Source: Undibacterium pigrum | Lineage (GTDB): Bacteria; Pseudomonadota; Gammaproteobacteria; Burkholderiales; Burkholderiaceae_D | NCBI RefSeq assembly: GCF_003201815.1 | Contig: NZ_QJKB01000003.1 | Location: 62,001 to 126,000 of the forward strand | Reading direction: 5' to 3' | DNA: 64,000 nt | Part shown: positions 1-64,000 of the stretch, piece by piece | Numbering within the stretch: the stretch's first letter is position 1 | How the letters are laid out: the number at the start of each line of letters is the position of its first letter | Notes under the pieces: model-generated | Told to the model about the DNA's origin: nothing | Seen by the model: only the letters and a program-made list of their open reading frames with translations | The model's database searches: none | Position numbers and translations under genes: made by a program

Positions 1-175
1 CACCATGACCAGCCAGATAGAAACCCTGGCACCGGATGCGAGCATCGCTGCTTTACGCGCAACACTGGACCGCGGCCTGGTTGCCATCATTGCAGCCGAA
101 CAGCCGGAAAAACAGTTTTATGGCCTGATTACCCGCTTTGACCTCCTTAACCATATGCGCAGGACACTTTCATGA
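1..175 (+). CDS. Cystathionine beta-synthase, C-terminal end (partial)
   Basis: The frame enters from the left edge (codons start at base 2) and stops with TGA at 173-175. The visible 57 residues read like the last beta-alpha-beta unit of a CBS domain, with an Ile-Thr-Arg-Phe-Asp-Leu-Leu stretch near the end. This is the usual C-terminus of bacterial pyridoxal-phosphate cystathionine beta-synthases, which join homocysteine and serine. The catalytic part lies outside the window, so the assignment leans on the neighbour: the stop overlaps the start of a cystathionine gamma-lyase/synthase (ATGA), so the two genes are very likely one transcription unit. It could be another CBS-domain protein, but the pairing makes cystathionine beta-synthase the best reading. 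Confidence 0.7.
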   Translation, partial: TMTSQIETLAPDASIAALRATLDRGLVAIIAAEQPEKQFYGLITRFDLLNHMRRTLS

Positions 176-1365
176 GCTATCCCGAATACAAGAAGCCTAC
201 CCATCCGCAAGCCTTTGGCACGCGTGTCATCCACGCCGGGCAGTTCCCTGACCCGGTCACGGGTGCCATCATGCCGCCTATCTATGCAACCTCCACCTTC
301 GTGCAGGACAGCCCAGGTGTCCACAAGGGCCTGGACTATGGCCGCTCGCACAATCCTACCCGCTGGGCGCTGGAACGCGCCGTAGCTGACCTCGAAGGCG
401 GCGCGCAGGCATTTGCCTTTGCCTCTGGTCTGGCAGCGATAGCCACTGTGCTGGAAATCGTCGACAGTGGCGCTCATATCATCGCCGGTGATGATATGTA
501 TGGCGGCAGCTACCGTCTGTTTGAACGCGTGCGCAAACGCAGTGCTGGCCTGCAGTTCACTTATGTGGACATGACCAAGCCAGAAGAAGTGCTGGCCGCG
601 ATACGCCCTGACACCAAAATGCTGTGGGTAGAAACACCGACCAACCCCATGCTGAAACTGGCTGATCTGCGCGCCATTGCCAAGATTTGCCGCGAGCACA
701 ATATCATCGCCGTGGCTGACAATACCTTTGCCAGCCCCAAGGTACAACGTCCACTGGAACTGGGTTTCGATATCGTCGTCCATTCCATGACCAAATACCT
801 GAATGGTCACTCGGATATCATCGGCGGTGTTGCCATCGTTGGTGGCGAAGCACATCAGGCTGACTGGCGTGAGCGTCTGGGCTTTTTGCAAAATTCCGTT
901 GGTGCGATCGCCAGCCCTTTCGACAGCTTCCTCGCCTTGCGCGGTATCAAAACGCTCAATATCCGCGTTGAACGCCATAACTCAAATGGCCTGGACCTCG
1001 CACGCTGGCTGGAAAAACAGCCCAAGGTCAAGAAGGTCTATTACCCGGGTCTGGCAAGCCACCCGCAACATGAGCTGGCCAAACAGCAGATGGATGGCTT
1101 TGGCGGCATCATTTCCATAGAACTCGATACCGACCTGGCAGGCGCACGCCGCTTCCTGGAACGTTGCGAAGTATTCGCCCTGGCCGAGAGCCTGGGTGGC
1201 GTAGAAAGCCTGATAGAACATCCGGCCATCATGACGCATGCAACGATTCCTGCAGAGCAAAGAGCCAGGCTGGGTATCACAGATTCATTCATACGCCTGT
1301 CAGTAGGTATAGAAGATGTGGAAGACTTGAGGCAGGATTTGCAGTCTGCTCTCGATGCTGTTTGA
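172..1365 (+). CDS. PLP-dependent cystathionine gamma-lyase / gamma-synthase
   Basis: A 397-residue cytosolic enzyme of the Cys/Met metabolism PLP family, full length for the family. Visible marks are the phosphate-binding Tyr56/Arg58 in an YGRSHNPT stretch, Asp183 in VADNTF that contacts the cofactor nitrogen, and Lys208 in HSMTKYLNGHSD that forms the Schiff base. Members either cleave cystathionine to cysteine (reverse transsulfuration) or make it from an activated homoserine. The start overlaps the end of a putative cystathionine beta-synthase by four bases. That favours the lyase role, homocysteine to cystathionine to cysteine, but sequence alone does not separate lyase from synthase. Confidence 0.9.
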   Translation: MSYPEYKKPTHPQAFGTRVIHAGQFPDPVTGAIMPPIYATSTFVQDSPGVHKGLDYGRSHNPTRWALERAVADLEGGAQAFAFASGLAAIATVLEIVDSGAHIIAGDDMYGGSYRLFERVRKRSAGLQFTYVDMTKPEEVLAAIRPDTKMLWVETPTNPMLKLADLRAIAKICREHNIIAVADNTFASPKVQRPLELGFDIVVHSMTKYLNGHSDIIGGVAIVGGEAHQADWRERLGFLQNSVGAIASPFDSFLALRGIKTLNIRVERHNSNGLDLARWLEKQPKVKKVYYPGLASHPQHELAKQQMDGFGGIISIELDTDLAGARRFLERCEVFALAESLGGVESLIEHPAIMTHATIPAEQRARLGITDSFIRLSVGIEDVEDLRQDLQSALDAV

Positions 1366-1391
1366 TCAAACTTTGATTAAGCTATAATTGA

Positions 1392-1425
1392 CAAGCCCGG
1401 CATAGACAACCGGGCTTGCCATGTT
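1392..1425. terminator. Bidirectional hairpin terminator after the transsulfuration genes
   Basis: A perfect 9-bp stem (CAAGCCCGG at 1392-1400, CCGGGCTTG at 1410-1418) with a 9-base loop, followed by a short T run on the plus strand. It lies between two convergent genes and could serve both. Confidence 0.7.
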
Positions 1426-2349
1426 TTACTCGCGATACCAGTCAGGTAAAAAACTTCTACTACCGCTGACTCGCTGATATTTTCCTTTGGCTTCATCATA
1501 GTGAAATACCATGGTGGAACGAGGGGCACTAGGGATGACCTCATAGCTCGTGAAGTATTCGCCATTGGCATCGGGTAAGTCGTGACGTTCTATTTCGCGA
1601 TACTCAAACATCTTTGCATTTGCACTCAATACGATTTCCCCGGGCAAGTCTTTGCCTGGCTTAAGCTCCAGCTTGACCTGTATGTCCAGGCAATTACCAT
1701 CCCTCCCCTCCCTATCATTCAAACGCACACGTTCAGGCTTGCCTGGTGCTTTCTTCATACGCCTGGTGCAATCGGCATGATTGAATTCTTTCATGAGCAA
1801 CATGAAATCCTGGTTTTCAGGCAAGAGAGTTGTGATCTGATGCTGTCTCAGCATATACAGTCTGGCGAGTACATCAGTTTCACCTCTTTGAGATTGACTA
1901 TATTCAATCAATAATCCCTGCCTGGCTGGTGCCAGTTCGATGATTTTTACTGCTTTGATTTCCTGCACAGACCGCAAGCTGTCGATGTCATCCTGCCTGG
2001 CTTCGAGCAACCATTTTTCACCATCACGCTTGAACCAATAAGCTGCCAGTACATCCCTGCTGATTTTGCCAGTGTCCTCAGGAATCGCCCTGGTCAGCAG
2101 GACCGCCCTGTCGTCTGCTAGCTTCAATACTTTGACAGGTGCCAAGTACATGCCATTTTTGTTGAACCCATCGTCCTGGATTTTCAATATAGGTCGCTTG
2201 ACTATGGAATCTGCCTGCCAGCCTTTGAAAACCAGTTTCATTAGCGCATCAGGCTCCAGAGTATCGGCATATTCTGTCTTGGAACAGGCAGTCACAAACA
2301 AGAGCATGGACAATAATATGCATCGCAAGAAATAATACACTGACAGCAT
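1426..2349 (-). CDS. Putative lipoprotein of unknown function
   Basis: I do not recognise a family. The chosen ATG at 2349 gives 307 residues; the frame also opens seven codons upstream at a TTG (2370). The N-terminus is a lipoprotein signal: an Arg, a hydrophobic stretch, and a lipobox of the form LFVTAC with the acylated Cys at residue 22. The rest is polar and soluble, with several Lys/Arg-Asp/Glu pairs and no further membrane segment, so a periplasmic protein anchored to a membrane is expected. It is convergent with the transsulfuration genes and separated by about 90 bases from the flavoprotein gene that follows the LodA-like gene on the same strand, so weak co-transcription is possible. 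Confidence 0.65.
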   Translation of the reverse strand: MLSVYYFLRCILLSMLLFVTACSKTEYADTLEPDALMKLVFKGWQADSIVKRPILKIQDDGFNKNGMYLAPVKVLKLADDRAVLLTRAIPEDTGKISRDVLAAYWFKRDGEKWLLEARQDDIDSLRSVQEIKAVKIIELAPARQGLLIEYSQSQRGETDVLARLYMLRQHQITTLLPENQDFMLLMKEFNHADCTRRMKKAPGKPERVRLNDREGRDGNCLDIQVKLELKPGKDLPGEIVLSANAKMFEYREIERHDLPDANGEYFTSYEVIPSAPRSTMVFHYDEAKGKYQRVSGSRSFLPDWYRE

Positions 2350-2437
2350 CCCAGGCAAAGAAAGTGACAATTCTAGCCCAGGGGTTTTATTGCATACAGA
2401 CGCTTCACGTCTGCTTACAATTTTGCAACCAGGAAAT

Positions 2438-3541
2438 TCAGGCAGGCGTTAAAGAAGTATTACGGCGTTGCCAGAATGGCTGGTCCGCCCAGCGTTGCTC
2501 CTGCTGATACCAGACTCGCAGATGATGCAGATAAGCTGCCTGTATGGAATTCAGTTCCGCCACGTAAGCAGCTTGTGCCTCAGCATCATAATGAGACGCA
2601 GCTTCTGCTGCAGCGAGACCGGTGTACAAAGCATTAAAAATGCCCTGTGAAGATAGAGGATCAAAACTCAGCGCGGCATCGCCGATGGCCAGCCAATTGG
2701 AGCCGGCAAACTGCTCCAGCACCGCAGTGTGGGCAGCACAGTATCCATGCTGCTGCCGTGGCACAAAACCATATTCATCAAGACATGCCGACAATTGCGT
2801 ATTCTGGCGCAGACGCTGCAATAGCCCTTGCTGATGATTGCAGGCCGTCGCTGCTGGTAAATCTGCATCGGTGTAGAACGCCACAATGCGGCCCTGACCT
2901 GGCAGGGATGAGCTATACCACCAGCCGCCAGCTTCGGCACTGATGTGACTGGAGCCTGCGCTATTGTCAGTGTCCCTGCCTATCAGCCAGCTGCACACCA
3001 GTTTGTCCGTGGCTTTGCGGGCTATGCCCAGTTGCCGTGTCATTAGTGATTTTCTGCCGCTGGCGTCGATCAGCATCCTGGTTTCTACCTGCACCGTCTT
3101 GCCTTGCACGGCGATGACAGCATCCCAATATTCTGGATTGCTTTTCGCAGGTGTAAAAGACAGCAACTTGCTCTGTCTCAGCAAAGCTGCACCACGCTCT
3201 TGCGCGACATTCTGCAACCAGCAATCAAAACGATGACGGTCCAAATACCAGCCATGTCCATCGAGATTGCGCATGGCATCTTGCTCTATCGCCAGATCAC
3301 TGCCCCAGTGGCTGATATTCAAATGCGCAGGCTGATGGCCTTGCTGCAAAAATGCTTCATACAAACCCATGTCAGCCAGCAGCTTACCTGCTGCAGCTGG
3401 TAGGGATTCGCCTATGCGCATGGCTGCTGGAGGTGCGGCTTCCAGCATGACTACTTTTTGAAACGGTGCCAAGTTCAGGGCAAAGGCAGAGCCCGCAGGC
3501 CCTGCCCCCAGCACCAAGGCATCTATCTGCAACGTTCCCAC
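2438..3541 (-). CDS. LodB-like FAD-dependent oxidoreductase (CTQ maturation flavoprotein)
   Basis: 367 residues. The N-terminus has a dinucleotide-binding GAGPAG motif after a short beta strand. It is followed by a GESLP stretch and GHGWYLDRHRFD, both typical of the tryptophan-halogenase/LodB flavoproteins, and later by GDAALSFDPLSSQG, the second FAD motif. LodB-type enzymes are needed to build the cysteine tryptophylquinone cofactor of their partner oxidase. The GTG start at 3541 comes two bases after the stop of the upstream LodA-like gene, so the pair is surely co-transcribed and probably translationally coupled. This matches the lodA-lodB order known from Marinomonas. The maturation role is inferred from family and context; an independent monooxygenase or halogenase role is not excluded. 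Confidence 0.85.
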   Translation of the reverse strand: MGTLQIDALVLGAGPAGSAFALNLAPFQKVVMLEAAPPAAMRIGESLPAAAGKLLADMGLYEAFLQQGHQPAHLNISHWGSDLAIEQDAMRNLDGHGWYLDRHRFDCWLQNVAQERGAALLRQSKLLSFTPAKSNPEYWDAVIAVQGKTVQVETRMLIDASGRKSLMTRQLGIARKATDKLVCSWLIGRDTDNSAGSSHISAEAGGWWYSSSLPGQGRIVAFYTDADLPAATACNHQQGLLQRLRQNTQLSACLDEYGFVPRQQHGYCAAHTAVLEQFAGSNWLAIGDAALSFDPLSSQGIFNALYTGLAAAEAASHYDAEAQAAYVAELNSIQAAYLHHLRVWYQQEQRWADQPFWQRRNTSLTPA

Positions 3542-3543
3542 GT

Positions 3544-6495
3544 CTAACGATGCAAACCACGCGGGAAGCGGCGTACTTTTTCTATCGTCATGATATCGAC
3601 AGATTCAGCATTCGTCACTTCTGCGGCCCCTACCCTGGCATGCTCATCATGTGCGACATGCTGAGCATTTGGTGCAGGCATGTCGGCGATAGGTATATGC
3701 TGGTCTTCGACTTCAAACTCCGCCGGGAAGTGTGCATGATCAGATGGACCGGGATGCACTTCCACCACACCGAGATGATCAAAATGATGGATCATATTAT
3801 TGATCTGGTCGGTATAACTGGTGCTGCCCAGCGGGTTGATCCACGAGGCACGGTTGGCGAATGCGGCCAGCCTTTCACCCAGCGGCTTTTTCTCATCCAT
3901 GACGACGGCATAGTTTTGCTTGGTCAAAACCTGATTAGGTACGCGGGCTGGCCAGAAGCTTGGCACATAAGGGTCATACGACTTGTCGTAACCGGAACGG
4001 CAGCTTGCCGTATCTGTCTGCCAGGGTACTGCCATCCAGCGGGTGATGCCGCCAGCCTGCTGGCCGTACAAGGGGCCGTTTGGTATGGTGACGCCATCGC
4101 TGGTGAGTATTTCGCCCAGACCAGGTGCGATCCAGCCATCAAGTGCATGGGCAAAACGGAACGGCGCCATATACATGGTGCTGGCACGTACCGGCCAGGT
4201 CATTTCGCAACCTGGGTGAAAGGCATCAGCCAGGCAAAAGTCCAGCGCTGCCTGAGTCAGTGTGTCACCCTGCTGCTCCAGCGGCACCTGATCTATGCGT
4301 TCAGCATGTTTGCGTTCGGGGTCGTAGTCTTCGACAAAGTTGCCTTCTGCCCATTCCATCAGCATCGCCAATTGCGTTGCCGTCAGCGAAGCATTTTGCC
4401 TTGGTGTTTGCGCTGCTGGGATAGCCATGGCATCGCCATACAACCACGGCCAGGGTTTGGGTGACCATGCATCAACTTCATAATTGCGGAACTGGTTGGC
4501 GATGGTGCGGCGCAATTCTACATAGGCGGTGTTATTGCTGGCCAGACGCGACAAAGCATCTGCACTGGTGAGGTCAATCGCGCCCTTCCAGCCAAAGCCT
4601 GCATTGAAGCCAGCATTCACCCATTGCAAGCCATTCAGGCGCTCAAACAGGGGCAGGATGTCGAAAGTAAAGCTGGGACGTTTAGGCTTGGGCAAAGTAC
4701 CGGCAGTAATGGCGACATCGCGCATCAAATCCCACATGGTGCGCACTGATTTTCTTTGTGGCGCATAGTTCGGTGGGGCGACGACGACCCAGGACGGCTC
4801 TACCATCAATTCCAGACCTTCATAGACGACTGTGGCGTTGATGGGGCCGTCAGAAGTATCATCATGCCAGCCTTCATTATTGGCGAAGGTGATGGCGCGG
4901 CTATTGTCGTAAGAGGCGGATACACCATGCCCACCCAATACAATCAAACGACCTTGTTCATCGGTAAAAGCCTCGCCCAGATATACAGGCTTGCCCATGA
5001 ATTTGCCATCATCAAAACGCTGCGGTTTGGATTTTTTGCCGCTTACTTTTCTCTGTTTGGGCGTGATGGACAACATGGTCCTGTCGGGCACTGCCGCATT
5101 GCGCAAGGTGGTTTGCGGTGCCGAAGCAGCTTCTGGAATATCCAGCGCCAGCTGGAAGCCATACCAGGCGGACTTGGTATTGGCGAGTTGCACCTGCCAT
5201 TCTACCTTGGCATTGTCGGCATTGAGTTCCTTGACGATCTCTCCCTTGGCATTCACGCCATAGACGCGGAACCTGGCACCCTGGCGCTTGAGTTTTTTAT
5301 GGGCATCGCGGTAGTAGCCTGGTGCTTCTGGTTTTGGATAAGGCACTTCCGGCCCAAGGAACCATTCCTTCTCACTGGTGCCTACACGCGCCACACCTAT
5401 GGACGGGTAAATCACGGCCTTGACGATGCAGGTGTCTTTGACGACAGTCTCTGCCTTTGCTTGGCCTATCGCGTGAAAGGGACAGCCCGCAGTCGGGGAG
5501 CGCGGTTCACGCGGGTCTTGCAGGCTTTGCCCGTTGGCTTCATGTCTGGCATCTGCGCCTGCTGCATACACGACTTTGCGCGCCTCGGCGATGGAACCCA
5601 CTGGTGCCTGCTCTGGCGGCACGCGCCAGATATTGAAGGCCAGGCCCTGACCATATTCAGACTGTCCACGCACACTGATATCCTGCTGCGGCAAGATCAG
5701 AGTAGCGACATGGATGAAAGGACTTTCTGATTCCGGCCATTCCACCGTTGCCTCATCCAGCGGCATGGTTTTGGGATTGGTACGCAGTTGCACCATGAAG
5801 CGGAACTGGTATTCACGCTTGGCCAGGCGATTGCACATATCAACGGCCAGATAATCGCGCTCATCATTTGGTACGTTCTCTGGCGGAGTGACCGGCTCCA
5901 GGCGGTATTTGACGTATTCTTTTTTTCCAGCCTGGAAAGGCAGAATGGCCCAGTAAGTCGTGGTCAGGGTACTACCCTCGACCTTTTCCATCTGGTCCAG
6001 TATTTTTGCTGTCTTGGGATGTTTTTTCAGATAGCCGGGATAGTCCTGTGCGACCACACCGGCATAAGTGAACTCCACCATCTCCTTGGCATTATCAACA
6101 AAAAAGACTGGGAAGTTTTGCATGATGAAGTCAGCAGTGTCGCCATCATCACCCAGCGCCTTGGGGCCTGGCACACCAAACAGTTTGATACCTATGCCCA
6201 GGGTTGAATACAGGTCAGGCGAAGTTGGCGTGGTGTCGCTGGAAAACCTGACCCAGGCATCCAGGCTCTCATGCGCAAAAACACCGACCTTGAGTTTCGC
6301 CGGTATTTTCTTTTCCATGACCAGCCTGGCGCTGGCAACCCCATGTAACTTGCGGAACACCGCACGCTCCGCCGGACGCTGGCCCAGCCTGATGCGGTTC
6401 CCTTGCGCAATGCCGACGAACATCTCGGTCAGGCGCTCTGGTGCCTGGTTGGCCTGGTCAAAACATGGCGGAATGGGGTCTTGATCTTTGCTCAT
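3544..6495 (-). CDS. Fusion of a heme catalase-like domain and a LodA-type CTQ oxidase domain
   Basis: 983 residues from the ATG at 6495, which has a GGGAG ribosome site about eight bases upstream; an upstream in-frame ATG at 6597 lacks one. Residues about 20-330 resemble small heme catalases: His51 (distal), a VRFS stretch at 82-85, Asn127 before FPVFF (distal Asn), and Arg306-x3-Tyr310 (RKVVY, proximal ligand pattern). Residues about 357-930 are a LodA domain that begins IYPSIGVARVGTS. It contains a Cys754 in DFCLADAFHPG and Trp820/Trp825 in TRWMAVPWQTD, candidates for the cysteine tryptophylquinone crosslink (65 residues apart in Marinomonas LodA, 66 here for Cys754-Trp820). No signal peptide is seen. 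LodA-type enzymes oxidise amino acids and release ammonia and hydrogen peroxide. The fused catalase domain could remove or use that peroxide. The substrate is unknown. Confidence 0.88.
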   Translation of the reverse strand: MSKDQDPIPPCFDQANQAPERLTEMFVGIAQGNRIRLGQRPAERAVFRKLHGVASARLVMEKKIPAKLKVGVFAHESLDAWVRFSSDTTPTSPDLYSTLGIGIKLFGVPGPKALGDDGDTADFIMQNFPVFFVDNAKEMVEFTYAGVVAQDYPGYLKKHPKTAKILDQMEKVEGSTLTTTYWAILPFQAGKKEYVKYRLEPVTPPENVPNDERDYLAVDMCNRLAKREYQFRFMVQLRTNPKTMPLDEATVEWPESESPFIHVATLILPQQDISVRGQSEYGQGLAFNIWRVPPEQAPVGSIAEARKVVYAAGADARHEANGQSLQDPREPRSPTAGCPFHAIGQAKAETVVKDTCIVKAVIYPSIGVARVGTSEKEWFLGPEVPYPKPEAPGYYRDAHKKLKRQGARFRVYGVNAKGEIVKELNADNAKVEWQVQLANTKSAWYGFQLALDIPEAASAPQTTLRNAAVPDRTMLSITPKQRKVSGKKSKPQRFDDGKFMGKPVYLGEAFTDEQGRLIVLGGHGVSASYDNSRAITFANNEGWHDDTSDGPINATVVYEGLELMVEPSWVVVAPPNYAPQRKSVRTMWDLMRDVAITAGTLPKPKRPSFTFDILPLFERLNGLQWVNAGFNAGFGWKGAIDLTSADALSRLASNNTAYVELRRTIANQFRNYEVDAWSPKPWPWLYGDAMAIPAAQTPRQNASLTATQLAMLMEWAEGNFVEDYDPERKHAERIDQVPLEQQGDTLTQAALDFCLADAFHPGCEMTWPVRASTMYMAPFRFAHALDGWIAPGLGEILTSDGVTIPNGPLYGQQAGGITRWMAVPWQTDTASCRSGYDKSYDPYVPSFWPARVPNQVLTKQNYAVVMDEKKPLGERLAAFANRASWINPLGSTSYTDQINNMIHHFDHLGVVEVHPGPSDHAHFPAEFEVEDQHIPIADMPAPNAQHVAHDEHARVGAAEVTNAESVDIMTIEKVRRFPRGLHR

Positions 6496-6622
6496 ACACT
6501 GTCTCCCTTTTTGTACTGTATGCGGACTTTGGCTTTGGCTAGTACATACGTTGACACGGACATTTACCGGACACACATAGCAAGGCGTGTCCGGCAAACA
6601 TGAAAATCAGGAATGCAGGATG

Positions 6623-6693
6623 ATTATTTGATAATATTAAATTTTCGTCAAGTTCGGATGGCCGCGAATGTGCATTTTTGACAAAACTTGACG
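6623..6693 (-). promoter_or_regulatory. Putative promoter and operator of the catalase-LodA / LodB unit
   Basis: On the minus strand a TTGACG box (6652-6647) and an AATAAT box (6628-6623), 18 bases apart, resemble a sigma-70 promoter and would give a leader of roughly 120 bases before the ATG at 6495. The -35 box lies inside one arm of a perfect 9-bp inverted repeat, CGTCAAGTT at 6646-6654 and AACTTGACG at 6685-6693, spaced by 30 bases, as expected for an operator. The binding protein is unknown. Confidence 0.45.
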
Positions 6694-6731
6694 ATGTTGG
6701 TCTGGGGTATGAATGCATGCCCCGGGCAAAG

Positions 6732-7484
6732 TCATTTAGCCCCGACTTCACCCGTCATGAGGCGGTTGAAATAGACCGTACCCTGCCCTTTGCGCAAGCC
6801 ATACAATTGCGCAGGGCGATTGCTGCCCAGACGCCATTTTCCCGGCAACTCTTCCAGAAAGTCACCTTCCCGGATGCGCTTGCGAAATGCGCTCTTGTCC
6901 ACCAGACGCCCCAGCAAGACCTGGTATACGCGCTGCAGCTCAGACAGGGTAAATTCTTCCGGCAATAGATGCGCTGGCAAAGAGGTGTATTCCACCTTGT
7001 TGCGCAGGCGCTGGACAGCAACATCGAGTATCTGCGCATGGTCAAAGGCCAGCTTGGGCAAGCCCTCGTCCGACTCAACCGGACACCAGCGCACGGCATC
7101 GGCATTGCCACCATGGCTGAGCGTGATGCGGTCAGAAGAGATCAGGGCAAAATAAGCAAAGGTAGTAGACCAGCCACGCGGATCACGGTTGCGGCTGCCA
7201 AAACCCTGCAATTGTTCAAGATAAGGCGCTTCCACACCTGTCTTTTCCTTGAGCTTGCGCAGGGCTGCGCCATCCAGGTCTATATCATTATGGATATCAA
7301 TAAAGCCGCCAGGCAAACTCCATTGCCCCTTGCAAGGATGGTCACCTCGCTTGACCAGCAAGACTTGCAGAGTCTGGTCCCTGATCGTGAAAATCACCAG
7401 GTCTACACTCGTCAAGGGAACATCATAGTCATGGATATTGTAATTGAGCAGAAATTCTTTTTCGCCTTGTTTAGCAGTCGCCAT
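6732..7484 (-). CDS. NrtR-type Nudix transcriptional regulator
   Basis: 250 residues. The first part (about 15-150) is a Nudix fold with a KGQWSLPGGF stretch. The last 80 residues form a winged-helix region rich in Leu/Arg (FTLSELQRVYQVLLG), the layout of NrtR regulators that control NAD or sugar metabolism genes. The Nudix signature is degenerate: the consensus RExxEExG reads RKLKEKTG, so two catalytic Glu positions are Lys. Hydrolase activity is therefore doubtful and a ligand-sensing role is likelier. ATG at 7484 has an AGGGGA ribosome site. It is divergent from an oxygenase gene, and interleaved inverted repeats lie between them. Its regulon cannot be read from this window. Confidence 0.8.
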   Translation of the reverse strand: MATAKQGEKEFLLNYNIHDYDVPLTSVDLVIFTIRDQTLQVLLVKRGDHPCKGQWSLPGGFIDIHNDIDLDGAALRKLKEKTGVEAPYLEQLQGFGSRNRDPRGWSTTFAYFALISSDRITLSHGGNADAVRWCPVESDEGLPKLAFDHAQILDVAVQRLRNKVEYTSLPAHLLPEEFTLSELQRVYQVLLGRLVDKSAFRKRIREGDFLEELPGKWRLGSNRPAQLYGLRKGQGTVYFNRLMTGEVGAK

Positions 7485-7549
7485 GCTTTTTCCCCTGAGT
7501 ATTCAATGCTGACATTGTAAGCGATAGCAGCATTTAGTACAAATCCGTC

Positions 7550-7592
7550 ACTAAGTTCGTAAATATTTAAAACTAACTTAGTTGATATTTAC
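7550..7592. promoter_or_regulatory. Interleaved inverted repeats between the NrtR-type and oxygenase genes
   Basis: Two overlapping palindromes lie in the AT-rich divergent spacer. ACTAAGTT (7550-7557) pairs with AACTTAGT (7575-7582), and GTAAATAT (7559-7566) pairs with ATATTTAC (7585-7592). Arms of 8 bp with 17-18 base spacing suit a dimeric regulator. The adjacent NrtR-type protein is the obvious candidate, giving autoregulation or control of the oxygenase; this is inference. Confidence 0.4.
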
Positions 7593-7640
7593 AACAAAGT
7601 ATCTTATATTACAGTCAGCACGAAATAAATCGAGAACGAT

Positions 7641-8198
7641 ATGGAACTCAATAACTACGGTGCAGGCGTATTTGGCATCAAAAATTTCATCACTGAAGAA
7701 GAATGCGAACGCATGATCTTTACCAGTGAACAAATGGGCTATGAAGAAGCCATGGTGCAAACTGGCACAGGCATGTGCATGTTCAAGGAAATACGCAACA
7801 ATGACCGTATCATCTTTGATGACAAGGCACTGGCAGCAGCGATCTTTGAAAGAGCAAAACTATTCCTGCCTGCAGAATTGAAAGAATGGCGCTTGCTGGG
7901 TCTGAATGAACGCTTTCGTTTCTACCGCTACGAGCCTGGCCAATACTTCAAATGGCATAAGGATGGGAACTATGCCCGCACAGAAGATGAAGTCAGCTTT
8001 TTAACTCTGCTGATTTATCTCAATGGTGACTACACTGGCGGCAGCACATCCTTTCGCTGGGAAACGATACAGCCAGAAAAAGGCATGGCGCTGGTTTTCC
8101 CGCATATGATGTTGCATCAGGGTGCCCCTGTAGAGAGTGGTGTGAAATATGTCTTGCGTACAGATGTGATGTACAAGAATATAGCTAACTCCCAGTAA
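7641..8198 (+). CDS. 2-oxoglutarate/Fe(II) oxygenase, prolyl-4-hydroxylase-like
   Basis: 185 residues, one domain, cytosolic. The iron site is visible as HKD in FKWHKDGNY (His and Asp ligands, about residues 110-112) and a distal His in MLHQGAPVESG. The Arg in YVLRTDVMY is the expected 2-oxoglutarate carboxylate binder. The stretch GDYTGGSTSF is typical of the P4Hc core. Such enzymes hydroxylate a proline, lysine or small molecule using 2-oxoglutarate and oxygen; the substrate here is unknown. It stands alone, divergent from the NrtR-type regulator, with its own spacer of inverted repeats. Confidence 0.85.
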   Translation: MELNNYGAGVFGIKNFITEEECERMIFTSEQMGYEEAMVQTGTGMCMFKEIRNNDRIIFDDKALAAAIFERAKLFLPAELKEWRLLGLNERFRFYRYEPGQYFKWHKDGNYARTEDEVSFLTLLIYLNGDYTGGSTSFRWETIQPEKGMALVFPHMMLHQGAPVESGVKYVLRTDVMYKNIANSQ

Positions 8199-8274
8199 GA
8201 AAAATGATGCATGGCTTTGCATCAAGTAGAGATTACGGGGCATACTCTAATTTTTGCGTAAGGGCTTGCAAGGC

Positions 8275-9505
8275 ATGCTTAGTCAATTCAGTCTCAGGTT
8301 GTTAGTCGCACTAACTTGCTTAGTCCATATCTGCGCTCATGCTGGCAGCACCGAAGCACCAGGCGCACATACAACAAGGCTGAAGCAACTCAAGGAAGCA
8401 GAGACAGGACTACTGGAAGCCCAGTCCAGGACTTATCCTGATGATAAAGCCAAACGTGCGGTGCTCAATTCTAAATATCTGTCTTTAGGATTGATGCGTT
8501 CCATGGTTGCCGATGGCGACGGTGCAGTTGCGGCGTTCAATCGCATGCCTGTCGAAGATGTTCCAGCAACAAAGAGTGAATTTGACAGCATCAATCATGC
8601 AATAGCTGAAGACGCTATTGCTGCCATCGTCCGTGAAGCAAAGAAAACACGGGTAGTCATTTTAAACGAAGCGCATCATGTGCCCATGCATAGAGCATTT
8701 GCGATGAAGCTGGCACGGGAATTAAAGAAGGCAGGTTATACCTACCTGGCCTGTGAGGCCTTCAGTATGTATGATGACTTCCCTTTGCAAAAACAATACG
8801 TCAGCGAAAAAGCGGGTATTTTAACTAAAGAATCCACATATGCCAATTTCTTGCGCGATGCCATGCAGGGTCAATGGAAGTTTGTCAGCTATGAACCAGT
8901 CAATGGGCCGCGTGAATCAGAAATGGCAAAAAAATCTGGTGCAAAAAATATTCAGGCAAGACCCCAAGGCAAAAGTCTTTATCTATGTCGGCTATGGCCA
9001 TGCCTATGAATTCCCCATAGCTGAGACAGATGATGACAAATCCAAAATGGCAGCGCAATTAAAAAGACTGACGGGCATCAATCCATTGACGATAGACCAG
9101 ACGGCCATGTATGAACATGTCGATTCAAAAAGGCAAAGCAATTTGTATAAAGCTGCCCTTGCCAAAATGAAACAGGAAAAACCGTTTGTGCTCAAGTCTG
9201 ACAATCAACATTATTTAAAACTGGGCATCAATAATAAACTGGTCGACATGCAAGTCATCTACCCGGCCTATTCCAGCAGCCCTGCAACTGGCAGAGCCAG
9301 CTGGCTGGCTACACTGGCGGGATTTACGCCCAGGGACATTCCAAAAGAATTACTACCTGCTACAGGACGACGCCTTATCTATGCTTATCACAAACAAGAG
9401 CCGGCAGATGGCGTGCCAGCAGATGTAGTGATCGTGGAAGCAGGCAAAGCTGCACCTAAATTAATGCTACCACCAGGCGAGTTCCGCTTTGCTTTTGAAG
9501 ACTGA
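8275..9505 (+). pseudogene. Frameshifted ChaN/Tiki-superfamily-like secreted protein gene
   Basis: Two frames make one protein. The first runs from ATG 8275 (a TTG at 8254 is also open), begins with a signal peptide of about 24 residues, and carries ILNEAHHVPMHR near residue 125, like the GE-x-H motif of the ChaN/TraB/Tiki fold. The second continues with VFIYVGYGHAYEF, the usual second His motif, and ends at 9505. The break sits at a run of seven A (about 8927-8933). With six A the reading passes smoothly from MAK into NLVQKIFRQDPKAK. The gene is thus disrupted by one extra base, or the run was misread. Function would be periplasmic, perhaps heme- or metal-dependent. The two halves are otherwise intact, so the damage is recent or artefactual. 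Confidence 0.75.
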
Positions 9506-9534
9506 ACAAGCAGAACTCAGTCTGGCAACCTGCA

Positions 9535-10653
9535 TTAATGTTTTTGCCGATAATCGCGAATCGCCTGCGTGTGTTCTCTCAGATCAAACTGATACAAGCC
9601 AAACAGTCCCTTGCGCACCTTGATGGTCAGGACTTCATCAGCAGTCTTGCTGCACCAGTAATCTCTGGTCATGTGAGTGTATTCAACAACAGGAAGACTG
9701 GTATCTTCTGGCAACAAATTCTCGCAGCCTGCATCACGATGGTATCTGGCTTCCAGCAAAGGGCCACCTACAAATTGATTGATACGAATACCGGCGACAT
9801 AACTGGCCGTACCAAATGTGATCCCTCCCATCACGGCCAGGACACCGACGATGCCTGATGGTATGAAGTCACGACTACGCGCCTTTAACAAGCAATAAAC
9901 CAGAATTAATGTGACTGACAAGCCTGAAATGATATGCGGCAAACAATATTCAAGATTAAAAAAAGCATAACCCTCATGTTGTGACATCACATCCACGAAA
10001 CAGTAGACGACCAGGCAGCTCAATACCAATAACAGGTTTTTTGTCGCAGCATTTTTTGTCAAATCAAAAGAAGATGTCTCGCTCTGACTATTGCTGGGAT
10101 ATTTTTCGAAGATATCAAATTCACGAAGAACCTTGATCAAATCAGGCTCGGCATCATTTGCCTGGCTACCGTGAGTCGTAGTTTGCATCTGCCAATCGTT
10201 AAGCCTGATCGTCATATGTCCCATATGACGCCCGCTAAGCCTTGAGCGCAACTGTATGAGTTGCAATCTTTTCATATATTTCACGTCTTTCAGATCAGCC
10301 CAGAGAAGTTCTTTTTCAAGAAACCTCAAGATCGTCCAGCCGCTCTCAGGCAAAAGTTTTAGCCGCACTCCAGAACTGTCAATACATAGCCTGGCAGAAC
10401 GATTAAATTTGAGGATGGCAAAATTCGATGCCAGAATGAGGAAGAAAAGAAAGAAATGAAACCAAGGAAATGAGGGGGAAGATGCCAGCTTTTTGATATC
10501 TGCCAACTTCAGCAAATCCCAATACACCAGCCAAAAAACCACTGCCAGCATGCTTAAGAAAAGCGTGGAAATTAACAGATACTCTATCCAGGAATATCGG
10601 CGTTTCTTCCATGTAAAAACATAAGTTGGAACTACGTTTTGCATAATATCCAT
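9535..10653 (-). CDS. Hypothetical inner-membrane protein
   Basis: 372 residues, family not recognised. Hydrophobic segments at about 25-45 and 62-82 are followed by a soluble block (about 85-190). That block contains strand-like pieces such as DSSGVRLKL and LLWADLKDVKY, which resemble the bacterial PH-like domains found in small membrane proteins. Three more membrane segments at about 205-223, 238-256 and 265-288 follow, and the tail is soluble with several Cys. An ATG at 10644 is an alternative start; neither has a strong ribosome site. It is convergent with the frameshifted ChaN-like gene and stands alone. Confidence 0.6.
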   Translation of the reverse strand: MDIMQNVVPTYVFTWKKRRYSWIEYLLISTLFLSMLAVVFWLVYWDLLKLADIKKLASSPSFPWFHFFLFFLILASNFAILKFNRSARLCIDSSGVRLKLLPESGWTILRFLEKELLWADLKDVKYMKRLQLIQLRSRLSGRHMGHMTIRLNDWQMQTTTHGSQANDAEPDLIKVLREFDIFEKYPSNSQSETSSFDLTKNAATKNLLLVLSCLVVYCFVDVMSQHEGYAFFNLEYCLPHIISGLSVTLILVYCLLKARSRDFIPSGIVGVLAVMGGITFGTASYVAGIRINQFVGGPLLEARYHRDAGCENLLPEDTSLPVVEYTHMTRDYWCSKTADEVLTIKVRKGLFGLYQFDLREHTQAIRDYRQKH

Positions 10654-10724
10654 CTACTGAAATCCGCATTCAAATTAGCAAAGAATGCATGATGTCATAG
10701 ATGGATACTTGCTTCAATAACAAA

Positions 10725-11552
10725 TCATTCTTGATAGCGTGAGCGCAACAACTGCAGCATCGCCACATTCAATTCCCATGCATCCGAAACGACTTGATTT
10801 GTATACGGCAGGCTTTGTGTATAAGGTGAGGGACCAAACTCAGGTGTCAGTGTGATTTGCTGTTTGCCAGAAGCGCGTTGCTGGCTGATGATGGCGTCCC
10901 ACCAGGACAGATGTTGTTGCAAGGCGGCTGCATGTTCAGGCGCACGGAAATCATTGACTTGTGGCCCCTGACTGTGACCGACGCGGGCATGGATGTGGAG
11001 CACATGAGGGAATACTTTTTCCAGTATATGCGCCTGATCTTCCAGCAAGGATTCGCAGGCACAGCACCAGTGCGAGAGATCTGCATTCAATTGCAATTGT
11101 GGGCGCTGCTCAAGATAGGGCAGCAATAGCATGGGATGGCCACTGAAGCGGCTGCGGTGGATTTCATGAACGATGGCGACTCCAGTTTCACCCGCTATCT
11201 CGTCAGCCAAATCCAGCAGCTCATTGTTTTGTGCCTGGCTGTAAAAATCCTTGCCAGTATGGGTGTTCACGAACAAGGGTTTTGCTGCGCAGGCATTGCG
11301 AAGCAAATCTGCGAGTGCTTGCTTGTGTGCGGCAAAGTCACTGTGAAAGACCGTCTCCCATTGCTGGGCAATCAGTTTAAGTCCGGCATCGTCAATCGCG
11401 GTGGTCCAGGCATCTCGTTCAGCCACATCCATGGGCAGCGACATTTCTATGCCGTCAAAACCGGCTTCCAGCACTTTGTTAATGAAAGCTTCACGGCTCA
11501 GGTGAGCACTGCCCCAGTGTGGGGCGAAAATCAATACTTCAGAATTCATCAT
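10725..11552 (-). CDS. Sugar phosphate isomerase/epimerase-like TIM-barrel protein
   Basis: 275 residues with the AP-endonuclease-2/xylose-isomerase-like fold. The pattern includes FDGIEMSLP early, VNTHTGKDF, IVHEIHRSRFSG (Glu and His candidates for metal binding), NADLSHWCC and HIHARVGHSQGP, with a late LTPEFGP. These acidic and His residues sit where the divalent metal ligands of this family lie. The start at 11552 (a second ATG at 11549) lies seven bases after the stop of the PhyH-type oxygenase gene, so the two form an operon. Members isomerise or epimerise sugars, inosose or related polyols. The exact substrate is not visible. Confidence 0.82.
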   Translation of the reverse strand: MMNSEVLIFAPHWGSAHLSREAFINKVLEAGFDGIEMSLPMDVAERDAWTTAIDDAGLKLIAQQWETVFHSDFAAHKQALADLLRNACAAKPLFVNTHTGKDFYSQAQNNELLDLADEIAGETGVAIVHEIHRSRFSGHPMLLLPYLEQRPQLQLNADLSHWCCACESLLEDQAHILEKVFPHVLHIHARVGHSQGPQVNDFRAPEHAAALQQHLSWWDAIISQQRASGKQQITLTPEFGPSPYTQSLPYTNQVVSDAWELNVAMLQLLRSRYQE

Positions 11553-11559
11553 TAGCTAC

Positions 11560-12399
11560 TCAAACAAAACCACGGACAGGGAAACTGGCATCACGCTGTA
11601 TCCAGTTTTGTGGTGAGTAATTGGTCGTTCCATCCGTCACATGCAGGGTGTAGGCATGGCGGGAAACTGCCGAGCGATTCGGTGCGCTGTAATGCGGCAA
11701 CAGGCCATGGAAGCACACCAGACTGCCTGCCTTGACCTCCAGCGGAATAGCCGCGCTGTCATCTGGCCAGGGCATGCTGTCGAGTTTTTCGACGCGGACC
11801 TGATCGCCTTCACGCACGAAGCGTTCGCGCATGGGTGTGCGGTGTCCTCCCGGCTCTGCCCACATGCAGCCATTTTCCAGTGTCGCATCTTCCAGTGCAA
11901 ACCAGAAGGTGGTGACGCTGACAGGATCAGTCTCAAAATACGTCGCATCCTGATGCCAGCGCACTTCACCACCTATGCCTGGCTGCTTGAAGATATACAT
12001 GGACTGGTAAATCTGTGGCTGTTGCAGGCCCAGTTGCTCAGCGACCTTTGCCAAAGCAGTACCACGCGAAAACGCGCTGAAGACCGGATCAAGATCATGT
12101 ATCGCATGACCTATCTTGTTGATGGACAGTGATTTGGCTTGGCGCAGATTGCCTTGTTCATCGAAGGCTTCTTCTTCAAAAAAACAACTGATGTTGTTGG
12201 CTGAATTGAGGAAGTAATGATCGACCTTCTTTTCTTGCTCCTTGGTGGTGAAGATGGATTTGGAGGATGCAGGATCAAATTCATCAACGATTTTGGCTGC
12301 ACGCTCACGAAGGGCAGCGATTTCATCAGCATTTTTGAAATTGGGGACGACGACGTAGCCGTCTTGCTGAAATTGAGCGATTTGTTCTTTGCTGAGCAT
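11560..12399 (-). CDS. Phytanoyl-CoA dioxygenase (PhyH) family oxygenase
   Basis: 279 residues from ATG 12399, supported by an AGGAG ribosome site six bases upstream; the frame opens 11 codons earlier without one. The non-heme iron site is visible: HQD in VRWHQDATYFE and a distal His in FHGLLPHYSAPN, with an Arg in SRHAYTLH for 2-oxoglutarate. PhyH-family members hydroxylate lipids, ectoine, or varied small molecules. It is the first gene of a two-gene operon with a TIM-barrel isomerase and is divergent from a LysR regulator, which probably controls it. Hydroxylation followed by isomerisation of a sugar-like or osmolyte compound is a reasonable guess, no more. Confidence 0.85.
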   Translation of the reverse strand: MLSKEQIAQFQQDGYVVVPNFKNADEIAALRERAAKIVDEFDPASSKSIFTTKEQEKKVDHYFLNSANNISCFFEEEAFDEQGNLRQAKSLSINKIGHAIHDLDPVFSAFSRGTALAKVAEQLGLQQPQIYQSMYIFKQPGIGGEVRWHQDATYFETDPVSVTTFWFALEDATLENGCMWAEPGGHRTPMRERFVREGDQVRVEKLDSMPWPDDSAAIPLEVKAGSLVCFHGLLPHYSAPNRSAVSRHAYTLHVTDGTTNYSPQNWIQRDASFPVRGFV

Positions 12400-12461
12400 G
12401 CTGACTCCTGGCTGTAAATGCGGGGGAAGCAAAAGACAATCATCTATCTTGGCGTCTTTGC

Positions 12462-12475
12462 TTGATCTGCATCAA
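12462..12475. promoter_or_regulatory. TTGAT-N4-ATCAA palindrome (LysR T-N11-A box or FNR-like site)
   Basis: A perfect palindrome TTGATCTGCATCAA lies in the spacer between the divergent PhyH operon (start 12399) and the LysR gene (start 12553). It matches the FNR/Anr consensus TTGATN4ATCAA exactly and also contains a T-N11-A LysR box. The LysR reading is favoured by location; the FNR reading would link an oxygen-using enzyme to oxygen status. Confidence 0.5.
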
Positions 12476-12552
12476 GTGTAGCGAATTTCATTTGTTGCAC
12501 ACAATACCCACAATGATTGACAGATTGTCGCCAATTTGAAGACAATAGCCAG

Positions 12553-13482
12553 ATGGACCAGTTAAAAGCGATGGAAATCTTTGTCGAAGTAGCAAGGCAG
12601 CGCAGTTTTAGCGCCGCCGGACGCCACCTGGGTATCAGCCGCGCAGTGGTCAGCAAACACATCATGCAACTTGAAGCTGAACTGGGCGCACGGCTGCTAC
12701 ACAGATCGACCCGTGAAGTCAGCCTGACCGAGTTGGGACAGGCCTACCTGGAGCCTTGCAGCGCCAGCGTTGAACATGCACGGCAGGCAAGGCTGGTGGT
12801 CAGCCAGGCAGGCAATGAGCTGGCGGGCGGAATACGCATACAGGCACCGAATAGCTTTGGCAGCGATTGGCTGGCCGATGCCCTGGCCCGTTTTACCTTG
12901 CTGCACCCAATGCTGCAGCCGACCCTGCATGTCGATGATAATCTGCTGGACCCGTTCAAACATGGCTTTGACCTCAGCATACGGGTAGGTGGCATACCCG
13001 ACAGCCCCGGTTTGCATGCACGCAGGCTGGCCCCCTGTCGTGGCCTGTTGTGCGCCAGCCCGGCCTATCTGGCAGAGCATGGCATGCCCGCGCACCCTAC
13101 AGAATTGAACCGGCACCGCTGTCTGCACTTCAGCCATCTTACCCAGGGCAATACCTGGCATTTTGAGCGCGATGGTGAAACCCTGGCGGTGGATATCACA
13201 CCCGGCTTTGCTTCCAACAATGGCAAGGTCTTGCATCAGGCAGCCCTGCGCGGGCTGGGGATAGTCTATGACACGACTTTTCTGGCATGGCGTGATTTAA
13301 TTGAAGGCAATCTGGTCACAGTTTTACCAGACTGGAACTTGCCTTTGAATGACTTCACCGCACTTTATCCCGCTACCCGCAAAGTCAGCCCCAAGGTGCG
13401 GGCGCTGATTGATTTTCTGGTGGAAGAATATCAGCCTGTACCGGAATGGGATAGGGCCTTGCTCGCAACCGGGCTCTTGTAA
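12553..13482 (+). CDS. LysR-family transcriptional regulator
   Basis: 309 residues from ATG 12553 (MDQLKAMEIF), the natural beginning of the LysR helix-turn-helix; the frame opens 12 codons upstream but that part is not family-like. The winged helix covers residues about 1-60, with SAAGRHLGISRAVVSKHI as its recognition helix. An effector-binding domain of about 200 residues follows. Subgroup features resemble the betaproteobacterial CrgA/DsdC-like regulators. It is divergent from the PhyH-isomerase operon, and a palindromic T-N11-A box lies in between, so it likely regulates that operon and itself. Confidence 0.88.
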   Translation: MDQLKAMEIFVEVARQRSFSAAGRHLGISRAVVSKHIMQLEAELGARLLHRSTREVSLTELGQAYLEPCSASVEHARQARLVVSQAGNELAGGIRIQAPNSFGSDWLADALARFTLLHPMLQPTLHVDDNLLDPFKHGFDLSIRVGGIPDSPGLHARRLAPCRGLLCASPAYLAEHGMPAHPTELNRHRCLHFSHLTQGNTWHFERDGETLAVDITPGFASNNGKVLHQAALRGLGIVYDTTFLAWRDLIEGNLVTVLPDWNLPLNDFTALYPATRKVSPKVRALIDFLVEEYQPVPEWDRALLATGLL

Positions 13483-13513
13483 AATAGAGTATTGATCAAT
13501 ACAGACAGACCAT

Positions 13514-14152
13514 ATGGATTCAGCTTACTGGAAGCTCGCACACTGGAAGAGGATACCAGTTTATGCACATTGGACTATCCTGCTTTGGTTTCCATGGGCT
13601 TTGATACAGGGAATCAAGCTGGTCTGGCTGTTCCCGAGCTTTCTGGCATTCGTCACTATCCTGCTATTCCATGAATTTGGTCATGCGATTGCGGCAAGAT
13701 ATACAGACACCAAGGTTTATGCCATCAAACTATTCCTAATGCATGGTGAATGCTCGCATGAGACGCCGTACTATGAATCAGAGGATATTTTAATTGCCTG
13801 GGGCGGCGTGCTTGGGCAGTTGTTGCTCCTGGTATTGGCTGTTGTAGCGCAATATCTGCTGTTCTATTTCTCAACTATGTGGATGTATCAACTATCCCCG
13901 GTGTTCGACGTACTGACTAAAACCAATCTGATCATCATCGCCTTTAATTTAATCCCGGTAAAACCTTTGGATGGTGTCATTGCGTGGCGCATCATCCCTT
14001 TCGTTTTACTGAAAATCCGAACGAAAAAAGCGGGCATCTTGTCCAGATTTGCCAAGCGCCAGCAAACATCTGGGAGCAAAACTAAAGAGCAAACTGAAGA
14101 GAAAAATGCAGACAAGATAGCCCAGGAATTATTTGATCGACTTAAAAAATAA
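13514..14152 (+). CDS. Site-2 protease (M50) family membrane metalloprotease
   Basis: 212 residues. The zinc motif HEFGH is at residues 53-57 inside a membrane segment, and the second signature NLIPVKPLDG is at about 145-154, with the Asp as third ligand. Four or so hydrophobic segments (about 20-40, 42-60, 96-122, 135-160) give the minimal core of intramembrane proteases. The C-terminal 45 residues are charged and rich in Lys/Glu. No PDZ or CBS domain is attached. The LysR gene ends 31 bases upstream, but the proteins are unrelated. Substrate unknown; it ends 12 bases from a convergent MocR gene. Confidence 0.78.
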   Translation: MDSAYWKLAHWKRIPVYAHWTILLWFPWALIQGIKLVWLFPSFLAFVTILLFHEFGHAIAARYTDTKVYAIKLFLMHGECSHETPYYESEDILIAWGGVLGQLLLLVLAVVAQYLLFYFSTMWMYQLSPVFDVLTKTNLIIIAFNLIPVKPLDGVIAWRIIPFVLLKIRTKKAGILSRFAKRQQTSGSKTKEQTEEKNADKIAQELFDRLKK

Positions 14153-14164
14153 GCCGTATTTCAT

Positions 14165-15601
14165 CTACATTTCAGAGATCAGTGTACCCAGGGTTTTGAT
14201 ACCCTGCTCCATCTCGCGCCCCCATGGCCGTCCTATATGCATGCGCAGATAATTTGCGTATTTACCAGAACCGGAAAACAGGCTGCCCGGCGTAAACGCT
14301 ATACCCTTTGCTACTGCCTGACGCAGCAAAGCAAGACTATCTATATGCTCAGGCAATTCCAGCCATAACCACCAGCCACCTGCAGGGCTGATGACTTGTG
14401 TACCCAAGGGAAAATGACGGCTTATGGCAGCAGTCGCCAGCGGGATATTAGCCGCCAGGCGCTCACGCAATTTGCGCAAATGGGAAGGCAAGGCACCTGA
14501 CTGTATAAACTCAGCCAATACTGCCTGCTCAAACAGGGGCGTGATCAGGGAAGCGCTGAGCTTCAATGAATTGATCCTGGCTTGATAACGCCCGCCAGCT
14601 ATCCAGCCTATGCGAAATGCCGGGGCCAGGCTTTTGCTGCAAGAGCCGCAGTAGATGACCCTGCCCTGCTTGTCCCAGGCCTTGATGGCTTGTGGCCTTT
14701 CCTGCTGGTGCGAAAGGTCGCCAAAGACATCGTCTTCTATCAGGGCCAAATCATATTGTTCAACCAGGCGCAGCAGGCGCTTCTTGTTTTTGTCCGGCAT
14801 GGCACAACCGAGGGGATTCTGGAAATTCGGCATGGCAACGATGGCGCGCACCGTGCCCTGATGCTCAAGCGCATATTCCAGCGCTTCCAGGCTTATGCCC
14901 TGGCCTGGCACGCAAGGAATTTCTATAGCCTTGATGCCGAGGTTCTCAAGCATTTGCAACAAGCCAAAATAGACTGGCGACTCAACAATGACGGCATCAC
15001 CTGGCTGGGCAACCGCACGCAGGGCGACACTCAGTGCTTCTGTGCTGCCATTGGTGATGAGCAGATCATTGGCCTGCAAATCCATGCCTGCGTTTTTCAG
15101 CCATTGTATGAGGCTGGTTTTCAGTGCTGGCAAACCCGTACCGCCGGGATACACACCTATCAGCATGGGGTCTTGCCGCAGCAAACGCTGGGCGATCTTG
15201 GCCAGGGATTCACAGGGATACCATTCTGGCGCGGCGCTGGCCAGATGCAGGCCCAGGTGCAGGGGTTGTGCCGTCAGAGAATACAATTCCGTCATTCTGT
15301 GCTGCAGCGACATCAGTTTGTCGTACTCAACTGCCGGTGCAGCCTGGCTGTTTTTTTTCTGCGTCACTGTGCTTGTTGTTTGTCTGGATTTCCAGTCAGC
15401 AACATAGATGCCAGACTTACTGCGTGCCTCGACCAGACCCTGGCTTTCAAGGTAACGGTAGCAGCGTATCGCAGTAGAAACGCTGACGTGCTGCGTCTCT
15501 GCTATCAGGCGCACCGATGGCAGGCGTTCGCCTACCTGATAACGGCTGGCCCGGATGTCTGCACCGATGGCGTCTGCTAGTTGTCTGTAACTGTGCTGCA
15601 T
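14165..15601 (-). CDS. MocR-type PLP-dependent transcriptional regulator (GntR/aminotransferase)
   Basis: 478 residues from ATG 15601 (MQHSYRQLAD); the frame extends upstream without family likeness. Residues about 1-70 are a GntR winged helix (GERLPSVRLIAETQHVSVSTAIRCYRYLE). Residues about 110-475 are a fold-type I aminotransferase domain with ITNGSTEALS, MPNFQNPLG, IEDDVFGDL (cofactor Asp) and the Schiff-base Lys in CGSCSKSLAPAFRIGW. MocR proteins sense PLP, amino acids or related ligands. It is divergent from a BenE-type transporter gene with an 88-base spacer, so the transporter is its likely target. Confidence 0.88.
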   Translation of the reverse strand: MQHSYRQLADAIGADIRASRYQVGERLPSVRLIAETQHVSVSTAIRCYRYLESQGLVEARSKSGIYVADWKSRQTTSTVTQKKNSQAAPAVEYDKLMSLQHRMTELYSLTAQPLHLGLHLASAAPEWYPCESLAKIAQRLLRQDPMLIGVYPGGTGLPALKTSLIQWLKNAGMDLQANDLLITNGSTEALSVALRAVAQPGDAVIVESPVYFGLLQMLENLGIKAIEIPCVPGQGISLEALEYALEHQGTVRAIVAMPNFQNPLGCAMPDKNKKRLLRLVEQYDLALIEDDVFGDLSHQQERPQAIKAWDKQGRVIYCGSCSKSLAPAFRIGWIAGGRYQARINSLKLSASLITPLFEQAVLAEFIQSGALPSHLRKLRERLAANIPLATAAISRHFPLGTQVISPAGGWWLWLELPEHIDSLALLRQAVAKGIAFTPGSLFSGSGKYANYLRMHIGRPWGREMEQGIKTLGTLISEM

Positions 15602-15689
15602 AACAGATACCTTGAATATGAATCTGTATAGCATAAGACAGACTGACACTGTAAGTAAATGCTCAGCAAGGCAGATTTACACTAAGGCT

Positions 15690-16943
15690 ATGAATACACC
15701 ACACTCTACCCCTCTCCTTGCCCCGGCAAATGCCATCAAGCCGGGTTTTGCCGCTACGGCGGCAGATTTTTTTCCTGCGGTGCTGGCTGGCCTGATTGCA
15801 GTCCTGATCTCTTATGCTGGCCCCATGCTGTTGATATTACGGGCAGCACAAAGCGCAAAACTGACGACGGCCCAAACCAGTTCATGGATATGGGCTATAT
15901 CCATAGGCTCAGGCCTGGTGGGAGTATGGATGAGCTGGCGGCACAAGATACCAGTGATCTGTGCCTGGAATACACCGGGTGCAGCCTTGCTGGTAACTGG
16001 CCTGGCGACTGTGCCTTATCACCAGGCCATAGGCGCCTACCTGGTTGCGGCGGCGGCGATATGGCTGATAGGCATTACCGGCATCTTTGAAAAGCTGATG
16101 GCAAAAATACCTAAAAGCCTGTGCGCAGCCATGCTGGCGGGCATCCTGTTCCGCTTTGGTGTTGATGTATTTGCCAATGCACGTAGTGAGGTTGCTGGCG
16201 CGCCCTGGCTGGTGACTGCCATGTTTGCGGCTTACCTGATATTCAAACGCCGCAGCGCACGCTATGCCATCGTCCTGACTTTGCTGAGTGGCGTCGTGCT
16301 CTGGAGTGCTCTAGGCTGGGGCGACAGCAATCAGGGCCAGTCTATTGCCGTGCAACTGGGTTTGACCATGCCAGTCTGGACTACGCCTGAATTTTCTTTA
16401 AGCGCCATCATCAGCCTGGGCTTGCCGCTAGCGCTGTTATGCCTGACTGGCCAGCAAGTACCCGGTGTGGCTGTCATGCGCGCTGCAGGTTACGAACAGG
16501 CCCCCACCAGCAAGCTGGTCAGCGCTACCGGTTTTGTCAGCATCTTGCTGGCGCCATTTGGCTCACACGGCGTGAACCTGGCAGCGATTACTGCAGCGAT
16601 TTGCACCGGGCCAGAAGCACACCAGCAAGCAGAAAAACGCTGGGTCGCCGGTGTTGCCTGCGGTGGATTTTATTTATTGATAGGTAGTTTTGCAGGCTCC
16701 CTGACTGCCCTCTTCCTGCACCTGCCACATGCACTGGTGACCACGGTGGCTGGCCTGGCACTGCTGGGTGCAATACAAAATGGTCTGGTGAATGCCATGC
16801 AGGAAACAACAGAACGTGAAGCTGCGCTGATCACTTTCATCGTCACGGCATCGAATATCAGCTTGCTGGGTCTGGGTTCTGCCTGCTGGGGCATCGTTCT
16901 TGGCGTGATCAGCTATTACCTGCTGCGGGTAAAAGCCAAATGA
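15690..16943 (+). CDS. benE: BenE-family benzoate/H+ symporter
   Basis: 417 residues from ATG 15690, preceded by CTAAGG. An integral inner-membrane protein with about 11-12 hydrophobic segments. Family marks include ISYAGPMLLI near the first helix, WNTPGAALL, and APFGSHGVNLAAITAAICTG in the middle, which are hallmarks of the BenE group. BenE proteins take up benzoate in some species. No benzoate-degradation genes lie nearby, so the substrate may differ. It is divergent from a MocR regulator, the probable controller. It ends 12 bases from the convergent cyclase gene. Confidence 0.82.
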   Translation: MNTPHSTPLLAPANAIKPGFAATAADFFPAVLAGLIAVLISYAGPMLLILRAAQSAKLTTAQTSSWIWAISIGSGLVGVWMSWRHKIPVICAWNTPGAALLVTGLATVPYHQAIGAYLVAAAAIWLIGITGIFEKLMAKIPKSLCAAMLAGILFRFGVDVFANARSEVAGAPWLVTAMFAAYLIFKRRSARYAIVLTLLSGVVLWSALGWGDSNQGQSIAVQLGLTMPVWTTPEFSLSAIISLGLPLALLCLTGQQVPGVAVMRAAGYEQAPTSKLVSATGFVSILLAPFGSHGVNLAAITAAICTGPEAHQQAEKRWVAGVACGGFYLLIGSFAGSLTALFLHLPHALVTTVAGLALLGAIQNGLVNAMQETTEREAALITFIVTASNISLLGLGSACWGIVLGVISYYLLRVKAK

Positions 16944-16955
16944 ACCTTGCCATTC

Positions 16956-19223
16956 TTATTCACTGAACTTGCTGACAAAGGTCGCCACCCCATCCCAGTC
17001 AGCAGGTAATGGATTTTGCCGGTAGTGAGCTATACGTTCAAGAAAGACCTGGGAAGCCAGGTCTTCTGCACGGACTTGCAGATATGACAGGAAAGATTTT
17101 TCGGCAACATCCCACTGCTGCGCGCGGAAATCATCAAGCGCCTGATGCCAGAGTTCCAACAAGGCAGACTGGGCATCGTCTATGCTCGCAGCAATGGCAA
17201 TAGGTTCAAAGATCGAGATGGGCCGGGTCTTGCCCTTGACCCTGACCCTGTCGAGTTCCCGGTAAGCGAATTCTGCTGCAGCAGTTTTTGTCGCCTCACC
17301 AACCACGACGCCGACACCATACACCTTGGTAATACCTTCCAGGCGTGAAGACAGGTTCACCGCATCACCCATGACGGTATAGGCTAGCCGAATCTTGGAA
17401 CCCATGTCACCTACACGCACTTCGCCTGTGTTCAGACCTACTCCTATCTTCAGCGCAGGCCAGCCGCGTTTGACAAAGTCTGCACTCAGGCCTTGCGCGA
17501 TGGACTGCATTTTCAGCGCACTGGCAACGGCTAGCCTGGCATGCTCTTCCAGACGCACTGGTGCACCCCAGAAAGCCATAACGCAGTCACCGATGTATTT
17601 ATCGAGCGTGCCGCGATTACCGCGAATTTCTTCTGACATCGCGGTCAGGTAGATGTTGATATATTCTCGCAAGTCTGCTGCACTCAGGCTTTCGGAAATA
17701 GTCGTGAAACCGCGCACATCAGAGAACATCACAGTCAGCTCGCGAATTTCACCTTCCATGGTGTAGCTATCAGGTTCTTCTGCCATAACGGCAACCAGTT
17801 CAGGCGCTACATATTCACCAAAGCGCCTGACCACGCCGCGCAACTTCCTCGACTCAACCAGATAGCCCCAGGTGATGTTGAACACGAACAGAGCAGCGAT
17901 CAATAACAGCACTGTTGCCAGCGGCTGGACGAGATTGAATGACTGATACATCCAGTAATTGAAGGCAATCACCAATACCAGCATGGCCGTGGTGCACATC
18001 ACGGCTGCCAGCGCTTTGAAACGCGACAAGGCAAAGCTGAGCAATAAGCCGATCAGGCATACCTGTATAACTTCAAAACCACGCGTGCTGTCAGAGCGCT
18101 GCTTGACATCGCCGTCCAGTATCGAGGCAATCACATTCGCATGCATTTCCACGCCCGGGTAATCCAGTCCAAGCGGCGCTGTACGCAAGTCTTTGAGACC
18201 AGCCGCCGTTGTACCTATCAGAATGATTTTCTCTTTGAGCTTATCGACAGCCAGGCGCTTTTTGAGCACATCCGAAGCTGATACATAGGCAAACCCGCCA
18301 CCATTTGGGCCACCCTTGCTTTTATAGTGGATCAGTGCAGTTAGCAATGGTTCTACCGGAATGCGCTTGTTGGGTGTGGAATTAAGCTTGATCGCTTCTA
18401 TCGAGCCATAATTATTTAAAAAACTTTGAGAATTGATGCCATCAGCTTGCAAAAACACTGGTTTGACTTTGCTGGCATTCAGGGCGATACGTGCTGTTGC
18501 CAGTGACAGTGCTTCATAGTAGCCAGCACCATGCTTTGCCAGCAAGGGAATGCCCCGTATCACCCCATCAGCATCCGGTGAAGGATTGAAAAATCCACCA
18601 GTAATCGCCGCTTTTTGCAGCTCCGGCAAATTGGCGGTGTACTTGGTGTAAATGGCAGACTCAAAACTGCGTTCGCCGAGGTCGGCATCGACAAAGGCTG
18701 GCGTAGGCAGCAAGCCTTTTGAATTGTCATTCGGGGTATTTGAAAACACATAACCCAAAACCACAGGGCGCCCCGCTAAAGTCCTGGCGAGTTTGTCGTC
18801 AAAATCGAGTTCTTTTCTGAGTGCGGGCATTTGCGCTACAAAGCCAGCATTTTCCTTTAACTCTTTTTGCGCCAGGCCTTCAAGCACCTGTATGCCCGTA
18901 CTATTGTCCGGTTCTGAAAATACGATATCCAGCCCTACTGCCCTGGCATGGTAATCGTCAGTCAATCTTTCTATCAGATCAGCGACGACTCCCCTGTTCC
19001 AGGGCCACTGCCCTACCTCCTGCAAACTCTTTTCATCGATATTGACGATGACAATGTCGGGATTAAAAGTGGTCGGCTCCCACCTCATACGCAGGTCATA
19101 GATAAAGTAATCGACTTTTTCTATGAGAGTGGTCGGCAAATTGCCATTTGCCTGCAAGGCAGCCATGACGATGAGCAGCACGCAGATGCCCCAGCGTGTC
19201 AGTTTGTTGATGTGCTTCTGCAA
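16956..19223 (-). CDS. CHASE2-domain class III adenylate/guanylate cyclase
   Basis: 755 residues from a TTG at 19223, which has a perfect GGAGG ribosome site six bases upstream; a GTG at 19235 is the alternative. Domains: an N-terminal membrane helix (about 10-28), a periplasmic CHASE2 sensor (about 35-370; VDYFIYDLRMRW is its signature), three membrane segments (about 380-450), and a cyclase domain (about 485-700). The cyclase metal Asps are in MFSDVRGFT and YIGDCVMAFWG, the transition-state Asn/Arg in GDAVNLSSRLEG, and a Lys in DKYIGD suits purine recognition. It probably makes cAMP on an envelope cue. It is the last of three same-strand second-messenger genes. Confidence 0.9.
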   Translation of the reverse strand: MQKHINKLTRWGICVLLIVMAALQANGNLPTTLIEKVDYFIYDLRMRWEPTTFNPDIVIVNIDEKSLQEVGQWPWNRGVVADLIERLTDDYHARAVGLDIVFSEPDNSTGIQVLEGLAQKELKENAGFVAQMPALRKELDFDDKLARTLAGRPVVLGYVFSNTPNDNSKGLLPTPAFVDADLGERSFESAIYTKYTANLPELQKAAITGGFFNPSPDADGVIRGIPLLAKHGAGYYEALSLATARIALNASKVKPVFLQADGINSQSFLNNYGSIEAIKLNSTPNKRIPVEPLLTALIHYKSKGGPNGGGFAYVSASDVLKKRLAVDKLKEKIILIGTTAAGLKDLRTAPLGLDYPGVEMHANVIASILDGDVKQRSDSTRGFEVIQVCLIGLLLSFALSRFKALAAVMCTTAMLVLVIAFNYWMYQSFNLVQPLATVLLLIAALFVFNITWGYLVESRKLRGVVRRFGEYVAPELVAVMAEEPDSYTMEGEIRELTVMFSDVRGFTTISESLSAADLREYINIYLTAMSEEIRGNRGTLDKYIGDCVMAFWGAPVRLEEHARLAVASALKMQSIAQGLSADFVKRGWPALKIGVGLNTGEVRVGDMGSKIRLAYTVMGDAVNLSSRLEGITKVYGVGVVVGEATKTAAAEFAYRELDRVRVKGKTRPISIFEPIAIAASIDDAQSALLELWHQALDDFRAQQWDVAEKSFLSYLQVRAEDLASQVFLERIAHYRQNPLPADWDGVATFVSKFSE

Positions 19224-19325
19224 GCTTTCCTCCACAAACTCAGTTTCAGGTATTGCTTATGCCGGAAAATTTTTCTGCTACCCGATATCTTTCAACATGA
19301 GCAACAGCAAGTCTGGACATGAGAC

Positions 19326-20966
19326 TCAAATACGGTAACCAGGTACCAAGCTCAGATCCACGTCATCTATCTGACTCTTGTCCATGAAGCGTTCTGCATA
19401 CGTCAGATAAACTTTTTTCCTGACAAAGATATCGAACAAGTCAGGATCAATATGACCATTCAGGGCAAAGCTGCCAAGTATGCGCAGGGATTCGGTCAGG
19501 GTCTTGCCGTCTTTGTAGGGCCGGTCTTTGGCAGTCAGGGCTTCAAAGATGTCAGCTATCGCCATGATCTTGGCTTGTACCGACATTTGCTCACCACGCA
19601 AGCCGCGCGGGTAACCTTTGCCGTCCATGCGCTCATGATGACCACCTGCGTACTCCGGCACGTTTTGCAAATGCTTGGGCCAGGGCAAGGCTTCCAGCAT
19701 CTTGATGGTGGTGGAGATATGGTTATTGATGATGGCACGCTCTTGCGTATTCAGCGTGCCAGCGCGCACAGACAGGTTTTCGACCTCATCTGCATTCAGG
19801 AAAGGCTGAGTGTTGCCGTGTACATCAGTCCATTGCCATGTGGCGATATCGGCCACACGTTGCAGGTCATCGGGACTGGTTCTTTCTGAACCTATATTGA
19901 GCTTGCGCAAAAAATTGCGGGCGTCTTCGATTTTAGCCAGCTCGGTTTGCAGGCCCTGTTCCAGCTCCGCAATGAGTTGCTCATTATTGACACTGGCCTG
20001 ATACAGGGCGCATTTACTCTTCCATACCCTGATCTCGGCATCACGCTTCAAGACTTCAAAGCGGGTATCGAGCAAGTGCACGCGGTCAAATATGGTTTCC
20101 AGCTTGGTGGATTTTTCAACCACATGAACAGGAGTGGAAATCTTGCCGCAATCATGCAAGATGCCCGCCATCCATAATTCCTTGCGGTCTTTGTCTGTCA
20201 TCGAGAATTGCGCCAGCGGCCCGTCCTGCGTTTCATGCACGGCATTGGCCAGCAGCATGGTCAGTTCGGGCACATGCTGACAATGTCTGCCTGTGTGTGG
20301 CGATTTTTCATCAATGCCGATATTGATCAGGTGGACCAGCGAGACAAACAGGTTTTCAAGTTGCGAAATCAATTGCTGGTTGGTCAGGGCGATGGCTGCC
20401 TGAGAGGCCAGGGCTTCAATAAAACGCTGATCGGTTTCAGTAAATGGACGCGGTTCGCCAGTCTCAGGATCAGTGGCATTGATGAGTTGCAAAACTCCTA
20501 TCAACTCACCCTCGTGGTCATGCATGGGCACAGTCAGCAGAGACTTGGTCTTGTAGTGGAATTGCTGATCAAAATTACGGGTGCCAGAAAAATTGAAGAC
20601 ACCTACGGTATACACGTCCTGGATATTTACTGAAAGCTTGTAGTTGGCCGCATAGGCGGCAACAGCATTGAGGTTTTTGCTGCCATAGGCATCTATCAGA
20701 GGGATATTGGGAATATCTACTGTCTGGCCCTTGACCCCACCCTGATACATGTTCAGGGTGTCATTCAGGGAGATATTGAAGCACAGGCTTTGCTTGTCTT
20801 TACTCGTACGGTATAGCGTGCCGCCATCGGCATAAGTGATACTTTTAGCCGAACGCAGTATGTTTTCCAGCAATAAAGGTGTGTCGTGATTGCTGCTCAG
20901 TTCCAGACTAAGCTCGGTCAGCTTTTCCAGGCGTTGTGCAATTTCGCTACTGCTTAGTGCAGTCAT
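19326..20966 (-). CDS. GAF-HD-GYP cyclic-di-GMP phosphodiesterase
   Basis: 546 residues from ATG 20966 with a GAGAAGG ribosome site; a GTG two codons upstream is possible. Residues about 20-195 are a GAF sensor domain. The HD-GYP domain follows, with HTGRH, the HD pair in ILHDCGK, and the signature HHERMDGKGYPRGL complete, so catalytic c-di-GMP hydrolysis is expected. A roughly 100-residue insert between the HD and GYP parts (from DRVHLLDTRFEVLKRD) is predicted helical. No membrane segment. It sits between a class II cyclic-nucleotide phosphodiesterase and a CHASE2 cyclase on one strand with gaps of about 100 bases, a plausible signalling operon. Confidence 0.92.
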   Translation of the reverse strand: MTALSSSEIAQRLEKLTELSLELSSNHDTPLLLENILRSAKSITYADGGTLYRTSKDKQSLCFNISLNDTLNMYQGGVKGQTVDIPNIPLIDAYGSKNLNAVAAYAANYKLSVNIQDVYTVGVFNFSGTRNFDQQFHYKTKSLLTVPMHDHEGELIGVLQLINATDPETGEPRPFTETDQRFIEALASQAAIALTNQQLISQLENLFVSLVHLINIGIDEKSPHTGRHCQHVPELTMLLANAVHETQDGPLAQFSMTDKDRKELWMAGILHDCGKISTPVHVVEKSTKLETIFDRVHLLDTRFEVLKRDAEIRVWKSKCALYQASVNNEQLIAELEQGLQTELAKIEDARNFLRKLNIGSERTSPDDLQRVADIATWQWTDVHGNTQPFLNADEVENLSVRAGTLNTQERAIINNHISTTIKMLEALPWPKHLQNVPEYAGGHHERMDGKGYPRGLRGEQMSVQAKIMAIADIFEALTAKDRPYKDGKTLTESLRILGSFALNGHIDPDLFDIFVRKKVYLTYAERFMDKSQIDDVDLSLVPGYRI

Positions 20967-21083
20967 AATCACCTTCTCCAGATCGTATCTAAATATAAGC
21001 TACACCGCATTGTGTATTCACTGCGCCAGTTTGCGCCCGCAACATGAACAGTGTATGAATCAGGTAAAAACAGATATTCATTT

Positions 21084-21848
21084 TTAAAATGTGAACTGCT
21101 CACCAGTCTTCAGTGCTTTAAAAATCCTGTCCTTGCTTAGTCCCAGTTCTGCCATGATTTGTGCTTCCTGCCCTGGTTTCAGATGATAGATGAAAAAATC
21201 GACTTTGGCAGGTACGGCTGCGATATCTTCCATCAGTGAAGATGGACAGAAATGCTTGGAAATCTGGGCCAGCTCTGCCTCGGCATTGGGAAATGAGCAA
21301 TCAACGATAACCATGTCCAGGCCAGGCTGCCCGGCCAGGTCTTGCCACAATGCCGGCGTGCTGGCCATATCGCCGGTGAATAAAAAGCCTCTGCCTTGCG
21401 AGCGCACCCAATAGCCGACAGAGCCTTGGGTATGATTCACTGCATGAGAAGTAATTTGCCTGCTGCCCAGCGTCAGGCTGCTGCCTGCTGGCATTTCCTG
21501 GTATTGCATGGATGGCTGCTCTGCATTCGGCAAGCTGCTGAAGTCTGGCCAGATGCTCCAGTTGAATATATGGGTTTTCAGGGCATGCAAGACATCAGGC
21601 GTGGCATGTACGGTCACAGCTTTGCTGCGTTTGCCAAATACGGCATCCATGAGCAGGGCCAGGCCCGCTACATGGTCAAGATGACTGTGGCTGATAAACA
21701 CATGGTCTATCGCCACCAGTTGCTCTATGTTGAGCTGCGACAAGCCCGTGCCCGCATCCAGCAAGATGTCATCATCAATTAACATGCTGGTTGTGTAAGG
21801 GCCGTTACCACCTATGCCGCCTGCACAACCAAGAATTTGTAAGTTCAT
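21084..21848 (-). CDS. Class II 3',5'-cyclic-nucleotide phosphodiesterase-like metallo-beta-lactamase fold protein
   Basis: 254 residues. The metal-binding HSHLDHVAGL fits the class II phosphodiesterase signature (HxHLDHxxGL). Other fold marks are LLDAGTG, a His in SHAVNHTQGSVGY, FTGDMAST and the late IYHLKPG. Proteins of this type hydrolyse cAMP or cGMP; related members act on RNA ends or sulfur compounds. Its place upstream of GAF-HD-GYP and a CHASE2 cyclase favours cyclic-nucleotide breakdown. Soluble, no signal peptide. The ATG at 21848 begins the fold directly. Confidence 0.8.
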   Translation of the reverse strand: MNLQILGCAGGIGGNGPYTTSMLIDDDILLDAGTGLSQLNIEQLVAIDHVFISHSHLDHVAGLALLMDAVFGKRSKAVTVHATPDVLHALKTHIFNWSIWPDFSSLPNAEQPSMQYQEMPAGSSLTLGSRQITSHAVNHTQGSVGYWVRSQGRGFLFTGDMASTPALWQDLAGQPGLDMVIVDCSFPNAEAELAQISKHFCPSSLMEDIAAVPAKVDFFIYHLKPGQEAQIMAELGLSKDRIFKALKTGEQFTF

Positions 21849-22180
21849 AAATACAAAAATAGTGCGCCCCTGAAAAACCAGAGCTTTGTTATCTTTAGAT
21901 TAACACCTTCCCGGCGAAAACCTCAGGGCTAGCTTAACACTTTCTCCAGGAACAAGAGAATTCTTCGCATGCATTCATCCCTGAAGATAGGCTAATTTCA
22001 AGCTTTGCGCTATAAAGAGTTGACTATCTGGTCAGACATTCAATTTCCGTGATACATTTTTGTAAAAATTCAATCTGGGAATTACTAATTTACAGTATCT
22101 TGCAATCACTCTCCTGCTTTAGTTGACAATAAGCTGATAATTACTGTGTGAGACACGCAACGGCTCAAGGAAAAAGAATC
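21849..22180. other. Divergent intergenic region, 332 bases
   Basis: AT-rich spacer between the phosphodiesterase gene (minus) and the GAF-GspE gene (plus). It must hold both promoters. A TTGACA occurs at about 22122-22127 but no well-spaced -10 box follows. No convincing small gene or RNA was seen. Confidence 0.5.
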
Positions 22181-24550
22181 GTGGTAACTGCTCAAGTCGC
22201 AAATGCTTCCAAAGAAAGTCTCGATCATCGCCTGCAATTTTTTAAAAACCTGCAGACACTGACAAATAAAATCCATGGCGCAGATGCACTGGATCAGATC
22301 ATGCTGGATGTGTCGCCAGATATTTGCAATCTGTTCGAGTGTGACCGCCTGACCATCTATGTAGTTGCCCAGGACAAGATCACCCTGATTTCCAAAATCA
22401 AGACCGGCCTGAACTCATTCAAGGATTTGCGCTTATCGATTTCTGACCAAAGCATTGCCGGCCATGTCGCCCTGACCAAAACCATGATCAGCCTGCGCGA
22501 TGTGTATGACGATGAAGAGTTGCGCTCACATTCGCCCACCTTGAAATTCCAGCGTGCCGTTGATCAGCGCACCGGTTACCGCACCAAGCAAATGCTGGTG
22601 GCCCCGATTATTGACGCGCAAAGCAAGGAATTGCTGGGTGTCGTGCAATTCATCAATCACCGCCTGGGAGATGCTTTTACAGCCATCGCCGCCGAAGGTG
22701 TGCAAGCCCTGTGTGAAACTCTGGCTGTTGCATTTTCACAAAAGAGCAAGGTATTACCGACCAATACACCGCGCACGAAATTTGATTTCCTGGTATCGGA
22801 AGCCATACTCTCCGCCCCTGAACTGGAGCTGGCTGTGCGCTCGGCACGGCGTAATCTGCTGGACCTGGAAGATGTGCTGATTGATGAATTCAAGGTACAG
22901 CGCAGTATATTGGGCCAGGCCTTGTCCAAGTATTTCAATGTGCCTTATGAAGAATTCAAGCCTGAGCGCATCATCCCGGTTGATCTGGTCAAGAGACTCA
23001 AGCGCCAGTATGTAGAACAGAACTCCTGGCTACCCATCATGGAAGACCAGAATGGCCTGACAGTATTGGCAATAGATCCTGAACATACCAATACCACGCA
23101 TGTGGTCAACCACGTGTTTGCTACGTCAAAAATCAATTACCGGGTCACTACCAAGAAAGAATTTCGCCAGACCATAGACCAGTTCTTTGGTGGTGTCAGC
23201 GATGGTGGTTCTGTCGATGAATTATTATCAGGCATGGAAGATGAGGATGATGAGCATGCTGGCCAGGCAGTCGTCGAAGTATCTGCGGCAGTTGAAAATG
23301 AACTGGTCAAGCTCATCAATAAAGTCATCATCGATGCCTATCAGCAGGGTGCGTCAGACATCCATATCGAACCCCGCCCAGGCAAGGAAAAAACCCTGAT
23401 ACGCTTTCGCAAGGATGGCACGCTGTCACCCTATATCGAAATACCTGCCAGTTATCGGAGTGCCTTGCTGGCACGTATCAAGATCATGTGTGACCTGGAT
23501 ATTTCAGAGCGCCGCAAACCCCAGGATGGCAAGATCAAGTTCAAGAAATACGGCCCCTTTGACATAGAGTTGCGGGTCGCCACCATCCCGTCGTCTGGCG
23601 GCATGGAAGATGTGGTCATGCGTATCCTGGCTGCGGGTGAGCCTATTCCTATCGATAAGCTGGGTGTCTTGCCGTATAACCTGGAACGTCTGAAAAACGT
23701 GGTCAGCAAACCCTATGGCCTGTTCTTTGTCTGCGGCCCTACTGGTTCAGGCAAGACGACCACGCTGCATTCAGTCCTCAGCCATCTGAACACGCCAGAA
23801 ACCAAGATCTGGACGGCCGAAGACCCGGTAGAAATCACCCAGAAAGGTTTGCGCCAGGTGCAGGTCAACCGCAAGGCGGGCATGGACTTTGCCACTGTCA
23901 TGCGGGCATTCTTGCGCGCCGACCCTGACATCATCATGGTCGGTGAGATGCGCGACAAGGAAACCGTCTCGATAGGCCTGGAAGCCTCACTGACTGGCCA
24001 TCTGGTGTTTGCTACCCTGCATACCAATAGCGCGCCAGAATCCATCGTCCGCTTGCTGGACATGGGTATGGACCCCTTCAATTTTGCCGATGCCCTGCTG
24101 GGCATTCTGGCGCAACGCCTGACCAAGCGCCTGTGTGGCAAATGCAAACTGGCTTACCATCCAGAAAAAGAAGAAATGATGGCTTTACTGGATGAGTATT
24201 GCCAGGAGCTGCTGAATACTGAAGTGTTTTTGAAAAACCCGCTTGAAGCCAAGAAAAAGGTGTTCACTACCTGGCAAAGCCAGTACGCCGACAAGACTGG
24301 CAAATTTACCCTGTACAAAGCCGTGGGGTGTGAGCATTGCTCGAATGGCTACAAAGGCCGGGTAGGTTTGCATGAACTGATGGTGGCCAATGACACCGTC
24401 AAGAAACTCATCCAGGACCATGCCCGTGTTTCTGAACTGCTGACAGCGGCGCTGGCAGATGGCATGCTGACCCTGAAAATGGATGGCATAGAAAAGGTCT
24501 TGTCGGGGATTACGGATATGAAGCAAGTCCGTATAGTCTGCATCAAATAG
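22181..24550 (+). CDS. GspE/PilB-type secretion ATPase with an N-terminal GAF domain
   Basis: 789 residues from the GTG at 22181, which has an AAGGA site; an upstream GTG at 22148 has none. Order: a GAF-like sensor (about 15-190), an MshEN-type N-terminal domain (about 200-340), and a GspE ATPase (about 370-789). Walker A GPTGSGKT is at 519-526, the Asp box EDPVEI follows, Walker B is IIMVGEMRD, and a His box TLHTNSA is present. A zinc tetra-Cys is visible as CGKC and CEHC. Such ATPases drive type II secretion or type IV pilus extension, and MshEN domains can bind c-di-GMP. No pilus or secretion gene is adjacent; instead three second-messenger genes are divergent from it. Confidence 0.9.
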   Translation: MVTAQVANASKESLDHRLQFFKNLQTLTNKIHGADALDQIMLDVSPDICNLFECDRLTIYVVAQDKITLISKIKTGLNSFKDLRLSISDQSIAGHVALTKTMISLRDVYDDEELRSHSPTLKFQRAVDQRTGYRTKQMLVAPIIDAQSKELLGVVQFINHRLGDAFTAIAAEGVQALCETLAVAFSQKSKVLPTNTPRTKFDFLVSEAILSAPELELAVRSARRNLLDLEDVLIDEFKVQRSILGQALSKYFNVPYEEFKPERIIPVDLVKRLKRQYVEQNSWLPIMEDQNGLTVLAIDPEHTNTTHVVNHVFATSKINYRVTTKKEFRQTIDQFFGGVSDGGSVDELLSGMEDEDDEHAGQAVVEVSAAVENELVKLINKVIIDAYQQGASDIHIEPRPGKEKTLIRFRKDGTLSPYIEIPASYRSALLARIKIMCDLDISERRKPQDGKIKFKKYGPFDIELRVATIPSSGGMEDVVMRILAAGEPIPIDKLGVLPYNLERLKNVVSKPYGLFFVCGPTGSGKTTTLHSVLSHLNTPETKIWTAEDPVEITQKGLRQVQVNRKAGMDFATVMRAFLRADPDIIMVGEMRDKETVSIGLEASLTGHLVFATLHTNSAPESIVRLLDMGMDPFNFADALLGILAQRLTKRLCGKCKLAYHPEKEEMMALLDEYCQELLNTEVFLKNPLEAKKKVFTTWQSQYADKTGKFTLYKAVGCEHCSNGYKGRVGLHELMVANDTVKKLIQDHARVSELLTAALADGMLTLKMDGIEKVLSGITDMKQVRIVCIK

Positions 24551-24639
24551 ACTTCTGCAAAATCAGCTAGAATCTTTGCCTGAACCTCGCAAGCCATCCG
24601 GCGAAAGCTGGCGGCCAGCCAACATTTGAAAAGGCAAGC

Positions 24640-25059
24640 ATGAAATATCTGCACACCATGGTGCGTGTCACCGATCTTGAAGCATCCCTGCGTTTTTATC
24701 GCGATGCACTTGGGCTGGAACTGGTACACCAGAAAGAATACCCAAAAGGCCGCTTTACCCTGGTTTATCTGGCAGCCCCTGGCGACCATGATGCCCAGGT
24801 TGAACTGACCTATAACTGGGACCCTGAAGAATATACCGGTGGCCGCAACTTTGGCCATCTGGCTTACCGCGTCGATGATATCTACCAGTCATGCCAGCGC
24901 CTGATGGATCACGGTGTCATCATCAACCGCCCTCCACGTGATGGACACATGGCCTTCGTGCGCTCACCCGATAATATCTCCATAGAATTGCTGCAGGCGG
25001 GCGAACCACTGGCCCCTGCCGAACCCTGGGCATCCATGCCGAATACGAGTGCCTGGTAA
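24640..25059 (+). CDS. gloA: Lactoylglutathione lyase (glyoxalase I)
   Basis: 139 residues. The four metal ligands of glyoxalase I are visible: His5 (MKYLHTM), Glu55 (VELTYN), His73 (NFGHLAYRV) and Glu116 (ISIELLQ). The stretch [14 protein letters not shown] is the usual first helix. The cytosolic enzyme converts the methylglyoxal-glutathione hemithioacetal to S-lactoylglutathione. Length matches the E. coli enzyme, without the longer insertions of zinc-type members, so a nickel-type enzyme is likely. It stands alone downstream of the GspE-type gene and is followed by a strong terminator. Confidence 0.95.
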
Positions 25060-25086
25060 GGCAGGCACCGTTTGCTCAGGCAGATC

Positions 25087-25117
25087 AAAAAAAGCAGACC
25101 AGTGTCTGCTTTTTTTA
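25087..25117. terminator. Strong bidirectional rho-independent terminator after gloA
   Basis: AGCAGAC (25093-25099) pairs with GTCTGCT (25104-25110) around a 4-base loop, flanked by A and T runs that extend the stem and serve as U-tracts on both strands. It ends gloA and, read on the minus strand, the small frame that stops at 25115. Confidence 0.85.
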
Positions 25118-25222
25118 TTGATGATAATCAGTACGACGGGCTTCCTTGTTCATAGCACGTATCAGGATAACGACAGCAACAAAAAATGCGATACCGATGA
25201 AGGTGAAAATGCCAGTCCACAT
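25115..25222 (-). CDS. Putative small single-span membrane protein
   Basis: A 35-residue frame from ATG 25222, or 39 residues from a TTG at 25234. It has one hydrophobic helix (FTFIGIAFFVAVVILI) followed by a positively charged tail (Met-Asn-Lys-Glu-Ala-Arg-Arg), the topology of small membrane proteins with the C-terminus inside. Its stop abuts the bidirectional terminator shared with gloA, which supports expression. The ribosome site is weak (a GGA eight bases upstream). No family recognised. It resembles short respiratory-complex subunits in form only. Confidence 0.45.
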   Translation of the reverse strand: MWTGIFTFIGIAFFVAVVILIRAMNKEARRTDYHQ

Positions 25223-25349
25223 AAAGAAATCCAAACTCGTATGAATGATATTTCTTTATATCAAGCTTAAATATATTAAGTCAATATCAAGTCTGGCTTT
25301 TTGACTTTCTTTATCAATTGACAAGCAAATTCAGACCCTCCGCTTAACG

Positions 25350-25520
25350 CTCAAAACCTGTTTGCGATCTGTAGCGAGCTGGCGTCAGCGGGTTCAGTGC
25401 AACATAAGAGCAGTGCAAAAAGCGGAATGTACTCTAGTACATGAGCATTTTGAGCAGCACATGAGGCCCTGCATTAAATCCAATTGCATTCATGCTTTAA
25501 GATCGGAAGCAGGTTTTCAG
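25350..25520. repeat. About 170-bp imperfect palindromic element at the 3' end of pgi
   Basis: The two ends are near-identical in inverted orientation: TCAAAACCTGTTTGCGATCT at 25351-25370 against the complement of 25500-25520. The centre is a near-perfect 7-bp palindrome ATGTACT/AGTACAT with two bases between (25427-25442). Flanking parts (GCAGTGCAAAAAGC against GAGCATTTTGAGCAGC) also pair. The whole could fold as one long interrupted stem. The right end overlaps the last codons of pgi. It may be a dispersed non-coding repeat or a structured 3' UTR; no coding capacity was seen. Confidence 0.6.
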
Positions 25521-27163
25521 ACATGTCCATGTCGGCGGAAGTAAGCAATCAGGCCGCTGGTCGATGTGTCCAGATGGGAATCATAATCCTGGTTACCCAG
25601 GATAGCTGGCAAGAGCCGGTTTGCCAGCTGCTTGCCCAATTCCACACCCCATTGATCGAAGGAGTTGATGCCCCAGATCACGCCTTGCACAAACACCTTG
25701 TGCTCGTATAACGCCAGCAGCATGCCTAACTGGAAGGGATCAAGACTGGGCATGAGTATGGTGGTCGATGGCTGGTTACCGGCAAACACCTTGTGTGGCA
25801 AGAGCCTGGCAATATTGGCGTCACTGAGGCCTGCCTGCGACAACTCTTCACGTGCCTGCGCCTCGGTCTTGCCAAAGGCCAGTGCCGCGCTCTGGGCCAG
25901 ACAGTTTGCCAGCAAGGGTGCCTGGTGACCTGGCAATGGGTAATCACTGGAAGCTGCCACCACAAAATCACAGGGGATGAGCCAGCCGCCCTGATGCAGG
26001 AGCTGGAAGAAAGCATGCTGGCCATTCACGCCTATCTCGCCCCAGACTATGGGGTTGGCACGGCAAGTCAGGGCTTCGCCATCACGGCCTACGGCCTTGC
26101 CATTCGACTCCATCTCCAGTTGTTGCAGGAAGGCTGGCAGATGGCGTATGGATTCGTTATACGGCAGGATGGCCGTTGTCTCTGCCCCAAGGAAGTTGGT
26201 GTTCCAGATAGAGATCAGGGCCAGTAATACCGGCAGGTTCTTTTCCAGCGGCGCATTGCAGAAATGCTTGTCCATGGTTTCAGCACCTGCCAGCAGGCGC
26301 TCAAAACCATTCATGCCTATCGCCAGGGCGACTGACAGGCCGACAGCTGACCACAGCGAATAACGCCCACCTACCCAGTCCCAGATTTCCAGGATATTTG
26401 CATCAGGGATACCGAATTCATGCGCCTTGCCCGGGCTGGAAGTGACTGCAATGAAATGCTTGCTGACGGCCCACTCTTCCATCGCAGCTGCCATCAGCCA
26501 GGTACGGGCAGTCTGGGCATTGATGCTGGTTTCCTGTGTTGTAAAAGTCTTGGAAGCGACGATGAACAGGGTCGTGCGCGGGTCCAGTTTTTCCAGTAGC
26601 GGGGCCAGGTGGGCACTGTCGAGGTTGGAGACATAATAGAAATCCAGGCCGGGATGCTGGTAGGCAGACAAGGCACGCGTCGCCAGCTTGGGCCCCAGGT
26701 CAGAGCCGCCTATGCCTATGTTGACAATAGTCTGTATCGCATCCCCCTTGAAGCCGCGCCACAAGCCACTACGCACCCTTTCAACGATGTCACGCATCTG
26801 TTTGCGCACTGCCCTGACCTTGGGCATGACATCTTCTGCTTCATTCGGGAAGGGCGTGAAATCGGTATGTCGCAATGCTGTATGCAGGACGGCGCGGTCT
26901 TCACTGATATTGATTTTTTCACCAGCAAACATGCGGTCCCGCCAGCCTTCCACTTTGGACAGACGCGCCAGGGACATCAGGCTATCCAGCGTTGGCTGGT
27001 CTATGCGCTGCTTGGAATAATCTACCAGCAAACCATCCAGCTCCACCGAAAAATGGGCGAACCTGTCACTATCTGCCGCAAACAACTCGCGCAGATGTTG
27101 TTGCTCCAGCCTTTGTTGATGCGCCAGCAGGGCTTGCCATTCGGGGGTATGGGTAATGTTCAT
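25517..27163 (-). CDS. pgi: Glucose-6-phosphate isomerase
   Basis: 548 residues, full length. Family signatures are GGRYSLWSAVGLSVAL, the active-site Glu in LEMESNGK, the His in LLHQGG, and the late stretch VQGVIWGINSFDQWGVELGK. The N-terminal phosphate site is at GIGGSDLG and the second Ser/Thr site at SKTFTTQET. The cytosolic enzyme interconverts glucose-6-phosphate and fructose-6-phosphate. ATG 27163 has an AGGAAG ribosome site. It is a single gene; its last codons overlap the palindromic element described at 25350-25520. Confidence 0.97.
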   Translation of the reverse strand: MNITHTPEWQALLAHQQRLEQQHLRELFAADSDRFAHFSVELDGLLVDYSKQRIDQPTLDSLMSLARLSKVEGWRDRMFAGEKINISEDRAVLHTALRHTDFTPFPNEAEDVMPKVRAVRKQMRDIVERVRSGLWRGFKGDAIQTIVNIGIGGSDLGPKLATRALSAYQHPGLDFYYVSNLDSAHLAPLLEKLDPRTTLFIVASKTFTTQETSINAQTARTWLMAAAMEEWAVSKHFIAVTSSPGKAHEFGIPDANILEIWDWVGGRYSLWSAVGLSVALAIGMNGFERLLAGAETMDKHFCNAPLEKNLPVLLALISIWNTNFLGAETTAILPYNESIRHLPAFLQQLEMESNGKAVGRDGEALTCRANPIVWGEIGVNGQHAFFQLLHQGGWLIPCDFVVAASSDYPLPGHQAPLLANCLAQSAALAFGKTEAQAREELSQAGLSDANIARLLPHKVFAGNQPSTTILMPSLDPFQLGMLLALYEHKVFVQGVIWGINSFDQWGVELGKQLANRLLPAILGNQDYDSHLDTSTSGLIAYFRRHGHV

Positions 27164-27343
27164 AGTCTTCCTGAAAGATAAATCTCTTGCCTCAGATTAT
27201 AGGTCAGGCAATTATGCATGCTGCAAGCTTATTTATTGCTAAAATAAACATTAATTAACTAATTCAAATAGTTGCAGACAAAAACCTGATCTGGAATTAT
27301 CGTAAACGAAAATTAATGCAATGTGGATTTGCAGGGGAAACAG

Positions 27344-27790
27344 ATGAACATGTTAGACAGAAGGGACATAGGCATCTTTATCGTGGACGATAACGATATC
27401 AGTCGCTCCATGCTGCGACACATCCTGAACAGCGAGGCCTTTAATGTCATCGGTGAAGCTTCCAGCGGCGTGGCTGCACTGGACTGGCTGGAAAAAACCA
27501 TACCGGAAATAGTTTGCCTGGATGTGATGATGCCGGATATCAGCGGACTGGAAATACTTGAGCACATCAAGAAAGTCTCCCCTGACACCGTGGTGCTGAT
27601 GGTCACTGGCAGCAACAGTAAAGAAACGGTGGTCAAGGCCATCAAGGCTGGGGCGAATGGCTTTATCGTCAAGCCCTTCAATCCCGCTACCCTGCTGCAA
27701 TCCATCAATTATTCCGTGACAAAATCACACAAGCAGCTACGCACCCTTATAGACCGCAGAAAAGCCTGGAAGCAAACCGGACTCTTGTAG
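27344..27790 (+). CDS. Stand-alone CheY-like response regulator
   Basis: 148 residues from ATG 27344 with a GGGG site six bases upstream; a GTG at 27323 is less likely. One receiver domain: acidic pair in IVDDND, phosphoacceptor Asp60 in CLDVMMPD, Thr in LMVTGSN and Lys in FIVKPFNP. A short basic tail (SHKQLRTLIDRRKAWKQTG) follows instead of an output domain. No kinase is adjacent, so the partner lies elsewhere. It converges with rsmA and is divergent from pgi. Confidence 0.9.
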   Translation: MNMLDRRDIGIFIVDDNDISRSMLRHILNSEAFNVIGEASSGVAALDWLEKTIPEIVCLDVMMPDISGLEILEHIKKVSPDTVVLMVTGSNSKETVVKAIKAGANGFIVKPFNPATLLQSINYSVTKSHKQLRTLIDRRKAWKQTGLL

Positions 27791-27830
27791 TTATATAAAC
27801 TGAGTTGTATAGAAATCAGTTGTAAAAAAC

Positions 27831-28613
27831 TCAGACCTGACGGCTGCTCAGCAAATTGGCCATGGCAACATAGGCTTCCAGAGCGATGGTCTCTGGCCGC
27901 AATTGAGGATCAACTCCGCAAGCAATCAAATCTGCTTCCGACAATAAACCGGCGACGCAATTGCGCACAACCTTGCGTCGTTGCGAAAATGCCTTGGTGA
28001 CGACTTCTTCCAGTTTTTTGATATCGCAAGGCAGGGCACCCGGCTTGGGTATCATGCGCACGATGGCAGACTCTACGCGTGGTGGCGGATCAAATGCCTC
28101 TGGCGGCACGATGAACATCAATTCCATGTGATAGCGTACCTGCAGCATGACCGACAGACGGCCATAAGTCTTGCTGCCTGGCTCAGCAACCATGCGCTCG
28201 ACCACTTCTTTTTGCAGCATAAAATGCTGGTCTTCTACCAACGGTGCTATCTCAGCCAGATGAAATAGCAAGGGGCTGGAGATGTTGTAAGGCAGGTTAC
28301 CCACCACGCGCAGCTTCTGGCCTTCAGGCACAGGGATGGAGGCAAAATCAAATTGCAGGGCATCACCCTCGTGGATGACGAGTTTTTCTGGCGAGAAGTT
28401 TTTCTTGAGGCGAGCCACCAGGTCTCTGTCCAGCTCGACCACATGCAATTGCGTCAAACCATCAAGCAACTGGCGTGTCATAGCGGCCAGACCCGGGCCT
28501 ATCTCGACCATGGTTTGTCCAGGGCGCGGGTTGATGACGCGCGTGATATTGCTCAAGACCAGTTCATCGGTCAGGAAATTCTGGCCAAAACGTTTACGAG
28601 GGATATGTTTCAT
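27831..28613 (-). CDS. rsmA: 16S rRNA (adenine-1518,1519-N6)-dimethyltransferase
   Basis: 260 residues from ATG 28613 (MKHIPRKRFGQNFL), the standard beginning; the open frame upstream lies inside pdxA. The SAM-binding motif is VEIGPGLAAMT and the catalytic motif IV is NLPYNISSPLL. A C-terminal helical part carries the conserved FSQRRKVVRN. It methylates two adjacent adenines near the 3' end of 16S rRNA during 30S maturation. It is the last gene of lptD-surA-pdxA-rsmA, 25 bases after pdxA. Confidence 0.97.
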   Translation of the reverse strand: MKHIPRKRFGQNFLTDELVLSNITRVINPRPGQTMVEIGPGLAAMTRQLLDGLTQLHVVELDRDLVARLKKNFSPEKLVIHEGDALQFDFASIPVPEGQKLRVVGNLPYNISSPLLFHLAEIAPLVEDQHFMLQKEVVERMVAEPGSKTYGRLSVMLQVRYHMELMFIVPPEAFDPPPRVESAIVRMIPKPGALPCDIKKLEEVVTKAFSQRRKVVRNCVAGLLSEADLIACGVDPQLRPETIALEAYVAMANLLSSRQV

Positions 28614-28638
28614 ATTTTTCTTACTTATTTTTTCTTGC

Positions 28639-29679
28639 TTATTTTTCTTGCTTGTTGACCATGTCAGCAGCAACACGCATCGCCACCAGCATACTGCTGA
28701 CATCCGCGTAACCAGTGCCTTTGGCAGCCAGATCCAGGGCCGTGCCATGATCAACCGAAGTACGTATCAGTGGCAAACCCAAAGTGATATTCACACCCAG
28801 TCCAAAACTCGCATGCTTGAGGACCGGCAAACCCTGGTCATGGTACATGGCCAGTATGCAGTCAGCCTGCTCCAGGTATTTTTGCTGGAACAAGGTGTCC
28901 GCAGGATAAGGGCCACTGACCTGCATACCAGCTTCTTGCGCTTTTTTGATGACGGGCGTGATGACTTCAATTTCTTCCATGCCCAGATAACCGTTTTCAC
29001 CTGCATGCGGGTTCAGGCCAGCTACCAGGATACGTGGGTTCTCTATGCCAAATTTGCTGCGCAAGTCGGTATGGATGATTTCCAGTGTCTTCCACAGGTC
29101 ATCAAACTGTATGGCATCAGCAACTTGACGAAGTGGCAAATGCGTGGTCGCCAGCGCCACTCGCAGTGCTTGCGGCAAATGATCATTGGCTTCACTGGCC
29201 AGCATCATGACGACGCGACCGGTATAGGTTTTCTCTGCGAAATATTCAGTATGGCCGCTGAAAGCGACACCGGCATCATTGATGGTGCTTTTTTGCAGTG
29301 GCGCCGTAACAACAGCTTCACACCATTTGCGCTGGACGCTTTCGATGGCGACATCCAGGGTCTGCAAAACAGCACGACCATTGCGCGGGTCCAGCTGACC
29401 GGCAATCACAAAAGCATTCAGGGGACAATCGATGATGGTCAGGCGTTCATTGCCCGAGGCCGGCAAGCCCTGATGACGCAAGGCTTGCAGGGACACTCCC
29501 ATCATGCTGATGGCAGGATCAATCTCGGCTGCCAGCATGGACAGATAGGCGGTGTCGCCTATCAGCACCGACCTGACTTCATGCCTTAACTGCCAGGCAG
29601 CCCGTATCGCAATTTCAGGCCCTATGCCAGCCGGTTCGCCTACGGTTACCGCGATGACCGGCAAACTGGGCTGTGGCAT
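28639..29679 (-). CDS. pdxA: 4-hydroxythreonine-4-phosphate dehydrogenase
   Basis: 346 residues. The beginning [12 protein letters not shown] is the PdxA signature. His ligands for the divalent metal are visible in SGHTEYFAE, and [11 protein letters not shown] with the nearby [15 protein letters not shown]-like stretch closes the active site. The NAD-dependent enzyme acts in pyridoxal-phosphate synthesis (DXP-dependent route). The ATG shares one base with the TAA of surA (TAATG), which implies translational coupling. Confidence 0.96.
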
Positions 29680-31076
29680 TATTTATCTTCCAGACGATAA
29701 TCAACGTAGGCGCGGTCACGCACTTCGCGCAACCAGTCTTGCAAGGCTTCATCTGATTTGCGATCACGTACAGCCTGGCGCGCTGCTATACGTTGACGGT
29801 CTTTAGACAATTCATCAGTCTTGCGCTCCAGTACCTGGATCAGGTGTACACCAAATTGTGTGACAACTGGTTCACTGATCTGGTTGATTGCCAGCTTGTC
29901 CATGGCTTGCTCAAACTCAGGCAAAGTAGAACCTGGGAACAACCAGCCCAGATCGCCACCCTTGGATGCCGAGCCATCAATTGAATGCGCCTTGGCCAGG
30001 TCTTCAAACGTTGCTTCCTTGGCTTCTATTTTTTTCTTGAAATCCAGCAATTTCTGACGGGCTTCTTCTACCGTAACGATCTGGCTGACTTTCAGCAAAA
30101 TATGACGCACGCGGCTTTGTTGCTCTGCAGCGGCTGCCTTGGTGTCATTGGCTGCACGCTTGCCATTGACTTTGATGATATGAAAACCATTCGGGCTGCG
30201 CACTATCTCGGAGAATTCACCTACCTTGACTTTGCTGATGGCATCGACAAACAAAGGCGGCAAGCGGTCTTGCTCACGCCAGCCTATGTCGCCACCTTTC
30301 AGGGCTTCAGAACTGTCGGAATAAGTCACGGCAGTCTTGGCAAAGTCTGCGCCACCACGCAGTTTTTGCAAAGCTTCTTCAGCACGCTGGCGACGCGCCG
30401 CGATTTGTTCGGCAGAAGCTTTTTCAGGGATACTGACCAGGATGTGGGCCAGATTCAATTCCTGCTTGGCAGATTTGTTGTTGGCTTCTGCTGCAAGGTA
30501 ATTGTCGATTTCTGTTTCAGACACTTGTATCTTGCTGTCTACTTCGCGCTCACGGATGCGCTGCTTGAGAATGTCATCGCGAATTTCTTCGCGGAATTTT
30601 GCGTAGGATGTACCTTCACGCTCGATCTGGTTACGGAACTCTTGCAAGGACATTTTGTTTTGTTCAGCCAGACGCAACATGGTGCGATCCAGCATGACAT
30701 CGTCTACGCGCATGCCATTTTCTTTGGCCAGTTGCATTTGTGCACGGTCAATAATCATGCGTTCCAGCAATTGCTTTTGCAAGGCAGCACGGTCAGGCAA
30801 AGGCGTGCCCTGCTTTTTCAGGCTCATTTCTACTGCCAGGATTTGCTCATTCAACTCTTGACGGGTAATGACCTCATCGTTCACGACCACGACGATGCTA
30901 TTCACCGTTTGAGCCTTGCTTTGTACAACTTTAGCTGGCGCAATAGGGGTAAGTTTGACTTGTGACCAGGCTGTCGTGCTGGCGAGCAAACCTGCAGAAA
31001 CTGCCAGTGCAGTGAACAAGTTAGTAAGTAAGTTAGTGCGCAAGTTACTTTGTTTCATTTGCAATAAAGGTCGCAT
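29679..31076 (-). CDS. surA: Periplasmic chaperone / peptidyl-prolyl isomerase SurA
   Basis: 465 residues from ATG 31076, which has AGGA about 11 bases upstream; ATG 31058 is also possible. A signal peptide (about 30-35 residues, ending ASTTAWSQ) leads into the SurA N-terminal chaperone region ([16 protein letters not shown]). Two parvulin domains follow (about 205-305 and 315-415; LAHILVSIP and VRHILLKVS mark their starts, and GGDIGW / [10 protein letters not shown] their loops). SurA carries outer-membrane proteins such as LptD to the BAM complex. It lies directly downstream of lptD and couples to pdxA. Confidence 0.95.
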
Positions 31077-31224
31077 ATTGGTCCAAAATCCTGTTAAGCC
31101 ATTCCCGTTATAGAGGCACAAAACGGGCAAAAGTTGCAATATACACGTTCGTTCCGGTTTCACAAACTACGGGCGAAGCAATATATATTGTTAGTAAAGC
31201 AAATTATTCATCCACAGCAACATA

Positions 31225-33555
31225 CTAGCGTTCACTACCAGACTGATAACCAGAAATATTTTTCCTCAGTGCATCAATAGGGTTGGCACCAAACCCCAGT
31301 CTGGCCAGACCGTTCAGTTCCAGCTGTATTGAGAAGCCTGAAGTATTGCTGATGCTGGTTGTCGCAAAGCGTTGCGCCAGGAAACGCAAAGACCAGCAAT
31401 CTGCCTTGTATTCAAAACCAAGCAAACCATCCACCATCTTTTTATCCATCATGGAGTAATTGCTCCTGCCCACCATATACCAGCGGTCGGCCATAGGCCA
31501 TTGCGCTGAAACATCGATTTGTTCCAGGCTATTGCGCTGGTAGCGATATTCAAGATTCAAGACTTTTTTCGGTGCTGGCTGCCAGTGTATGCCATAGTTG
31601 GCACGCACAGACTGCCTGTCCGTCTGGCTAAGTTGCAAGGCCATCTCGCCACTCAGGGTAGAGGACAGTTTGCCGGTAGCAGCCAGCAACAGGTCAGAAC
31701 GGCTATTGCTGACAGTATTATCCAGCGTTACTTTTTGCGTATTGAAATAGAAACGCTGACCGATAGCCAGCTTCAGGCTTTCATCGCCATTGCCTTCGAT
31801 GAAGCGTGAAATAAGGGCGGCGGTAATCTGATTGGAATCCCCTATCCTGTCCTGGCCAGTAAAGCGGTTTTCACTGAAAATCTGGGCAAAGTTAAAGTCA
31901 GCTACCGCACTATCAAAATTCGGCATGCGTGACTGGTCACGATACGGTGTGTTCACGTAGAACAAACGCGGCTCCAGGGTTTGCGTCAATTCCTTGTCGA
32001 ACATCGTGGTCTTGCGTTCAAACACCAGGCCACTATCAACAGAGAACGTAGGAACGACACGATGGAAATCAGTTTCCTTGCCTGGCTCCGGGTTTATCAG
32101 ATGATAATTGGTCGCATGGAAAGACACTTTGGGAATAACGAAAGCCCCAGCCTGCACCAGAGGCAGGGAAATCTGGGGATTGAAGACCATGCGGTCACCA
32201 CGCACCAGGGTAGGATGCCAGAAGCGTGTCAATATGCTGTCGACTGACCAGTCTATCCCGGCCACGTCATGCTGCTCTGCATGCAATTGCAATTGCGGCA
32301 AGCGATCATAAGGGCGGGCAATAGGTGCTGCCAGATCTTGCAAAACCTGGTAATTCGACGTCCTCAGACCGAGGTTCCAGAATGAACCATAGTAAGTCAG
32401 GTTAGCTTCACGTAATAACAGGCGTTGCGCAGTCTTGGTAATGGTGCGCGAAAAATCTGCAGGATAATCATCATCAGAAGCTGAGTTGATATTCCAGGAC
32501 AAGACCAGTTGCGGCAATAATTGTTGCTGGTGTATCGATGCCACCGCGTAGCGATTGGTCTTCGTCACTCTGTCGTTCCACAGGCCCTCTACACTGGTTT
32601 CGCCTGAATAAGTCTCGCCTAGATAACGCCCTTCCAGACCCAGTTGCAGACCGCGCCTGGCGATCATCTTGGGGTAAACCGTCAAATCACGGTTGGGGGC
32701 AATATTGAAGTAATACGGGAGAGTCAGTTCCGGCCCGCCCTTGGAAGATGCACCCAGAATAGGCGGCAACAAACCTGAATGACGCGCACCTGACAGCGGG
32801 AAAGTCAGTGATGGTGTTGCCAGTATGGCCACACCCTTGAAATACAAGACAGACTTACCTGCAATACCGCGGTCCAGACCTGTATCCAGGTTCAGCGTGT
32901 CGGATTCCAGATACCAGTCCGGGTTCAGACCTTCACAGGTACTGTAAGTACCGCGCGTGATAATGGAGCGCTCTTCATCCTGGAAATCAATGCGGGCAGC
33001 ATGGCCCTGGGCATTATTGCGCAAGAGTTTATAGACGGGATTGCTGACATAACCGGCGCTGGCATCAAGCTGCATGCGCAAGGCGTCACCGGTATAGCAA
33101 TCACCATAGCGATTCATGCGTATCTTGCCACTGGCTTCGACTTCATCTTCAAGATTACGGTAAGTGGCTTCATCGGCATTGATGCGGGTGCCACCTTTGA
33201 CGACCTCAACATTATGCTCAAACTTGAGATAGCGTTCTGGCCGGCCTGTGAATTTTTCAGCAGTAACGACCACAGGTGCGTTCTTGTCTTCCTGCTTTTG
33301 CTTTTCGCTCAGCTTTTCTGATTGTTTCAGGCCGGGGAGCGACTCTTTGGACGTCTTGTCACCAGATGGCAATGAGACAGGCGTCGTCAGAGGCGGTTGC
33401 ATGGGTGTTGGTGCCTGAACTTCTTCCGGCTTGGCGGTAATCACGTTCTGAGCCATCGCCTGAGAAAAATAGGCAGGCACCAAAACCGACACCAGAATTG
33501 CCGGGATAGTAGGAAACAACAGCGGTGAGTGAGATAATACGGGTTTCCTGCGCAT
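31225..33555 (-). CDS. lptD: LPS-assembly protein LptD
   Basis: 776 residues from ATG 33555; an upstream TTG at 33588 also opens the frame. An N-terminal signal (ends SQAMAQ) is followed by a Pro/Lys-rich linker. Then comes an OstA-type beta-jellyroll (about 90-220; VEVVKGGTRINADEATY is typical) and a large C-terminal beta-barrel (about 260-770) with the LptD stretch GARHSGLLPP. With LptE it inserts lipopolysaccharide in the outer leaflet. Four Cys are scattered as in disulfide-linked LptD. It heads the minus-strand operon with surA-pdxA-rsmA and is divergent from amgK-murU. Confidence 0.95.
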   Translation of the reverse strand: MRRKPVLSHSPLLFPTIPAILVSVLVPAYFSQAMAQNVITAKPEEVQAPTPMQPPLTTPVSLPSGDKTSKESLPGLKQSEKLSEKQKQEDKNAPVVVTAEKFTGRPERYLKFEHNVEVVKGGTRINADEATYRNLEDEVEASGKIRMNRYGDCYTGDALRMQLDASAGYVSNPVYKLLRNNAQGHAARIDFQDEERSIITRGTYSTCEGLNPDWYLESDTLNLDTGLDRGIAGKSVLYFKGVAILATPSLTFPLSGARHSGLLPPILGASSKGGPELTLPYYFNIAPNRDLTVYPKMIARRGLQLGLEGRYLGETYSGETSVEGLWNDRVTKTNRYAVASIHQQQLLPQLVLSWNINSASDDDYPADFSRTITKTAQRLLLREANLTYYGSFWNLGLRTSNYQVLQDLAAPIARPYDRLPQLQLHAEQHDVAGIDWSVDSILTRFWHPTLVRGDRMVFNPQISLPLVQAGAFVIPKVSFHATNYHLINPEPGKETDFHRVVPTFSVDSGLVFERKTTMFDKELTQTLEPRLFYVNTPYRDQSRMPNFDSAVADFNFAQIFSENRFTGQDRIGDSNQITAALISRFIEGNGDESLKLAIGQRFYFNTQKVTLDNTVSNSRSDLLLAATGKLSSTLSGEMALQLSQTDRQSVRANYGIHWQPAPKKVLNLEYRYQRNSLEQIDVSAQWPMADRWYMVGRSNYSMMDKKMVDGLLGFEYKADCWSLRFLAQRFATTSISNTSGFSIQLELNGLARLGFGANPIDALRKNISGYQSGSER

Positions 33556-33702
33556 GAATTCAGTGGTCAATAAGCGTTTTGCCAACAATGCTGGACGATG
33601 TCATACAGACAATATGCCAGAAATCAGTCGCCTATTATAGGTTAAATGCTGGCAAAACCACTTGAAGTATGCAGACAAACTAACTTCCATTAAATTTTAT
33701 AC

Positions 33703-34767
33703 ATGTCCTCCACAGCAATCCCAGCGAATTCTGCAACATCTGCAGCGATCTCCATCGAAAAAGAACAACGCAAGCAGGCGCTGCAAACCTGGCTTGCGGG
33801 CATCAACGGTCATGCCATGAAGCTTGATAGCATGCGTGCAGCATCTGCCGATGCCAGTTTTCGCCAATATTATAGAATTGATACTGAAGACGGCAGCAGT
33901 CTGATCGCAGTTGATGCACCACCCGCAACAGAGAATACCGCAGCCTTTATCAAGATGGCGAATCTCTTGAAAAGTATCAACCTGACTGTGCCTGAAGTAC
34001 TGGCACACGACCTTGAGCAGGGTTTTATGCTGGTAACGGATATGGGTATGCATACCTATGGCCAGATCTTGAACAGCGACAATGCCCACAAACTATATCT
34101 GGATGCGATAGACAGCCTGATCCTGTTCCAGGCGCAAAGCCAGGCCGATGTCTTGCCTGAATATGACCGCCCCTTCCTGCTGCGTGAATTGAATATTTTC
34201 AAGGAATGGTATGTAGGCAAGCATCTGGGTGTCACCCTGACTGATGCGCAAACTGCCACGCTGGATAAAGTATTTGATCATTTGCTGGCCAGTGCACTGG
34301 CGCAGCCGCAAGTGTATGTGCATCGCGACTATCACTCACGCAACCTGATGTGGATGGACAAGGGTAATCCCGGCATCATCGATTTCCAGGATGCAGTATA
34401 TGGCCCCATCACTTATGATCTGGTGTCGCTGTTGCGCGACGCCTATGTACAGTGGGATGAAGAAATCGTGCTCGACTGGGCCATACGCTACTGGGAAAAA
34501 GCCCGCCGTGCAGGCTTGCCAGTGGCACCGGACATCGACAGCTTCTATCGTGATTTTGAATGGATGGGCTTGCAGCGTCATCTGAAAATCCTCGGCATTT
34601 TCGCCCGTCTGTCACACCGAGATGGCAAGCACCATTACATCGCTGATATCCCGACTGTCATGGAATATGTGCGCAAGACTTCGCATCGCTACAAGGAACT
34701 GATCCCTCTGTTGCGTCTGCTGGATGAACTGCAAGACAATGCGCCGCAAGTTGGCTACACCTTCTAA
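33703..34767 (+). CDS. amgK: N-acetylmuramate/N-acetylglucosamine kinase AmgK
   Basis: 354 residues with the aminoglycoside-phosphotransferase kinase fold. The catalytic loop is HRDYHSRN (His207, Asp209, Asn214) and the metal Asp227 is in IIDFQDA. A Ser/Ala-rich N-terminus of about 25 residues precedes the fold. AmgK phosphorylates the anomeric carbon of MurNAc in the peptidoglycan recycling bypass known from Pseudomonas. The next gene encodes MurU, and the pair lies beside lptD as in many beta- and gammaproteobacteria, which makes the assignment firm. Confidence 0.92.
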   Translation: MSSTAIPANSATSAAISIEKEQRKQALQTWLAGINGHAMKLDSMRAASADASFRQYYRIDTEDGSSLIAVDAPPATENTAAFIKMANLLKSINLTVPEVLAHDLEQGFMLVTDMGMHTYGQILNSDNAHKLYLDAIDSLILFQAQSQADVLPEYDRPFLLRELNIFKEWYVGKHLGVTLTDAQTATLDKVFDHLLASALAQPQVYVHRDYHSRNLMWMDKGNPGIIDFQDAVYGPITYDLVSLLRDAYVQWDEEIVLDWAIRYWEKARRAGLPVAPDIDSFYRDFEWMGLQRHLKILGIFARLSHRDGKHHYIADIPTVMEYVRKTSHRYKELIPLLRLLDELQDNAPQVGYTF

Positions 34768-34785
34768 GGCGGAGCAATAAAAATC

Positions 34786-35499
34786 ATGAAAGCCATGTTA
34801 CTTGCCGCCGGGCGCGGCGAACGTATGCGCCCATTGACTGATGCCTGTCCCAAACCCTTGCTGAAAGTGCGCGGCAGGCCGCTGATCGTCTGGCATATCC
34901 TCAACCTGGTCAAAGCTGGCATCACCGAAATGGTCATCAATCATGCCCACCTGGGCCATATGATAGAGGATGCTCTCGGTGATGGTTCGCGCTTTGGTGC
35001 AAAGATACAATACTCAGCCGAAGAACAGCCGCTGGAAACTGCGGGTGGCATTGCCAAGGCTTTGCACTTGCTGGGTGATGATCCCTTTATCGTGGTCTCT
35101 GGAGATATCTACATCCCCCACTTCAATTTTGCTGAATGCCTCAATACCCTGGAAGAAAATGACCCCTGGGGTAATCCGCATCCGGCAGACAAACGCGATA
35201 TAGCTTGGCTATATATGGTGAAGAATCCCAGCTTCCACCCGACGGGTGACTTTGCCCTGACACTGATGGGTTTATCGAATGAAGGCACGCCCCGCCATAC
35301 CTTTGGCAACATCGGCGTGTATCGCCCGGAAATGTTTGCATCGATACGACCTGGTGACCACGCCAAGCTAGGCCCCCTGCTGCGCGAATACATAGATGCA
35401 GGCCGCATAGGTGGCGAGCTGTACCGCGGTGAATGGCATAATCTGGGCACACCGGATCAACTTGAAGCGCTGAACGCGCCATTGAATTTCAAAGGATAA
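34786..35499 (+). CDS. murU: N-acetylmuramate-alpha-1-phosphate uridylyltransferase MurU
   Basis: 237 residues. A nucleotidyltransferase beginning AMLLAAGRGERMRPLT, with PKPLLKVRGRPLI, the typical sugar-nucleotide synthase signature. The metal Asp is in VVSGDIY and a late Asn-Leu-Gly-Thr-Pro (HNLGTPDQL) closes the site. MurU turns MurNAc-1-phosphate into UDP-MurNAc, the second step of the recycling bypass that avoids the fosfomycin target MurA. A GGAG ribosome site precedes the ATG, 18 bases after amgK. Confidence 0.94.
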   Translation: MKAMLLAAGRGERMRPLTDACPKPLLKVRGRPLIVWHILNLVKAGITEMVINHAHLGHMIEDALGDGSRFGAKIQYSAEEQPLETAGGIAKALHLLGDDPFIVVSGDIYIPHFNFAECLNTLEENDPWGNPHPADKRDIAWLYMVKNPSFHPTGDFALTLMGLSNEGTPRHTFGNIGVYRPEMFASIRPGDHAKLGPLLREYIDAGRIGGELYRGEWHNLGTPDQLEALNAPLNFKG

Positions 35500-35501
35500 G
35501 C

Positions 35502-36851
35502 ATGAGCATCAACACCACTAACTATTCTGCACGTCGCCAGCAACTGATGTCACAAATGCAGGCGCAAGGTGGTGGTGTAGCAGTCATACCAACTGCACGC
35601 GAATGGATACGCAATAGCGACAATCACTTCCCTTTTCGCCACGATAGTCATTTTTATTATTTGTCCGGCTTCACCGAGCCGGAAGCGGTGGTCGTGCTGG
35701 TCGCCACTGCCGACAAACAGCAGTCGATTTTGTTTTGCCGCGAAAAAAATCCTGAACGTGAAATCTGGGATGGTTTTCGATTTGGGCCAGAGGCAGCGGC
35801 TAAGGAATTTGCTTTCGATGCAGCCTACCCCATCGCCAGCCTGACAGACAAACTGCCAGAATTGCTCAGTGATGCTCGCGCTGTGTTTTACAACACAGCG
35901 CAAGAACCGCATATCGACAGCCAGATACAACAAAGCCTGCAAGCCGTGCGCGACAAGGGTCGTAGCGGCATCAAGGTCCCGTCCATTACGGTGGATGTAC
36001 GAGAACTGATCGATGAAATGCGCCTGTTCAAGGATGCGTCAGAAATCGCCCTGATGCAGCGTGCTGCCAGCATTTCTGCCGATGCCCATGCGCGTGCCAT
36101 GCGCAGCACCAAACCCGGCAAATTTGAATATGAACTGGAAGCGGAATTATTGTATGAATTCCGCCGCAATGGTGCGCAGGCACCGGCCTATGGCTCCATC
36201 GTCGCCACGGGTGCCAATGCCTGCATCCTGCATTACCAGAGCAATCAGGCACAAATCAAGGATGGTGATCTGGTATTGATTGATGCAGGTTGTGAATTCG
36301 ATAGCTATGCATCTGACATTACCCGTACCTTCCCTGCCAATGGCAAGTTCAGCCCAGCGCAAAAACGTCTATATGAAATCGTACTGGCGTCACAGCAGGC
36401 AGCACTGGAATGTGCACGACCAGGTTCTGTGTATATGGATGGCCACAACGCAGCAGTACGCGTGCTGACTCAGGGCATGCTGGATACTGGCCTGCTGGAT
36501 AAAAACAAGGTCGGCAGTCTTGATGATGCAATAGCCAGCGCAGCCTTCCGCCAGTTCTATATGCATGGCACAGGGCACTGGCTGGGCCTGGATGTACATG
36601 ATGTTGGTGACTACAGAGCTGCCGAAAAAACCGGGGATACAAGGGCTTACCGCCAGTTGCAGCCCGGTATGGTCATCACTATAGAACCCGGCATTTATGT
36701 GCGCCCTGCCGAAGGCGTGCCGCAGGAATACTGGAACATAGGCATACGCATAGAAGACGATATCCTGATCACGCCAGATGGTCATATCAACCTCAGCCGC
36801 GACACACCAAAAACCGTAGCAGAGATAGAAGCAGAGATGGCGAAAGCTTAA
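35502..36851 (+). CDS. pepP: Xaa-Pro aminopeptidase P
   Basis: 449 residues. N-terminal creatinase-like domain (about 5-165), then the pita-bread M24 domain. Metal ligands are visible: Asp in DAGCEFDSYASDITRTF (two Asp), His in MHGTGHWLGLDVHDVG, Glu in TIEPGIYV and Glu in GIRIEDD. It removes N-terminal residues preceding proline, in the cytosol. The start is two bases after the murU stop with AAGGA upstream, so it belongs to the amgK-murU-pepP-ubiH run. pepP upstream of ubiH is a conserved order in proteobacteria. Confidence 0.95.
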   Translation: MSINTTNYSARRQQLMSQMQAQGGGVAVIPTAREWIRNSDNHFPFRHDSHFYYLSGFTEPEAVVVLVATADKQQSILFCREKNPEREIWDGFRFGPEAAAKEFAFDAAYPIASLTDKLPELLSDARAVFYNTAQEPHIDSQIQQSLQAVRDKGRSGIKVPSITVDVRELIDEMRLFKDASEIALMQRAASISADAHARAMRSTKPGKFEYELEAELLYEFRRNGAQAPAYGSIVATGANACILHYQSNQAQIKDGDLVLIDAGCEFDSYASDITRTFPANGKFSPAQKRLYEIVLASQQAALECARPGSVYMDGHNAAVRVLTQGMLDTGLLDKNKVGSLDDAIASAAFRQFYMHGTGHWLGLDVHDVGDYRAAEKTGDTRAYRQLQPGMVITIEPGIYVRPAEGVPQEYWNIGIRIEDDILITPDGHINLSRDTPKTVAEIEAEMAKA

Positions 36852-36860
36852 GGTTCACAA

Positions 36861-38042
36861 ATGACTCACACCATCAATGATGTTGATATTGCGATATGTG
36901 GCGCTGGCCCTGTCGGCCAGGCACTGGCTTTATTACTGCAACAGCAGGGTTATGCAGCTGAGCGCATTGCGCTGTACGACGCCAAGACTGCAGAGCAGGC
37001 AGAACAGGATGCGCGCTCCATCGCTATTTCCTATGGCAGCAGGCAAATCCTGCAGGCCGCTGGTGCATGGCCAGTCAGGGCCACCGCCATACAGGAAATT
37101 CATGTTTCACGCCGAGGGCATTTTGGCCGCAGCCTGATGCGGGCGGCTGACTATGCAGTGCCAGACCTGGGCTATGTAGCCCGCTATGGCGACATCATAC
37201 GGCCATTGCAAACAGCCATCAGCAATAAGGGCATACGCATACAGCGGCCAGTAAGTGTCAGCAATATAGAAGAAGCTGCAGACCATGTGCGCCTGACACT
37301 AAGCCATGCAGACACAGGGGAAACCAGCCATGTCAGCGCCAGCATCGTCATACAGGCAGAAGGCGGTACTTTTGGTGACCAGGAACAACGTAGCCAGCGT
37401 CATGATTACCAGCAAACCGCCATCATCGCTCACGTCAATACCGATGCCCAGATAGCCGGGCGCGCCTTTGAACGCTTCACCGAACAAGGCCCGCTGGCCT
37501 TGTTGCCGCAAGAAGATGGCTATGCCCTGGTCTGGTGTGTACGGCCTGAGCAGGCAGAGCATTTGCTGGCACTGGATGAGCAGGGTTTCAAACAAGCCCT
37601 GCAAACTGCTTTTGGCTATCGCCTTGGCAACTTTATCAAGACTTCAGCACGCTTGTCCTACCCGCTGGGCCTGAATGCGCAGGCGCATGCCACGGCCCGC
37701 ACAGTTGCCATTGGTAATGCCGCACAAACCCTGCACCCGGTTGCGGGGCAAGGCCTGAACCTGGGCCTGCGCGACAGCATGGTACTGGCACGTGCACTGA
37801 CACGGCACTTGCATGATACTGCCAGCAGCGATCGCGCGGCCGCCTTGCAAGCCTATCTGGCAGAACGCCAGGCCGACAGGAAGCTGACCATACGCATTAC
37901 CGACAGCATGGCCCGTGTATTTGCCAGCAGCCCTGATGGCTCATTCAGCCAGACCTTGCTCGGCCTGGGGCTGGGTGCACTGGATATGGTGAAGCCAGCA
38001 AAGCGTATGCTGGCAGAACAAATGATGTTTGGCTGGCGCTGA
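36861..38042 (+). CDS. ubiH: UbiH/VisC-family FAD-dependent ubiquinone hydroxylase
   Basis: 393 residues. FAD-binding GAGPVGQALAL at the N-terminus, the internal DARSIAISYGS motif (about 50-60) of the UbiH/Coq6 group, and the second FAD motif GNAAQTLHPVAGQGLNLGLRD near 290-310. These monooxygenases hydroxylate the ring in ubiquinone synthesis. Position after pepP supports UbiH over UbiF/VisC, but the position of hydroxylation cannot be fixed from sequence. Nine bases separate it from pepP. Confidence 0.88.
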   Translation: MTHTINDVDIAICGAGPVGQALALLLQQQGYAAERIALYDAKTAEQAEQDARSIAISYGSRQILQAAGAWPVRATAIQEIHVSRRGHFGRSLMRAADYAVPDLGYVARYGDIIRPLQTAISNKGIRIQRPVSVSNIEEAADHVRLTLSHADTGETSHVSASIVIQAEGGTFGDQEQRSQRHDYQQTAIIAHVNTDAQIAGRAFERFTEQGPLALLPQEDGYALVWCVRPEQAEHLLALDEQGFKQALQTAFGYRLGNFIKTSARLSYPLGLNAQAHATARTVAIGNAAQTLHPVAGQGLNLGLRDSMVLARALTRHLHDTASSDRAAALQAYLAERQADRKLTIRITDSMARVFASSPDGSFSQTLLGLGLGALDMVKPAKRMLAEQMMFGWR

Positions 38043-38062
38043 GCGCACACAACGGTGCGCTC
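38041..38062. terminator. Hairpin between convergent ubiH and the MFS gene
   Basis: GAGCGCAC (38041-38048) pairs perfectly with GTGCGCTC (38055-38062) around six bases. It overlaps the ubiH stop and has no clear T run, so termination may be weak or shared with other factors. Confidence 0.5.
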
Positions 38063-38080
38063 AATTCACCAACTCACCAA

Positions 38081-39430
38081 CTAGTTTCTGATCTCCAAAG
38101 CACGGTTCAAGCTCAGCGCAGCTATTGAACAAGCTGCGCCAGACAACAGGTAGAGACTGACATATTCCAGCCCGAAATGTGCTGACAAGCCCAGTGCCAC
38201 CAGTGGGGCGAAACCGGCACCGACCAGCCATGCCAGATCAGATGTCAGGGCAGCGCCGGTATAACGGTATTTGGGAGCAAAATTGGAAGTCACCGCACCC
38301 GATGCCTGTCCGTAGGACAATCCAAGTACGCCAAAGCCCAGCAGAATAAAGATATCCTGCCCCAGCTCACCGCCATCCAGCAAGGCGGGTACGAAGCCAC
38401 TCAGCACAGCAATCATCAGTGCCAGTGCGAACAACATTTTGCGGCGACCAATACGGTCAGCGATGAGGCCAGAAATAATAATGCCCACGATCATGAAGAC
38501 TGCGCCAAACATTTGTATTTCCAGGAACTCGGTTAGAGAACGTTTGGAATAAATCGTGATCCACGACAAGGGAAATACCGTCACCAGATGAAACAGCGCG
38601 TAGCTGGCCAATGCGGCCAGCGCACCGATGAGCAGGTTACGCCCCTGTGAACGGGTCATTTCGATAATACTGGTTGGCTCCAGTTCGCGCTCATCGAGTA
38701 AATGCTTATATTCATTGGTAGAAACCAGGCGCAAACGGGCAAACAAGGCAACTACGTTGATCGCGAAAGCGACATAGAAGGGGTAGCGCCATCCCCATTC
38801 CAGGAAATCTTCCGTCGACAGGTTGGCGAGCATGTAGGCAAAGAGACCAGCAGCAATCATGAAGCCGACAGGTGCACCAAGCTGACCCAGCATGGCATAC
38901 CAGCCGCGCTTGTTTTCTGGTGCATTCAAGGCCAGCAAGGACGGCAGACCATCCCAGGAACCGCCCAGTGCAAAGCCCTGCCCTATACGCAGCAAGGACA
39001 AAAAGATAATGGAAGTGACACCCAGATGCGAATAGGTTGGCAGGAATGCAATGCCAGCGGTAGAAGCACCCAATAACACCAGGGCGATGGTGAGCTTGGC
39101 TTCACGTCCCAGGTGTTTCTGGATTTCCATGAAGGCTACTGTTCCAAACGGCCGTGCCAGAAATGCAAATGAAAAGATGACGAAAGCATACAGTGTGCCT
39201 TCCAGCCTTTGTTCAAATGGAAAGAAAACCTGGGGGAAAACCAGCACAGAGGCCAGCGCATAAACAAAGAAGTCAAAATATTCCGAGGCCCTGCCGATGA
39301 CGACGCCAATGGCGATTTCGCCTGGAGCAATAGAGGAATGGTCGGAATGATGGTCTTTCATATGACCGCTTCCAGCAGTTGTCATATGGATGGGAGGCAG
39401 TTCATTCTCATTGGTGCTGATGCTGGCCAT
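38081..39430 (-). CDS. MFS transporter, metabolite:H+ symporter-like
   Basis: 449 residues, about 12 membrane segments. A His-rich hydrophilic N-terminus of about 35 residues (HMKDHHSDHSS) precedes the first helix. ASEYFDFFVYALASVLVF, FLARPFGTVAF and LLRIGQGFALGGSWDG are marks of the ShiA/ProP-like symporter branch of the major facilitator superfamily, which moves organic acids, shikimate or betaine. The GGSWDG variant of the usual GGEWGG is unusual, so the substrate may differ. GGGA ribosome site. Alone and divergent from cyoA. Confidence 0.85.
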   Translation of the reverse strand: MASISTNENELPPIHMTTAGSGHMKDHHSDHSSIAPGEIAIGVVIGRASEYFDFFVYALASVLVFPQVFFPFEQRLEGTLYAFVIFSFAFLARPFGTVAFMEIQKHLGREAKLTIALVLLGASTAGIAFLPTYSHLGVTSIIFLSLLRIGQGFALGGSWDGLPSLLALNAPENKRGWYAMLGQLGAPVGFMIAAGLFAYMLANLSTEDFLEWGWRYPFYVAFAINVVALFARLRLVSTNEYKHLLDERELEPTSIIEMTRSQGRNLLIGALAALASYALFHLVTVFPLSWITIYSKRSLTEFLEIQMFGAVFMIVGIIISGLIADRIGRRKMLFALALMIAVLSGFVPALLDGGELGQDIFILLGFGVLGLSYGQASGAVTSNFAPKYRYTGAALTSDLAWLVGAGFAPLVALGLSAHFGLEYVSLYLLSGAACSIAALSLNRALEIRN

Positions 39431-39565
39431 AATGGTCCCTCAATTTGTCTCTAAAAATTATAGTCTGGCTCCTGTGCGATCTTCAGTTTTGATGCTTATT
39501 TGAAAACTAGGACAAAACGTCCAATCGCCAAGGCCTTTTTGTAGAGTTACATTAGCACAAATTTC

Positions 39566-39571
39566 TATAAT
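39566..39571 (+). promoter_or_regulatory. Putative -10 box of the cyo operon
   Basis: A perfect TATAAT lies 17 bases before the cyoA ATG. No good -35 box is found at 16-18 bases upstream, so an activator may be needed. The transcript leader would be only about ten bases, consistent with the absence of a clear ribosome site before the ATG. Confidence 0.4.
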
Positions 39572-39588
39572 CATTGACCTATCTCAAT

Positions 39589-40701
39589 ATGATTCCCTTA
39601 TTTGCACGACGCGGATTTGCTGTTTTTTCTGCAATTTTGTTGGCGGGTTGCAACACGGTGGTAATGAATCCATCAGGCGACATTGCCTCTCAACAAAGCC
39701 ATTTGATATGGGTATCCACGCTGTTGATGTTGCTGATCATTGTACCAGTGATCTTTTTGACCATTCTTTTTGCCTGGCGTTACCGGAAAAATAACACTTC
39801 AGCAAAATATGAACCAGACTGGGACCATTCTACCCAGCTTGAACTCGTGATCTGGGGTGCACCGCTGCTGATCATCATCGCCCTGGGCCTGATCACCTGG
39901 ATCAGCACACATACGCTGGACCCTTATCGCAAGCTGTCACGCCTGGATGAAAACCGCCCTCTTCCTGCTGACGCGAAGGTCTTGAATGTCGAAGTTGTGG
40001 CGCTGGACTGGAAATGGCTGTTCATTTACCCGGACCTTGGTATCGCTACAGTCAATGAACTGGCTGCCCCCATTGACGTGCCTGTGCGCTTCAAGATTAC
40101 GGCATCCAATGTCATGAACTCTTTCTTTATCCCTGCACTGGCTGGTCAAATTTATGCGATGCCAGGCATGCAGACTACGCTGAATGCCGTCATCAACAAG
40201 CCAGGGCAGTTCGATGGCTTTTCAGCCAACTATAGCGGCGCAGGTTTCTCTGACATGCGCTTCAAGTTCCATGGCATGAGCGCGCAGAATTTTGAACAGT
40301 GGGTGCAGGCGACCAAAGGCAAGCAACAAACGCTGGACCGTGCAACTTATCTGAAACTGGAAAAACCTAGTGAGCGTGAGCCAGTACGTCATTACGCCAG
40401 CGTCGATGCAAGTTTGTTTCACGCCATCCTGAACCGTTGCGTCAGTGCTGGTGAAGTCTGCATGGACAAAATGATGATGAGTGATGCAAAGGCAAATGCC
40501 AGAGCCTATGCTGCATCTGACGCAAAAATGGATTTCACCAGGCTGTTCACGCAAAGCCTGGAAAAAGATAACGCCGCACGCACAGCACGCTTGCTGGCCT
40601 ATCTGGACGCTGACATTTGTAAAGCATCCCCAGAAGCGTCCTCCAAAGCGTTCCCGGAAGCGTTCCCTGAAGTGCTCCCTATTATCACCGGAAATAAATG
40701 A
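39589..40701 (+). CDS. cyoA: Cytochrome bo3 ubiquinol oxidase subunit II
   Basis: 370 residues from ATG 39589; a TTG five codons upstream is less likely. A lipoprotein signal ends in ILLAGC. Two membrane segments (about 40-65 and 85-108) follow, then the periplasmic cupredoxin-like domain without the CuA ligands, as in quinol oxidases ([33 protein letters not shown]). The C-terminus is longer than in E. coli and ends with an imperfect Pro/Glu/Ala/Ser repeat ([18 protein letters not shown]). It heads cyoABCD-SURF1. Confidence 0.95.
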
Positions 40702-42707
40702 TGCAAGACCAACTCGATTTGACGAAGCTCATCTTCGGCCGTCTCTCATGGGACGTGATTCCCTTTCATGAACCCATCCTGCTGGCGACCTTTATCGCTG
40801 TCGCTCTTGGTGGCATAGGCCTTCTTGGCGCACTGACGTATTTCCGCGTATGGGGCACTTTGTGGCGAGACTGGTTTACCAGTATCGATCACAAAAAGAT
40901 AGGTATCATGTATGTGATTTTTGCCATTGTCATGCTGCTGCGCGGCTTTGCTGACGCCCTCATGATGCGCTTGCAACAGGCGATCGCCTTTGGTGATACA
41001 GCAGGTTTCCTGCCACCGCATCACTACGACCAGATCTTTACCGCGCATGGCGTGATCATGATTTTCTTCGTGGCCATGCCTTTGGTCACCGGTTTGATGA
41101 ACTATGTCGTACCACTGCAAATCGGTGCGCGCGACGTGGCGTTTCCCTTCCTGAATAATTTCAGTTTCTGGATGACTGCCTTTGGTGGCGGCCTGGTGAT
41201 GGTGTCGCTGTTCGTGGGCGAATTTGCGCGTACTGGCTGGCTGGCATATCCACCGCTGTCTGGCATTATGGCCAGCCCGGATGTGGGGGTTGATTACTAT
41301 ATCTGGTCATTGCAGATTGCCGGTGTAGGTACTTTGCTGTCGGGCATCAACCTGATCGCCACCATCATTAAAATGCGCGCCCCTGGCATGACGATGATGA
41401 AGATGCCAGTATTTACCTGGACTGCGCTGTGTACCAACATTTTGATCGTTGCAGCCTTCCCGGTATTGACTGCGGTATTGGGCATGCTGTCACTCGACCG
41501 TATGTTTGGCACCAATTTCTTCACCAATGATCTTGGTGGCAACTCCATGATGTATGTGAACCTGATCTGGATCTGGGGCCACCCTGAGGTGTATATCCTG
41601 GTCTTGCCTGCGTTCGGTGTTTTCTCTGAAATCGTCTCGACATTCTGTAGCAAACGCTTGTTTGGCTATACCTCCATGGTGTATGCAACCGTGGTGATCA
41701 CTATTCTGTCTTACCTGGTATGGCTGCATCACTTCTTTACGATGGGGTCTGGCGCGAGTGTCAATTCCTTCTTCGGTATCACGACCATGATTATCTCGAT
41801 TCCTACCGGAGCGAAGATATTCAACTGGCTGTTCACGATGTACCGTGGCCGTATCCGTTTTGAATTGCCTATGCTGTGGACCATGGGTTTCATGATCACT
41901 TTCGTTATTGGCGGCATGACAGGCGTCTTGCTGGCAGTACCACCTGCTGATTTCGTTTTGCACAACAGCCTGTTCCTGATTGCCCACTTCCATAACGTCA
42001 TTATCGGTGGCGTGCTGTTCGGCATGTTCGCTGGCATCAACTACTGGTTCCCTAAAGCTTTTGGCTACAAACTCGATGACTTCTGGGGCAAATGCTGCTT
42101 CTGGTTCTGGACTATCGGTTTCTACTTTGCTTTCATGCCTTTGTATGTACTGGGCCTGATGGGTGTGACAAGACGCTTGAGCCATTTTGAAGATCCATCC
42201 CTGCAAATCTGGTTCCAGATCGCGGCTTTCGGTGCTGTCCTGATTGCCATTGGTATCGCTTCCTTCATCATCCAGTTATATGTCAGCTTCAAGCGTCGTG
42301 CATCCCTGCGTGATGTTACTGGTGACCCATGGGGTGGCCGTACGCTGGAATGGTCAACATCTTCGCCACCGGCAGCCTACAACTTCGCCTTCACACCAAA
42401 AGTGTATGACAACGATGCATGGGCTGATATGAAGAGCAAGCAATACGTCAGGCCAACAGACGGTTTCGTGCCTATCCATATGCCCAAGAATACCGGTGCT
42501 GGCTTCATCATCGCCTTGTTGAGCGCGGTGTGTGGCTTCGCCCTGATCTGGCAAATGTGGTTGCTGGCAGTCCTGGGTTTTGTGGCGATGATGGTTGCCA
42601 TTATTGTCCATACCTTCAACTACAAGCGCGACTACTATATCCCTGTTGCCGATGTCATCCGTACTGAAGATGAACGTACCCGCTTATCAGGTGCCAGCTA
42701 TGTCTAA
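40698..42707 (+). CDS. cyoB: Cytochrome bo3 ubiquinol oxidase subunit I
   Basis: 669 residues, about 15 membrane segments, full length. The catalytic core of the heme-copper oxidase: [11 protein letters not shown] at the start, a heme His in [10 protein letters not shown], the CuB/Tyr region [15 protein letters not shown] with the proton-channel Glu, the two CuB His in HHFFTMG, and HFHNVIIGG for the hemes. It reduces oxygen to water with quinol and pumps protons. The ATG overlaps the cyoA stop by four bases. Confidence 0.97.
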
Positions 42708-43365
42708 TACCGCAACTTTTCCAAACGAAGGCGCTAACTTGAATACCAGTGCAACTTCTCAGCCTGGCAAATTTGTCAGCAGCGATTTTTATGTCAAGGA
42801 ACATCATCCGGAAAACGGCACCCTGCTGGGCTTCTGGCTTTACCTGATGAGCGATTGCCTGATCTTCGCCTGTCTGTTTGCGACCTATGCTGTACTTGGC
42901 CGTAACTATGCAGGCGGCCCTACAGGCGCAGAATTGTTCGACCTGCCACTGGTTGCCGTCAATACATCTTTACTGCTGTTGTCTTCCATCACGTATGGTT
43001 TCTCCATGCTGGAAATGCAGCGCAAGCGTGTTAAAGCCACCCTGATCTGGCTGGCCATTACCGGCTTGCTGGGTGCAGGCTTTATCAGTCTTGAACTGTA
43101 TGAATTTGCTCACCTGATACATGAAGGTGCAGGCCCACAACGCAGCGGCTTTTTGACTTCCTTCTTTGCCCTGGTTGGTACGCACGGCCTGCACGTGAGT
43201 TTCGGTATTATTTGGCTGATTACCCTGATGTTCCAGATAGGCCGTCATGGCCTGACGCCAGAAAATGGCCGGAGGCTGATGTGCCTGTCCATGTTCTGGC
43301 ATTTCCTTGACGTGATCTGGATCGGCGTATTTACCTTTGTTTATTTGATGGGAGTCTTGCCATGA
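42700..43365 (+). CDS. cyoC: Cytochrome bo3 ubiquinol oxidase subunit III
   Basis: 221 residues from ATG 42700, overlapping the end of cyoB by eight bases; upstream in-frame sequence is part of cyoB. Five membrane segments. Family marks include [23 protein letters not shown] and [13 protein letters not shown], with the stretch [19 protein letters not shown] at the end. It stabilises the oxidase and assists assembly. Followed by cyoD with an ATGA overlap. Confidence 0.96.
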
Positions 43366-43886
43366 GCGCACACCAAGAACACACAGCGCATGGTCACGAT
43401 GGCCACGGTAGTCATCATGATGACCATCACGGACATACGCATGCCAACCATGGCAGCCTGAAAGAATACGCTACCGGATTCATGCTGGCCGTGATCCTGA
43501 CCGCCATCCCTTTCTGGCTGGTCATGGGCAAGGTCATGAACAAGTCTAGTACCACAGGCATAGTCCTGCTGGTATTTGCAGCGATACAGATCGTGGTGCA
43601 CATGGTGTATTTCCTGCACATGAATAGTAAATCCGAAGGTGGCTGGACCATGCTTGCGCTGGTGTTCACTGGCATGCTGGTATTTATCATGATGAGCGGA
43701 TCGCTGTGGGTCATGTATCACCTGAATCACAATATGATGCCTGGCATGATGCATGAAACAGAAACAAAGCCGGAATCGATTAAAGGCGAGCTTATGCCCA
43801 TGTCAAAACCAGAGGCACAATCAATGCCAGCAGCGGCATCCAGTCCGGTAGCTGACAACACGAAGCCTGCACCGTCCATGCAATGA
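43362..43886 (+). CDS. cyoD: Cytochrome bo3 ubiquinol oxidase subunit IV, extended at both ends
   Basis: 174 residues, well over the 109 of E. coli CyoD. The core (about 30-125) has three membrane helices with [21 protein letters not shown] and [10 protein letters not shown]. The N-terminus is a His/Asp/Gly-rich metal-binding-like string (residues about 4-30), and the C-terminus (about 125-174) is a Met/Pro/Ser-rich tail. Both could bind copper near the enzyme. It overlaps cyoC by four bases and the SURF1 gene by four bases, so the operon is continuous. Confidence 0.93.
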
Positions 43887-44761
43887 ACGAGCCTGAAGCA
43901 GGAATGACAGGTAAAGGAGCTGATCTGGCGTCCAAGTCAGATCAGCCCAGGTATCTCGCCCGGCACTCCAGTTTATTCAAAATAGGCTTTACCGCCTGCA
44001 TGACAGCTATTTTTGCAGGCTTCATTTCCCTGGGCACCTGGCAAGTCATACGGCTTCAATGGAAGCTCGACCTCATCGCAAAAGTTGAACAGCGTGTGCA
44101 CGCAGCTCCAGTAGCTGCTCCAGTTCTGTCGCAATGGCCACGAATCAATGCAAGTGCAGATGAGTACCGCCATGTGCAAATTAGCGGTGTTTTCCTGCAT
44201 GAGAAAACGGTGCTGGTACAAGCCACTACCGAACTGGGTGGCGGTTTTTGGGTAATGACGCCCATGGCGATTGCAGACCAGGCTACAGTACTGGTCAACC
44301 GTGGTTTTATCCCGGAAAAAATGGCTACGTCTTACCGCACAACTAGCACAACATCAACAAAAGATCGGCCTGCCTCGCATGAAACTGTGACGACTAATAT
44401 CATAGGTCTATTGCGCATGACAGAACCGGGAGGCGGATATTTGAGAAAAAATGATACGGCGGGCAATCGCTGGTATTCACGCGATGTGCAGGCGATTGCG
44501 GCTGCAACTGGCTTGAACAAGCCTGCGCCCTTTTTTATCGATGCTGATGCAAGTCAGACCAACAACAAGCTCGCTGCGCAACAAAATGAGAGCACGGCCA
44601 GCTATCCCGTCGCAGGTTTAACGGTGATCCATTTCCACAACAATCATTTGATTTATGCCCTGGTCTGGTTCTCGCTGGCAGCCATGACGGCTGCAGCCTG
44701 GGCTTATGTCCTCCGGGATAGAAAAAACAGTAAGCCCCCCGGCACAGGAAACCCGGCATAA
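43883..44761 (+). CDS. SURF1-family oxidase assembly factor
   Basis: 292 residues. Two membrane helices near the ends (about 34-54 and 255-275) frame a periplasmic domain, the SURF1 layout. SLGTWQVIRLQWK is the family start signature, and VLVNRGFIP a second. Known SURF1 proteins help insert heme in heme-copper oxidases. Its start overlaps cyoD (ATGA), so it is dedicated to the bo3 quinol oxidase here. The first 28 residues are extra and polar. Confidence 0.92.
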   Translation: MNEPEAGMTGKGADLASKSDQPRYLARHSSLFKIGFTACMTAIFAGFISLGTWQVIRLQWKLDLIAKVEQRVHAAPVAAPVLSQWPRINASADEYRHVQISGVFLHEKTVLVQATTELGGGFWVMTPMAIADQATVLVNRGFIPEKMATSYRTTSTTSTKDRPASHETVTTNIIGLLRMTEPGGGYLRKNDTAGNRWYSRDVQAIAAATGLNKPAPFFIDADASQTNNKLAAQQNESTASYPVAGLTVIHFHNNHLIYALVWFSLAAMTAAAWAYVLRDRKNSKPPGTGNPA

Positions 44762-44894
44762 GCCAGGCTTACTTGCAAATTTAATATAACGCCCATGATC
44801 TGGTAGCATGCACTGACCAGCAGCTTAAACAGCGCAATCGGACATGGCGAATATGACAAAAAAAATAGTTCCATACAGTATTGGGCAAGGAATA

Positions 44895-46205
44895 ATGGCA
44901 AAAACTGCAACCAAAACACCGGCAAAACAGTCTGCCATCGCTATCGAGTACGAAAATTCGGCAGGCCACAAGAATATGCTGCAGCTTATTCAGTTGCGCT
45001 GGCTTGCCGTGTTTGGTCAGTTATCGACCATCCTGATCGTCATGTTTGGCTTTGGCATACACTTGCCACTGTTCAAAATGCTGGTTGTGCTGATCTGCCT
45101 GATAGGCTTTAACATTGCCAGCCATCTGCGCTGGCACGAGCGCGTGTATGTGACCAATGGCGAACTTGTTTTTGCCTTGCTGATCGACGTATTCAGCCTG
45201 ACGGCACAGCTGTATTTTGGCGGTGGCACATCGAATCCCTTTGCTTTCCTGTATCTCTTGCAAGTGATTTTAAGTGCGGTCTTGCTGGAAGCCTGGTCTA
45301 CCTGGATCATCGTCGCCATCACCAGTGTCTGCCTGGCCGGGCTATCACTGTTTTCTGAGCCTTTGCCATTGCCGCCAAATGAAACTGGTGGCCTGTCGCA
45401 CCTGTATGTAGCCGGTTTCATTATTTGCTTCATCCTCAATGCTGCGCTGCTGGTGTTCTTTATCACCCGTATAGGCCGCAACCTGCATGCGCGCGATGCC
45501 CAACTGGCTGATCTGCATCAGCGTGCGGTTGAAGAAGATCACATCGTACGCATGGGCCTGCTGGCTTCTGGTGCGGCCCATGAACTGGGGACGCCGCTGG
45601 CGACGCTCTCAGTCATCCTGGGTGACTGGCGACGCATGCCGGAGTTCAAAAAAAACCCGGAGCTGCTGGAAGAAATCAGTGAAATGGAAACCCAGTTGCA
45701 ACGCTGCAAAAGCATAGTCAGCGGCATTCTGTTGTCAGCTGGCGAAGCGCGTGGCGAGTCTGCGGTCAAAACAACGATCAATACTTTCTTAAATGATCTC
45801 ACCAAAGAATTTACATCGACGCGGACAATAGTTTCATTTGGTTTCGATAATCAGATTCAGGAAGATATCCCCATTGTCTTTGATACTGCACTCAAGCAAA
45901 TGGTCTGCAATGTGCTCGACAATGCCCTGGAAGCCTCACCTGATTGGCTGCGCATGGAGGTCAGGCGTCAGGAAGATTCATTGATCTTTACCGTAGTAGA
46001 TAGCGGGCATGGTTTTGATCCCGTCATTCTGTCACGCATAGGTGAACCGTATCAATCCACCAAAGGCCGGCCCGGCAGCGGCCTGGGACTTTTCTTTGTC
46101 GTCAACGTAGCCCGCAAACTGGGTGGGCAGGTCATGGCATCCAACCGCGAAGAAGGCGGTGCCATCGTACAATTGAGTCTGCCACTTTCGGCGATCATGC
46201 TTTAG
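44895..46205 (+). CDS. regB: Redox sensor histidine kinase, RegB/PrrB type
   Basis: 436 residues from ATG 44895 with AAGGA just upstream; an ATG at 44844 opens the frame earlier but lacks one. Six membrane segments (about 30-185) include GGGTSNPF (109-116), the quinone-binding box of RegB. The phosphoacceptor is His229 in AAHELGTPLAT, and the redox-active Cys271 lies in QRCKSIV, matching the RegB redox switch. The ATPase has NVLDNALEASP and GLGLFFV. The neighbours are the bo3 oxidase operon upstream and regA downstream, so electron flow through quinones is probably what it reads. Confidence 0.93.
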   Translation: MAKTATKTPAKQSAIAIEYENSAGHKNMLQLIQLRWLAVFGQLSTILIVMFGFGIHLPLFKMLVVLICLIGFNIASHLRWHERVYVTNGELVFALLIDVFSLTAQLYFGGGTSNPFAFLYLLQVILSAVLLEAWSTWIIVAITSVCLAGLSLFSEPLPLPPNETGGLSHLYVAGFIICFILNAALLVFFITRIGRNLHARDAQLADLHQRAVEEDHIVRMGLLASGAAHELGTPLATLSVILGDWRRMPEFKKNPELLEEISEMETQLQRCKSIVSGILLSAGEARGESAVKTTINTFLNDLTKEFTSTRTIVSFGFDNQIQEDIPIVFDTALKQMVCNVLDNALEASPDWLRMEVRRQEDSLIFTVVDSGHGFDPVILSRIGEPYQSTKGRPGSGLGLFFVVNVARKLGGQVMASNREEGGAIVQLSLPLSAIML

Positions 46206-46211
46206 GAAGCT

Positions 46212-46240
46212 CTGATTAAGTTAATGCGCCGCTTAATCAG
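46212..46240. terminator. Hairpin between regB and regA
   Basis: CTGATTAAG (46212-46220) pairs perfectly with CTTAATCAG (46232-46240) around 11 bases, just after the regB stop. There is no T run. It may attenuate read-through into regA or act as a binding site; the 169-base gap suggests regA can have its own promoter. Confidence 0.45.
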
Positions 46241-46374
46241 GGATGCCTTGCGCAGATTTCTCCCTGAAGAAAATCAGCAAAGACTTTACAATGTCGCAAG
46301 GGTTGCAATAGCTTGAATAGCAGCTCTGCTCCGCCTCATCGAAATACTGTTTTAACTTCAGGAATTGTTTCACT

Positions 46375-46911
46375 ATGTCAGAGAGTCGTCTGCTACTCAT
46401 TATCGAAGACGATACTGCTTTTGCCCGTACACTGGGCCGTTCGTTTGAGCGGCGCGGTTACACGGTCTTGCATGCAACCAGCAAGGAAGATGCTGAAAAA
46501 TTATTATCAGACCATAAACCGGCTTACGCTGTTGTTGATCTGAAGCTCAATGGTCATTCATCCGGCCTGGCCTGCGTACAGCTTTTACATCAGCATAATC
46601 CAGACATGCTGATCGTTGTACTGACAGGGTTTGCCAGCATTGCGACTGCGGTGGAAGCGGTCAAACTGGGCGCATGCCAATACCTGTCCAAACCTTCCAA
46701 CACCGATGATATCGAAGCCGCCTTTGGTCATATTGCTGGCACAGCAGAGGTAGAAATTACCAATCGCTCAACGTCCATCAAAAACCTGGAATGGGAAAGA
46801 ATTCATGAAGTCCTGGCCGAAACGGATTTTAATATTTCTGAAACAGCCCGCAGACTAGGCATGCATAGGCGCACGCTGGCGCGTAAGCTGGAGAAACAAA
46901 GAATCAAGTAG
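46375..46911 (+). CDS. regA: Redox response regulator, RegA/PrrA type
   Basis: 178 residues. Receiver domain (about 5-120): acidic pair IEDD, phosphoacceptor Asp55 in VVDLKLNG, Thr in VLTGFAS and Lys in YLSKPSNTDD. A short linker leads to a Fis-type helix-turn-helix (NISETARRLGMHRRTLARKL) at the C-terminus, identical in layout to RegA/ActR/PrrA. With RegB it controls respiration, carbon or nitrogen genes by redox state. Target sites were not searched by computation. Confidence 0.94.
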   Translation: MSESRLLLIIEDDTAFARTLGRSFERRGYTVLHATSKEDAEKLLSDHKPAYAVVDLKLNGHSSGLACVQLLHQHNPDMLIVVLTGFASIATAVEAVKLGACQYLSKPSNTDDIEAAFGHIAGTAEVEITNRSTSIKNLEWERIHEVLAETDFNISETARRLGMHRRTLARKLEKQRIK

Positions 46912-46919
46912 TTTACTCA

Positions 46920-46950
46920 TTTGCTATTTTTTGACCTGAAAAACAGCAAA
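46920..46950 (+). terminator. Hairpin after regA
   Basis: TTTGCTATTTTT (46920-46931) pairs at 11 of 12 positions with AAAAACAGCAAA (46939-46950). A/T-rich stem directly after the regA stop; weak terminator. Confidence 0.4.
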
Positions 46951-46990
46951 TACCAGCCGGAAGTAAATACCAAGCTCAAAAGGATTACTC

Positions 46991-46996
46991 TATAAT
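46991..46996 (+). promoter_or_regulatory. Putative -10 box before the 70-residue gene
   Basis: TATAAT lies 26 bases before the ATG at 47023. A clear -35 is not visible. It suggests the small gene has its own promoter. Confidence 0.35.
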
Positions 46997-47022
46997 CCGC
47001 CCTTCAACTGAAAGGAAACACC

Positions 47023-47235
47023 ATGAAAATGCGCATCAAAAGACGCCATCTGAATTTTGGACGTATGTACAACCACCAACTGGCTGCCGTTCTCGAAGCT
47101 GCATTTGAAGAATTCAAAAGCAATTTCAGCGAGCAAGGCGCTTCCATCACTGATTCCATAGATTCTTTGCAAGACCTGGGTGCCAGCTACCGTCATTTCA
47201 AGAAATTTGCCCTGCGTTTCGCCAAGGCACATTAA
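47023..47235 (+). CDS. Small hypothetical protein, 70 residues
   Basis: Not recognised. The ATG has an AAAGGA ribosome site eight bases upstream and a TATAAT box before it, so it is likely real. The protein is basic at both ends (MKMRIKRRHLNFGR; KKFALRFAKAH), has a helical middle rich in Glu/Ala/Phe, and has no Cys or membrane segment. It stands alone between regA and a REP doublet. Confidence 0.65.
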   Translation: MKMRIKRRHLNFGRMYNHQLAAVLEAAFEEFKSNFSEQGASITDSIDSLQDLGASYRHFKKFALRFAKAH

Positions 47236-47250
47236 TTTTTGCAGCCCCTG

Positions 47251-47322
47251 TAGGAGCGGCTTCAGCCGCGAACAGCCGTTGTAATAACATCTCAACAATG
47301 TTCGCGGCTAAAGCCGCTCCTA
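47251..47322. repeat. REP-type inverted doublet, copy 1
   Basis: A 23-base unit starting TAGGAGCGGCTTCAGCCGCG (47251-47273) and its inverted partner (47300-47322), with 26 bases between. Each unit is itself a palindrome (GCGGCT/AGCCGC). The same unit recurs at 53288. This family of short palindromes is common between genes in Pseudomonas, Xanthomonadaceae and relatives. It follows the 70-residue gene. Confidence 0.85.
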
Positions 47323-47440
47323 CCGCTCCTCCCCCATCCTTTCCCTGCCTGTTGCGCAAAAATCTGTATCTTTTATACGGCATTTTCCAGGAGTAGAATT
47401 TCCTTTCCCTGTTTAAACAGTCACTCTACAGAGTCACGCC

Positions 47441-48058
47441 ATGAAACTGTATCCATTATTCCTGCTGATGGCGGCTGCCACCGTGTTCAGTCCTGGTCCT
47501 GGCGTAGTCATGACGCTGACGAATGCCTTGCGTTACGGCATGCGTGGTACTTTTGGCGGCATCCTTGGTATTGCTTTTGGTGCACTGATTGTTGCGGCAA
47601 TTTCTGCGACCAGCGTGGGTGTCATCCTGGCGGCATCTGCTACTGCGTTTACCGCACTTAAACTGCTGGGTGCAGCTTACCTGATCTTCCTCGGCATCAA
47701 ACTCTGGCGCGCACCGGCATTTCGTTTCACGGAAGGCAATACTCAGGAAGTGAGTTTCAAGAAACGCTTCCTGGAAGGTTTGTCGTTGCAAATGACCAAC
47801 CCCAAGGCGATTTTTTTCTTCCTGTCAATTTTCCCGCAATTCATTGACCCAGCCATGAGCTATGGCTTGCAGTTTGCCGTGCTGGTCATGACTTACAGTA
47901 GCCTGATTGTCATCATCCACAGCAGCTATGCGATTTTTGCCAATCGTGCCAAGAGCTGGCTCACGTCAGAAAAAGGCGGCTCTTACATGAACAAAATTGG
48001 TGCCGCCACTTTTGTATTCTTTGGCTGCGCTCTGGCTGGTGCCAAACGCGCGGTATAA
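47441..48058 (+). CDS. LysE/RhtB-family amino acid exporter
   Basis: 205 residues, six membrane segments. FSPGPGVVMTLTNALRYGMRGTF-like start with the conserved Pro-Gly-Pro, LKLLGAAYLIFLGIKLWRAP, and NPKAIFFFLSIFPQF are typical of the family, which exports amino acids or homoserine lactones. No regulator is attached. Substrate cannot be told. Confidence 0.9.
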   Translation: MKLYPLFLLMAAATVFSPGPGVVMTLTNALRYGMRGTFGGILGIAFGALIVAAISATSVGVILAASATAFTALKLLGAAYLIFLGIKLWRAPAFRFTEGNTQEVSFKKRFLEGLSLQMTNPKAIFFFLSIFPQFIDPAMSYGLQFAVLVMTYSSLIVIIHSSYAIFANRAKSWLTSEKGGSYMNKIGAATFVFFGCALAGAKRAV

Positions 48059-48075
48059 GCGCCTTCCTCACGATA

Positions 48076-48107
48076 TTGCTGTGCAGTGCACAAGTGCGGC
48101 ACAGCAA
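48076..48107 (+). terminator. Hairpin after the LysE-type gene
   Basis: TTGCTGTGC (from 48076) pairs with GCACAGCAA (48099-48107). Nine-base stem with a partly paired loop; no T run, so a weak terminator. Confidence 0.45.
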
Positions 48108-48121
48108 CAGAAACCCCATTC

Positions 48122-48233
48122 TTGACATTTGATAACAAGTGCTACTAATGATTTCTGCTAGCATCAAGAACAGGCATTGCGTAGCCAGAAATGGGATGCC
48201 TCCCAGATAAGCCCTACCCTGTGGTAGCGAGGC
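48122..48233 (+). promoter_or_regulatory. Promoter-like boxes and structured leader before the HD-GYP-like gene
   Basis: TTGACA at 48122-48127 is followed after 16 bases by ACTAAT. The leader then holds a nested hairpin: GCCTC (48198-48202) with GAGGC (48229-48233), enclosing CTACC (48214-48218) with GGTAG (48223-48227). The arrangement could affect translation of the gene that starts at 48290, but no known riboswitch consensus is matched. Confidence 0.35.
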
Positions 48234-48289
48234 TGCTGGCAAAAACAGTGTGCTTGATTCTCCCGCTTCACTCACCTGCAGAGGTAGGC

Positions 48290-49429
48290 ATGTCAACCAG
48301 ACGCATAGGGATGTCTGACATAGTCATAGGGCAAGCCTTGCCCTGGGATGTGTACGGCAGTGACGGCAGTCTCTTATTGCGCAAGGGCTTTATAGTCACA
48401 GGTCCGCATCAGGTATTGGCACTGGTGGAACGTGGTTTGTTTGCAGATACCGGCAAATCTGAAGCTGGTTTGCGCGATGGTAAAACCGCAGAAAAACCCA
48501 GCGAAGCCCCCTCTGTTGTTCGCACGATCAATACCGTGCGTACAGAATTGCGCAGGCTGGTCTATAACCTGGCGACAGAAGCAGATGTAGCAGCCCAATT
48601 GATTTCCCTGACCAAGAAAATGGGCGCGGCAGTCTTCATGGCACCTGACGTTGCGCTGGGTTGCATATTGCTGAACCAGGATGATAATTACGGCCCGCGA
48701 CATTCTGTCGATACCGCAGTCGTATCCTTACTGATTGCCCGCACACTCAAGAAGCCTGCCGATGAAATGCTCTTGCTGGGCGCAGCAGCAATGACCATGA
48801 ATGTGGCCATGCTGAGGCAGCAAGAAAAGCTGCAGGAAAAAAGCGAGACCCTGAGTGCATCAGAACAGCAATTAATTTCTGAACATCCGGAAACAGGCGT
48901 CAGGATGCTGCGCGCAGCAGGTATTGATAATGAAGACTGGCTGTCCTGGGTCTTGCATCATCATGAAAATGAAGATGGCAGCGGCTACCCGGCAAAAAAA
49001 ACCAGTGCCGATATCCCGCAAAATGCCAAGATTATTTCGCTGGCCGACCGTTATTGTGCACGTGTCTGCGCCCGCAGCTATCGTAAATCCATGTTGCCGA
49101 ATGCGGCATTGCGCGACATTCTGGTAGAAGGTAAATCCAAGATAGACCCCATGCTGGTGACGGTATTTATCAAGGAACTGGGCACCTATCCAATAGGAAC
49201 TTTCGTCAAGCTGGAAAGCGGTGAAACTGCGGTAGTGACAGGCAAAGGCACGACGACCACAACGCCTTTTGTACACGCCCTGCTGGGCCCCCGTGGCACG
49301 CCACTGTCCATGCCACTCAGGCGCGATACACAAAAACCGCTGATGGGCATACGCGAAGTCTTGCACCGCGACCAGGTGCCAGTCAAATTCACCATGCGCC
49401 ATTTGTGGGGCGAGATTGCCAGGCTATGA
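48290..49429 (+). CDS. HD-GYP-like protein lacking the catalytic HD pair
   Basis: 379 residues from ATG 48290 with an AGAGG site. An N-terminal region of about 130 residues of DUF3391-like type (SDIVIGQALPWDVYGSDGSLLLRKGF) leads to an HD-GYP fold. The GYP signature is kept (HHHENEDGSGYPAKK), and so is RHSVDTAVVS. Where an active enzyme has LLHDIGK, this one has AAMTMNVAML: the HD metal pair is gone. It is probably a c-di-GMP-binding or regulatory protein, not a hydrolase. A double-receiver protein is coded 22 bases downstream, a likely partner. Confidence 0.82.
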   Translation: MSTRRIGMSDIVIGQALPWDVYGSDGSLLLRKGFIVTGPHQVLALVERGLFADTGKSEAGLRDGKTAEKPSEAPSVVRTINTVRTELRRLVYNLATEADVAAQLISLTKKMGAAVFMAPDVALGCILLNQDDNYGPRHSVDTAVVSLLIARTLKKPADEMLLLGAAAMTMNVAMLRQQEKLQEKSETLSASEQQLISEHPETGVRMLRAAGIDNEDWLSWVLHHHENEDGSGYPAKKTSADIPQNAKIISLADRYCARVCARSYRKSMLPNAALRDILVEGKSKIDPMLVTVFIKELGTYPIGTFVKLESGETAVVTGKGTTTTTPFVHALLGPRGTPLSMPLRRDTQKPLMGIREVLHRDQVPVKFTMRHLWGEIARL

Positions 49430-49451
49430 GCTACCTCTCTCTACCATCCCC

Positions 49452-50318
49452 ATGAGTCATTCACCAGGACCTCACTATATTATGGACAACGATTTCCCAG
49501 AGTTGCCAGAAGTCAGCGATGACGAAAACTTTGAAGAGAGTTTTGAACATATGAATGAATCAGACTATCGCAGTCTGGTGTATTTATATTTTCCTGACGA
49601 TGAAACCGCCCGGCAATTGGCAGCGACACTGGCTATGCATCATCACGAAGTAGTCTGCTTTGATGCGGCCGATGAATTGCAGTCTGCCATCGTGGTCAGA
49701 GCACCGCAAGCCCTGGTCATGGATATCGATAGCCCGGCAGGACAAATTGCCAGAAAAAAAATGGGCAACCGGGTCATCAGTAATTTTCCCATTATTTATA
49801 TTTCAGCCATCGATGATTTCATGCAAAGGCTGGCGGCAGTGCGTGAAGGGGCGGAAGGTTATTTTCTCAAACCGCTGGATGCAGATGCGCTAAGCGCCAG
49901 GATAGATGAAAAAATCGCCAGGAATGAAGTCATGGCTTACCGCGTTCTGGTGGTTGATGATGATGAAATGCTGGCAAGTTATTATGAAGCCATACTCAGC
50001 AGCGCCGGCATGCATGTGAAAGCCATCAATGACCCGGTTGAGGTGCTGGATGCCTTGAAAAAATTCAAGCCTGAACTGGTTCTGACGGATTTGAATATGC
50101 CTGTCTGCAATGGCCTGGAAATGGCGCAGATCATAAGGCAAAACAATCGTTACCTTGATATTCCCATCGTCTTCCTGTCCAGCGATACACAAAAGGAAAT
50201 GCTGGCCATAGAAACCGGGGCTGACGACTTTCTCAGCAAACCCATAGACCCGGAAAAACTGATATCGACCATCGCCAGCAGGGCAGAACGTTACCGTAAT
50301 CTGCGCAAACAGAGATAA
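49452..50318 (+). CDS. Response regulator with two receiver domains
   Basis: 288 residues from ATG 49452; a TTG at 49416 and an ATG at 49482 also open the frame. An acidic N-terminus (about 35 residues) is followed by a first receiver (about 38-160; Asp91 in VMDIDSP, Lys in FLKPLD) and a complete second one (about 165-285; VVDDDE, Asp213 in LTDLNMPV, Ser in LSSDT, Lys in LSKPID). There is no output domain, so it acts by protein contact. The gene follows the HD-GYP-like gene closely and is convergent with the Lrp gene. Confidence 0.87.
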   Translation: MSHSPGPHYIMDNDFPELPEVSDDENFEESFEHMNESDYRSLVYLYFPDDETARQLAATLAMHHHEVVCFDAADELQSAIVVRAPQALVMDIDSPAGQIARKKMGNRVISNFPIIYISAIDDFMQRLAAVREGAEGYFLKPLDADALSARIDEKIARNEVMAYRVLVVDDDEMLASYYEAILSSAGMHVKAINDPVEVLDALKKFKPELVLTDLNMPVCNGLEMAQIIRQNNRYLDIPIVFLSSDTQKEMLAIETGADDFLSKPIDPEKLISTIASRAERYRNLRKQR

Positions 50319-50319
50319 A

Positions 50320-50775
50320 TCAATCTATAGGCAAACCACTGACAGGCTTGATTTCTTCCATGCATATCATGGAACGCAAAGAGGCAACACCAGGCACCTG
50401 CATCAGGGTATCCGTCAGGAATTGCGACAGGCTTTTCAAATCGCTGGCAACGACCTTGAGTATGTAATCGAAGTCGCCAGAGATGGTATGGCATTCTATG
50501 ATTTCAGGGAAAGCCTTCAATTGCCGCTCTACCTCGCGCACATTGCGAAACTGTTCCCGGTCCAGCGACAAGTTGACGAATGCCATCACGCCCAGCCCCA
50601 GCGCCTCCGGTGCAACCTGGGCCACGTAGGCGCGTATCACGCCTTTTTCTTCCAGTGTCCTGACTCTGCGCAGGGTCTGTGGCGCAGACAGATGTATGCG
50701 CTCTGCAAGGTTCAAATTACTCATGCGCCCATCTTGTTGCAAATGACGCAAGATACTGCGGTCATAAACGTCCAT
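50320..50775 (-). CDS. Lrp/AsnC-family regulator
   Basis: 151 residues. Helix-turn-helix at about 5-50 (LAERIHLSAPQTLRRVRTLEEKGVI) and a RAM/AsnC effector domain (about 65-145; HTISGDFDYILKVVA with the typical Gly-Asp-x-Asp). GGGAG site before ATG 50775. It is divergent from the ornithine cyclodeaminase-arginase pair, and AT-rich inverted repeats lie between. Arginine or ornithine control of that pair is the obvious role, by analogy with other Lrp-type regulators of amino acid degradation. Confidence 0.9.
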   Translation of the reverse strand: MDVYDRSILRHLQQDGRMSNLNLAERIHLSAPQTLRRVRTLEEKGVIRAYVAQVAPEALGLGVMAFVNLSLDREQFRNVREVERQLKAFPEIIECHTISGDFDYILKVVASDLKSLSQFLTDTLMQVPGVASLRSMICMEEIKPVSGLPID

Positions 50776-51157
50776 ATTTATCTCCCAGCTTAAGCCTGAT
50801 TTTCAGGATATTTTGTCATTAACGTTAAATAAGAAATTAAAACACATTAATTTCCTATATATGAAACTTAATTTCTATTTACATGAAATTTACATCTCAT
50901 TTAGCAATCTAATTCTTTGCCCGGCTGGCTACAATGGTTAACAGAATACATAGCACAGCAGGTGCGCAAGAGCCTGATGCGAAATGGGTCTGGTGGATTT
51001 TCAGTACATCACTTTTCCTGGAGTAATAGCCTGGAAGCAACAAAGAGTGAATGGAAGTCTCGCAACATCAGGAAAACCAGGGTGATTTCGCAATAGCCTC
51101 TGAAATGTGTTCCCGCAAGTCCTTATATATACAAATACGGTAAACACGGAGAACAAC
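50776..51157. promoter_or_regulatory. Divergent lrp-ocd spacer with AT-rich inverted repeats
   Basis: 382 bases. Near the Lrp side, GAAATTAA (50833-50840) pairs with TTAATTTC (50847-50854), and a related GAAACTTAATTTC lies at 50863-50875. These are plausible Lrp-family operator half-sites. The part from about 50936 to 51157 would be a leader for the cyclodeaminase gene; no coding frame with a ribosome site and no known riboswitch was identified there. Confidence 0.5.
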
Positions 51158-52237
51158 ATGGTGACCTTTATCGGCACAAAAGAACTGCAAAACCACTTGA
51201 AGAAGACCAGGCTGGAAGATGCCATCGCGCGTCTGGCTGGCATGATCAAGGAGGATTATTTGCGCTGGCAGTCATTCGACAAGTCTGCACGGGTAGCTAA
51301 CCATTCAGACGTAGGCGTCATAGAACTGATGCCTATCTCTGACGGTAGCCAATATTCGTTCAAATACGTCAATGGTCACCCAAAAAACACCCAGGCTGGT
51401 TTGCTGACGGTAACTGCCTTTGGCGTACTGGCCGATGTGAATACCGGTTACCCTCGCCTGCTGTCAGAACTGACACTGACAACCGCGATACGTACTGCTG
51501 CCACCTCGGCGCTGGCGGCGACTTACATGGCCAGGCCAGACAGCCGCGTCATGGCCCTGATAGGCAATGGTGCGCAAAGTGAATTCCAGGCAGTGGCTTT
51601 TCATGCCATGCTGGGCATCAAAGAGTTGCGTGTATATGACATAGACCCTGCAGCAACCGACAAATTAATTCATAATTTGCGTATGTATCCAGAATTACGC
51701 GTGATACGCGCCAGTTCCACTGCCGAGGCAGTCAAGGGCGCAGACATCGTGACCACGGTGACAGCAGACAAAACCAATGCCATCATACTGACACCGGAAA
51801 TGATAGAACCCGGTATGCACATCAATGGCGTAGGAGGCGATTGCCCTGGCAAGACAGAATTGCATGCGGATATTTTGAATAATGCCCATGTGGTAGTGGA
51901 ATATGAACCGCAATCACGTATAGAAGGTGAATTGCAGCAAATGCCGGCAGACTTCAAGGTGACTGAGTTATGGACTATCCTGGCAGGTAATGCCACTGGC
52001 CGCAGCCATGCCGGGCAAGTCACGGTATTTGATTCTGTAGGATTTGCGCTGGAAGATTTTTCTGCCATGCGTTACCTGGAAAAATATGTCATGCAGGCCA
52101 ATTCGCCGGTACTGGACCTGATACCTGAAATGATGAACCCGAAAGACCTGTTTGGTATGGGAATGGCAGCAACAAGCAGCAATGTTGCCAGCCCTGCCCG
52201 TAGCAATACAGATTGTGCAGTACCAATAAACGCCTGA
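51158..52237 (+). CDS. Ornithine cyclodeaminase
   Basis: 359 residues from ATG 51158 (GGAG site seven bases upstream). The family layout is clear: substrate side ELMPISDGSQYSFKYVNGHPKNT with the Lys/Arg residues, Rossmann part with ALIGNGAQSEFQ, and NGVGGDCPGKTEL with the catalytic Asp. The enzyme turns ornithine into proline and ammonia with NAD. It lies upstream of arginase, so the two form an arginine to proline path, divergent from an Lrp regulator. Confidence 0.93.
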   Translation: MVTFIGTKELQNHLKKTRLEDAIARLAGMIKEDYLRWQSFDKSARVANHSDVGVIELMPISDGSQYSFKYVNGHPKNTQAGLLTVTAFGVLADVNTGYPRLLSELTLTTAIRTAATSALAATYMARPDSRVMALIGNGAQSEFQAVAFHAMLGIKELRVYDIDPAATDKLIHNLRMYPELRVIRASSTAEAVKGADIVTTVTADKTNAIILTPEMIEPGMHINGVGGDCPGKTELHADILNNAHVVVEYEPQSRIEGELQQMPADFKVTELWTILAGNATGRSHAGQVTVFDSVGFALEDFSAMRYLEKYVMQANSPVLDLIPEMMNPKDLFGMGMAATSSNVASPARSNTDCAVPINA

Positions 52238-52271
52238 AGTCTATCCTGACAGGGCATTACACTAGAAACGA

Positions 52272-53183
52272 ATGAAAACCATTTCCTTAATTGGAGCGCC
52301 TACCGATGTAGGCGCAAGCGTCAGAGGCGCGGGCATGGGGCCCGACGCATTACGTGTGGCAGGCCTGAACGAGGCTTTAACAGCACGCGGCCTGAAAGTC
52401 ATTGACCATGGCAATTTGCATGGTCCGGCCAATCCCTGGGAACAGCCAGTGAATGGCCTGCGCCACCTGAAAGAGGCGATAGACTGGAATCAGGCCGTAT
52501 ATGATGCCGTCGACAAGGCCTTGCAGGATGGCCATATGCCCATGATGCTAGGTGGTGATCATTGCCTGGCGATAGGTTCCATCAGCGCGGTGGCGGCACA
52601 TTGCCGACGCGTTGGCAAGAAATTGCGCGTTTTATGGTTTGATGCGCATGCCGACAGTAATCTGTCCACCATCAGCCCTACCGGCAATATCCACGGCATG
52701 CCTGTCGCCTGCCTCATGGGTCATGGTCCTAAAGAGCTGATCAACTATAGCGGCCAGACGCCTGCCATACAACCAACTGACATACGCCTGATAGGCATAC
52801 GCAGCGTTGATGACGGTGAGCGCAAGTTCATTCATGAAATGGGCATGCAGGTATTCGACATGCGCTATATCGATGAATACGGCATGCGCAATGTCATGTC
52901 TTCAGTGCTGGCCAACCTCGACAGCAATACTCATTTGCACGTGAGCTTTGACCTTGACTGCCTGGACCCCGGCATCGCCCCCGGCGTAGGCACGGCAGTG
53001 CTCGGCGGCCCAAGTTACCGTGAAGCACAATTGTGTATGGAGATGGTGGCTGATACCGGCCTGATGGCTTCACTGGACGTGGTTGAACTCAATCCAGCCC
53101 TGGATGTACGCAATCAGACTGCCGTGCTGGCAGTAGACCTGATAGAAAGCCTGTTTGGCAAATCCACGCTGGTCAGGATGTAA
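52272..53183 (+). CDS. rocF: Arginase
   Basis: 303 residues. Manganese ligands visible: His97 in GGDH, Asp124/His126/Asp128 in DAHAD, and Asp227/Asp229 in SFDLDCLDP. The specificity stretch SPTGNIHGMP follows DAHAD and fits arginase rather than agmatinase. It splits arginine to ornithine and urea. 34 bases after the cyclodeaminase gene. Confidence 0.95.
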   Translation: MKTISLIGAPTDVGASVRGAGMGPDALRVAGLNEALTARGLKVIDHGNLHGPANPWEQPVNGLRHLKEAIDWNQAVYDAVDKALQDGHMPMMLGGDHCLAIGSISAVAAHCRRVGKKLRVLWFDAHADSNLSTISPTGNIHGMPVACLMGHGPKELINYSGQTPAIQPTDIRLIGIRSVDDGERKFIHEMGMQVFDMRYIDEYGMRNVMSSVLANLDSNTHLHVSFDLDCLDPGIAPGVGTAVLGGPSYREAQLCMEMVADTGLMASLDVVELNPALDVRNQTAVLAVDLIESLFGKSTLVRM

Positions 53184-53287
53184 GTTTTATAGCCATCAGC
53201 AAATACGGTTTACTGATGGCTTGCTGCACTGTCACTTTGGCGCATCTGATTAAACGCTGGCATCGAATAAAACACCCGGCTTAATCG

Positions 53288-53366
53288 TAGGAGCGGCTTC
53301 AGCCGCGAACGATTTGCCGTGTCGGTCATTTCTACTCTCCAGCATTCGCTGCTGAAGCCGCTCCTA
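53288..53366. repeat. REP-type inverted doublet, copy 2
   Basis: The same 23-base unit as at 47251 (53288-53310) and a slightly diverged inverted partner (53344-53366), with 33 bases between. It lies after arginase, between convergent genes. Confidence 0.85.
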
Positions 53367-53450
53367 CAGGTAGTGCGCTATAAAAACACGCCACCCCGAT
53401 TATTCATGATAATTTAATGCCTGATGCTTCACATCGTAAATGCATCAAAC

Positions 53451-53491
53451 AAAAGCCCCGCTGCAATCTCAATCGCAGCGGGGCTTTTTTT
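53451..53491. terminator. Strong bidirectional terminator between arginase and pntB
   Basis: AAAAGCCCCGCTGC (53451-53464) pairs perfectly with GCAGCGGGGCTTTT (53475-53488) around 10 bases, with a T run beyond. Serves the arginase transcript and, on the other strand, pntB. Confidence 0.9.
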
Positions 53492-53527
53492 GTACAGCTA
53501 GCTACAAATCAATACAGCGGCAGCAAA

Positions 53528-54961
53528 TTACTCAACTGCCTTGACCATATCTTCAATGACTTTCTTGGCGTCGCCAAACACCATCATGGTTTTATCCATA
53601 TAGAACAGTTCATTGTCCAGACCTGCATAGCCAGAAGCCATGGAGCGTTTGTTGACGATGACGGTCTTGGCTTTATAGGCTTCCAGGATAGGCATGCCAG
53701 CAATCGGTGACTTAGGATCTTTTGCCGCAGGATTAACCACGTCATTCGCACCCAGTACCAGCACCACGTCAGCCTGACCAAATTCGCTGTTGATGTCTTC
53801 CATCTCGAATACCTGGTCATAAGGCACTTCAGCTTCTGCCAGCAAGACGTTCATATGACCAGGCATACGCCCTGCCACAGGGTGAATTGCGTACTTCACT
53901 GTAATACCTTTGTGCGTCAGTTTTTCTGTCAGTTCTTTCAGGGCATGCTGGGCACGGGCAACCGCCAGGCCATAGCCAGGAACAATGACGACAGTCTCGG
54001 CATTACCGAGCAGGAAAGCCACGTCATCAGCAGAACCGGATTTGACGGTGCGCTGTGCCTGGTCGCCACTGGCAGCAGTTGCAGCTTCGCCACCAAAACC
54101 ACCCAAGATCACATTGAAGAATGAACGGTTCATCGCCTTGCACATGATGTAAGACAGGATAGCACCGGACGAACCCACCAGCGAACCGGCAATGATCAGC
54201 ATGGAGTTATTCAGCGAAAAGCCGATACCCGCAGCAGCCCAGCCAGAATAGCTATTCAGCATAGACACTACCACCGGCATATCAGCACCACCGATAGGGA
54301 TGATGATAAGCACACCCAGCACAAAAGCCAGGGCAGTCATGATGATGAACGGTGTCCAGCTTTGTGTGACGCAGAAGGCTATACCGCAGCCCAGCATCGC
54401 AATTGCCAATACCAGGTTCAACTGATGCTGGCCACTGAAGCTGACCGGTGCACCCTGGAACAAACGGAATTTGTACTTGCCAGACAATTTACCGAAAGCG
54501 ATGACAGAGCCAGAGAAGGTAATCGCACCGACAAAAGTACCGATAAACAATTCCAGACGGTTACCAAAAGGAATAGGCTGGTCTCTGGCGACGATATTGA
54601 ATACCCAGGGTTCAGACACAACAGCTACGGCAATACACACCGCTGCCAGACCGATCAGTGAGTGCATCGCTGCGACCAGTTCCGGCATCTTGGTCATCTC
54701 TACACGTTTGGCCAGCGTTGCACCTATGCCGCCACCAACGATGACGCCAATGGCAACCAGGCCATAGCCCAGACCTGCACCGGCACTTTCGTTTTTGAGC
54801 TTGACGATGAGGGCTATGGTAGTTGCAACAGCAACCGCCATGCCTATCATGCCAAAGGCATTACCACGACGTGCAGTGGAAGGATGGGACAAGCCTTTTA
54901 ACGCCTGGATGAAGCAGACCGATGCGATCAGATAAAGCATCGTCACGAGATTCATGCTCAT
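53528..54961 (-). CDS. pntB: NAD(P) transhydrogenase subunit beta
   Basis: 477 residues. About nine membrane segments (1-270), then the NADP-binding dIII domain (about 295-477) with VIVPGYGLAVARAQHA, GRMPGHMNVLLAEA and LVLGANDVVNPAA, the typical NADP loop. Part of the proton-driven enzyme that makes NADPH from NADH. The ATG shares one base with the pntAB stop (TAATG). Confidence 0.96.
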   Translation of the reverse strand: MSMNLVTMLYLIASVCFIQALKGLSHPSTARRGNAFGMIGMAVAVATTIALIVKLKNESAGAGLGYGLVAIGVIVGGGIGATLAKRVEMTKMPELVAAMHSLIGLAAVCIAVAVVSEPWVFNIVARDQPIPFGNRLELFIGTFVGAITFSGSVIAFGKLSGKYKFRLFQGAPVSFSGQHQLNLVLAIAMLGCGIAFCVTQSWTPFIIMTALAFVLGVLIIIPIGGADMPVVVSMLNSYSGWAAAGIGFSLNNSMLIIAGSLVGSSGAILSYIMCKAMNRSFFNVILGGFGGEAATAASGDQAQRTVKSGSADDVAFLLGNAETVVIVPGYGLAVARAQHALKELTEKLTHKGITVKYAIHPVAGRMPGHMNVLLAEAEVPYDQVFEMEDINSEFGQADVVLVLGANDVVNPAAKDPKSPIAGMPILEAYKAKTVIVNKRSMASGYAGLDNELFYMDKTMMVFGDAKKVIEDMVKAVE

Positions 54962-55284
54962 TATTTGCCCTCCTTGTCAGCATGGGCAATGGCCTTGGGC
55001 TCTTTTTTCTTGAACATTTCCAGCATCCTCTGGGTGACCAGAAAACCGCCGAATACATTCACGGCCGCCAATGCTACGGCTGCAGTACCCATGACCTGGG
55101 CCAGTACACCTTCAGTCAGACCGGCGGCCAGCATGGCACCGACGATGATGATGGCAGAAATGGCATTGGTCACCGCCATCAAAGGCGTGTGCAGGGCTGG
55201 TGTTACTGTCCACACCACGTGGTAACCGACATAAATTGCCAGCACGAAGATGATGAGGTTGGTAAGGGTATGACTAACTTCCAT
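54961..55284 (-). CDS. pntAB: NAD(P) transhydrogenase subunit alpha, membrane part
   Basis: 107 residues with three membrane segments (about 8-28, 35-55, 60-85) and a basic tail. It is the separate C-terminal half of the alpha subunit, as found in bacteria with three-subunit enzymes. GAGAGGA ribosome site. It is separated from pntAA by panD, and coupled to pntB. Confidence 0.94.
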   Translation of the reverse strand: MEVSHTLTNLIIFVLAIYVGYHVVWTVTPALHTPLMAVTNAISAIIIVGAMLAAGLTEGVLAQVMGTAAVALAAVNVFGGFLVTQRMLEMFKKKEPKAIAHADKEGK

Positions 55285-55367
55285 GATGTCCTCTCTTTAA
55301 TTGGATTGAGACATGCAAATCGAGACATGGGCAAGCAAGACTTCAGATACTGCCTGCCCCGGCTACG

Positions 55368-55733
55368 TTATTTATACTCTTTGATACTGGTGATCTGATT
55401 CTTGCCATTCACGAAAACAACGTTCGGTTTATACGCTTTTGCTTCTTCTTCTGTCATAGGCGCATAGGTACAGATAATCATGAGATCGCCCAGTTGTACG
55501 CGGCGGGCTGCAGCGCCATTGAGTGAAATTTCACCACTGCCACGTTTGCCCTTGATGGCATAAGTGGAGAAGCGTTCACCGTTGTTGACGTTATACAGCT
55601 CTATCTGTTCGTTTTCGATGATGTTGGCAGCGTCGAGCAGATCTTCATCTATACCGCACGATCCTTCGTAGTGCAGGTCACACTGGGTTACAGTTGCGCG
55701 ATGAATTTTGGCGCGGAGCATATTTCTTTGCAT
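55368..55733 (-). CDS. panD: Aspartate 1-decarboxylase precursor
   Basis: 121 residues. [13 protein letters not shown] at the start and the self-cleavage site Gly24-Ser25 in HYEGSCGID are the PanD signature; Ser25 becomes the pyruvoyl cofactor. Lys9 and Tyr58-type active residues (FSTYAIKG) are visible. It makes beta-alanine for pantothenate and coenzyme A. Placed between pntAA and pntAB on the same strand with gaps of 60 and 83 bases, an unusual interruption of the transhydrogenase genes. Confidence 0.96.
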
Positions 55734-55793
55734 GGTCTTTCTACTTTCTGGTACTTAAAAAAATCTTAAAACTTAAATCTTGAATCTATTTCT

Positions 55794-56909
55794 TTATTTC
55801 TTCAGGACTTCGCCAGCCGAGCACACCAGGGTGGCAGCAACGATTTCATCTTCACGATTAATCGCCAGTGCAGCATCCTTGTCGATGATGAGCTTGAGGA
55901 AGTCCAGCACATTGCGTGCATACAGTGCCGATGCATCAGCCGCCACCAGGGTTGCCAGGTTAGGCTCGCCTATGATGTGTACGCCGTATTTGGTGACTGT
56001 CTTGTTGAGTTCAGACAAAGGGCAATTGCCACCTTGCTCTACCGCCATGTCGACGATGACTGAGCCTGGCTTCATGGCTTTTACTGTTTCTTCCGAAATC
56101 AGTATCGGTGCTTTGCGACCAGGGATCAGGGCTGTCGTGATAATGATGTCTGCCTGTTTGGCACGTTCATGCACGAGAGCTGCCTGTCTTTCCATCCACG
56201 CTGCTGGCATGGGGCGGGCATAACCACCTACGCCTTTGGCGATTTCGCGTTCTTCATCGGTTTCATAAGGCACGTCGATGAATTTTGCTCCCAGGGATTC
56301 AACCTGTTCCTTGACGGGTGGGCGTACATCCGATGCTTCAATTACTGCGCCGAGGCGCTTGGCCGTGGCAATAGCTTGCAGACCAGCGACACCCACACCC
56401 ATGATCAGCACGCGTGCAGCCTTGACCGTACCTGCCGCCGTCATCAGCATGGGCATGAAGCGTTGATAAGTATTGGCAGCCAGCATGACAGCCTTGTAAC
56501 CAGCGATATTGGCTTGCGAAGACAAGACGTCGAGCGACTGCGCACGGGTAATGCGCGGTGCAGCTTCGAGTGCAAATGCGGACAGGCCGTGTGTGGCCAT
56601 TGCCGCAATATTGTCTGCGTCAAAAGGGTTGAGCATGCCAACCAGCACCGTGCCTGATTTCATCAGGGCACGTTCCTCTGCATTGGGGGCACGTACTTTC
56701 AAGACCAGCTCAGCGCCCAGTGCATCAGCGGCTGTGCCGATTTGCGCACCGGCAGCCTGGTAGGCCTCGTCAGTAATACTGGAAGCCACGCCTGCACCAG
56801 ACTGCACGATCACCTGGTGTTTGGCTGCGACATATTTTTTTATCGTTTCTGGGGTTGCCGCAACACGCGTCTCCCCCGGCCGTGACTCGGCGGGTATGCC
56901 GATTTTCAT
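55794..56909 (-). CDS. pntAA: NAD(P) transhydrogenase subunit alpha, NAD-binding part
   Basis: 371 residues. Two-domain dI component: the alanine-dehydrogenase-like start (GIPAESRPGETRVAATP) and the Rossmann part with VLIMGVGVAGLQAIATAKRLGA and the mobile loop. GGGAG site before ATG 56909. First gene of the minus-strand run pntAA-panD-pntAB-pntB. Confidence 0.96.
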   Translation of the reverse strand: MKIGIPAESRPGETRVAATPETIKKYVAAKHQVIVQSGAGVASSITDEAYQAAGAQIGTAADALGAELVLKVRAPNAEERALMKSGTVLVGMLNPFDADNIAAMATHGLSAFALEAAPRITRAQSLDVLSSQANIAGYKAVMLAANTYQRFMPMLMTAAGTVKAARVLIMGVGVAGLQAIATAKRLGAVIEASDVRPPVKEQVESLGAKFIDVPYETDEEREIAKGVGGYARPMPAAWMERQAALVHERAKQADIIITTALIPGRKAPILISEETVKAMKPGSVIVDMAVEQGGNCPLSELNKTVTKYGVHIIGEPNLATLVAADASALYARNVLDFLKLIIDKDAALAINREDEIVAATLVCSAGEVLKK

Positions 56910-57360
56910 AGATTTGCTCCCTCTTTAGTGTGAATACTGGTGTAACAATTTCGTGCTGTCGCGGTCAAGGGTAAGCTCTGGCCGCGCCATTATTTTTTGC
57001 TGATACAGGTAAATCACTTTCTTACCCGAATCTTACATTTGATATTCGACAACGATATTACACGCAAAATGTTTTTTAGCACAACCGTTCACTTTTTTGT
57101 GTTTTCTACAAATTATGTGAGGGCAACTGGCTTTTTATATCTATTACCGTCTTAAGAAAACAGATTATTCCCTTTAAAAACAGTGACTTGAAACATAAGC
57201 CTACGCTTGCGCCAGTTTGGTGCAAAAAGAAAATAGCAGGAATCCTCGAAAATAAGCAGGTATAGATAAATTACGCATTAGCTAATTCGCTCTCAAATTT
57301 GCTGGTTTGCCACACAAAATTTGACGGCAAAGTAAAATGTCGGACTTACTGAGAGAAGCC
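56910..57360. other. Divergent intergenic region, 451 bases
   Basis: AT-rich spacer between pntAA (minus) and the NudJ-like gene (plus). It must contain both promoters. I found no strong -35/-10 pair, no long palindrome and no small gene with a ribosome site. Confidence 0.5.
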
Positions 57361-57852
57361 ATGTCTGCCATTTGGAAACCATCCGTCACTGTAGCCGCAA
57401 TCATAGAGCGCGACCAACAGTTTTTCATGATTGAAGAAGAAACACCTGATGGTGTACGCATCAACCAGCCCGCCGGTCATCTGGACCCGGATGAAAGCCT
57501 GATACAGGCCGTCGTCCGCGAAACCCTGGAAGAAACTGCCCACGACTTCACACCGACCGCATTGACAGGCACTTACCTGTCACGCTTCATTTCACCCAAG
57601 ACGGGTGAAGAAGTCACCTATCTGCGCTTTGCCTTTACCGGCGAGCTGGGTCAGGCACACGACCGCGCCCTGGATACTGGCATCTTGCGCACCGTATGGA
57701 TGAGCTATGACGAACTCGTGGCAAGCCAGGACAGGCATCGCAGCCCTCTGGTCATGCAATGCATAGACGATTATTTGCAGGGCAGGCGCGCGCCGCTATC
57801 CCTGTTGTTTACCCATCCAAGCGCACTTGGAAACTTGGAACCGCAAAAATGA
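57361..57852 (+). CDS. nudJ: NudJ-like Nudix hydrolase
   Basis: 163 residues from ATG 57361, where the NudJ-like homology ([12 protein letters not shown]) starts; ATG 57337 also opens the frame. The Nudix box [20 protein letters not shown] is intact with all Glu and Arg residues, so activity is expected. NudJ acts on thiamine pyrimidine diphosphates and other nucleotides. It overlaps mnmA by four bases, an order that is conserved in betaproteobacteria (and similar to E. coli nudJ-mnmA). Confidence 0.92.
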
Positions 57853-58967
57853 GCAAGAAAAAAGTAGTGATAGGCATGTCTGGTGGAGTTGATTCTTCCG
57901 TCTCGGCATGGCTGCTGAAAGAACAGGGTTATGAAGTCATCGGCCTGTTCATGAAAAACTGGGAAGATGACGACGATTCAGAATACTGCTCTACCCGTGA
58001 AGACTGGATAGATGCAGTCAGCGTGGCCGACGTCGTTGGCGTCGATATCGAAGCTGTCAATTTTGCCAGCGAATACAAGGACCGCGTCTTTGCCGAGTTC
58101 CTGCGTGAATACCAGGCTGGCCGCACACCGAACCCGGATGTGCTGTGCAATGCCGAAATCAAGTTCAAGGCCTTTCTTGACCACGCCATGAAGCTGGGTG
58201 CCGATTACATCGCCACTGGCCACTATGCCCGCGTGCGTGAAATGAATGGTCAGTTCCAGTTGATGAAGGCTATCGACGCCAGCAAGGACCAGAGTTATTT
58301 CCTGCACAGGCTGAACCAGAAACAACTGGCAAATACCCTGTTTCCGCTTGGCGAAATTCAGAAGACGGAAGTACGCAAGATAGCCGAGCAACTGCAACTC
58401 CCGAATGCGAAGAAAAAAGATTCGACTGGCATTTGCTTCATAGGCGAGCGCCCTTTCCGCGAATTTTTGAATCGTTACCTGTCATACAAGCCAGGCAATA
58501 TCCAGACACCCGAAGGTGAAATCATAGGCCAGCACGTAGGCCTGAGTTTTTATACCCTGGGCCAGCGCAAAGGCATAGGCATAGGTGGTATCAAGTCGCA
58601 CCAGAATGCTGATGGTAGCAGTGATGCCTGGTATGTCGCGAAAAAAGATGTAGAAGCCAATACCCTGTATGCCGTGCAGGGGCATGATCATCCCTGGCTA
58701 TTGTCTGCTGGCCTGGAAGCCGGGCAAGTCAGCTGGGTGGCGGGCGAAGCGCCACAAGCTGGTGAGCTGTCTGCCAAGACCCGCTATCGCCAGCCTGACG
58801 TGGCTTGCCATTTCAGCGGCGACAGCGAGCGTTTTCAACTGGACTTTCCGCAGGCACAATGGGCAGTCACACCTGGCCAGTCTGCCGTCTTGTACGATGG
58901 TGATGTTTGCCTGGGTGGCGGCATTATTGATATCGCCAGTCGTAAGGCTGATCGTAAGACTGATTAA
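57849..58967 (+). CDS. mnmA: tRNA-specific 2-thiouridylase MnmA
   Basis: 372 residues from ATG 57849. PP-loop GMSGGVDSS at the start, the catalytic Cys in [12 protein letters not shown] and the second Cys in [21 protein letters not shown] is a further mark. It puts sulfur on U34 of tRNAs for Lys, Glu and Gln. Translationally coupled to the NudJ-like gene. Confidence 0.97.
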
Positions 58968-59015
58968 GCGTGGTCTGCAGAGATTCGCCGCATCAGAATT
59001 TCTGTCAGTTCAATC

Positions 59016-59047
59016 AATGCCCACAAGTCTGTGGGCATTTTCATTTT
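59016..59047 (+). terminator. Rho-independent terminator after mnmA
   Basis: AATGCCCAC (59016-59024) pairs with GTGGGCATT (59031-59039) around six bases, followed by TTCATTTTT. Clear terminator for nudJ-mnmA. Confidence 0.85.
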
Positions 59048-59232
59048 TACAAGCAGGCATGATAGGGCTGGGTTTGCCATCCGGCTATTCCCTGTCCGAC
59101 CGTCTTTCTCCTGACACAATCATTAGCAAGCGTAAATCCGGGTAAATTCAAAACAAAATTTGATGTATTTTGTTTATCCTGACAAATCTCCTAAATAGAC
59201 CAAATTATCCAAAATATGTACGGAGAGAGACA

Positions 59233-59305
59233 TTCATCGATTTGACACGATTCATTTCTTTACAATTTAAATCGATGAAATTATATTTACATTTCTATTT
59301 CATCG
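59233..59305. promoter_or_regulatory. Iterated TTCATCG operator-like repeats upstream of the RpiR gene
   Basis: TTCATCGATTT (59233-59243) and its perfect inverse AAATCGATGAA (59269-59279) are followed by a third half-site ATTTCATCG (59297-59305). The second and third also form a pair (CGATGAAAT with ATTTCATCG). They end 15 bases before the ATG at 59321. An RpiR-type regulator binding here and controlling its own operon is the natural reading; the ligand is unknown. Confidence 0.6.
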
Positions 59306-59320
59306 GAAAAGCCAGTCGAT

Positions 59321-60268
59321 ATGAATCGTCCTGATACGCAATCCCTGGGTGGTACTGTCAATGCGCGCATAGGCAAGGTCTATATGAACTTGTCAAAAGC
59401 GCACAGAAAAGCAGCAGACTATGTCTTGTCTAATGTTTTTCGCTCAGCCACCATGTCTATCGATGAGCTGGCGAATGCCGTCGGCATTTCCGTTGCCACC
59501 GCCAATCGCTTTGCCCGCGCACTGGGCTTTGAAGGTTATCCGCAATTTCGTGCTGAACTGGTATATGGCTTTGAAGCCATGCTGGCACCGATAGATAATT
59601 TACGCAGTGAAATCCAGCGCCCTGCCACCAGCACTGAAATCATTTCCAGCTCGCTCAATGAAGACATGGCCAATCTGGAAGCCACACGTCGCGGGCTCTC
59701 TCCTGACTTGTGCAACCAGGCCGTGCGCCAGATCCTGAATGCGGAAAGAATTTATATAGTCGGCTATGGTGCCAGCGCCTTTCTGGCAGGCCTGATGGCA
59801 CATAGCCTGGACCCGTTTTGCAATACCGTGCAATCAACACTGGGCTCAGGCGGGCCATCCAATGTTGCCCGTCAGTTGTTCAAGTACACAGAACGTGATC
59901 TGGTCATCGGCATTTCTTTTCCGCGGTATGCTGAAGATGTCGTCACCATCCTGCAACAATTGCGAGACAAGGAAGTGCCCATACTGGCACTGACAGATGC
60001 GCCCAGCTCACCGCTGGCATCGCTGGCCAACATCACCCTGTATGCGCAAACCCGTCGCAATTTTTCACCCAACTCTGAAGGCGCAGCCTTGTGTCTGATA
60101 GAAGCCATCTGCAGCGCCGTTGCCCACCAGGCCAAAGCGCCAGTGCATGCGGCATCTGAGATGACCAAGTTCATGCTGCCATGGCTGTATCAGGAACCGA
60201 ATGCCACCTCCCGCAAGCATCAGGCGGCAGCTTCAAGCAAAATCATCGACATGGACAGACCCGCCTGA
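59321..60268 (+). CDS. RpiR/MurR-family transcriptional regulator with SIS domain
   Basis: 315 residues. N-terminal HTH_6 domain (about 15-90; MSIDELANAVGISVATANRFARALGFEGYPQFR) and a SIS sugar-isomerase-like domain (about 130-265; IYIVGYGASAFLAG and VIGISFPRYAEDVV). SIS domains bind phosphosugars. The isoaspartyl peptidase gene begins one base after its stop, so they are co-transcribed. That link of a sugar-phosphate-type sensor to a dipeptidase/asparaginase suggests cell-wall or amino-sugar turnover, but this is a guess. Confidence 0.9.
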   Translation: MNRPDTQSLGGTVNARIGKVYMNLSKAHRKAADYVLSNVFRSATMSIDELANAVGISVATANRFARALGFEGYPQFRAELVYGFEAMLAPIDNLRSEIQRPATSTEIISSSLNEDMANLEATRRGLSPDLCNQAVRQILNAERIYIVGYGASAFLAGLMAHSLDPFCNTVQSTLGSGGPSNVARQLFKYTERDLVIGISFPRYAEDVVTILQQLRDKEVPILALTDAPSSPLASLANITLYAQTRRNFSPNSEGAALCLIEAICSAVAHQAKAPVHAASEMTKFMLPWLYQEPNATSRKHQAAASSKIIDMDRPA

Positions 60269-60269
60269 C

Positions 60270-61286
60270 ATGGGCGCACGTGCCGCTATAGCCATACACG
60301 GTGGTGCTGGCACCATCTTGCGCAGCAGCCTGACTGCAGAGCAGGAAGCACGGTATCTGGATGCCTTGCAATCCATCGTCAGCGCCGGCAGTGAGGTATT
60401 GGCACAAGGTGGCAGCGCACTGGATGCCGTGAGCCTGGCTGTCAGTCTGCTGGAAGACTGCCCCCTGTTCAATGCTGGCAAAGGCTCGGTCTTCACCAAT
60501 GCCGGCACCATAGAAATGGATGCCGCCATCATGGATGGCAAGACCCGCCGTGCCGGTGCCGTGGCTGGTGTACAGCATGTACGCAACCCAGTACAGGCGG
60601 CCAGAACTGTCATGGAGCACAGCCCGCATGTACTGATGATGGGCAAAGGTGCAGAAGAATTCCTGCGCCAGCACGGCTTGCCATTTGAAGAACCTGCCTA
60701 CTTTTACACCGAAGAGCGCCACGCGCAATTGCAACGCGCCCGGCAAGAATCTGGCGTACTGCTAGATCACGATGCAGCGAATTTACTTGGCGCTGCAGCA
60801 GAACCAACGACAGACCCAGCGCCACTTGATCCCGATAAAAAATTTGGTACGGTAGGTGCCGTTGCACTCGACTTGCAAGGCAATCTGGCGGCTGCCACTT
60901 CCACCGGCGGCATGACCAATAAATTACCTGGCCGTGTTGGCGACACGCCCATGCTGGGTGCTGGTTGTTATGCAGACAACCAGACTGCCGCACTGTCAGC
61001 CACAGGCACTGGCGAAGCTTTCATGCGCAGCCTGGCCCTGCATGATATTGCGGCACAAATGCAGTACCTGGGATACAGCCTTGAGAAAGCTGCCCATATC
61101 GTCGTCATGGATAAGCTGCCGCTGTATGAAGGCCAGGGTGGCATCATAGGCATAGACAAGCTGGGCAACATCGTCCTGCCCTTCAATACCGAAGGCATGT
61201 ACCGCGCCTGGCAGCGCTCTGGTGAAGGCCCGTTTGCAGCAATTTACTCATCCACTTATTCCTCCAATTATTCCTCCCATAAATAA
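60270..61286 (+). CDS. iaaA: Isoaspartyl peptidase / L-asparaginase (Ntn-hydrolase)
   Basis: 338 residues from ATG 60270; upstream frame lies inside the RpiR gene. AIHGGAGT at the start and NAGKGSVFTNAGTIEMDAAIMDG are family signatures. Self-cleavage before the Thr in KKFGTVGAVALD would yield the alpha and beta subunits. STGGMTNKLPGRVGDTP and GTGEAF shape the site. It cleaves isoaspartyl dipeptides or asparagine. The Ser/Tyr-rich tail is unusual. Confidence 0.93.
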   Translation: MGARAAIAIHGGAGTILRSSLTAEQEARYLDALQSIVSAGSEVLAQGGSALDAVSLAVSLLEDCPLFNAGKGSVFTNAGTIEMDAAIMDGKTRRAGAVAGVQHVRNPVQAARTVMEHSPHVLMMGKGAEEFLRQHGLPFEEPAYFYTEERHAQLQRARQESGVLLDHDAANLLGAAAEPTTDPAPLDPDKKFGTVGAVALDLQGNLAAATSTGGMTNKLPGRVGDTPMLGAGCYADNQTAALSATGTGEAFMRSLALHDIAAQMQYLGYSLEKAAHIVVMDKLPLYEGQGGIIGIDKLGNIVLPFNTEGMYRAWQRSGEGPFAAIYSSTYSSNYSSHK

Positions 61287-61375
61287 GCGGTAGTTTCTCC
61301 CACCGATTACCGGATGTGCTTGCTCAAATAACACTTATACTGCGAGTGTTTTCATTTCACCTGAGATTAAACATC

Positions 61376-62164
61376 ATGAAAAACCTGCTCAAAATTGCTG
61401 TAGGCATTCTTGCCCTGCTGTTCCTGCTTGCCTTGAGTCCCTTCGCCACCATCCCGGCGGGCCATCGTGGTGTGCTGACCACCTTTGGCAAACCGTCAGA
61501 TGAAGTCTATAGCGAAGGCATACACTGGGTCTGGCCTATCGCCCAGAAAATGCATAAGGTCTCGGTCGCCATACAAAAAGGTGAAGGTGACGGTGATGCC
61601 GCATCCAAGGATTTGCAAACCGTACATACCAAGATCGCCATCAACTACCACGTGAGGCCAGATGCAGTGGTATCGGTCTATCGCGACCTGGGCAATGAGC
61701 CAGGTGAGCGCATCATCATCCCCAGCGTGCAGGAAGCCGTCAAAGCTGTGACTGCCCGCTTCACTGCAGAAGAATTGATTTCACGCCGTTCACAAGTACG
61801 CGATGAAATCATCCTGGCCCTGAAAGAGCGCATGGCAAGGCATGGCCTTGTAGTTGATGAATTTTCCATCGTCAATTTCAACTTCAGCAAGACCTTCAAC
61901 GAAGCCATTGAAGCCAAGACCACGGCCGATCAATTGAAAATGAAGGCTGAGCGCGACCTGCAAAGAATAGAAGTCGAAGCCAAGCAAAAAATAGCGCGTG
62001 CCCGCGCTGAAGCAGAAGCACTGTCCCTGCAAAGACAGCAAGTCACACCAGAACTGCTGCGCCTGCGTGAAACCGAGAACCAGGCCAAGGCCATCGATAA
62101 ATGGGATGGCCGCCTGCCAACGACCGTGGGTGGTGTTGTGCCTTTTATCAATGTGAATAAATAA
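61376..62164 (+). CDS. SPFH/prohibitin-family membrane protein
   Basis: 262 residues from ATG 61376. One N-terminal membrane helix (about 5-25), an SPFH/band-7 domain (about 28-190; IPAGHRGVLTTFGKP is typical) and a coiled-coil C-terminus rich in Ala/Glu/Arg/Lys (about 195-250). Prohibitin-like proteins form membrane scaffolds and regulate proteases such as FtsH. The final part ETENQAKAIDKWDGRLP is shared with prohibitins. It precedes a small membrane protein by 49 bases. Confidence 0.9.
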   Translation: MKNLLKIAVGILALLFLLALSPFATIPAGHRGVLTTFGKPSDEVYSEGIHWVWPIAQKMHKVSVAIQKGEGDGDAASKDLQTVHTKIAINYHVRPDAVVSVYRDLGNEPGERIIIPSVQEAVKAVTARFTAEELISRRSQVRDEIILALKERMARHGLVVDEFSIVNFNFSKTFNEAIEAKTTADQLKMKAERDLQRIEVEAKQKIARARAEAEALSLQRQQVTPELLRLRETENQAKAIDKWDGRLPTTVGGVVPFINVNK

Positions 62165-62213
62165 TCGGCACCAAGCCAGGAACCAGTCAGTAACTAGCCA
62201 GGAATCAGCCACC

Positions 62214-62558
62214 ATGTCCGAACAAAAGTCATCCGCCCGCTTCACCGCATTTTGCATACTGTTGCTAGTCATCTGGTATGTCATGGACAGCCCCATTGAT
62301 TTAAATCTGGACTGGAGCCCGGATGACTTTGATATTTTCTCTGACAATGGCTTTACCATAGGCGGCATCGCAGTAGCACTCATCGCCATCGTCTTCGCCA
62401 TGGTCATGGCGGGACTGGTGATTGCCGGAGTATCGTTCTTGCTGGTAGGGTTTGCGGTACTGATAGGCGGCTTGTTACTGATGATCTTTTCGCCGTTTTT
62501 ATTACCAGTGTTATTGCTGCTTGTAGTGCTGGGGATTTTTAAGAGGAAGTCGCGGTAA
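62214..62558 (+). CDS. Small membrane protein of unknown function
   Basis: 114 residues. One hydrophobic segment at about 10-25, an acidic patch (DLNLDWSPDDFDIF) in the middle, and two to three further segments (about 48-108) ending in a basic KRKSR. Family not recognised. Placed just after the prohibitin-like gene, it may be co-transcribed and act at the membrane with it. Confidence 0.65.
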   Translation: MSEQKSSARFTAFCILLLVIWYVMDSPIDLNLDWSPDDFDIFSDNGFTIGGIAVALIAIVFAMVMAGLVIAGVSFLLVGFAVLIGGLLLMIFSPFLLPVLLLLVVLGIFKRKSR

Positions 62559-62599
62559 GGGGTTTGTAGTAATTTGAAGAGCGGGCAAACTGGTTAGTG

Positions 62600-62653
62600 T
62601 TGCTGCTGAATTTGGGGTTGCTGTTGAATATGGGGTTGCTGTTGTTTTTGACT
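62600..62653. repeat. 18-bp imperfect tandem repeat, three units
   Basis: Units at 62600-62617, 62618-62635 and 62636-62653 share TTGCTG-TTG-A-T-GGGG; the third is partly diverged. It lies in non-coding sequence after the small membrane protein gene. Confidence 0.6.
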
Positions 62654-62677
62654 TTCCGCAGTTCCCATGTGTCGACG

Positions 62678-63090
62678 CCGTTTGTGCTGTACAGAAAATG
62701 GATTAAGAAGGACCGCTGTGTGAGCGAAGCGAGTTTCGGGCCTTCCCATTTTTTGTACTGCACAAACGGGAACCCCCTTTAGGGGGCGGCGATGCCTGGG
62801 TCGCCTTTCTTTGAATTCTTTCTTTGGCGACGCAAAGAAAGAATTTCGGCCGCCGGGCCGAGACCCGGCCTGGTTCTACGGAGGGCAATCGCGTTAATCA
62901 AAGTACGGCAATGCAACGAACGCCGCTAGGCTCCAGCCTTCGCTGGAGCGACGTCAATACGATTGCCGTTTGTCGACAGAAGCCCATCCTCATCCCAACC
63001 TGTCCCCACCGCGCCGCTTGCAAACGGCTTAGAGATTCGTGGCACAAAGCTGCGCTTTGTGAATTCCCACGAATCTCCTTGAAGGAGAAG
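62678..63090. repeat. Hairpin-rich intergenic element of about 410 bases
   Basis: The 576-base gap 62559-63134 has no convincing gene but a chain of stem-loops. Arms of 24 bp match at 22 positions (62678-62701 with 62746-62769). A perfect 13-bp stem is at 62814-62826/62833-62845 with a six-base loop. An 8-bp stem GCTCCAGC/GCTGGAGC is at 62930-62949. A compound stem joins 63032-63042 to 63067-63077 and encloses CACAAAG/CTTTGTG. A further stem ends near 63090. This looks like a dispersed, structured repeat common in this bacterial group; I cannot confirm copy number here. Confidence 0.6.
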
Positions 63091-63134
63091 GAGCCAAAAA
63101 ACCGCAGCAGTCACCTGCACGCGACTTGAAAACT

Positions 63135-63659
63135 TTACACAGTCTCTGCAGAAATAACCTGCGCAGCAGCATTCACAACCGCCGCAATACGCCCCACATC
63201 GCGCAATTGCGTGGCTGACATGCCTTCTTTCTTCAGCAATTCATAATGCGATTTCACGCAGAAATGACATTTGCCGATGATAGAAGCCGACAGAGCGTAC
63301 ATCTCGAAACGGCGTTTATCAACACCGCCATTGGTGGCATAGGCATTCATGCGCAACTGGGCTGCCTGGGTTTTCAGGTCAGCGTCATCAGCCATTTCCA
63401 CATACGGATACCAGACATTATTCATGCCCATCAAAGCCGCTGCTGTCAGCGCGGCATTGATTTCTTCTGGCGTGATTGCGCCACTGGATTTGATGGCTTC
63501 AATGATTACTGTGCTTTTTGCTGCAAAGGCAGCTGCCAGTGCCACGCCCACCGCGTCATTGCCTTCCAGGCTGGAGCGGGCGATGGTGCCATCAATGTTC
63601 AGACGGATATCCTTGGCGTAATCAGGGATACGACTTTTAATTAAATTCAAGAATTCCAT
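63135..63659 (-). CDS. ahpD: Alkyl hydroperoxide reductase AhpD (carboxymuconolactone decarboxylase fold)
   Basis: 174 residues. The redox CxxC is in IIGKCHFCVKSH near residue 130, with the His three residues after it as in AhpD. Helical fold throughout. It passes electrons to AhpC for peroxide reduction. It lies just downstream of ahpC, with a hairpin between them. Confidence 0.93.
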   Translation of the reverse strand: MEFLNLIKSRIPDYAKDIRLNIDGTIARSSLEGNDAVGVALAAAFAAKSTVIIEAIKSSGAITPEEINAALTAAALMGMNNVWYPYVEMADDADLKTQAAQLRMNAYATNGGVDKRRFEMYALSASIIGKCHFCVKSHYELLKKEGMSATQLRDVGRIAAVVNAAAQVISAETV

Positions 63660-63687
63660 AGTATTTACCTATCAAAAAGTGATTTTA

Positions 63688-63710
63688 AAACCCGCCGTAG
63701 CGGGTTTATT
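63688..63710 (-). terminator. Hairpin between ahpC and ahpD
   Basis: AAACCCGC (63688-63695) pairs with GCGGGTTT (63700-63707) around four bases. On the minus strand a TTTT follows. It may attenuate read-through so that ahpC is made in excess of ahpD. Confidence 0.65.
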
Positions 63711-63737
63711 CTACATCTACAGCATGTGCTCTCTGAA

Positions 63738-64000
63738 TTACAGAGTTGCGCCGCCTACTGTGCGGTTGCATGGGCACAGTTCGTCTGTTTGCAGACCATC
63801 CAGAATACGCAGGATTTCTGTAGGGTTGCGGCCAACATTGAGGTTGTTGACAGAAACGTGCTGGATGACATTGTCAGGATCAACGATGAAGGTCGCGCGC
63901 AGTGCAACACCGGCGTTAACATCACGTACACCCAGCATGTCTACCAAAGAACCTGTTGCATCACCGAACGCGTAGTGGTTCAGTTTGTCCAGGTCTTTGT
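63738..64000 (-). CDS. ahpC: Alkyl hydroperoxide reductase subunit C, C-terminal part (partial)
   Basis: The last 86 or so codons; the start lies beyond the right edge. ALRATFIVDPDNVIQHVSV is the peroxiredoxin core, and the resolving Cys is in the C-terminal TDELCPCNRT. It reduces peroxides with AhpD. The stop is at 63738-63740. Confidence 0.93.
   Translation of the reverse strand, partial: KDLDKLNHYAFGDATGSLVDMLGVRDVNAGVALRATFIVDPDNVIQHVSVNNLNVGRNPTEILRILDGLQTDELCPCNRTVGGATL

Follow-up and report, generated by a model that had tools for sequence, protein, structure and literature searches.

A catalase-fold domain with phenylalanine aligned to the essential histidine is fused to a LodA/GoxA-type oxidase in Undibacterium pigrum

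A fusion protein with a probable haem module

The window, a stretch of 64,000 nucleotides from Undibacterium pigrum (contig NZ_QJKB01000003.1), encodes a protein that joins a y4iL-type catalase-fold domain to a LodA/GoxA-type cysteine tryptophylquinone (CTQ) oxidase. Since the domain has a phenylalanine at the position of the essential catalase histidine, it is unlikely to work as a catalase, a lack of activity that we deduce from the sequence. With moderate confidence, we consider that the protein is best explained as a CTQ oxidase with an accessory haem module that does not perform catalase chemistry.

The fusion gene is an open frame on the minus strand (positions 3544-6495, 983 amino acids), starting with ATG and with GGGAG just 5′ of this codon. 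Two bases 3′ of it begins, with GTG, the gene for a LodB/GoxB-type flavoprotein, a probable CTQ maturase (2438-3541, minus strand). The ORF and the NCBIfam matches thus bear out the gene pair described in an earlier note on this DNA. The best NCBIfam matches of the flavoprotein were LodB (maturase_LodB, E 6e-70, 236 bits) and GoxB (E 2e-69, 234 bits), both under the 400-bit equivalog cut-offs. Inspecting the 983-residue protein by eye, we saw no signal peptide, and PADLOC matched neither the fusion protein nor the flavoprotein. 5′ of the operon lies a promoter-like sequence, TTGACG-17-AATAAT (6623-6651, minus strand), which is a match to the consensus only; 9 promoter-like sites were observed in positions 1300-7600, with a mean of 4.8 in shuffled sequences.

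The oxidase part and its predicted cofactor

The oxidase part covers residues ~358-983 (3544-5424, minus strand). Pfam placed LodA_N at residues 363-572 (E 9e-82, 275 bits, with a cut-off of 26.3) and LodA_C at residues 695-848 (E 6e-39, 134 bits, with a cut-off of 25), confirming the LodA-like domain that had been proposed. Using the model of the fusion protein, Foldseek retrieved GoxA (6byw, E 2e-29) and LodA (3wev, E 2e-26). Regarding the NCBIfam equivalogs, the protein reached 427 of 750 bits for GoxA and 159 of 600 bits for LodA, both below the cut-off, so we regard it as a member of the family that is neither GoxA nor LodA itself. It shares the oxidase fold with GoxA from Pseudoalteromonas luteoviolacea (6byw), whose Asp678, Cys682 and His583 correspond to Asp828, Cys832 and His760, and it shares both the fold and the CTQ cysteine with LodA from Marinomonas mediterranea (3weu/2ymw). 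GoxA residues Tyr766 and His767 face a gap in the fusion protein; hence, glycine is not predicted as its substrate.

The predicted CTQ pair is Cys832/Trp848. The Asp828-x3-Cys832 motif (4000-4014, minus strand) aligns with Asp678/Cys682 of GoxA and with Cys516 of LodA, while Trp848 (3952-3954, minus strand), the candidate CTQ tryptophan, aligns with Trp697 of GoxA. Trp825, Asp828, Cys832 and Trp848 are each present in all 46 proteins aligned. The LodA alignments with the fusion protein end at LodA 517, short of LodA Trp581, and the CTQ loop (residues 824-850) has a pLDDT below 50 in the full-length model. Cys754 with Trp820 or Trp825, to which the earlier note had assigned the crosslink, are not the residues that align with the CTQ of GoxA and LodA: Cys754 is found in 43 and Trp820 in 45 of the 46 proteins, and Trp825 is invariant but the GoxA tryptophan aligned with it sits seven residues before the CTQ cysteine.

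Profiles and structure place the N-terminal domain in the catalase fold

Catalase homology had been suggested for residues ~20-330, and it is real, being clear in profile and structure comparisons and weak with the single sequence as query. With the whole 983-residue protein as query, Pfam Catalase gave no match at 0.001; the N-terminal part alone scored 16.1-16.2 bits for PF00199, under the 25-bit cut-off, and as a single sequence it had no match in the PDB. By contrast, a profile search with the domain (residues ~20-332; 5500-6438, minus strand) found MAP2744c (3e4w) with an E of 1.3e-15 and true catalases from 1.3e-9, and 24 of the 29 domains in our alignment A2 matched PF00199 at E up to 1. 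Using the domain model, Foldseek returned 3e4y (E 8e-17, TM 0.69). Among the 50 matches listed, which include catalases and the coral domain 1u5u, TM ranged from 0.63 to 0.69 over the model length, placing the domain in the catalase fold. The best match in both fold and profile, MAP2744c, is a 33-kDa catalase-related protein (3e4w/3e4y) with 17% identity that, unlike the fused domain, stands alone.

According to a review (PMC9687031), the catalase pocket contains three arginines on the propionates, a tyrosine ligand with an arginine, the essential histidine, an asparagine and a serine. The key residues of our domain, all within 5500-6438, are Arg44, Phe47, Arg83, Ser85, Asn127, Arg306, Tyr310 and Arg317. 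Five of them (Arg44, Arg83, Arg306, Tyr310 and Arg317) are identical in 53/53 fused rows and in 46/46 other rows. Asn127 occurs in 53/53 and Ser85 in 52/53 fused rows, so the pattern of Asn127, Arg306 and Tyr310 noticed earlier holds in every fused row. In HMMER alignments, Arg306 and Tyr310 coincide with the motifs RLFSY (a fungal catalase) and RTLVY (MAP2744c). From the alignments, we take Arg44, Arg83 and Arg317 to be the probable counterparts of the three propionate arginines of catalase. Judging by these residues, the domain very likely binds haem.

The essential-histidine column holds phenylalanine in LodA-linked domains

As placed by alignment, Phe47 (codon 6355-6357, minus strand) occupies the essential-histidine column and would lie over the haem in place of the distal histidine. 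Residue 47 is Phe in 59 of the 59 LodA-linked rows aligned, the window protein included. In the 41 other rows we found His (36), Asn (4) and Gln (1), and 40 of these rows come from 38 genomes, 37 of which have no LodA_N match; in the exception (G012), this match is on another contig than the domain. The 59 rows include pairs that represent a single gene retrieved two times, such as L003/L038 and L044/L121. As refetches, L001, L002, L093 (the window gene), L094, L123, L095, L148, L130 and L138 were left out of the residue counts, from which the partial domains L039 and L126 are also absent.

When a profile of 13 stand-alone relatives is aligned with the catalase that this genome itself encodes, RRDAHPKMHG pairs with ERIVHARGTG and the two His coincide. 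In the alignment used for the residue counts, the own-catalase row is reliable to about column 132, and its proximal RLFSY lies outside the stretch aligned at 306-317. HMMER with the fungal catalase 6rjr starts at residue 49 and would set the essential histidine on Lys49. We prefer the Phe47 register because it keeps the invariant arginine three residues ahead of the histidine. When compared directly with the own catalase by hhalign, the fused-domain profile gave a weak local match (probability 43%) from residue 100.

In neither register does the essential histidine fall on His51, the residue first proposed as catalytic. His51 is also present in 39 of the 46 rows that do not share an ORF with LodA, and 36 of the 41 non-LodA rows have His at position 47 besides, so His51 is not a substitute that the fusions have gained. 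In principle, His51 or Asn127 could make up in part for the missing histidine. Besides, Ser86, Asp87, Gln126 and Trp182 are fixed in the 59 LodA-linked rows and not in the other rows; as they are fixed together with Phe47, the pocket looks remodelled and not degenerate. In the tree, the 59 rows form one clade, and Phe47 may hence be one event. A catalase-annotated protein of plasmid pNGR234a of Sinorhizobium fredii NGR234 (L128; 31% identity over residues 23-328, tblastn E 2e-27), whose gene we infer to be y4iL, has His at position 47 whereas the fusion has Phe, and LodA is absent among the 7 annotated features of that 9-kb stretch.

Distribution of the fusion

Both domains share one ORF at 41 of 78 LodA loci (in one of the 41, a contig end has removed the front, and in L025 and L034 it is the opposite end that is cut off). 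A LodB-like ORF is present at 75 of the 78, the remaining three (L025, L034 and L081) stopping at a contig end. Around the 36 unfused LodA loci, we found no separate domain-like ORF in 6-kb flanks, some of them shortened by contig ends; 'unfused' is unsure for L052, which begins at a contig end, and for L057, which is broken. In 11 of 12 genomes with an unfused LodA, a search with an E limit of 1e-8 found no related domain, and the twelfth has one of the His47 type. The domain is thus not needed for the oxidase chemistry in general.

The fusion architecture, of which the earlier note knew no described example, is not new: it has been on record since 2015, when Campillo-Brocal et al. (PMC4417212) listed 21 pfam00199-LodA fusions, then uncharacterised, as group III of the LodA family in their Table 3. 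These carry both domains in the order seen here and have 963-1072 amino acids, compared with 983 in our protein, and such fusions bear the label cd08152 in that article. One of them, from Massilia timonae CCUG 45783 (979 amino acids), belongs to the same strain as our L023. The distal histidine is not discussed in the available text of the article, where 'distal' does not occur and 'histidine' appears once, in a reference. With the essential histidine lost from all the LodA-linked copies examined, the loose label of catalase gives way to a precise question: are these domains catalases at all? If they are not, the label is misleading, and a two-cofactor (quinone and haem) oxidase awaits characterisation.

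Possible roles of the haem module

In the explanation that we favour, the operon would yield a LodA/GoxA-type oxidase whose Cys832-Trp848 CTQ is matured by the adjacent flavoprotein. This oxidase would act on an amine or amino acid and, by analogy with its family, release hydrogen peroxide. The N-terminal domain would hold a haem ligated by Tyr310, under a Phe ring in place of the essential distal histidine, with the haem clamps retained, as are Asn and Ser on the distal side. The module would then most likely meet the peroxide or the electrons of the oxidase without the histidine acid-base step, and its output could be peroxidase-type turnover that is slow or directed at organic substrates, or else redox sensing or tuning.

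One could argue, tentatively and in line with a second idea of the earlier note, for a cascade enzyme whose haem would use peroxide made at the CTQ site in a peroxidase or peroxygenase reaction with another substrate, in a layout like that of the coral allene oxide synthase-lipoxygenase, where a catalase-fold domain lies N-terminal to an oxygenase. The paper on MAP2744c, the nearest solved relative, reports peroxidase activity by its title. The coral domain 1u5u is also a fold match, with a different partner enzyme, and a Phe distal pocket would be expected to favour organic substrates. However, the distal histidine, which the coral allene oxide synthase keeps, serves compound I formation, and its loss should slow such chemistry. 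In the second step of the catalase reaction, this residue acts in acid-base chemistry, as stated in PMC9687031. It is conceivable, if rather doubtful, that the LodA-linked domains constitute a distinct class of catalase-fold haem domains, with His exchanged for Phe, and that the protein is a natural quinone-haem cascade enzyme in which a non-catalase reaction would take peroxide or electrons directly from the CTQ oxidase of the same chain or operon.

Somewhat unlikely, in our opinion, is a non-catalytic remnant with a structural, targeting or regulatory role. The domain is present and absent by turns over the LodA tree, with 6 changes among 75 rows (counting L039, a contig-cut fusion, and L077, a fusion with broken frames, as fused, and leaving out L052 and L120; around 20 near-copies were omitted from this tree and about as many from the domain tree), and besides lodB no neighbour family occurs at more than 9 of the 54 loci compared. 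Yet 56 positions, haem-binding ones included, are invariant across 32 fused domains that represent several phyla, and in the comparison of the LodA loci conservation is roughly equal in the N-terminal and oxidase parts.

That the haem domain functions as a catalase and removes the peroxide of the LodA part, as the earlier note had it, now seems improbable. The conserved fold and haem-binding residues, the retained distal Asn and Ser, and the fusion to a probable producer of peroxide in the same chain all speak for such self-protection, but Phe stands at the essential-histidine position in every LodA-linked row, the genome also encodes a separate, long true catalase, and the unfused LodA relatives manage without the domain in 11 of the 12 genomes. 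An assembly artefact or a chance join of two genes is already refuted by the 41 single-ORF loci, which come from independent assemblies, and by the plasmid proteins annotated as LodA/GoxA that also carry the fusion.

Finally, regarding the accessory haem module that we favour, one genome (L120) has a separate gene of the Phe47 type, for a 635-residue protein, adjoining lodA-lodB, which supports a working link between the domain and the oxidase.

The fusion gene and its neighbours

The fusion gene (window 6495-3544, (-) strand; source genome of 6.4 Mb) is a single frame of 983 residues, with an ATG start and a GGGAG stretch directly 5' of it. Pfam places LodA_N at residues 363-572 and LodA_C at 695-848, and a LodB-like gene (3541-2438, (-) strand) starts two bases past its end, which bears out the LodA-type part and the adjoining LodB-like gene described in the earlier note. 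Beyond its own genome, the closest relatives of the protein among the matches listed are from a Burkholderiales MAG (L021, 97%), Undibacterium umbellatum (L038, 96%) and Undibacterium sp. TS12 (L014, 90%). The same note knew of no described enzyme of this architecture; the available sections of Campillo-Brocal et al. 2015 (PMC4417212) record a pfam00199/cd08152 domain at the N-terminus of 21 LodA-family proteins, each belonging to group III. In these sections the authors know of no member of group III characterised by then, and consider such domains to be haem-binding, catalase activity not being a given. Our search of the open-licence literature found, among the papers listed, no title or abstract on a characterised LodA, GoxA, CTQ (cysteine tryptophylquinone) or quinoprotein fusion with a catalase or haem domain. 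The fusion is real, previously described in outline and uncharacterised as far as the literature search reached; new here are a corrected CTQ pair, a Phe-for-His class signature and a split-gene case.

At 6732-7484, 236 bases 5' of the fusion gene and likewise on the (-) strand, lies a gene for an NrtR-type Nudix regulator (253 bits, below the NCBIfam cut-off of 400). Further away, at 8254-9505 (+), two ORFs overlap (8254-9009 and 8840-9505), one of which appears to encode a haem-uptake protein of the ChaN/Tiki type (PF04187, E 2e-6); the two are possibly one frameshifted gene.

CTQ residues of the oxidase part

By alignment, Asp678-x3-Cys682 of GoxA, whose numbering is confirmed by D678 variant structures, falls on Asp828-x3-Cys832. 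The LodA alignment stops one residue past the cysteine, with LodA 517 opposite residue 833, so that LodA Cys516 corresponds to Cys832. Cys516 and Trp581 are the CTQ residues given for LodA in the available sections of PMC4417212. The candidate tryptophan is Trp848, invariant in 46/46 sequences and opposite GoxA Trp697; the LodA alignment (to 517) ends before Trp581. Asp828 and His760 (opposite GoxA His583) are likewise invariant, whereas the Tyr766/His767 loop of GoxA has no counterpart in the fusion protein. Cys832 and Trp848 are the candidate pair in place of the earlier one sought among Cys754, Trp820 and Trp825.

A catalase fold with phenylalanine in the essential-histidine column

Pfam Catalase scored 16.1-16.2 bits on the N-domain against a cut-off of 25, so the catalase hit expected in the earlier note did not appear; taken formally, this is one of the outcomes that the note had named as refuting its reading. 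The domain's homology to catalases nonetheless stands by profile comparison (3e4w, E 1.3e-15; catalases from 1.3e-9) and by Foldseek with a predicted domain model (pLDDT 88.5; 3e4y, E 8e-17).

As described in the available text of PMC9687031, the catalase pocket has a Tyr ligand with Arg on the proximal side, three Arg at the propionates, and an essential His, a catalytic Asn and a Ser on the distal side. We aligned the window protein with 53 fused rows, 46 other rows and the genome's own, separate catalase. All rows of both sets (53/53 and 46/46) share Arg44, Arg83, Arg306, Tyr310 and Arg317, and Arg306/Tyr310 lie opposite RLFSY in a fungal catalase. Asn127 is present in 53/53 fused rows vs 27/46 others, and Ser85 in 52/53 fused rows.

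The own catalase has the histidine of its RIVHARGTG stretch in column 47, where the other rows have His (36), Asn (4), Gln (1) or Phe (5). In these five Phe rows, LodA is separate (L120, L125), broken (L077, L127) or under the length filter (L141); with the window and the 53 fused rows they make 59 Phe47 rows. Comparison of 13 stand-alone relatives with the own catalase by hhalign gave the same His register as the family alignment; one HMMER alignment was contrary, and direct alignment of the fused domain with the own catalase was unsuccessful. A quick tree included 47 of the 59 Phe47 rows, L125 and others being long rows; a branch with SH-aLRT 100 separates these 47 from the rest, and Phe47 may therefore have arisen once and been retained across several phyla. 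The class spans Pseudomonadota, Bacteroidota, Actinomycetota, Myxococcota and one Bacillota MAG. By our own threshold, 33 columns, 47 among them, tell it from the other class; Ser86, Asp87, Gln126 and Trp182 are fixed in 59/59 Phe47 rows.

In the catalase-like domains of four loci (L099, L013, L097 and L105), Asn takes the place of the essential His. At L099 (139-2391) this domain shares an ORF with a DyP peroxidase-like stretch (Pfam E 0.0086, below cut-off), where a GFRDGI motif is presumably that of DyP peroxidases.

Linkage of the Phe47 domain to the oxidase

The 41 rows that lack Phe47 represent 38 genomes and one plasmid record (L128). Whole-genome search found LodA_N in one of the 38 (G012), on a contig other than that of its His47 gene. 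Among 12 unfused-LodA genomes searched whole, one had a related domain, of the His47 type, and 11 had no related haem domain at E up to 1e-8. In one genome (G372, locus L120) the gene order is lodA (796 aa), lodB (367 aa) and then, as a gene of its own, a 635-aa frame with a Phe47-type domain in its first half. At L120, the ~290 residues after this domain (gene at 9200-11107) have no Pfam match above cut-off, nor do ~150 additional N-terminal residues of its lodA (5565-7955) match Pfam. L125, on a Sinorhizobium medicae plasmid, has a separate Phe47-type ORF; a lodA that has decayed follows, together with a LodB-like gene, and the locus may be a decayed fusion. In the LodA tree, domain-bearing and domain-less forms are intermixed (corrected labels give 6 changes across 75 rows), in agreement with the remark in the available 2015 text (PMC4417212) that fusions do not cluster.

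On Sinorhizobium plasmids (L125, 8984-10914; L127, 6040-9400), lodA has decayed into several frames adjoining a Phe47-type domain. Three Agrobacterium vitis plasmid records carry a remnant of this domain (L126, 5872-6474), overlapped by annotated ORFs on the opposite strand.

Proposed role of the N-domain

As one of two options, the earlier note had the oxidase remove its own peroxide through the catalase domain, a proposal weakened by Phe at the essential-His column in 59/59 rows. Architecture, residue patterns and domain-oxidase linkage are established; on the reading proposed here, LodB would mature CTQ within the oxidase part, which would generate peroxide, and the N-domain would hold haem via Tyr310. 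A Phe ring above the haem would leave no His acid-base step, making it unlikely that the N-domain works as a catalase. Most likely it serves the oxidase, to which it would be coupled, as an accessory haem module, possibly for a peroxidase-type reaction or for sensing or tuning. The own catalase, a 745-residue frame, has the long-catalase set of three Pfam domains.

Distribution

The scan for relatives used the whole fusion protein and patterns from both domains, and gave 78 loci among the matches listed, which are not a frequency estimate. Both domains share one ORF in 40/78 (at L025 and L034 it is cut off by the end of the contig), two fusions are damaged (L039, its front cut by the contig, and L077, with broken frames), and 36/78 have the oxidase without the haem domain, two of them cut or broken (L052 and L057). 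In even genome draws, counting the centre genome and accepting the domain or a relative at E up to 1e-20, we detected it in 26/398 genomes of the own phylum (Phe47 type in 3/26), 8/395 in the phylum of a Tenacibaculum (8/8), 10/385 in the class of an Azospirillum (5/10) and 2/376 in the phylum of a Humibacillus (1/2). The non-Phe47 domains from these draws are stand-alone relatives. Among plasmids, 31/72,556 records match.
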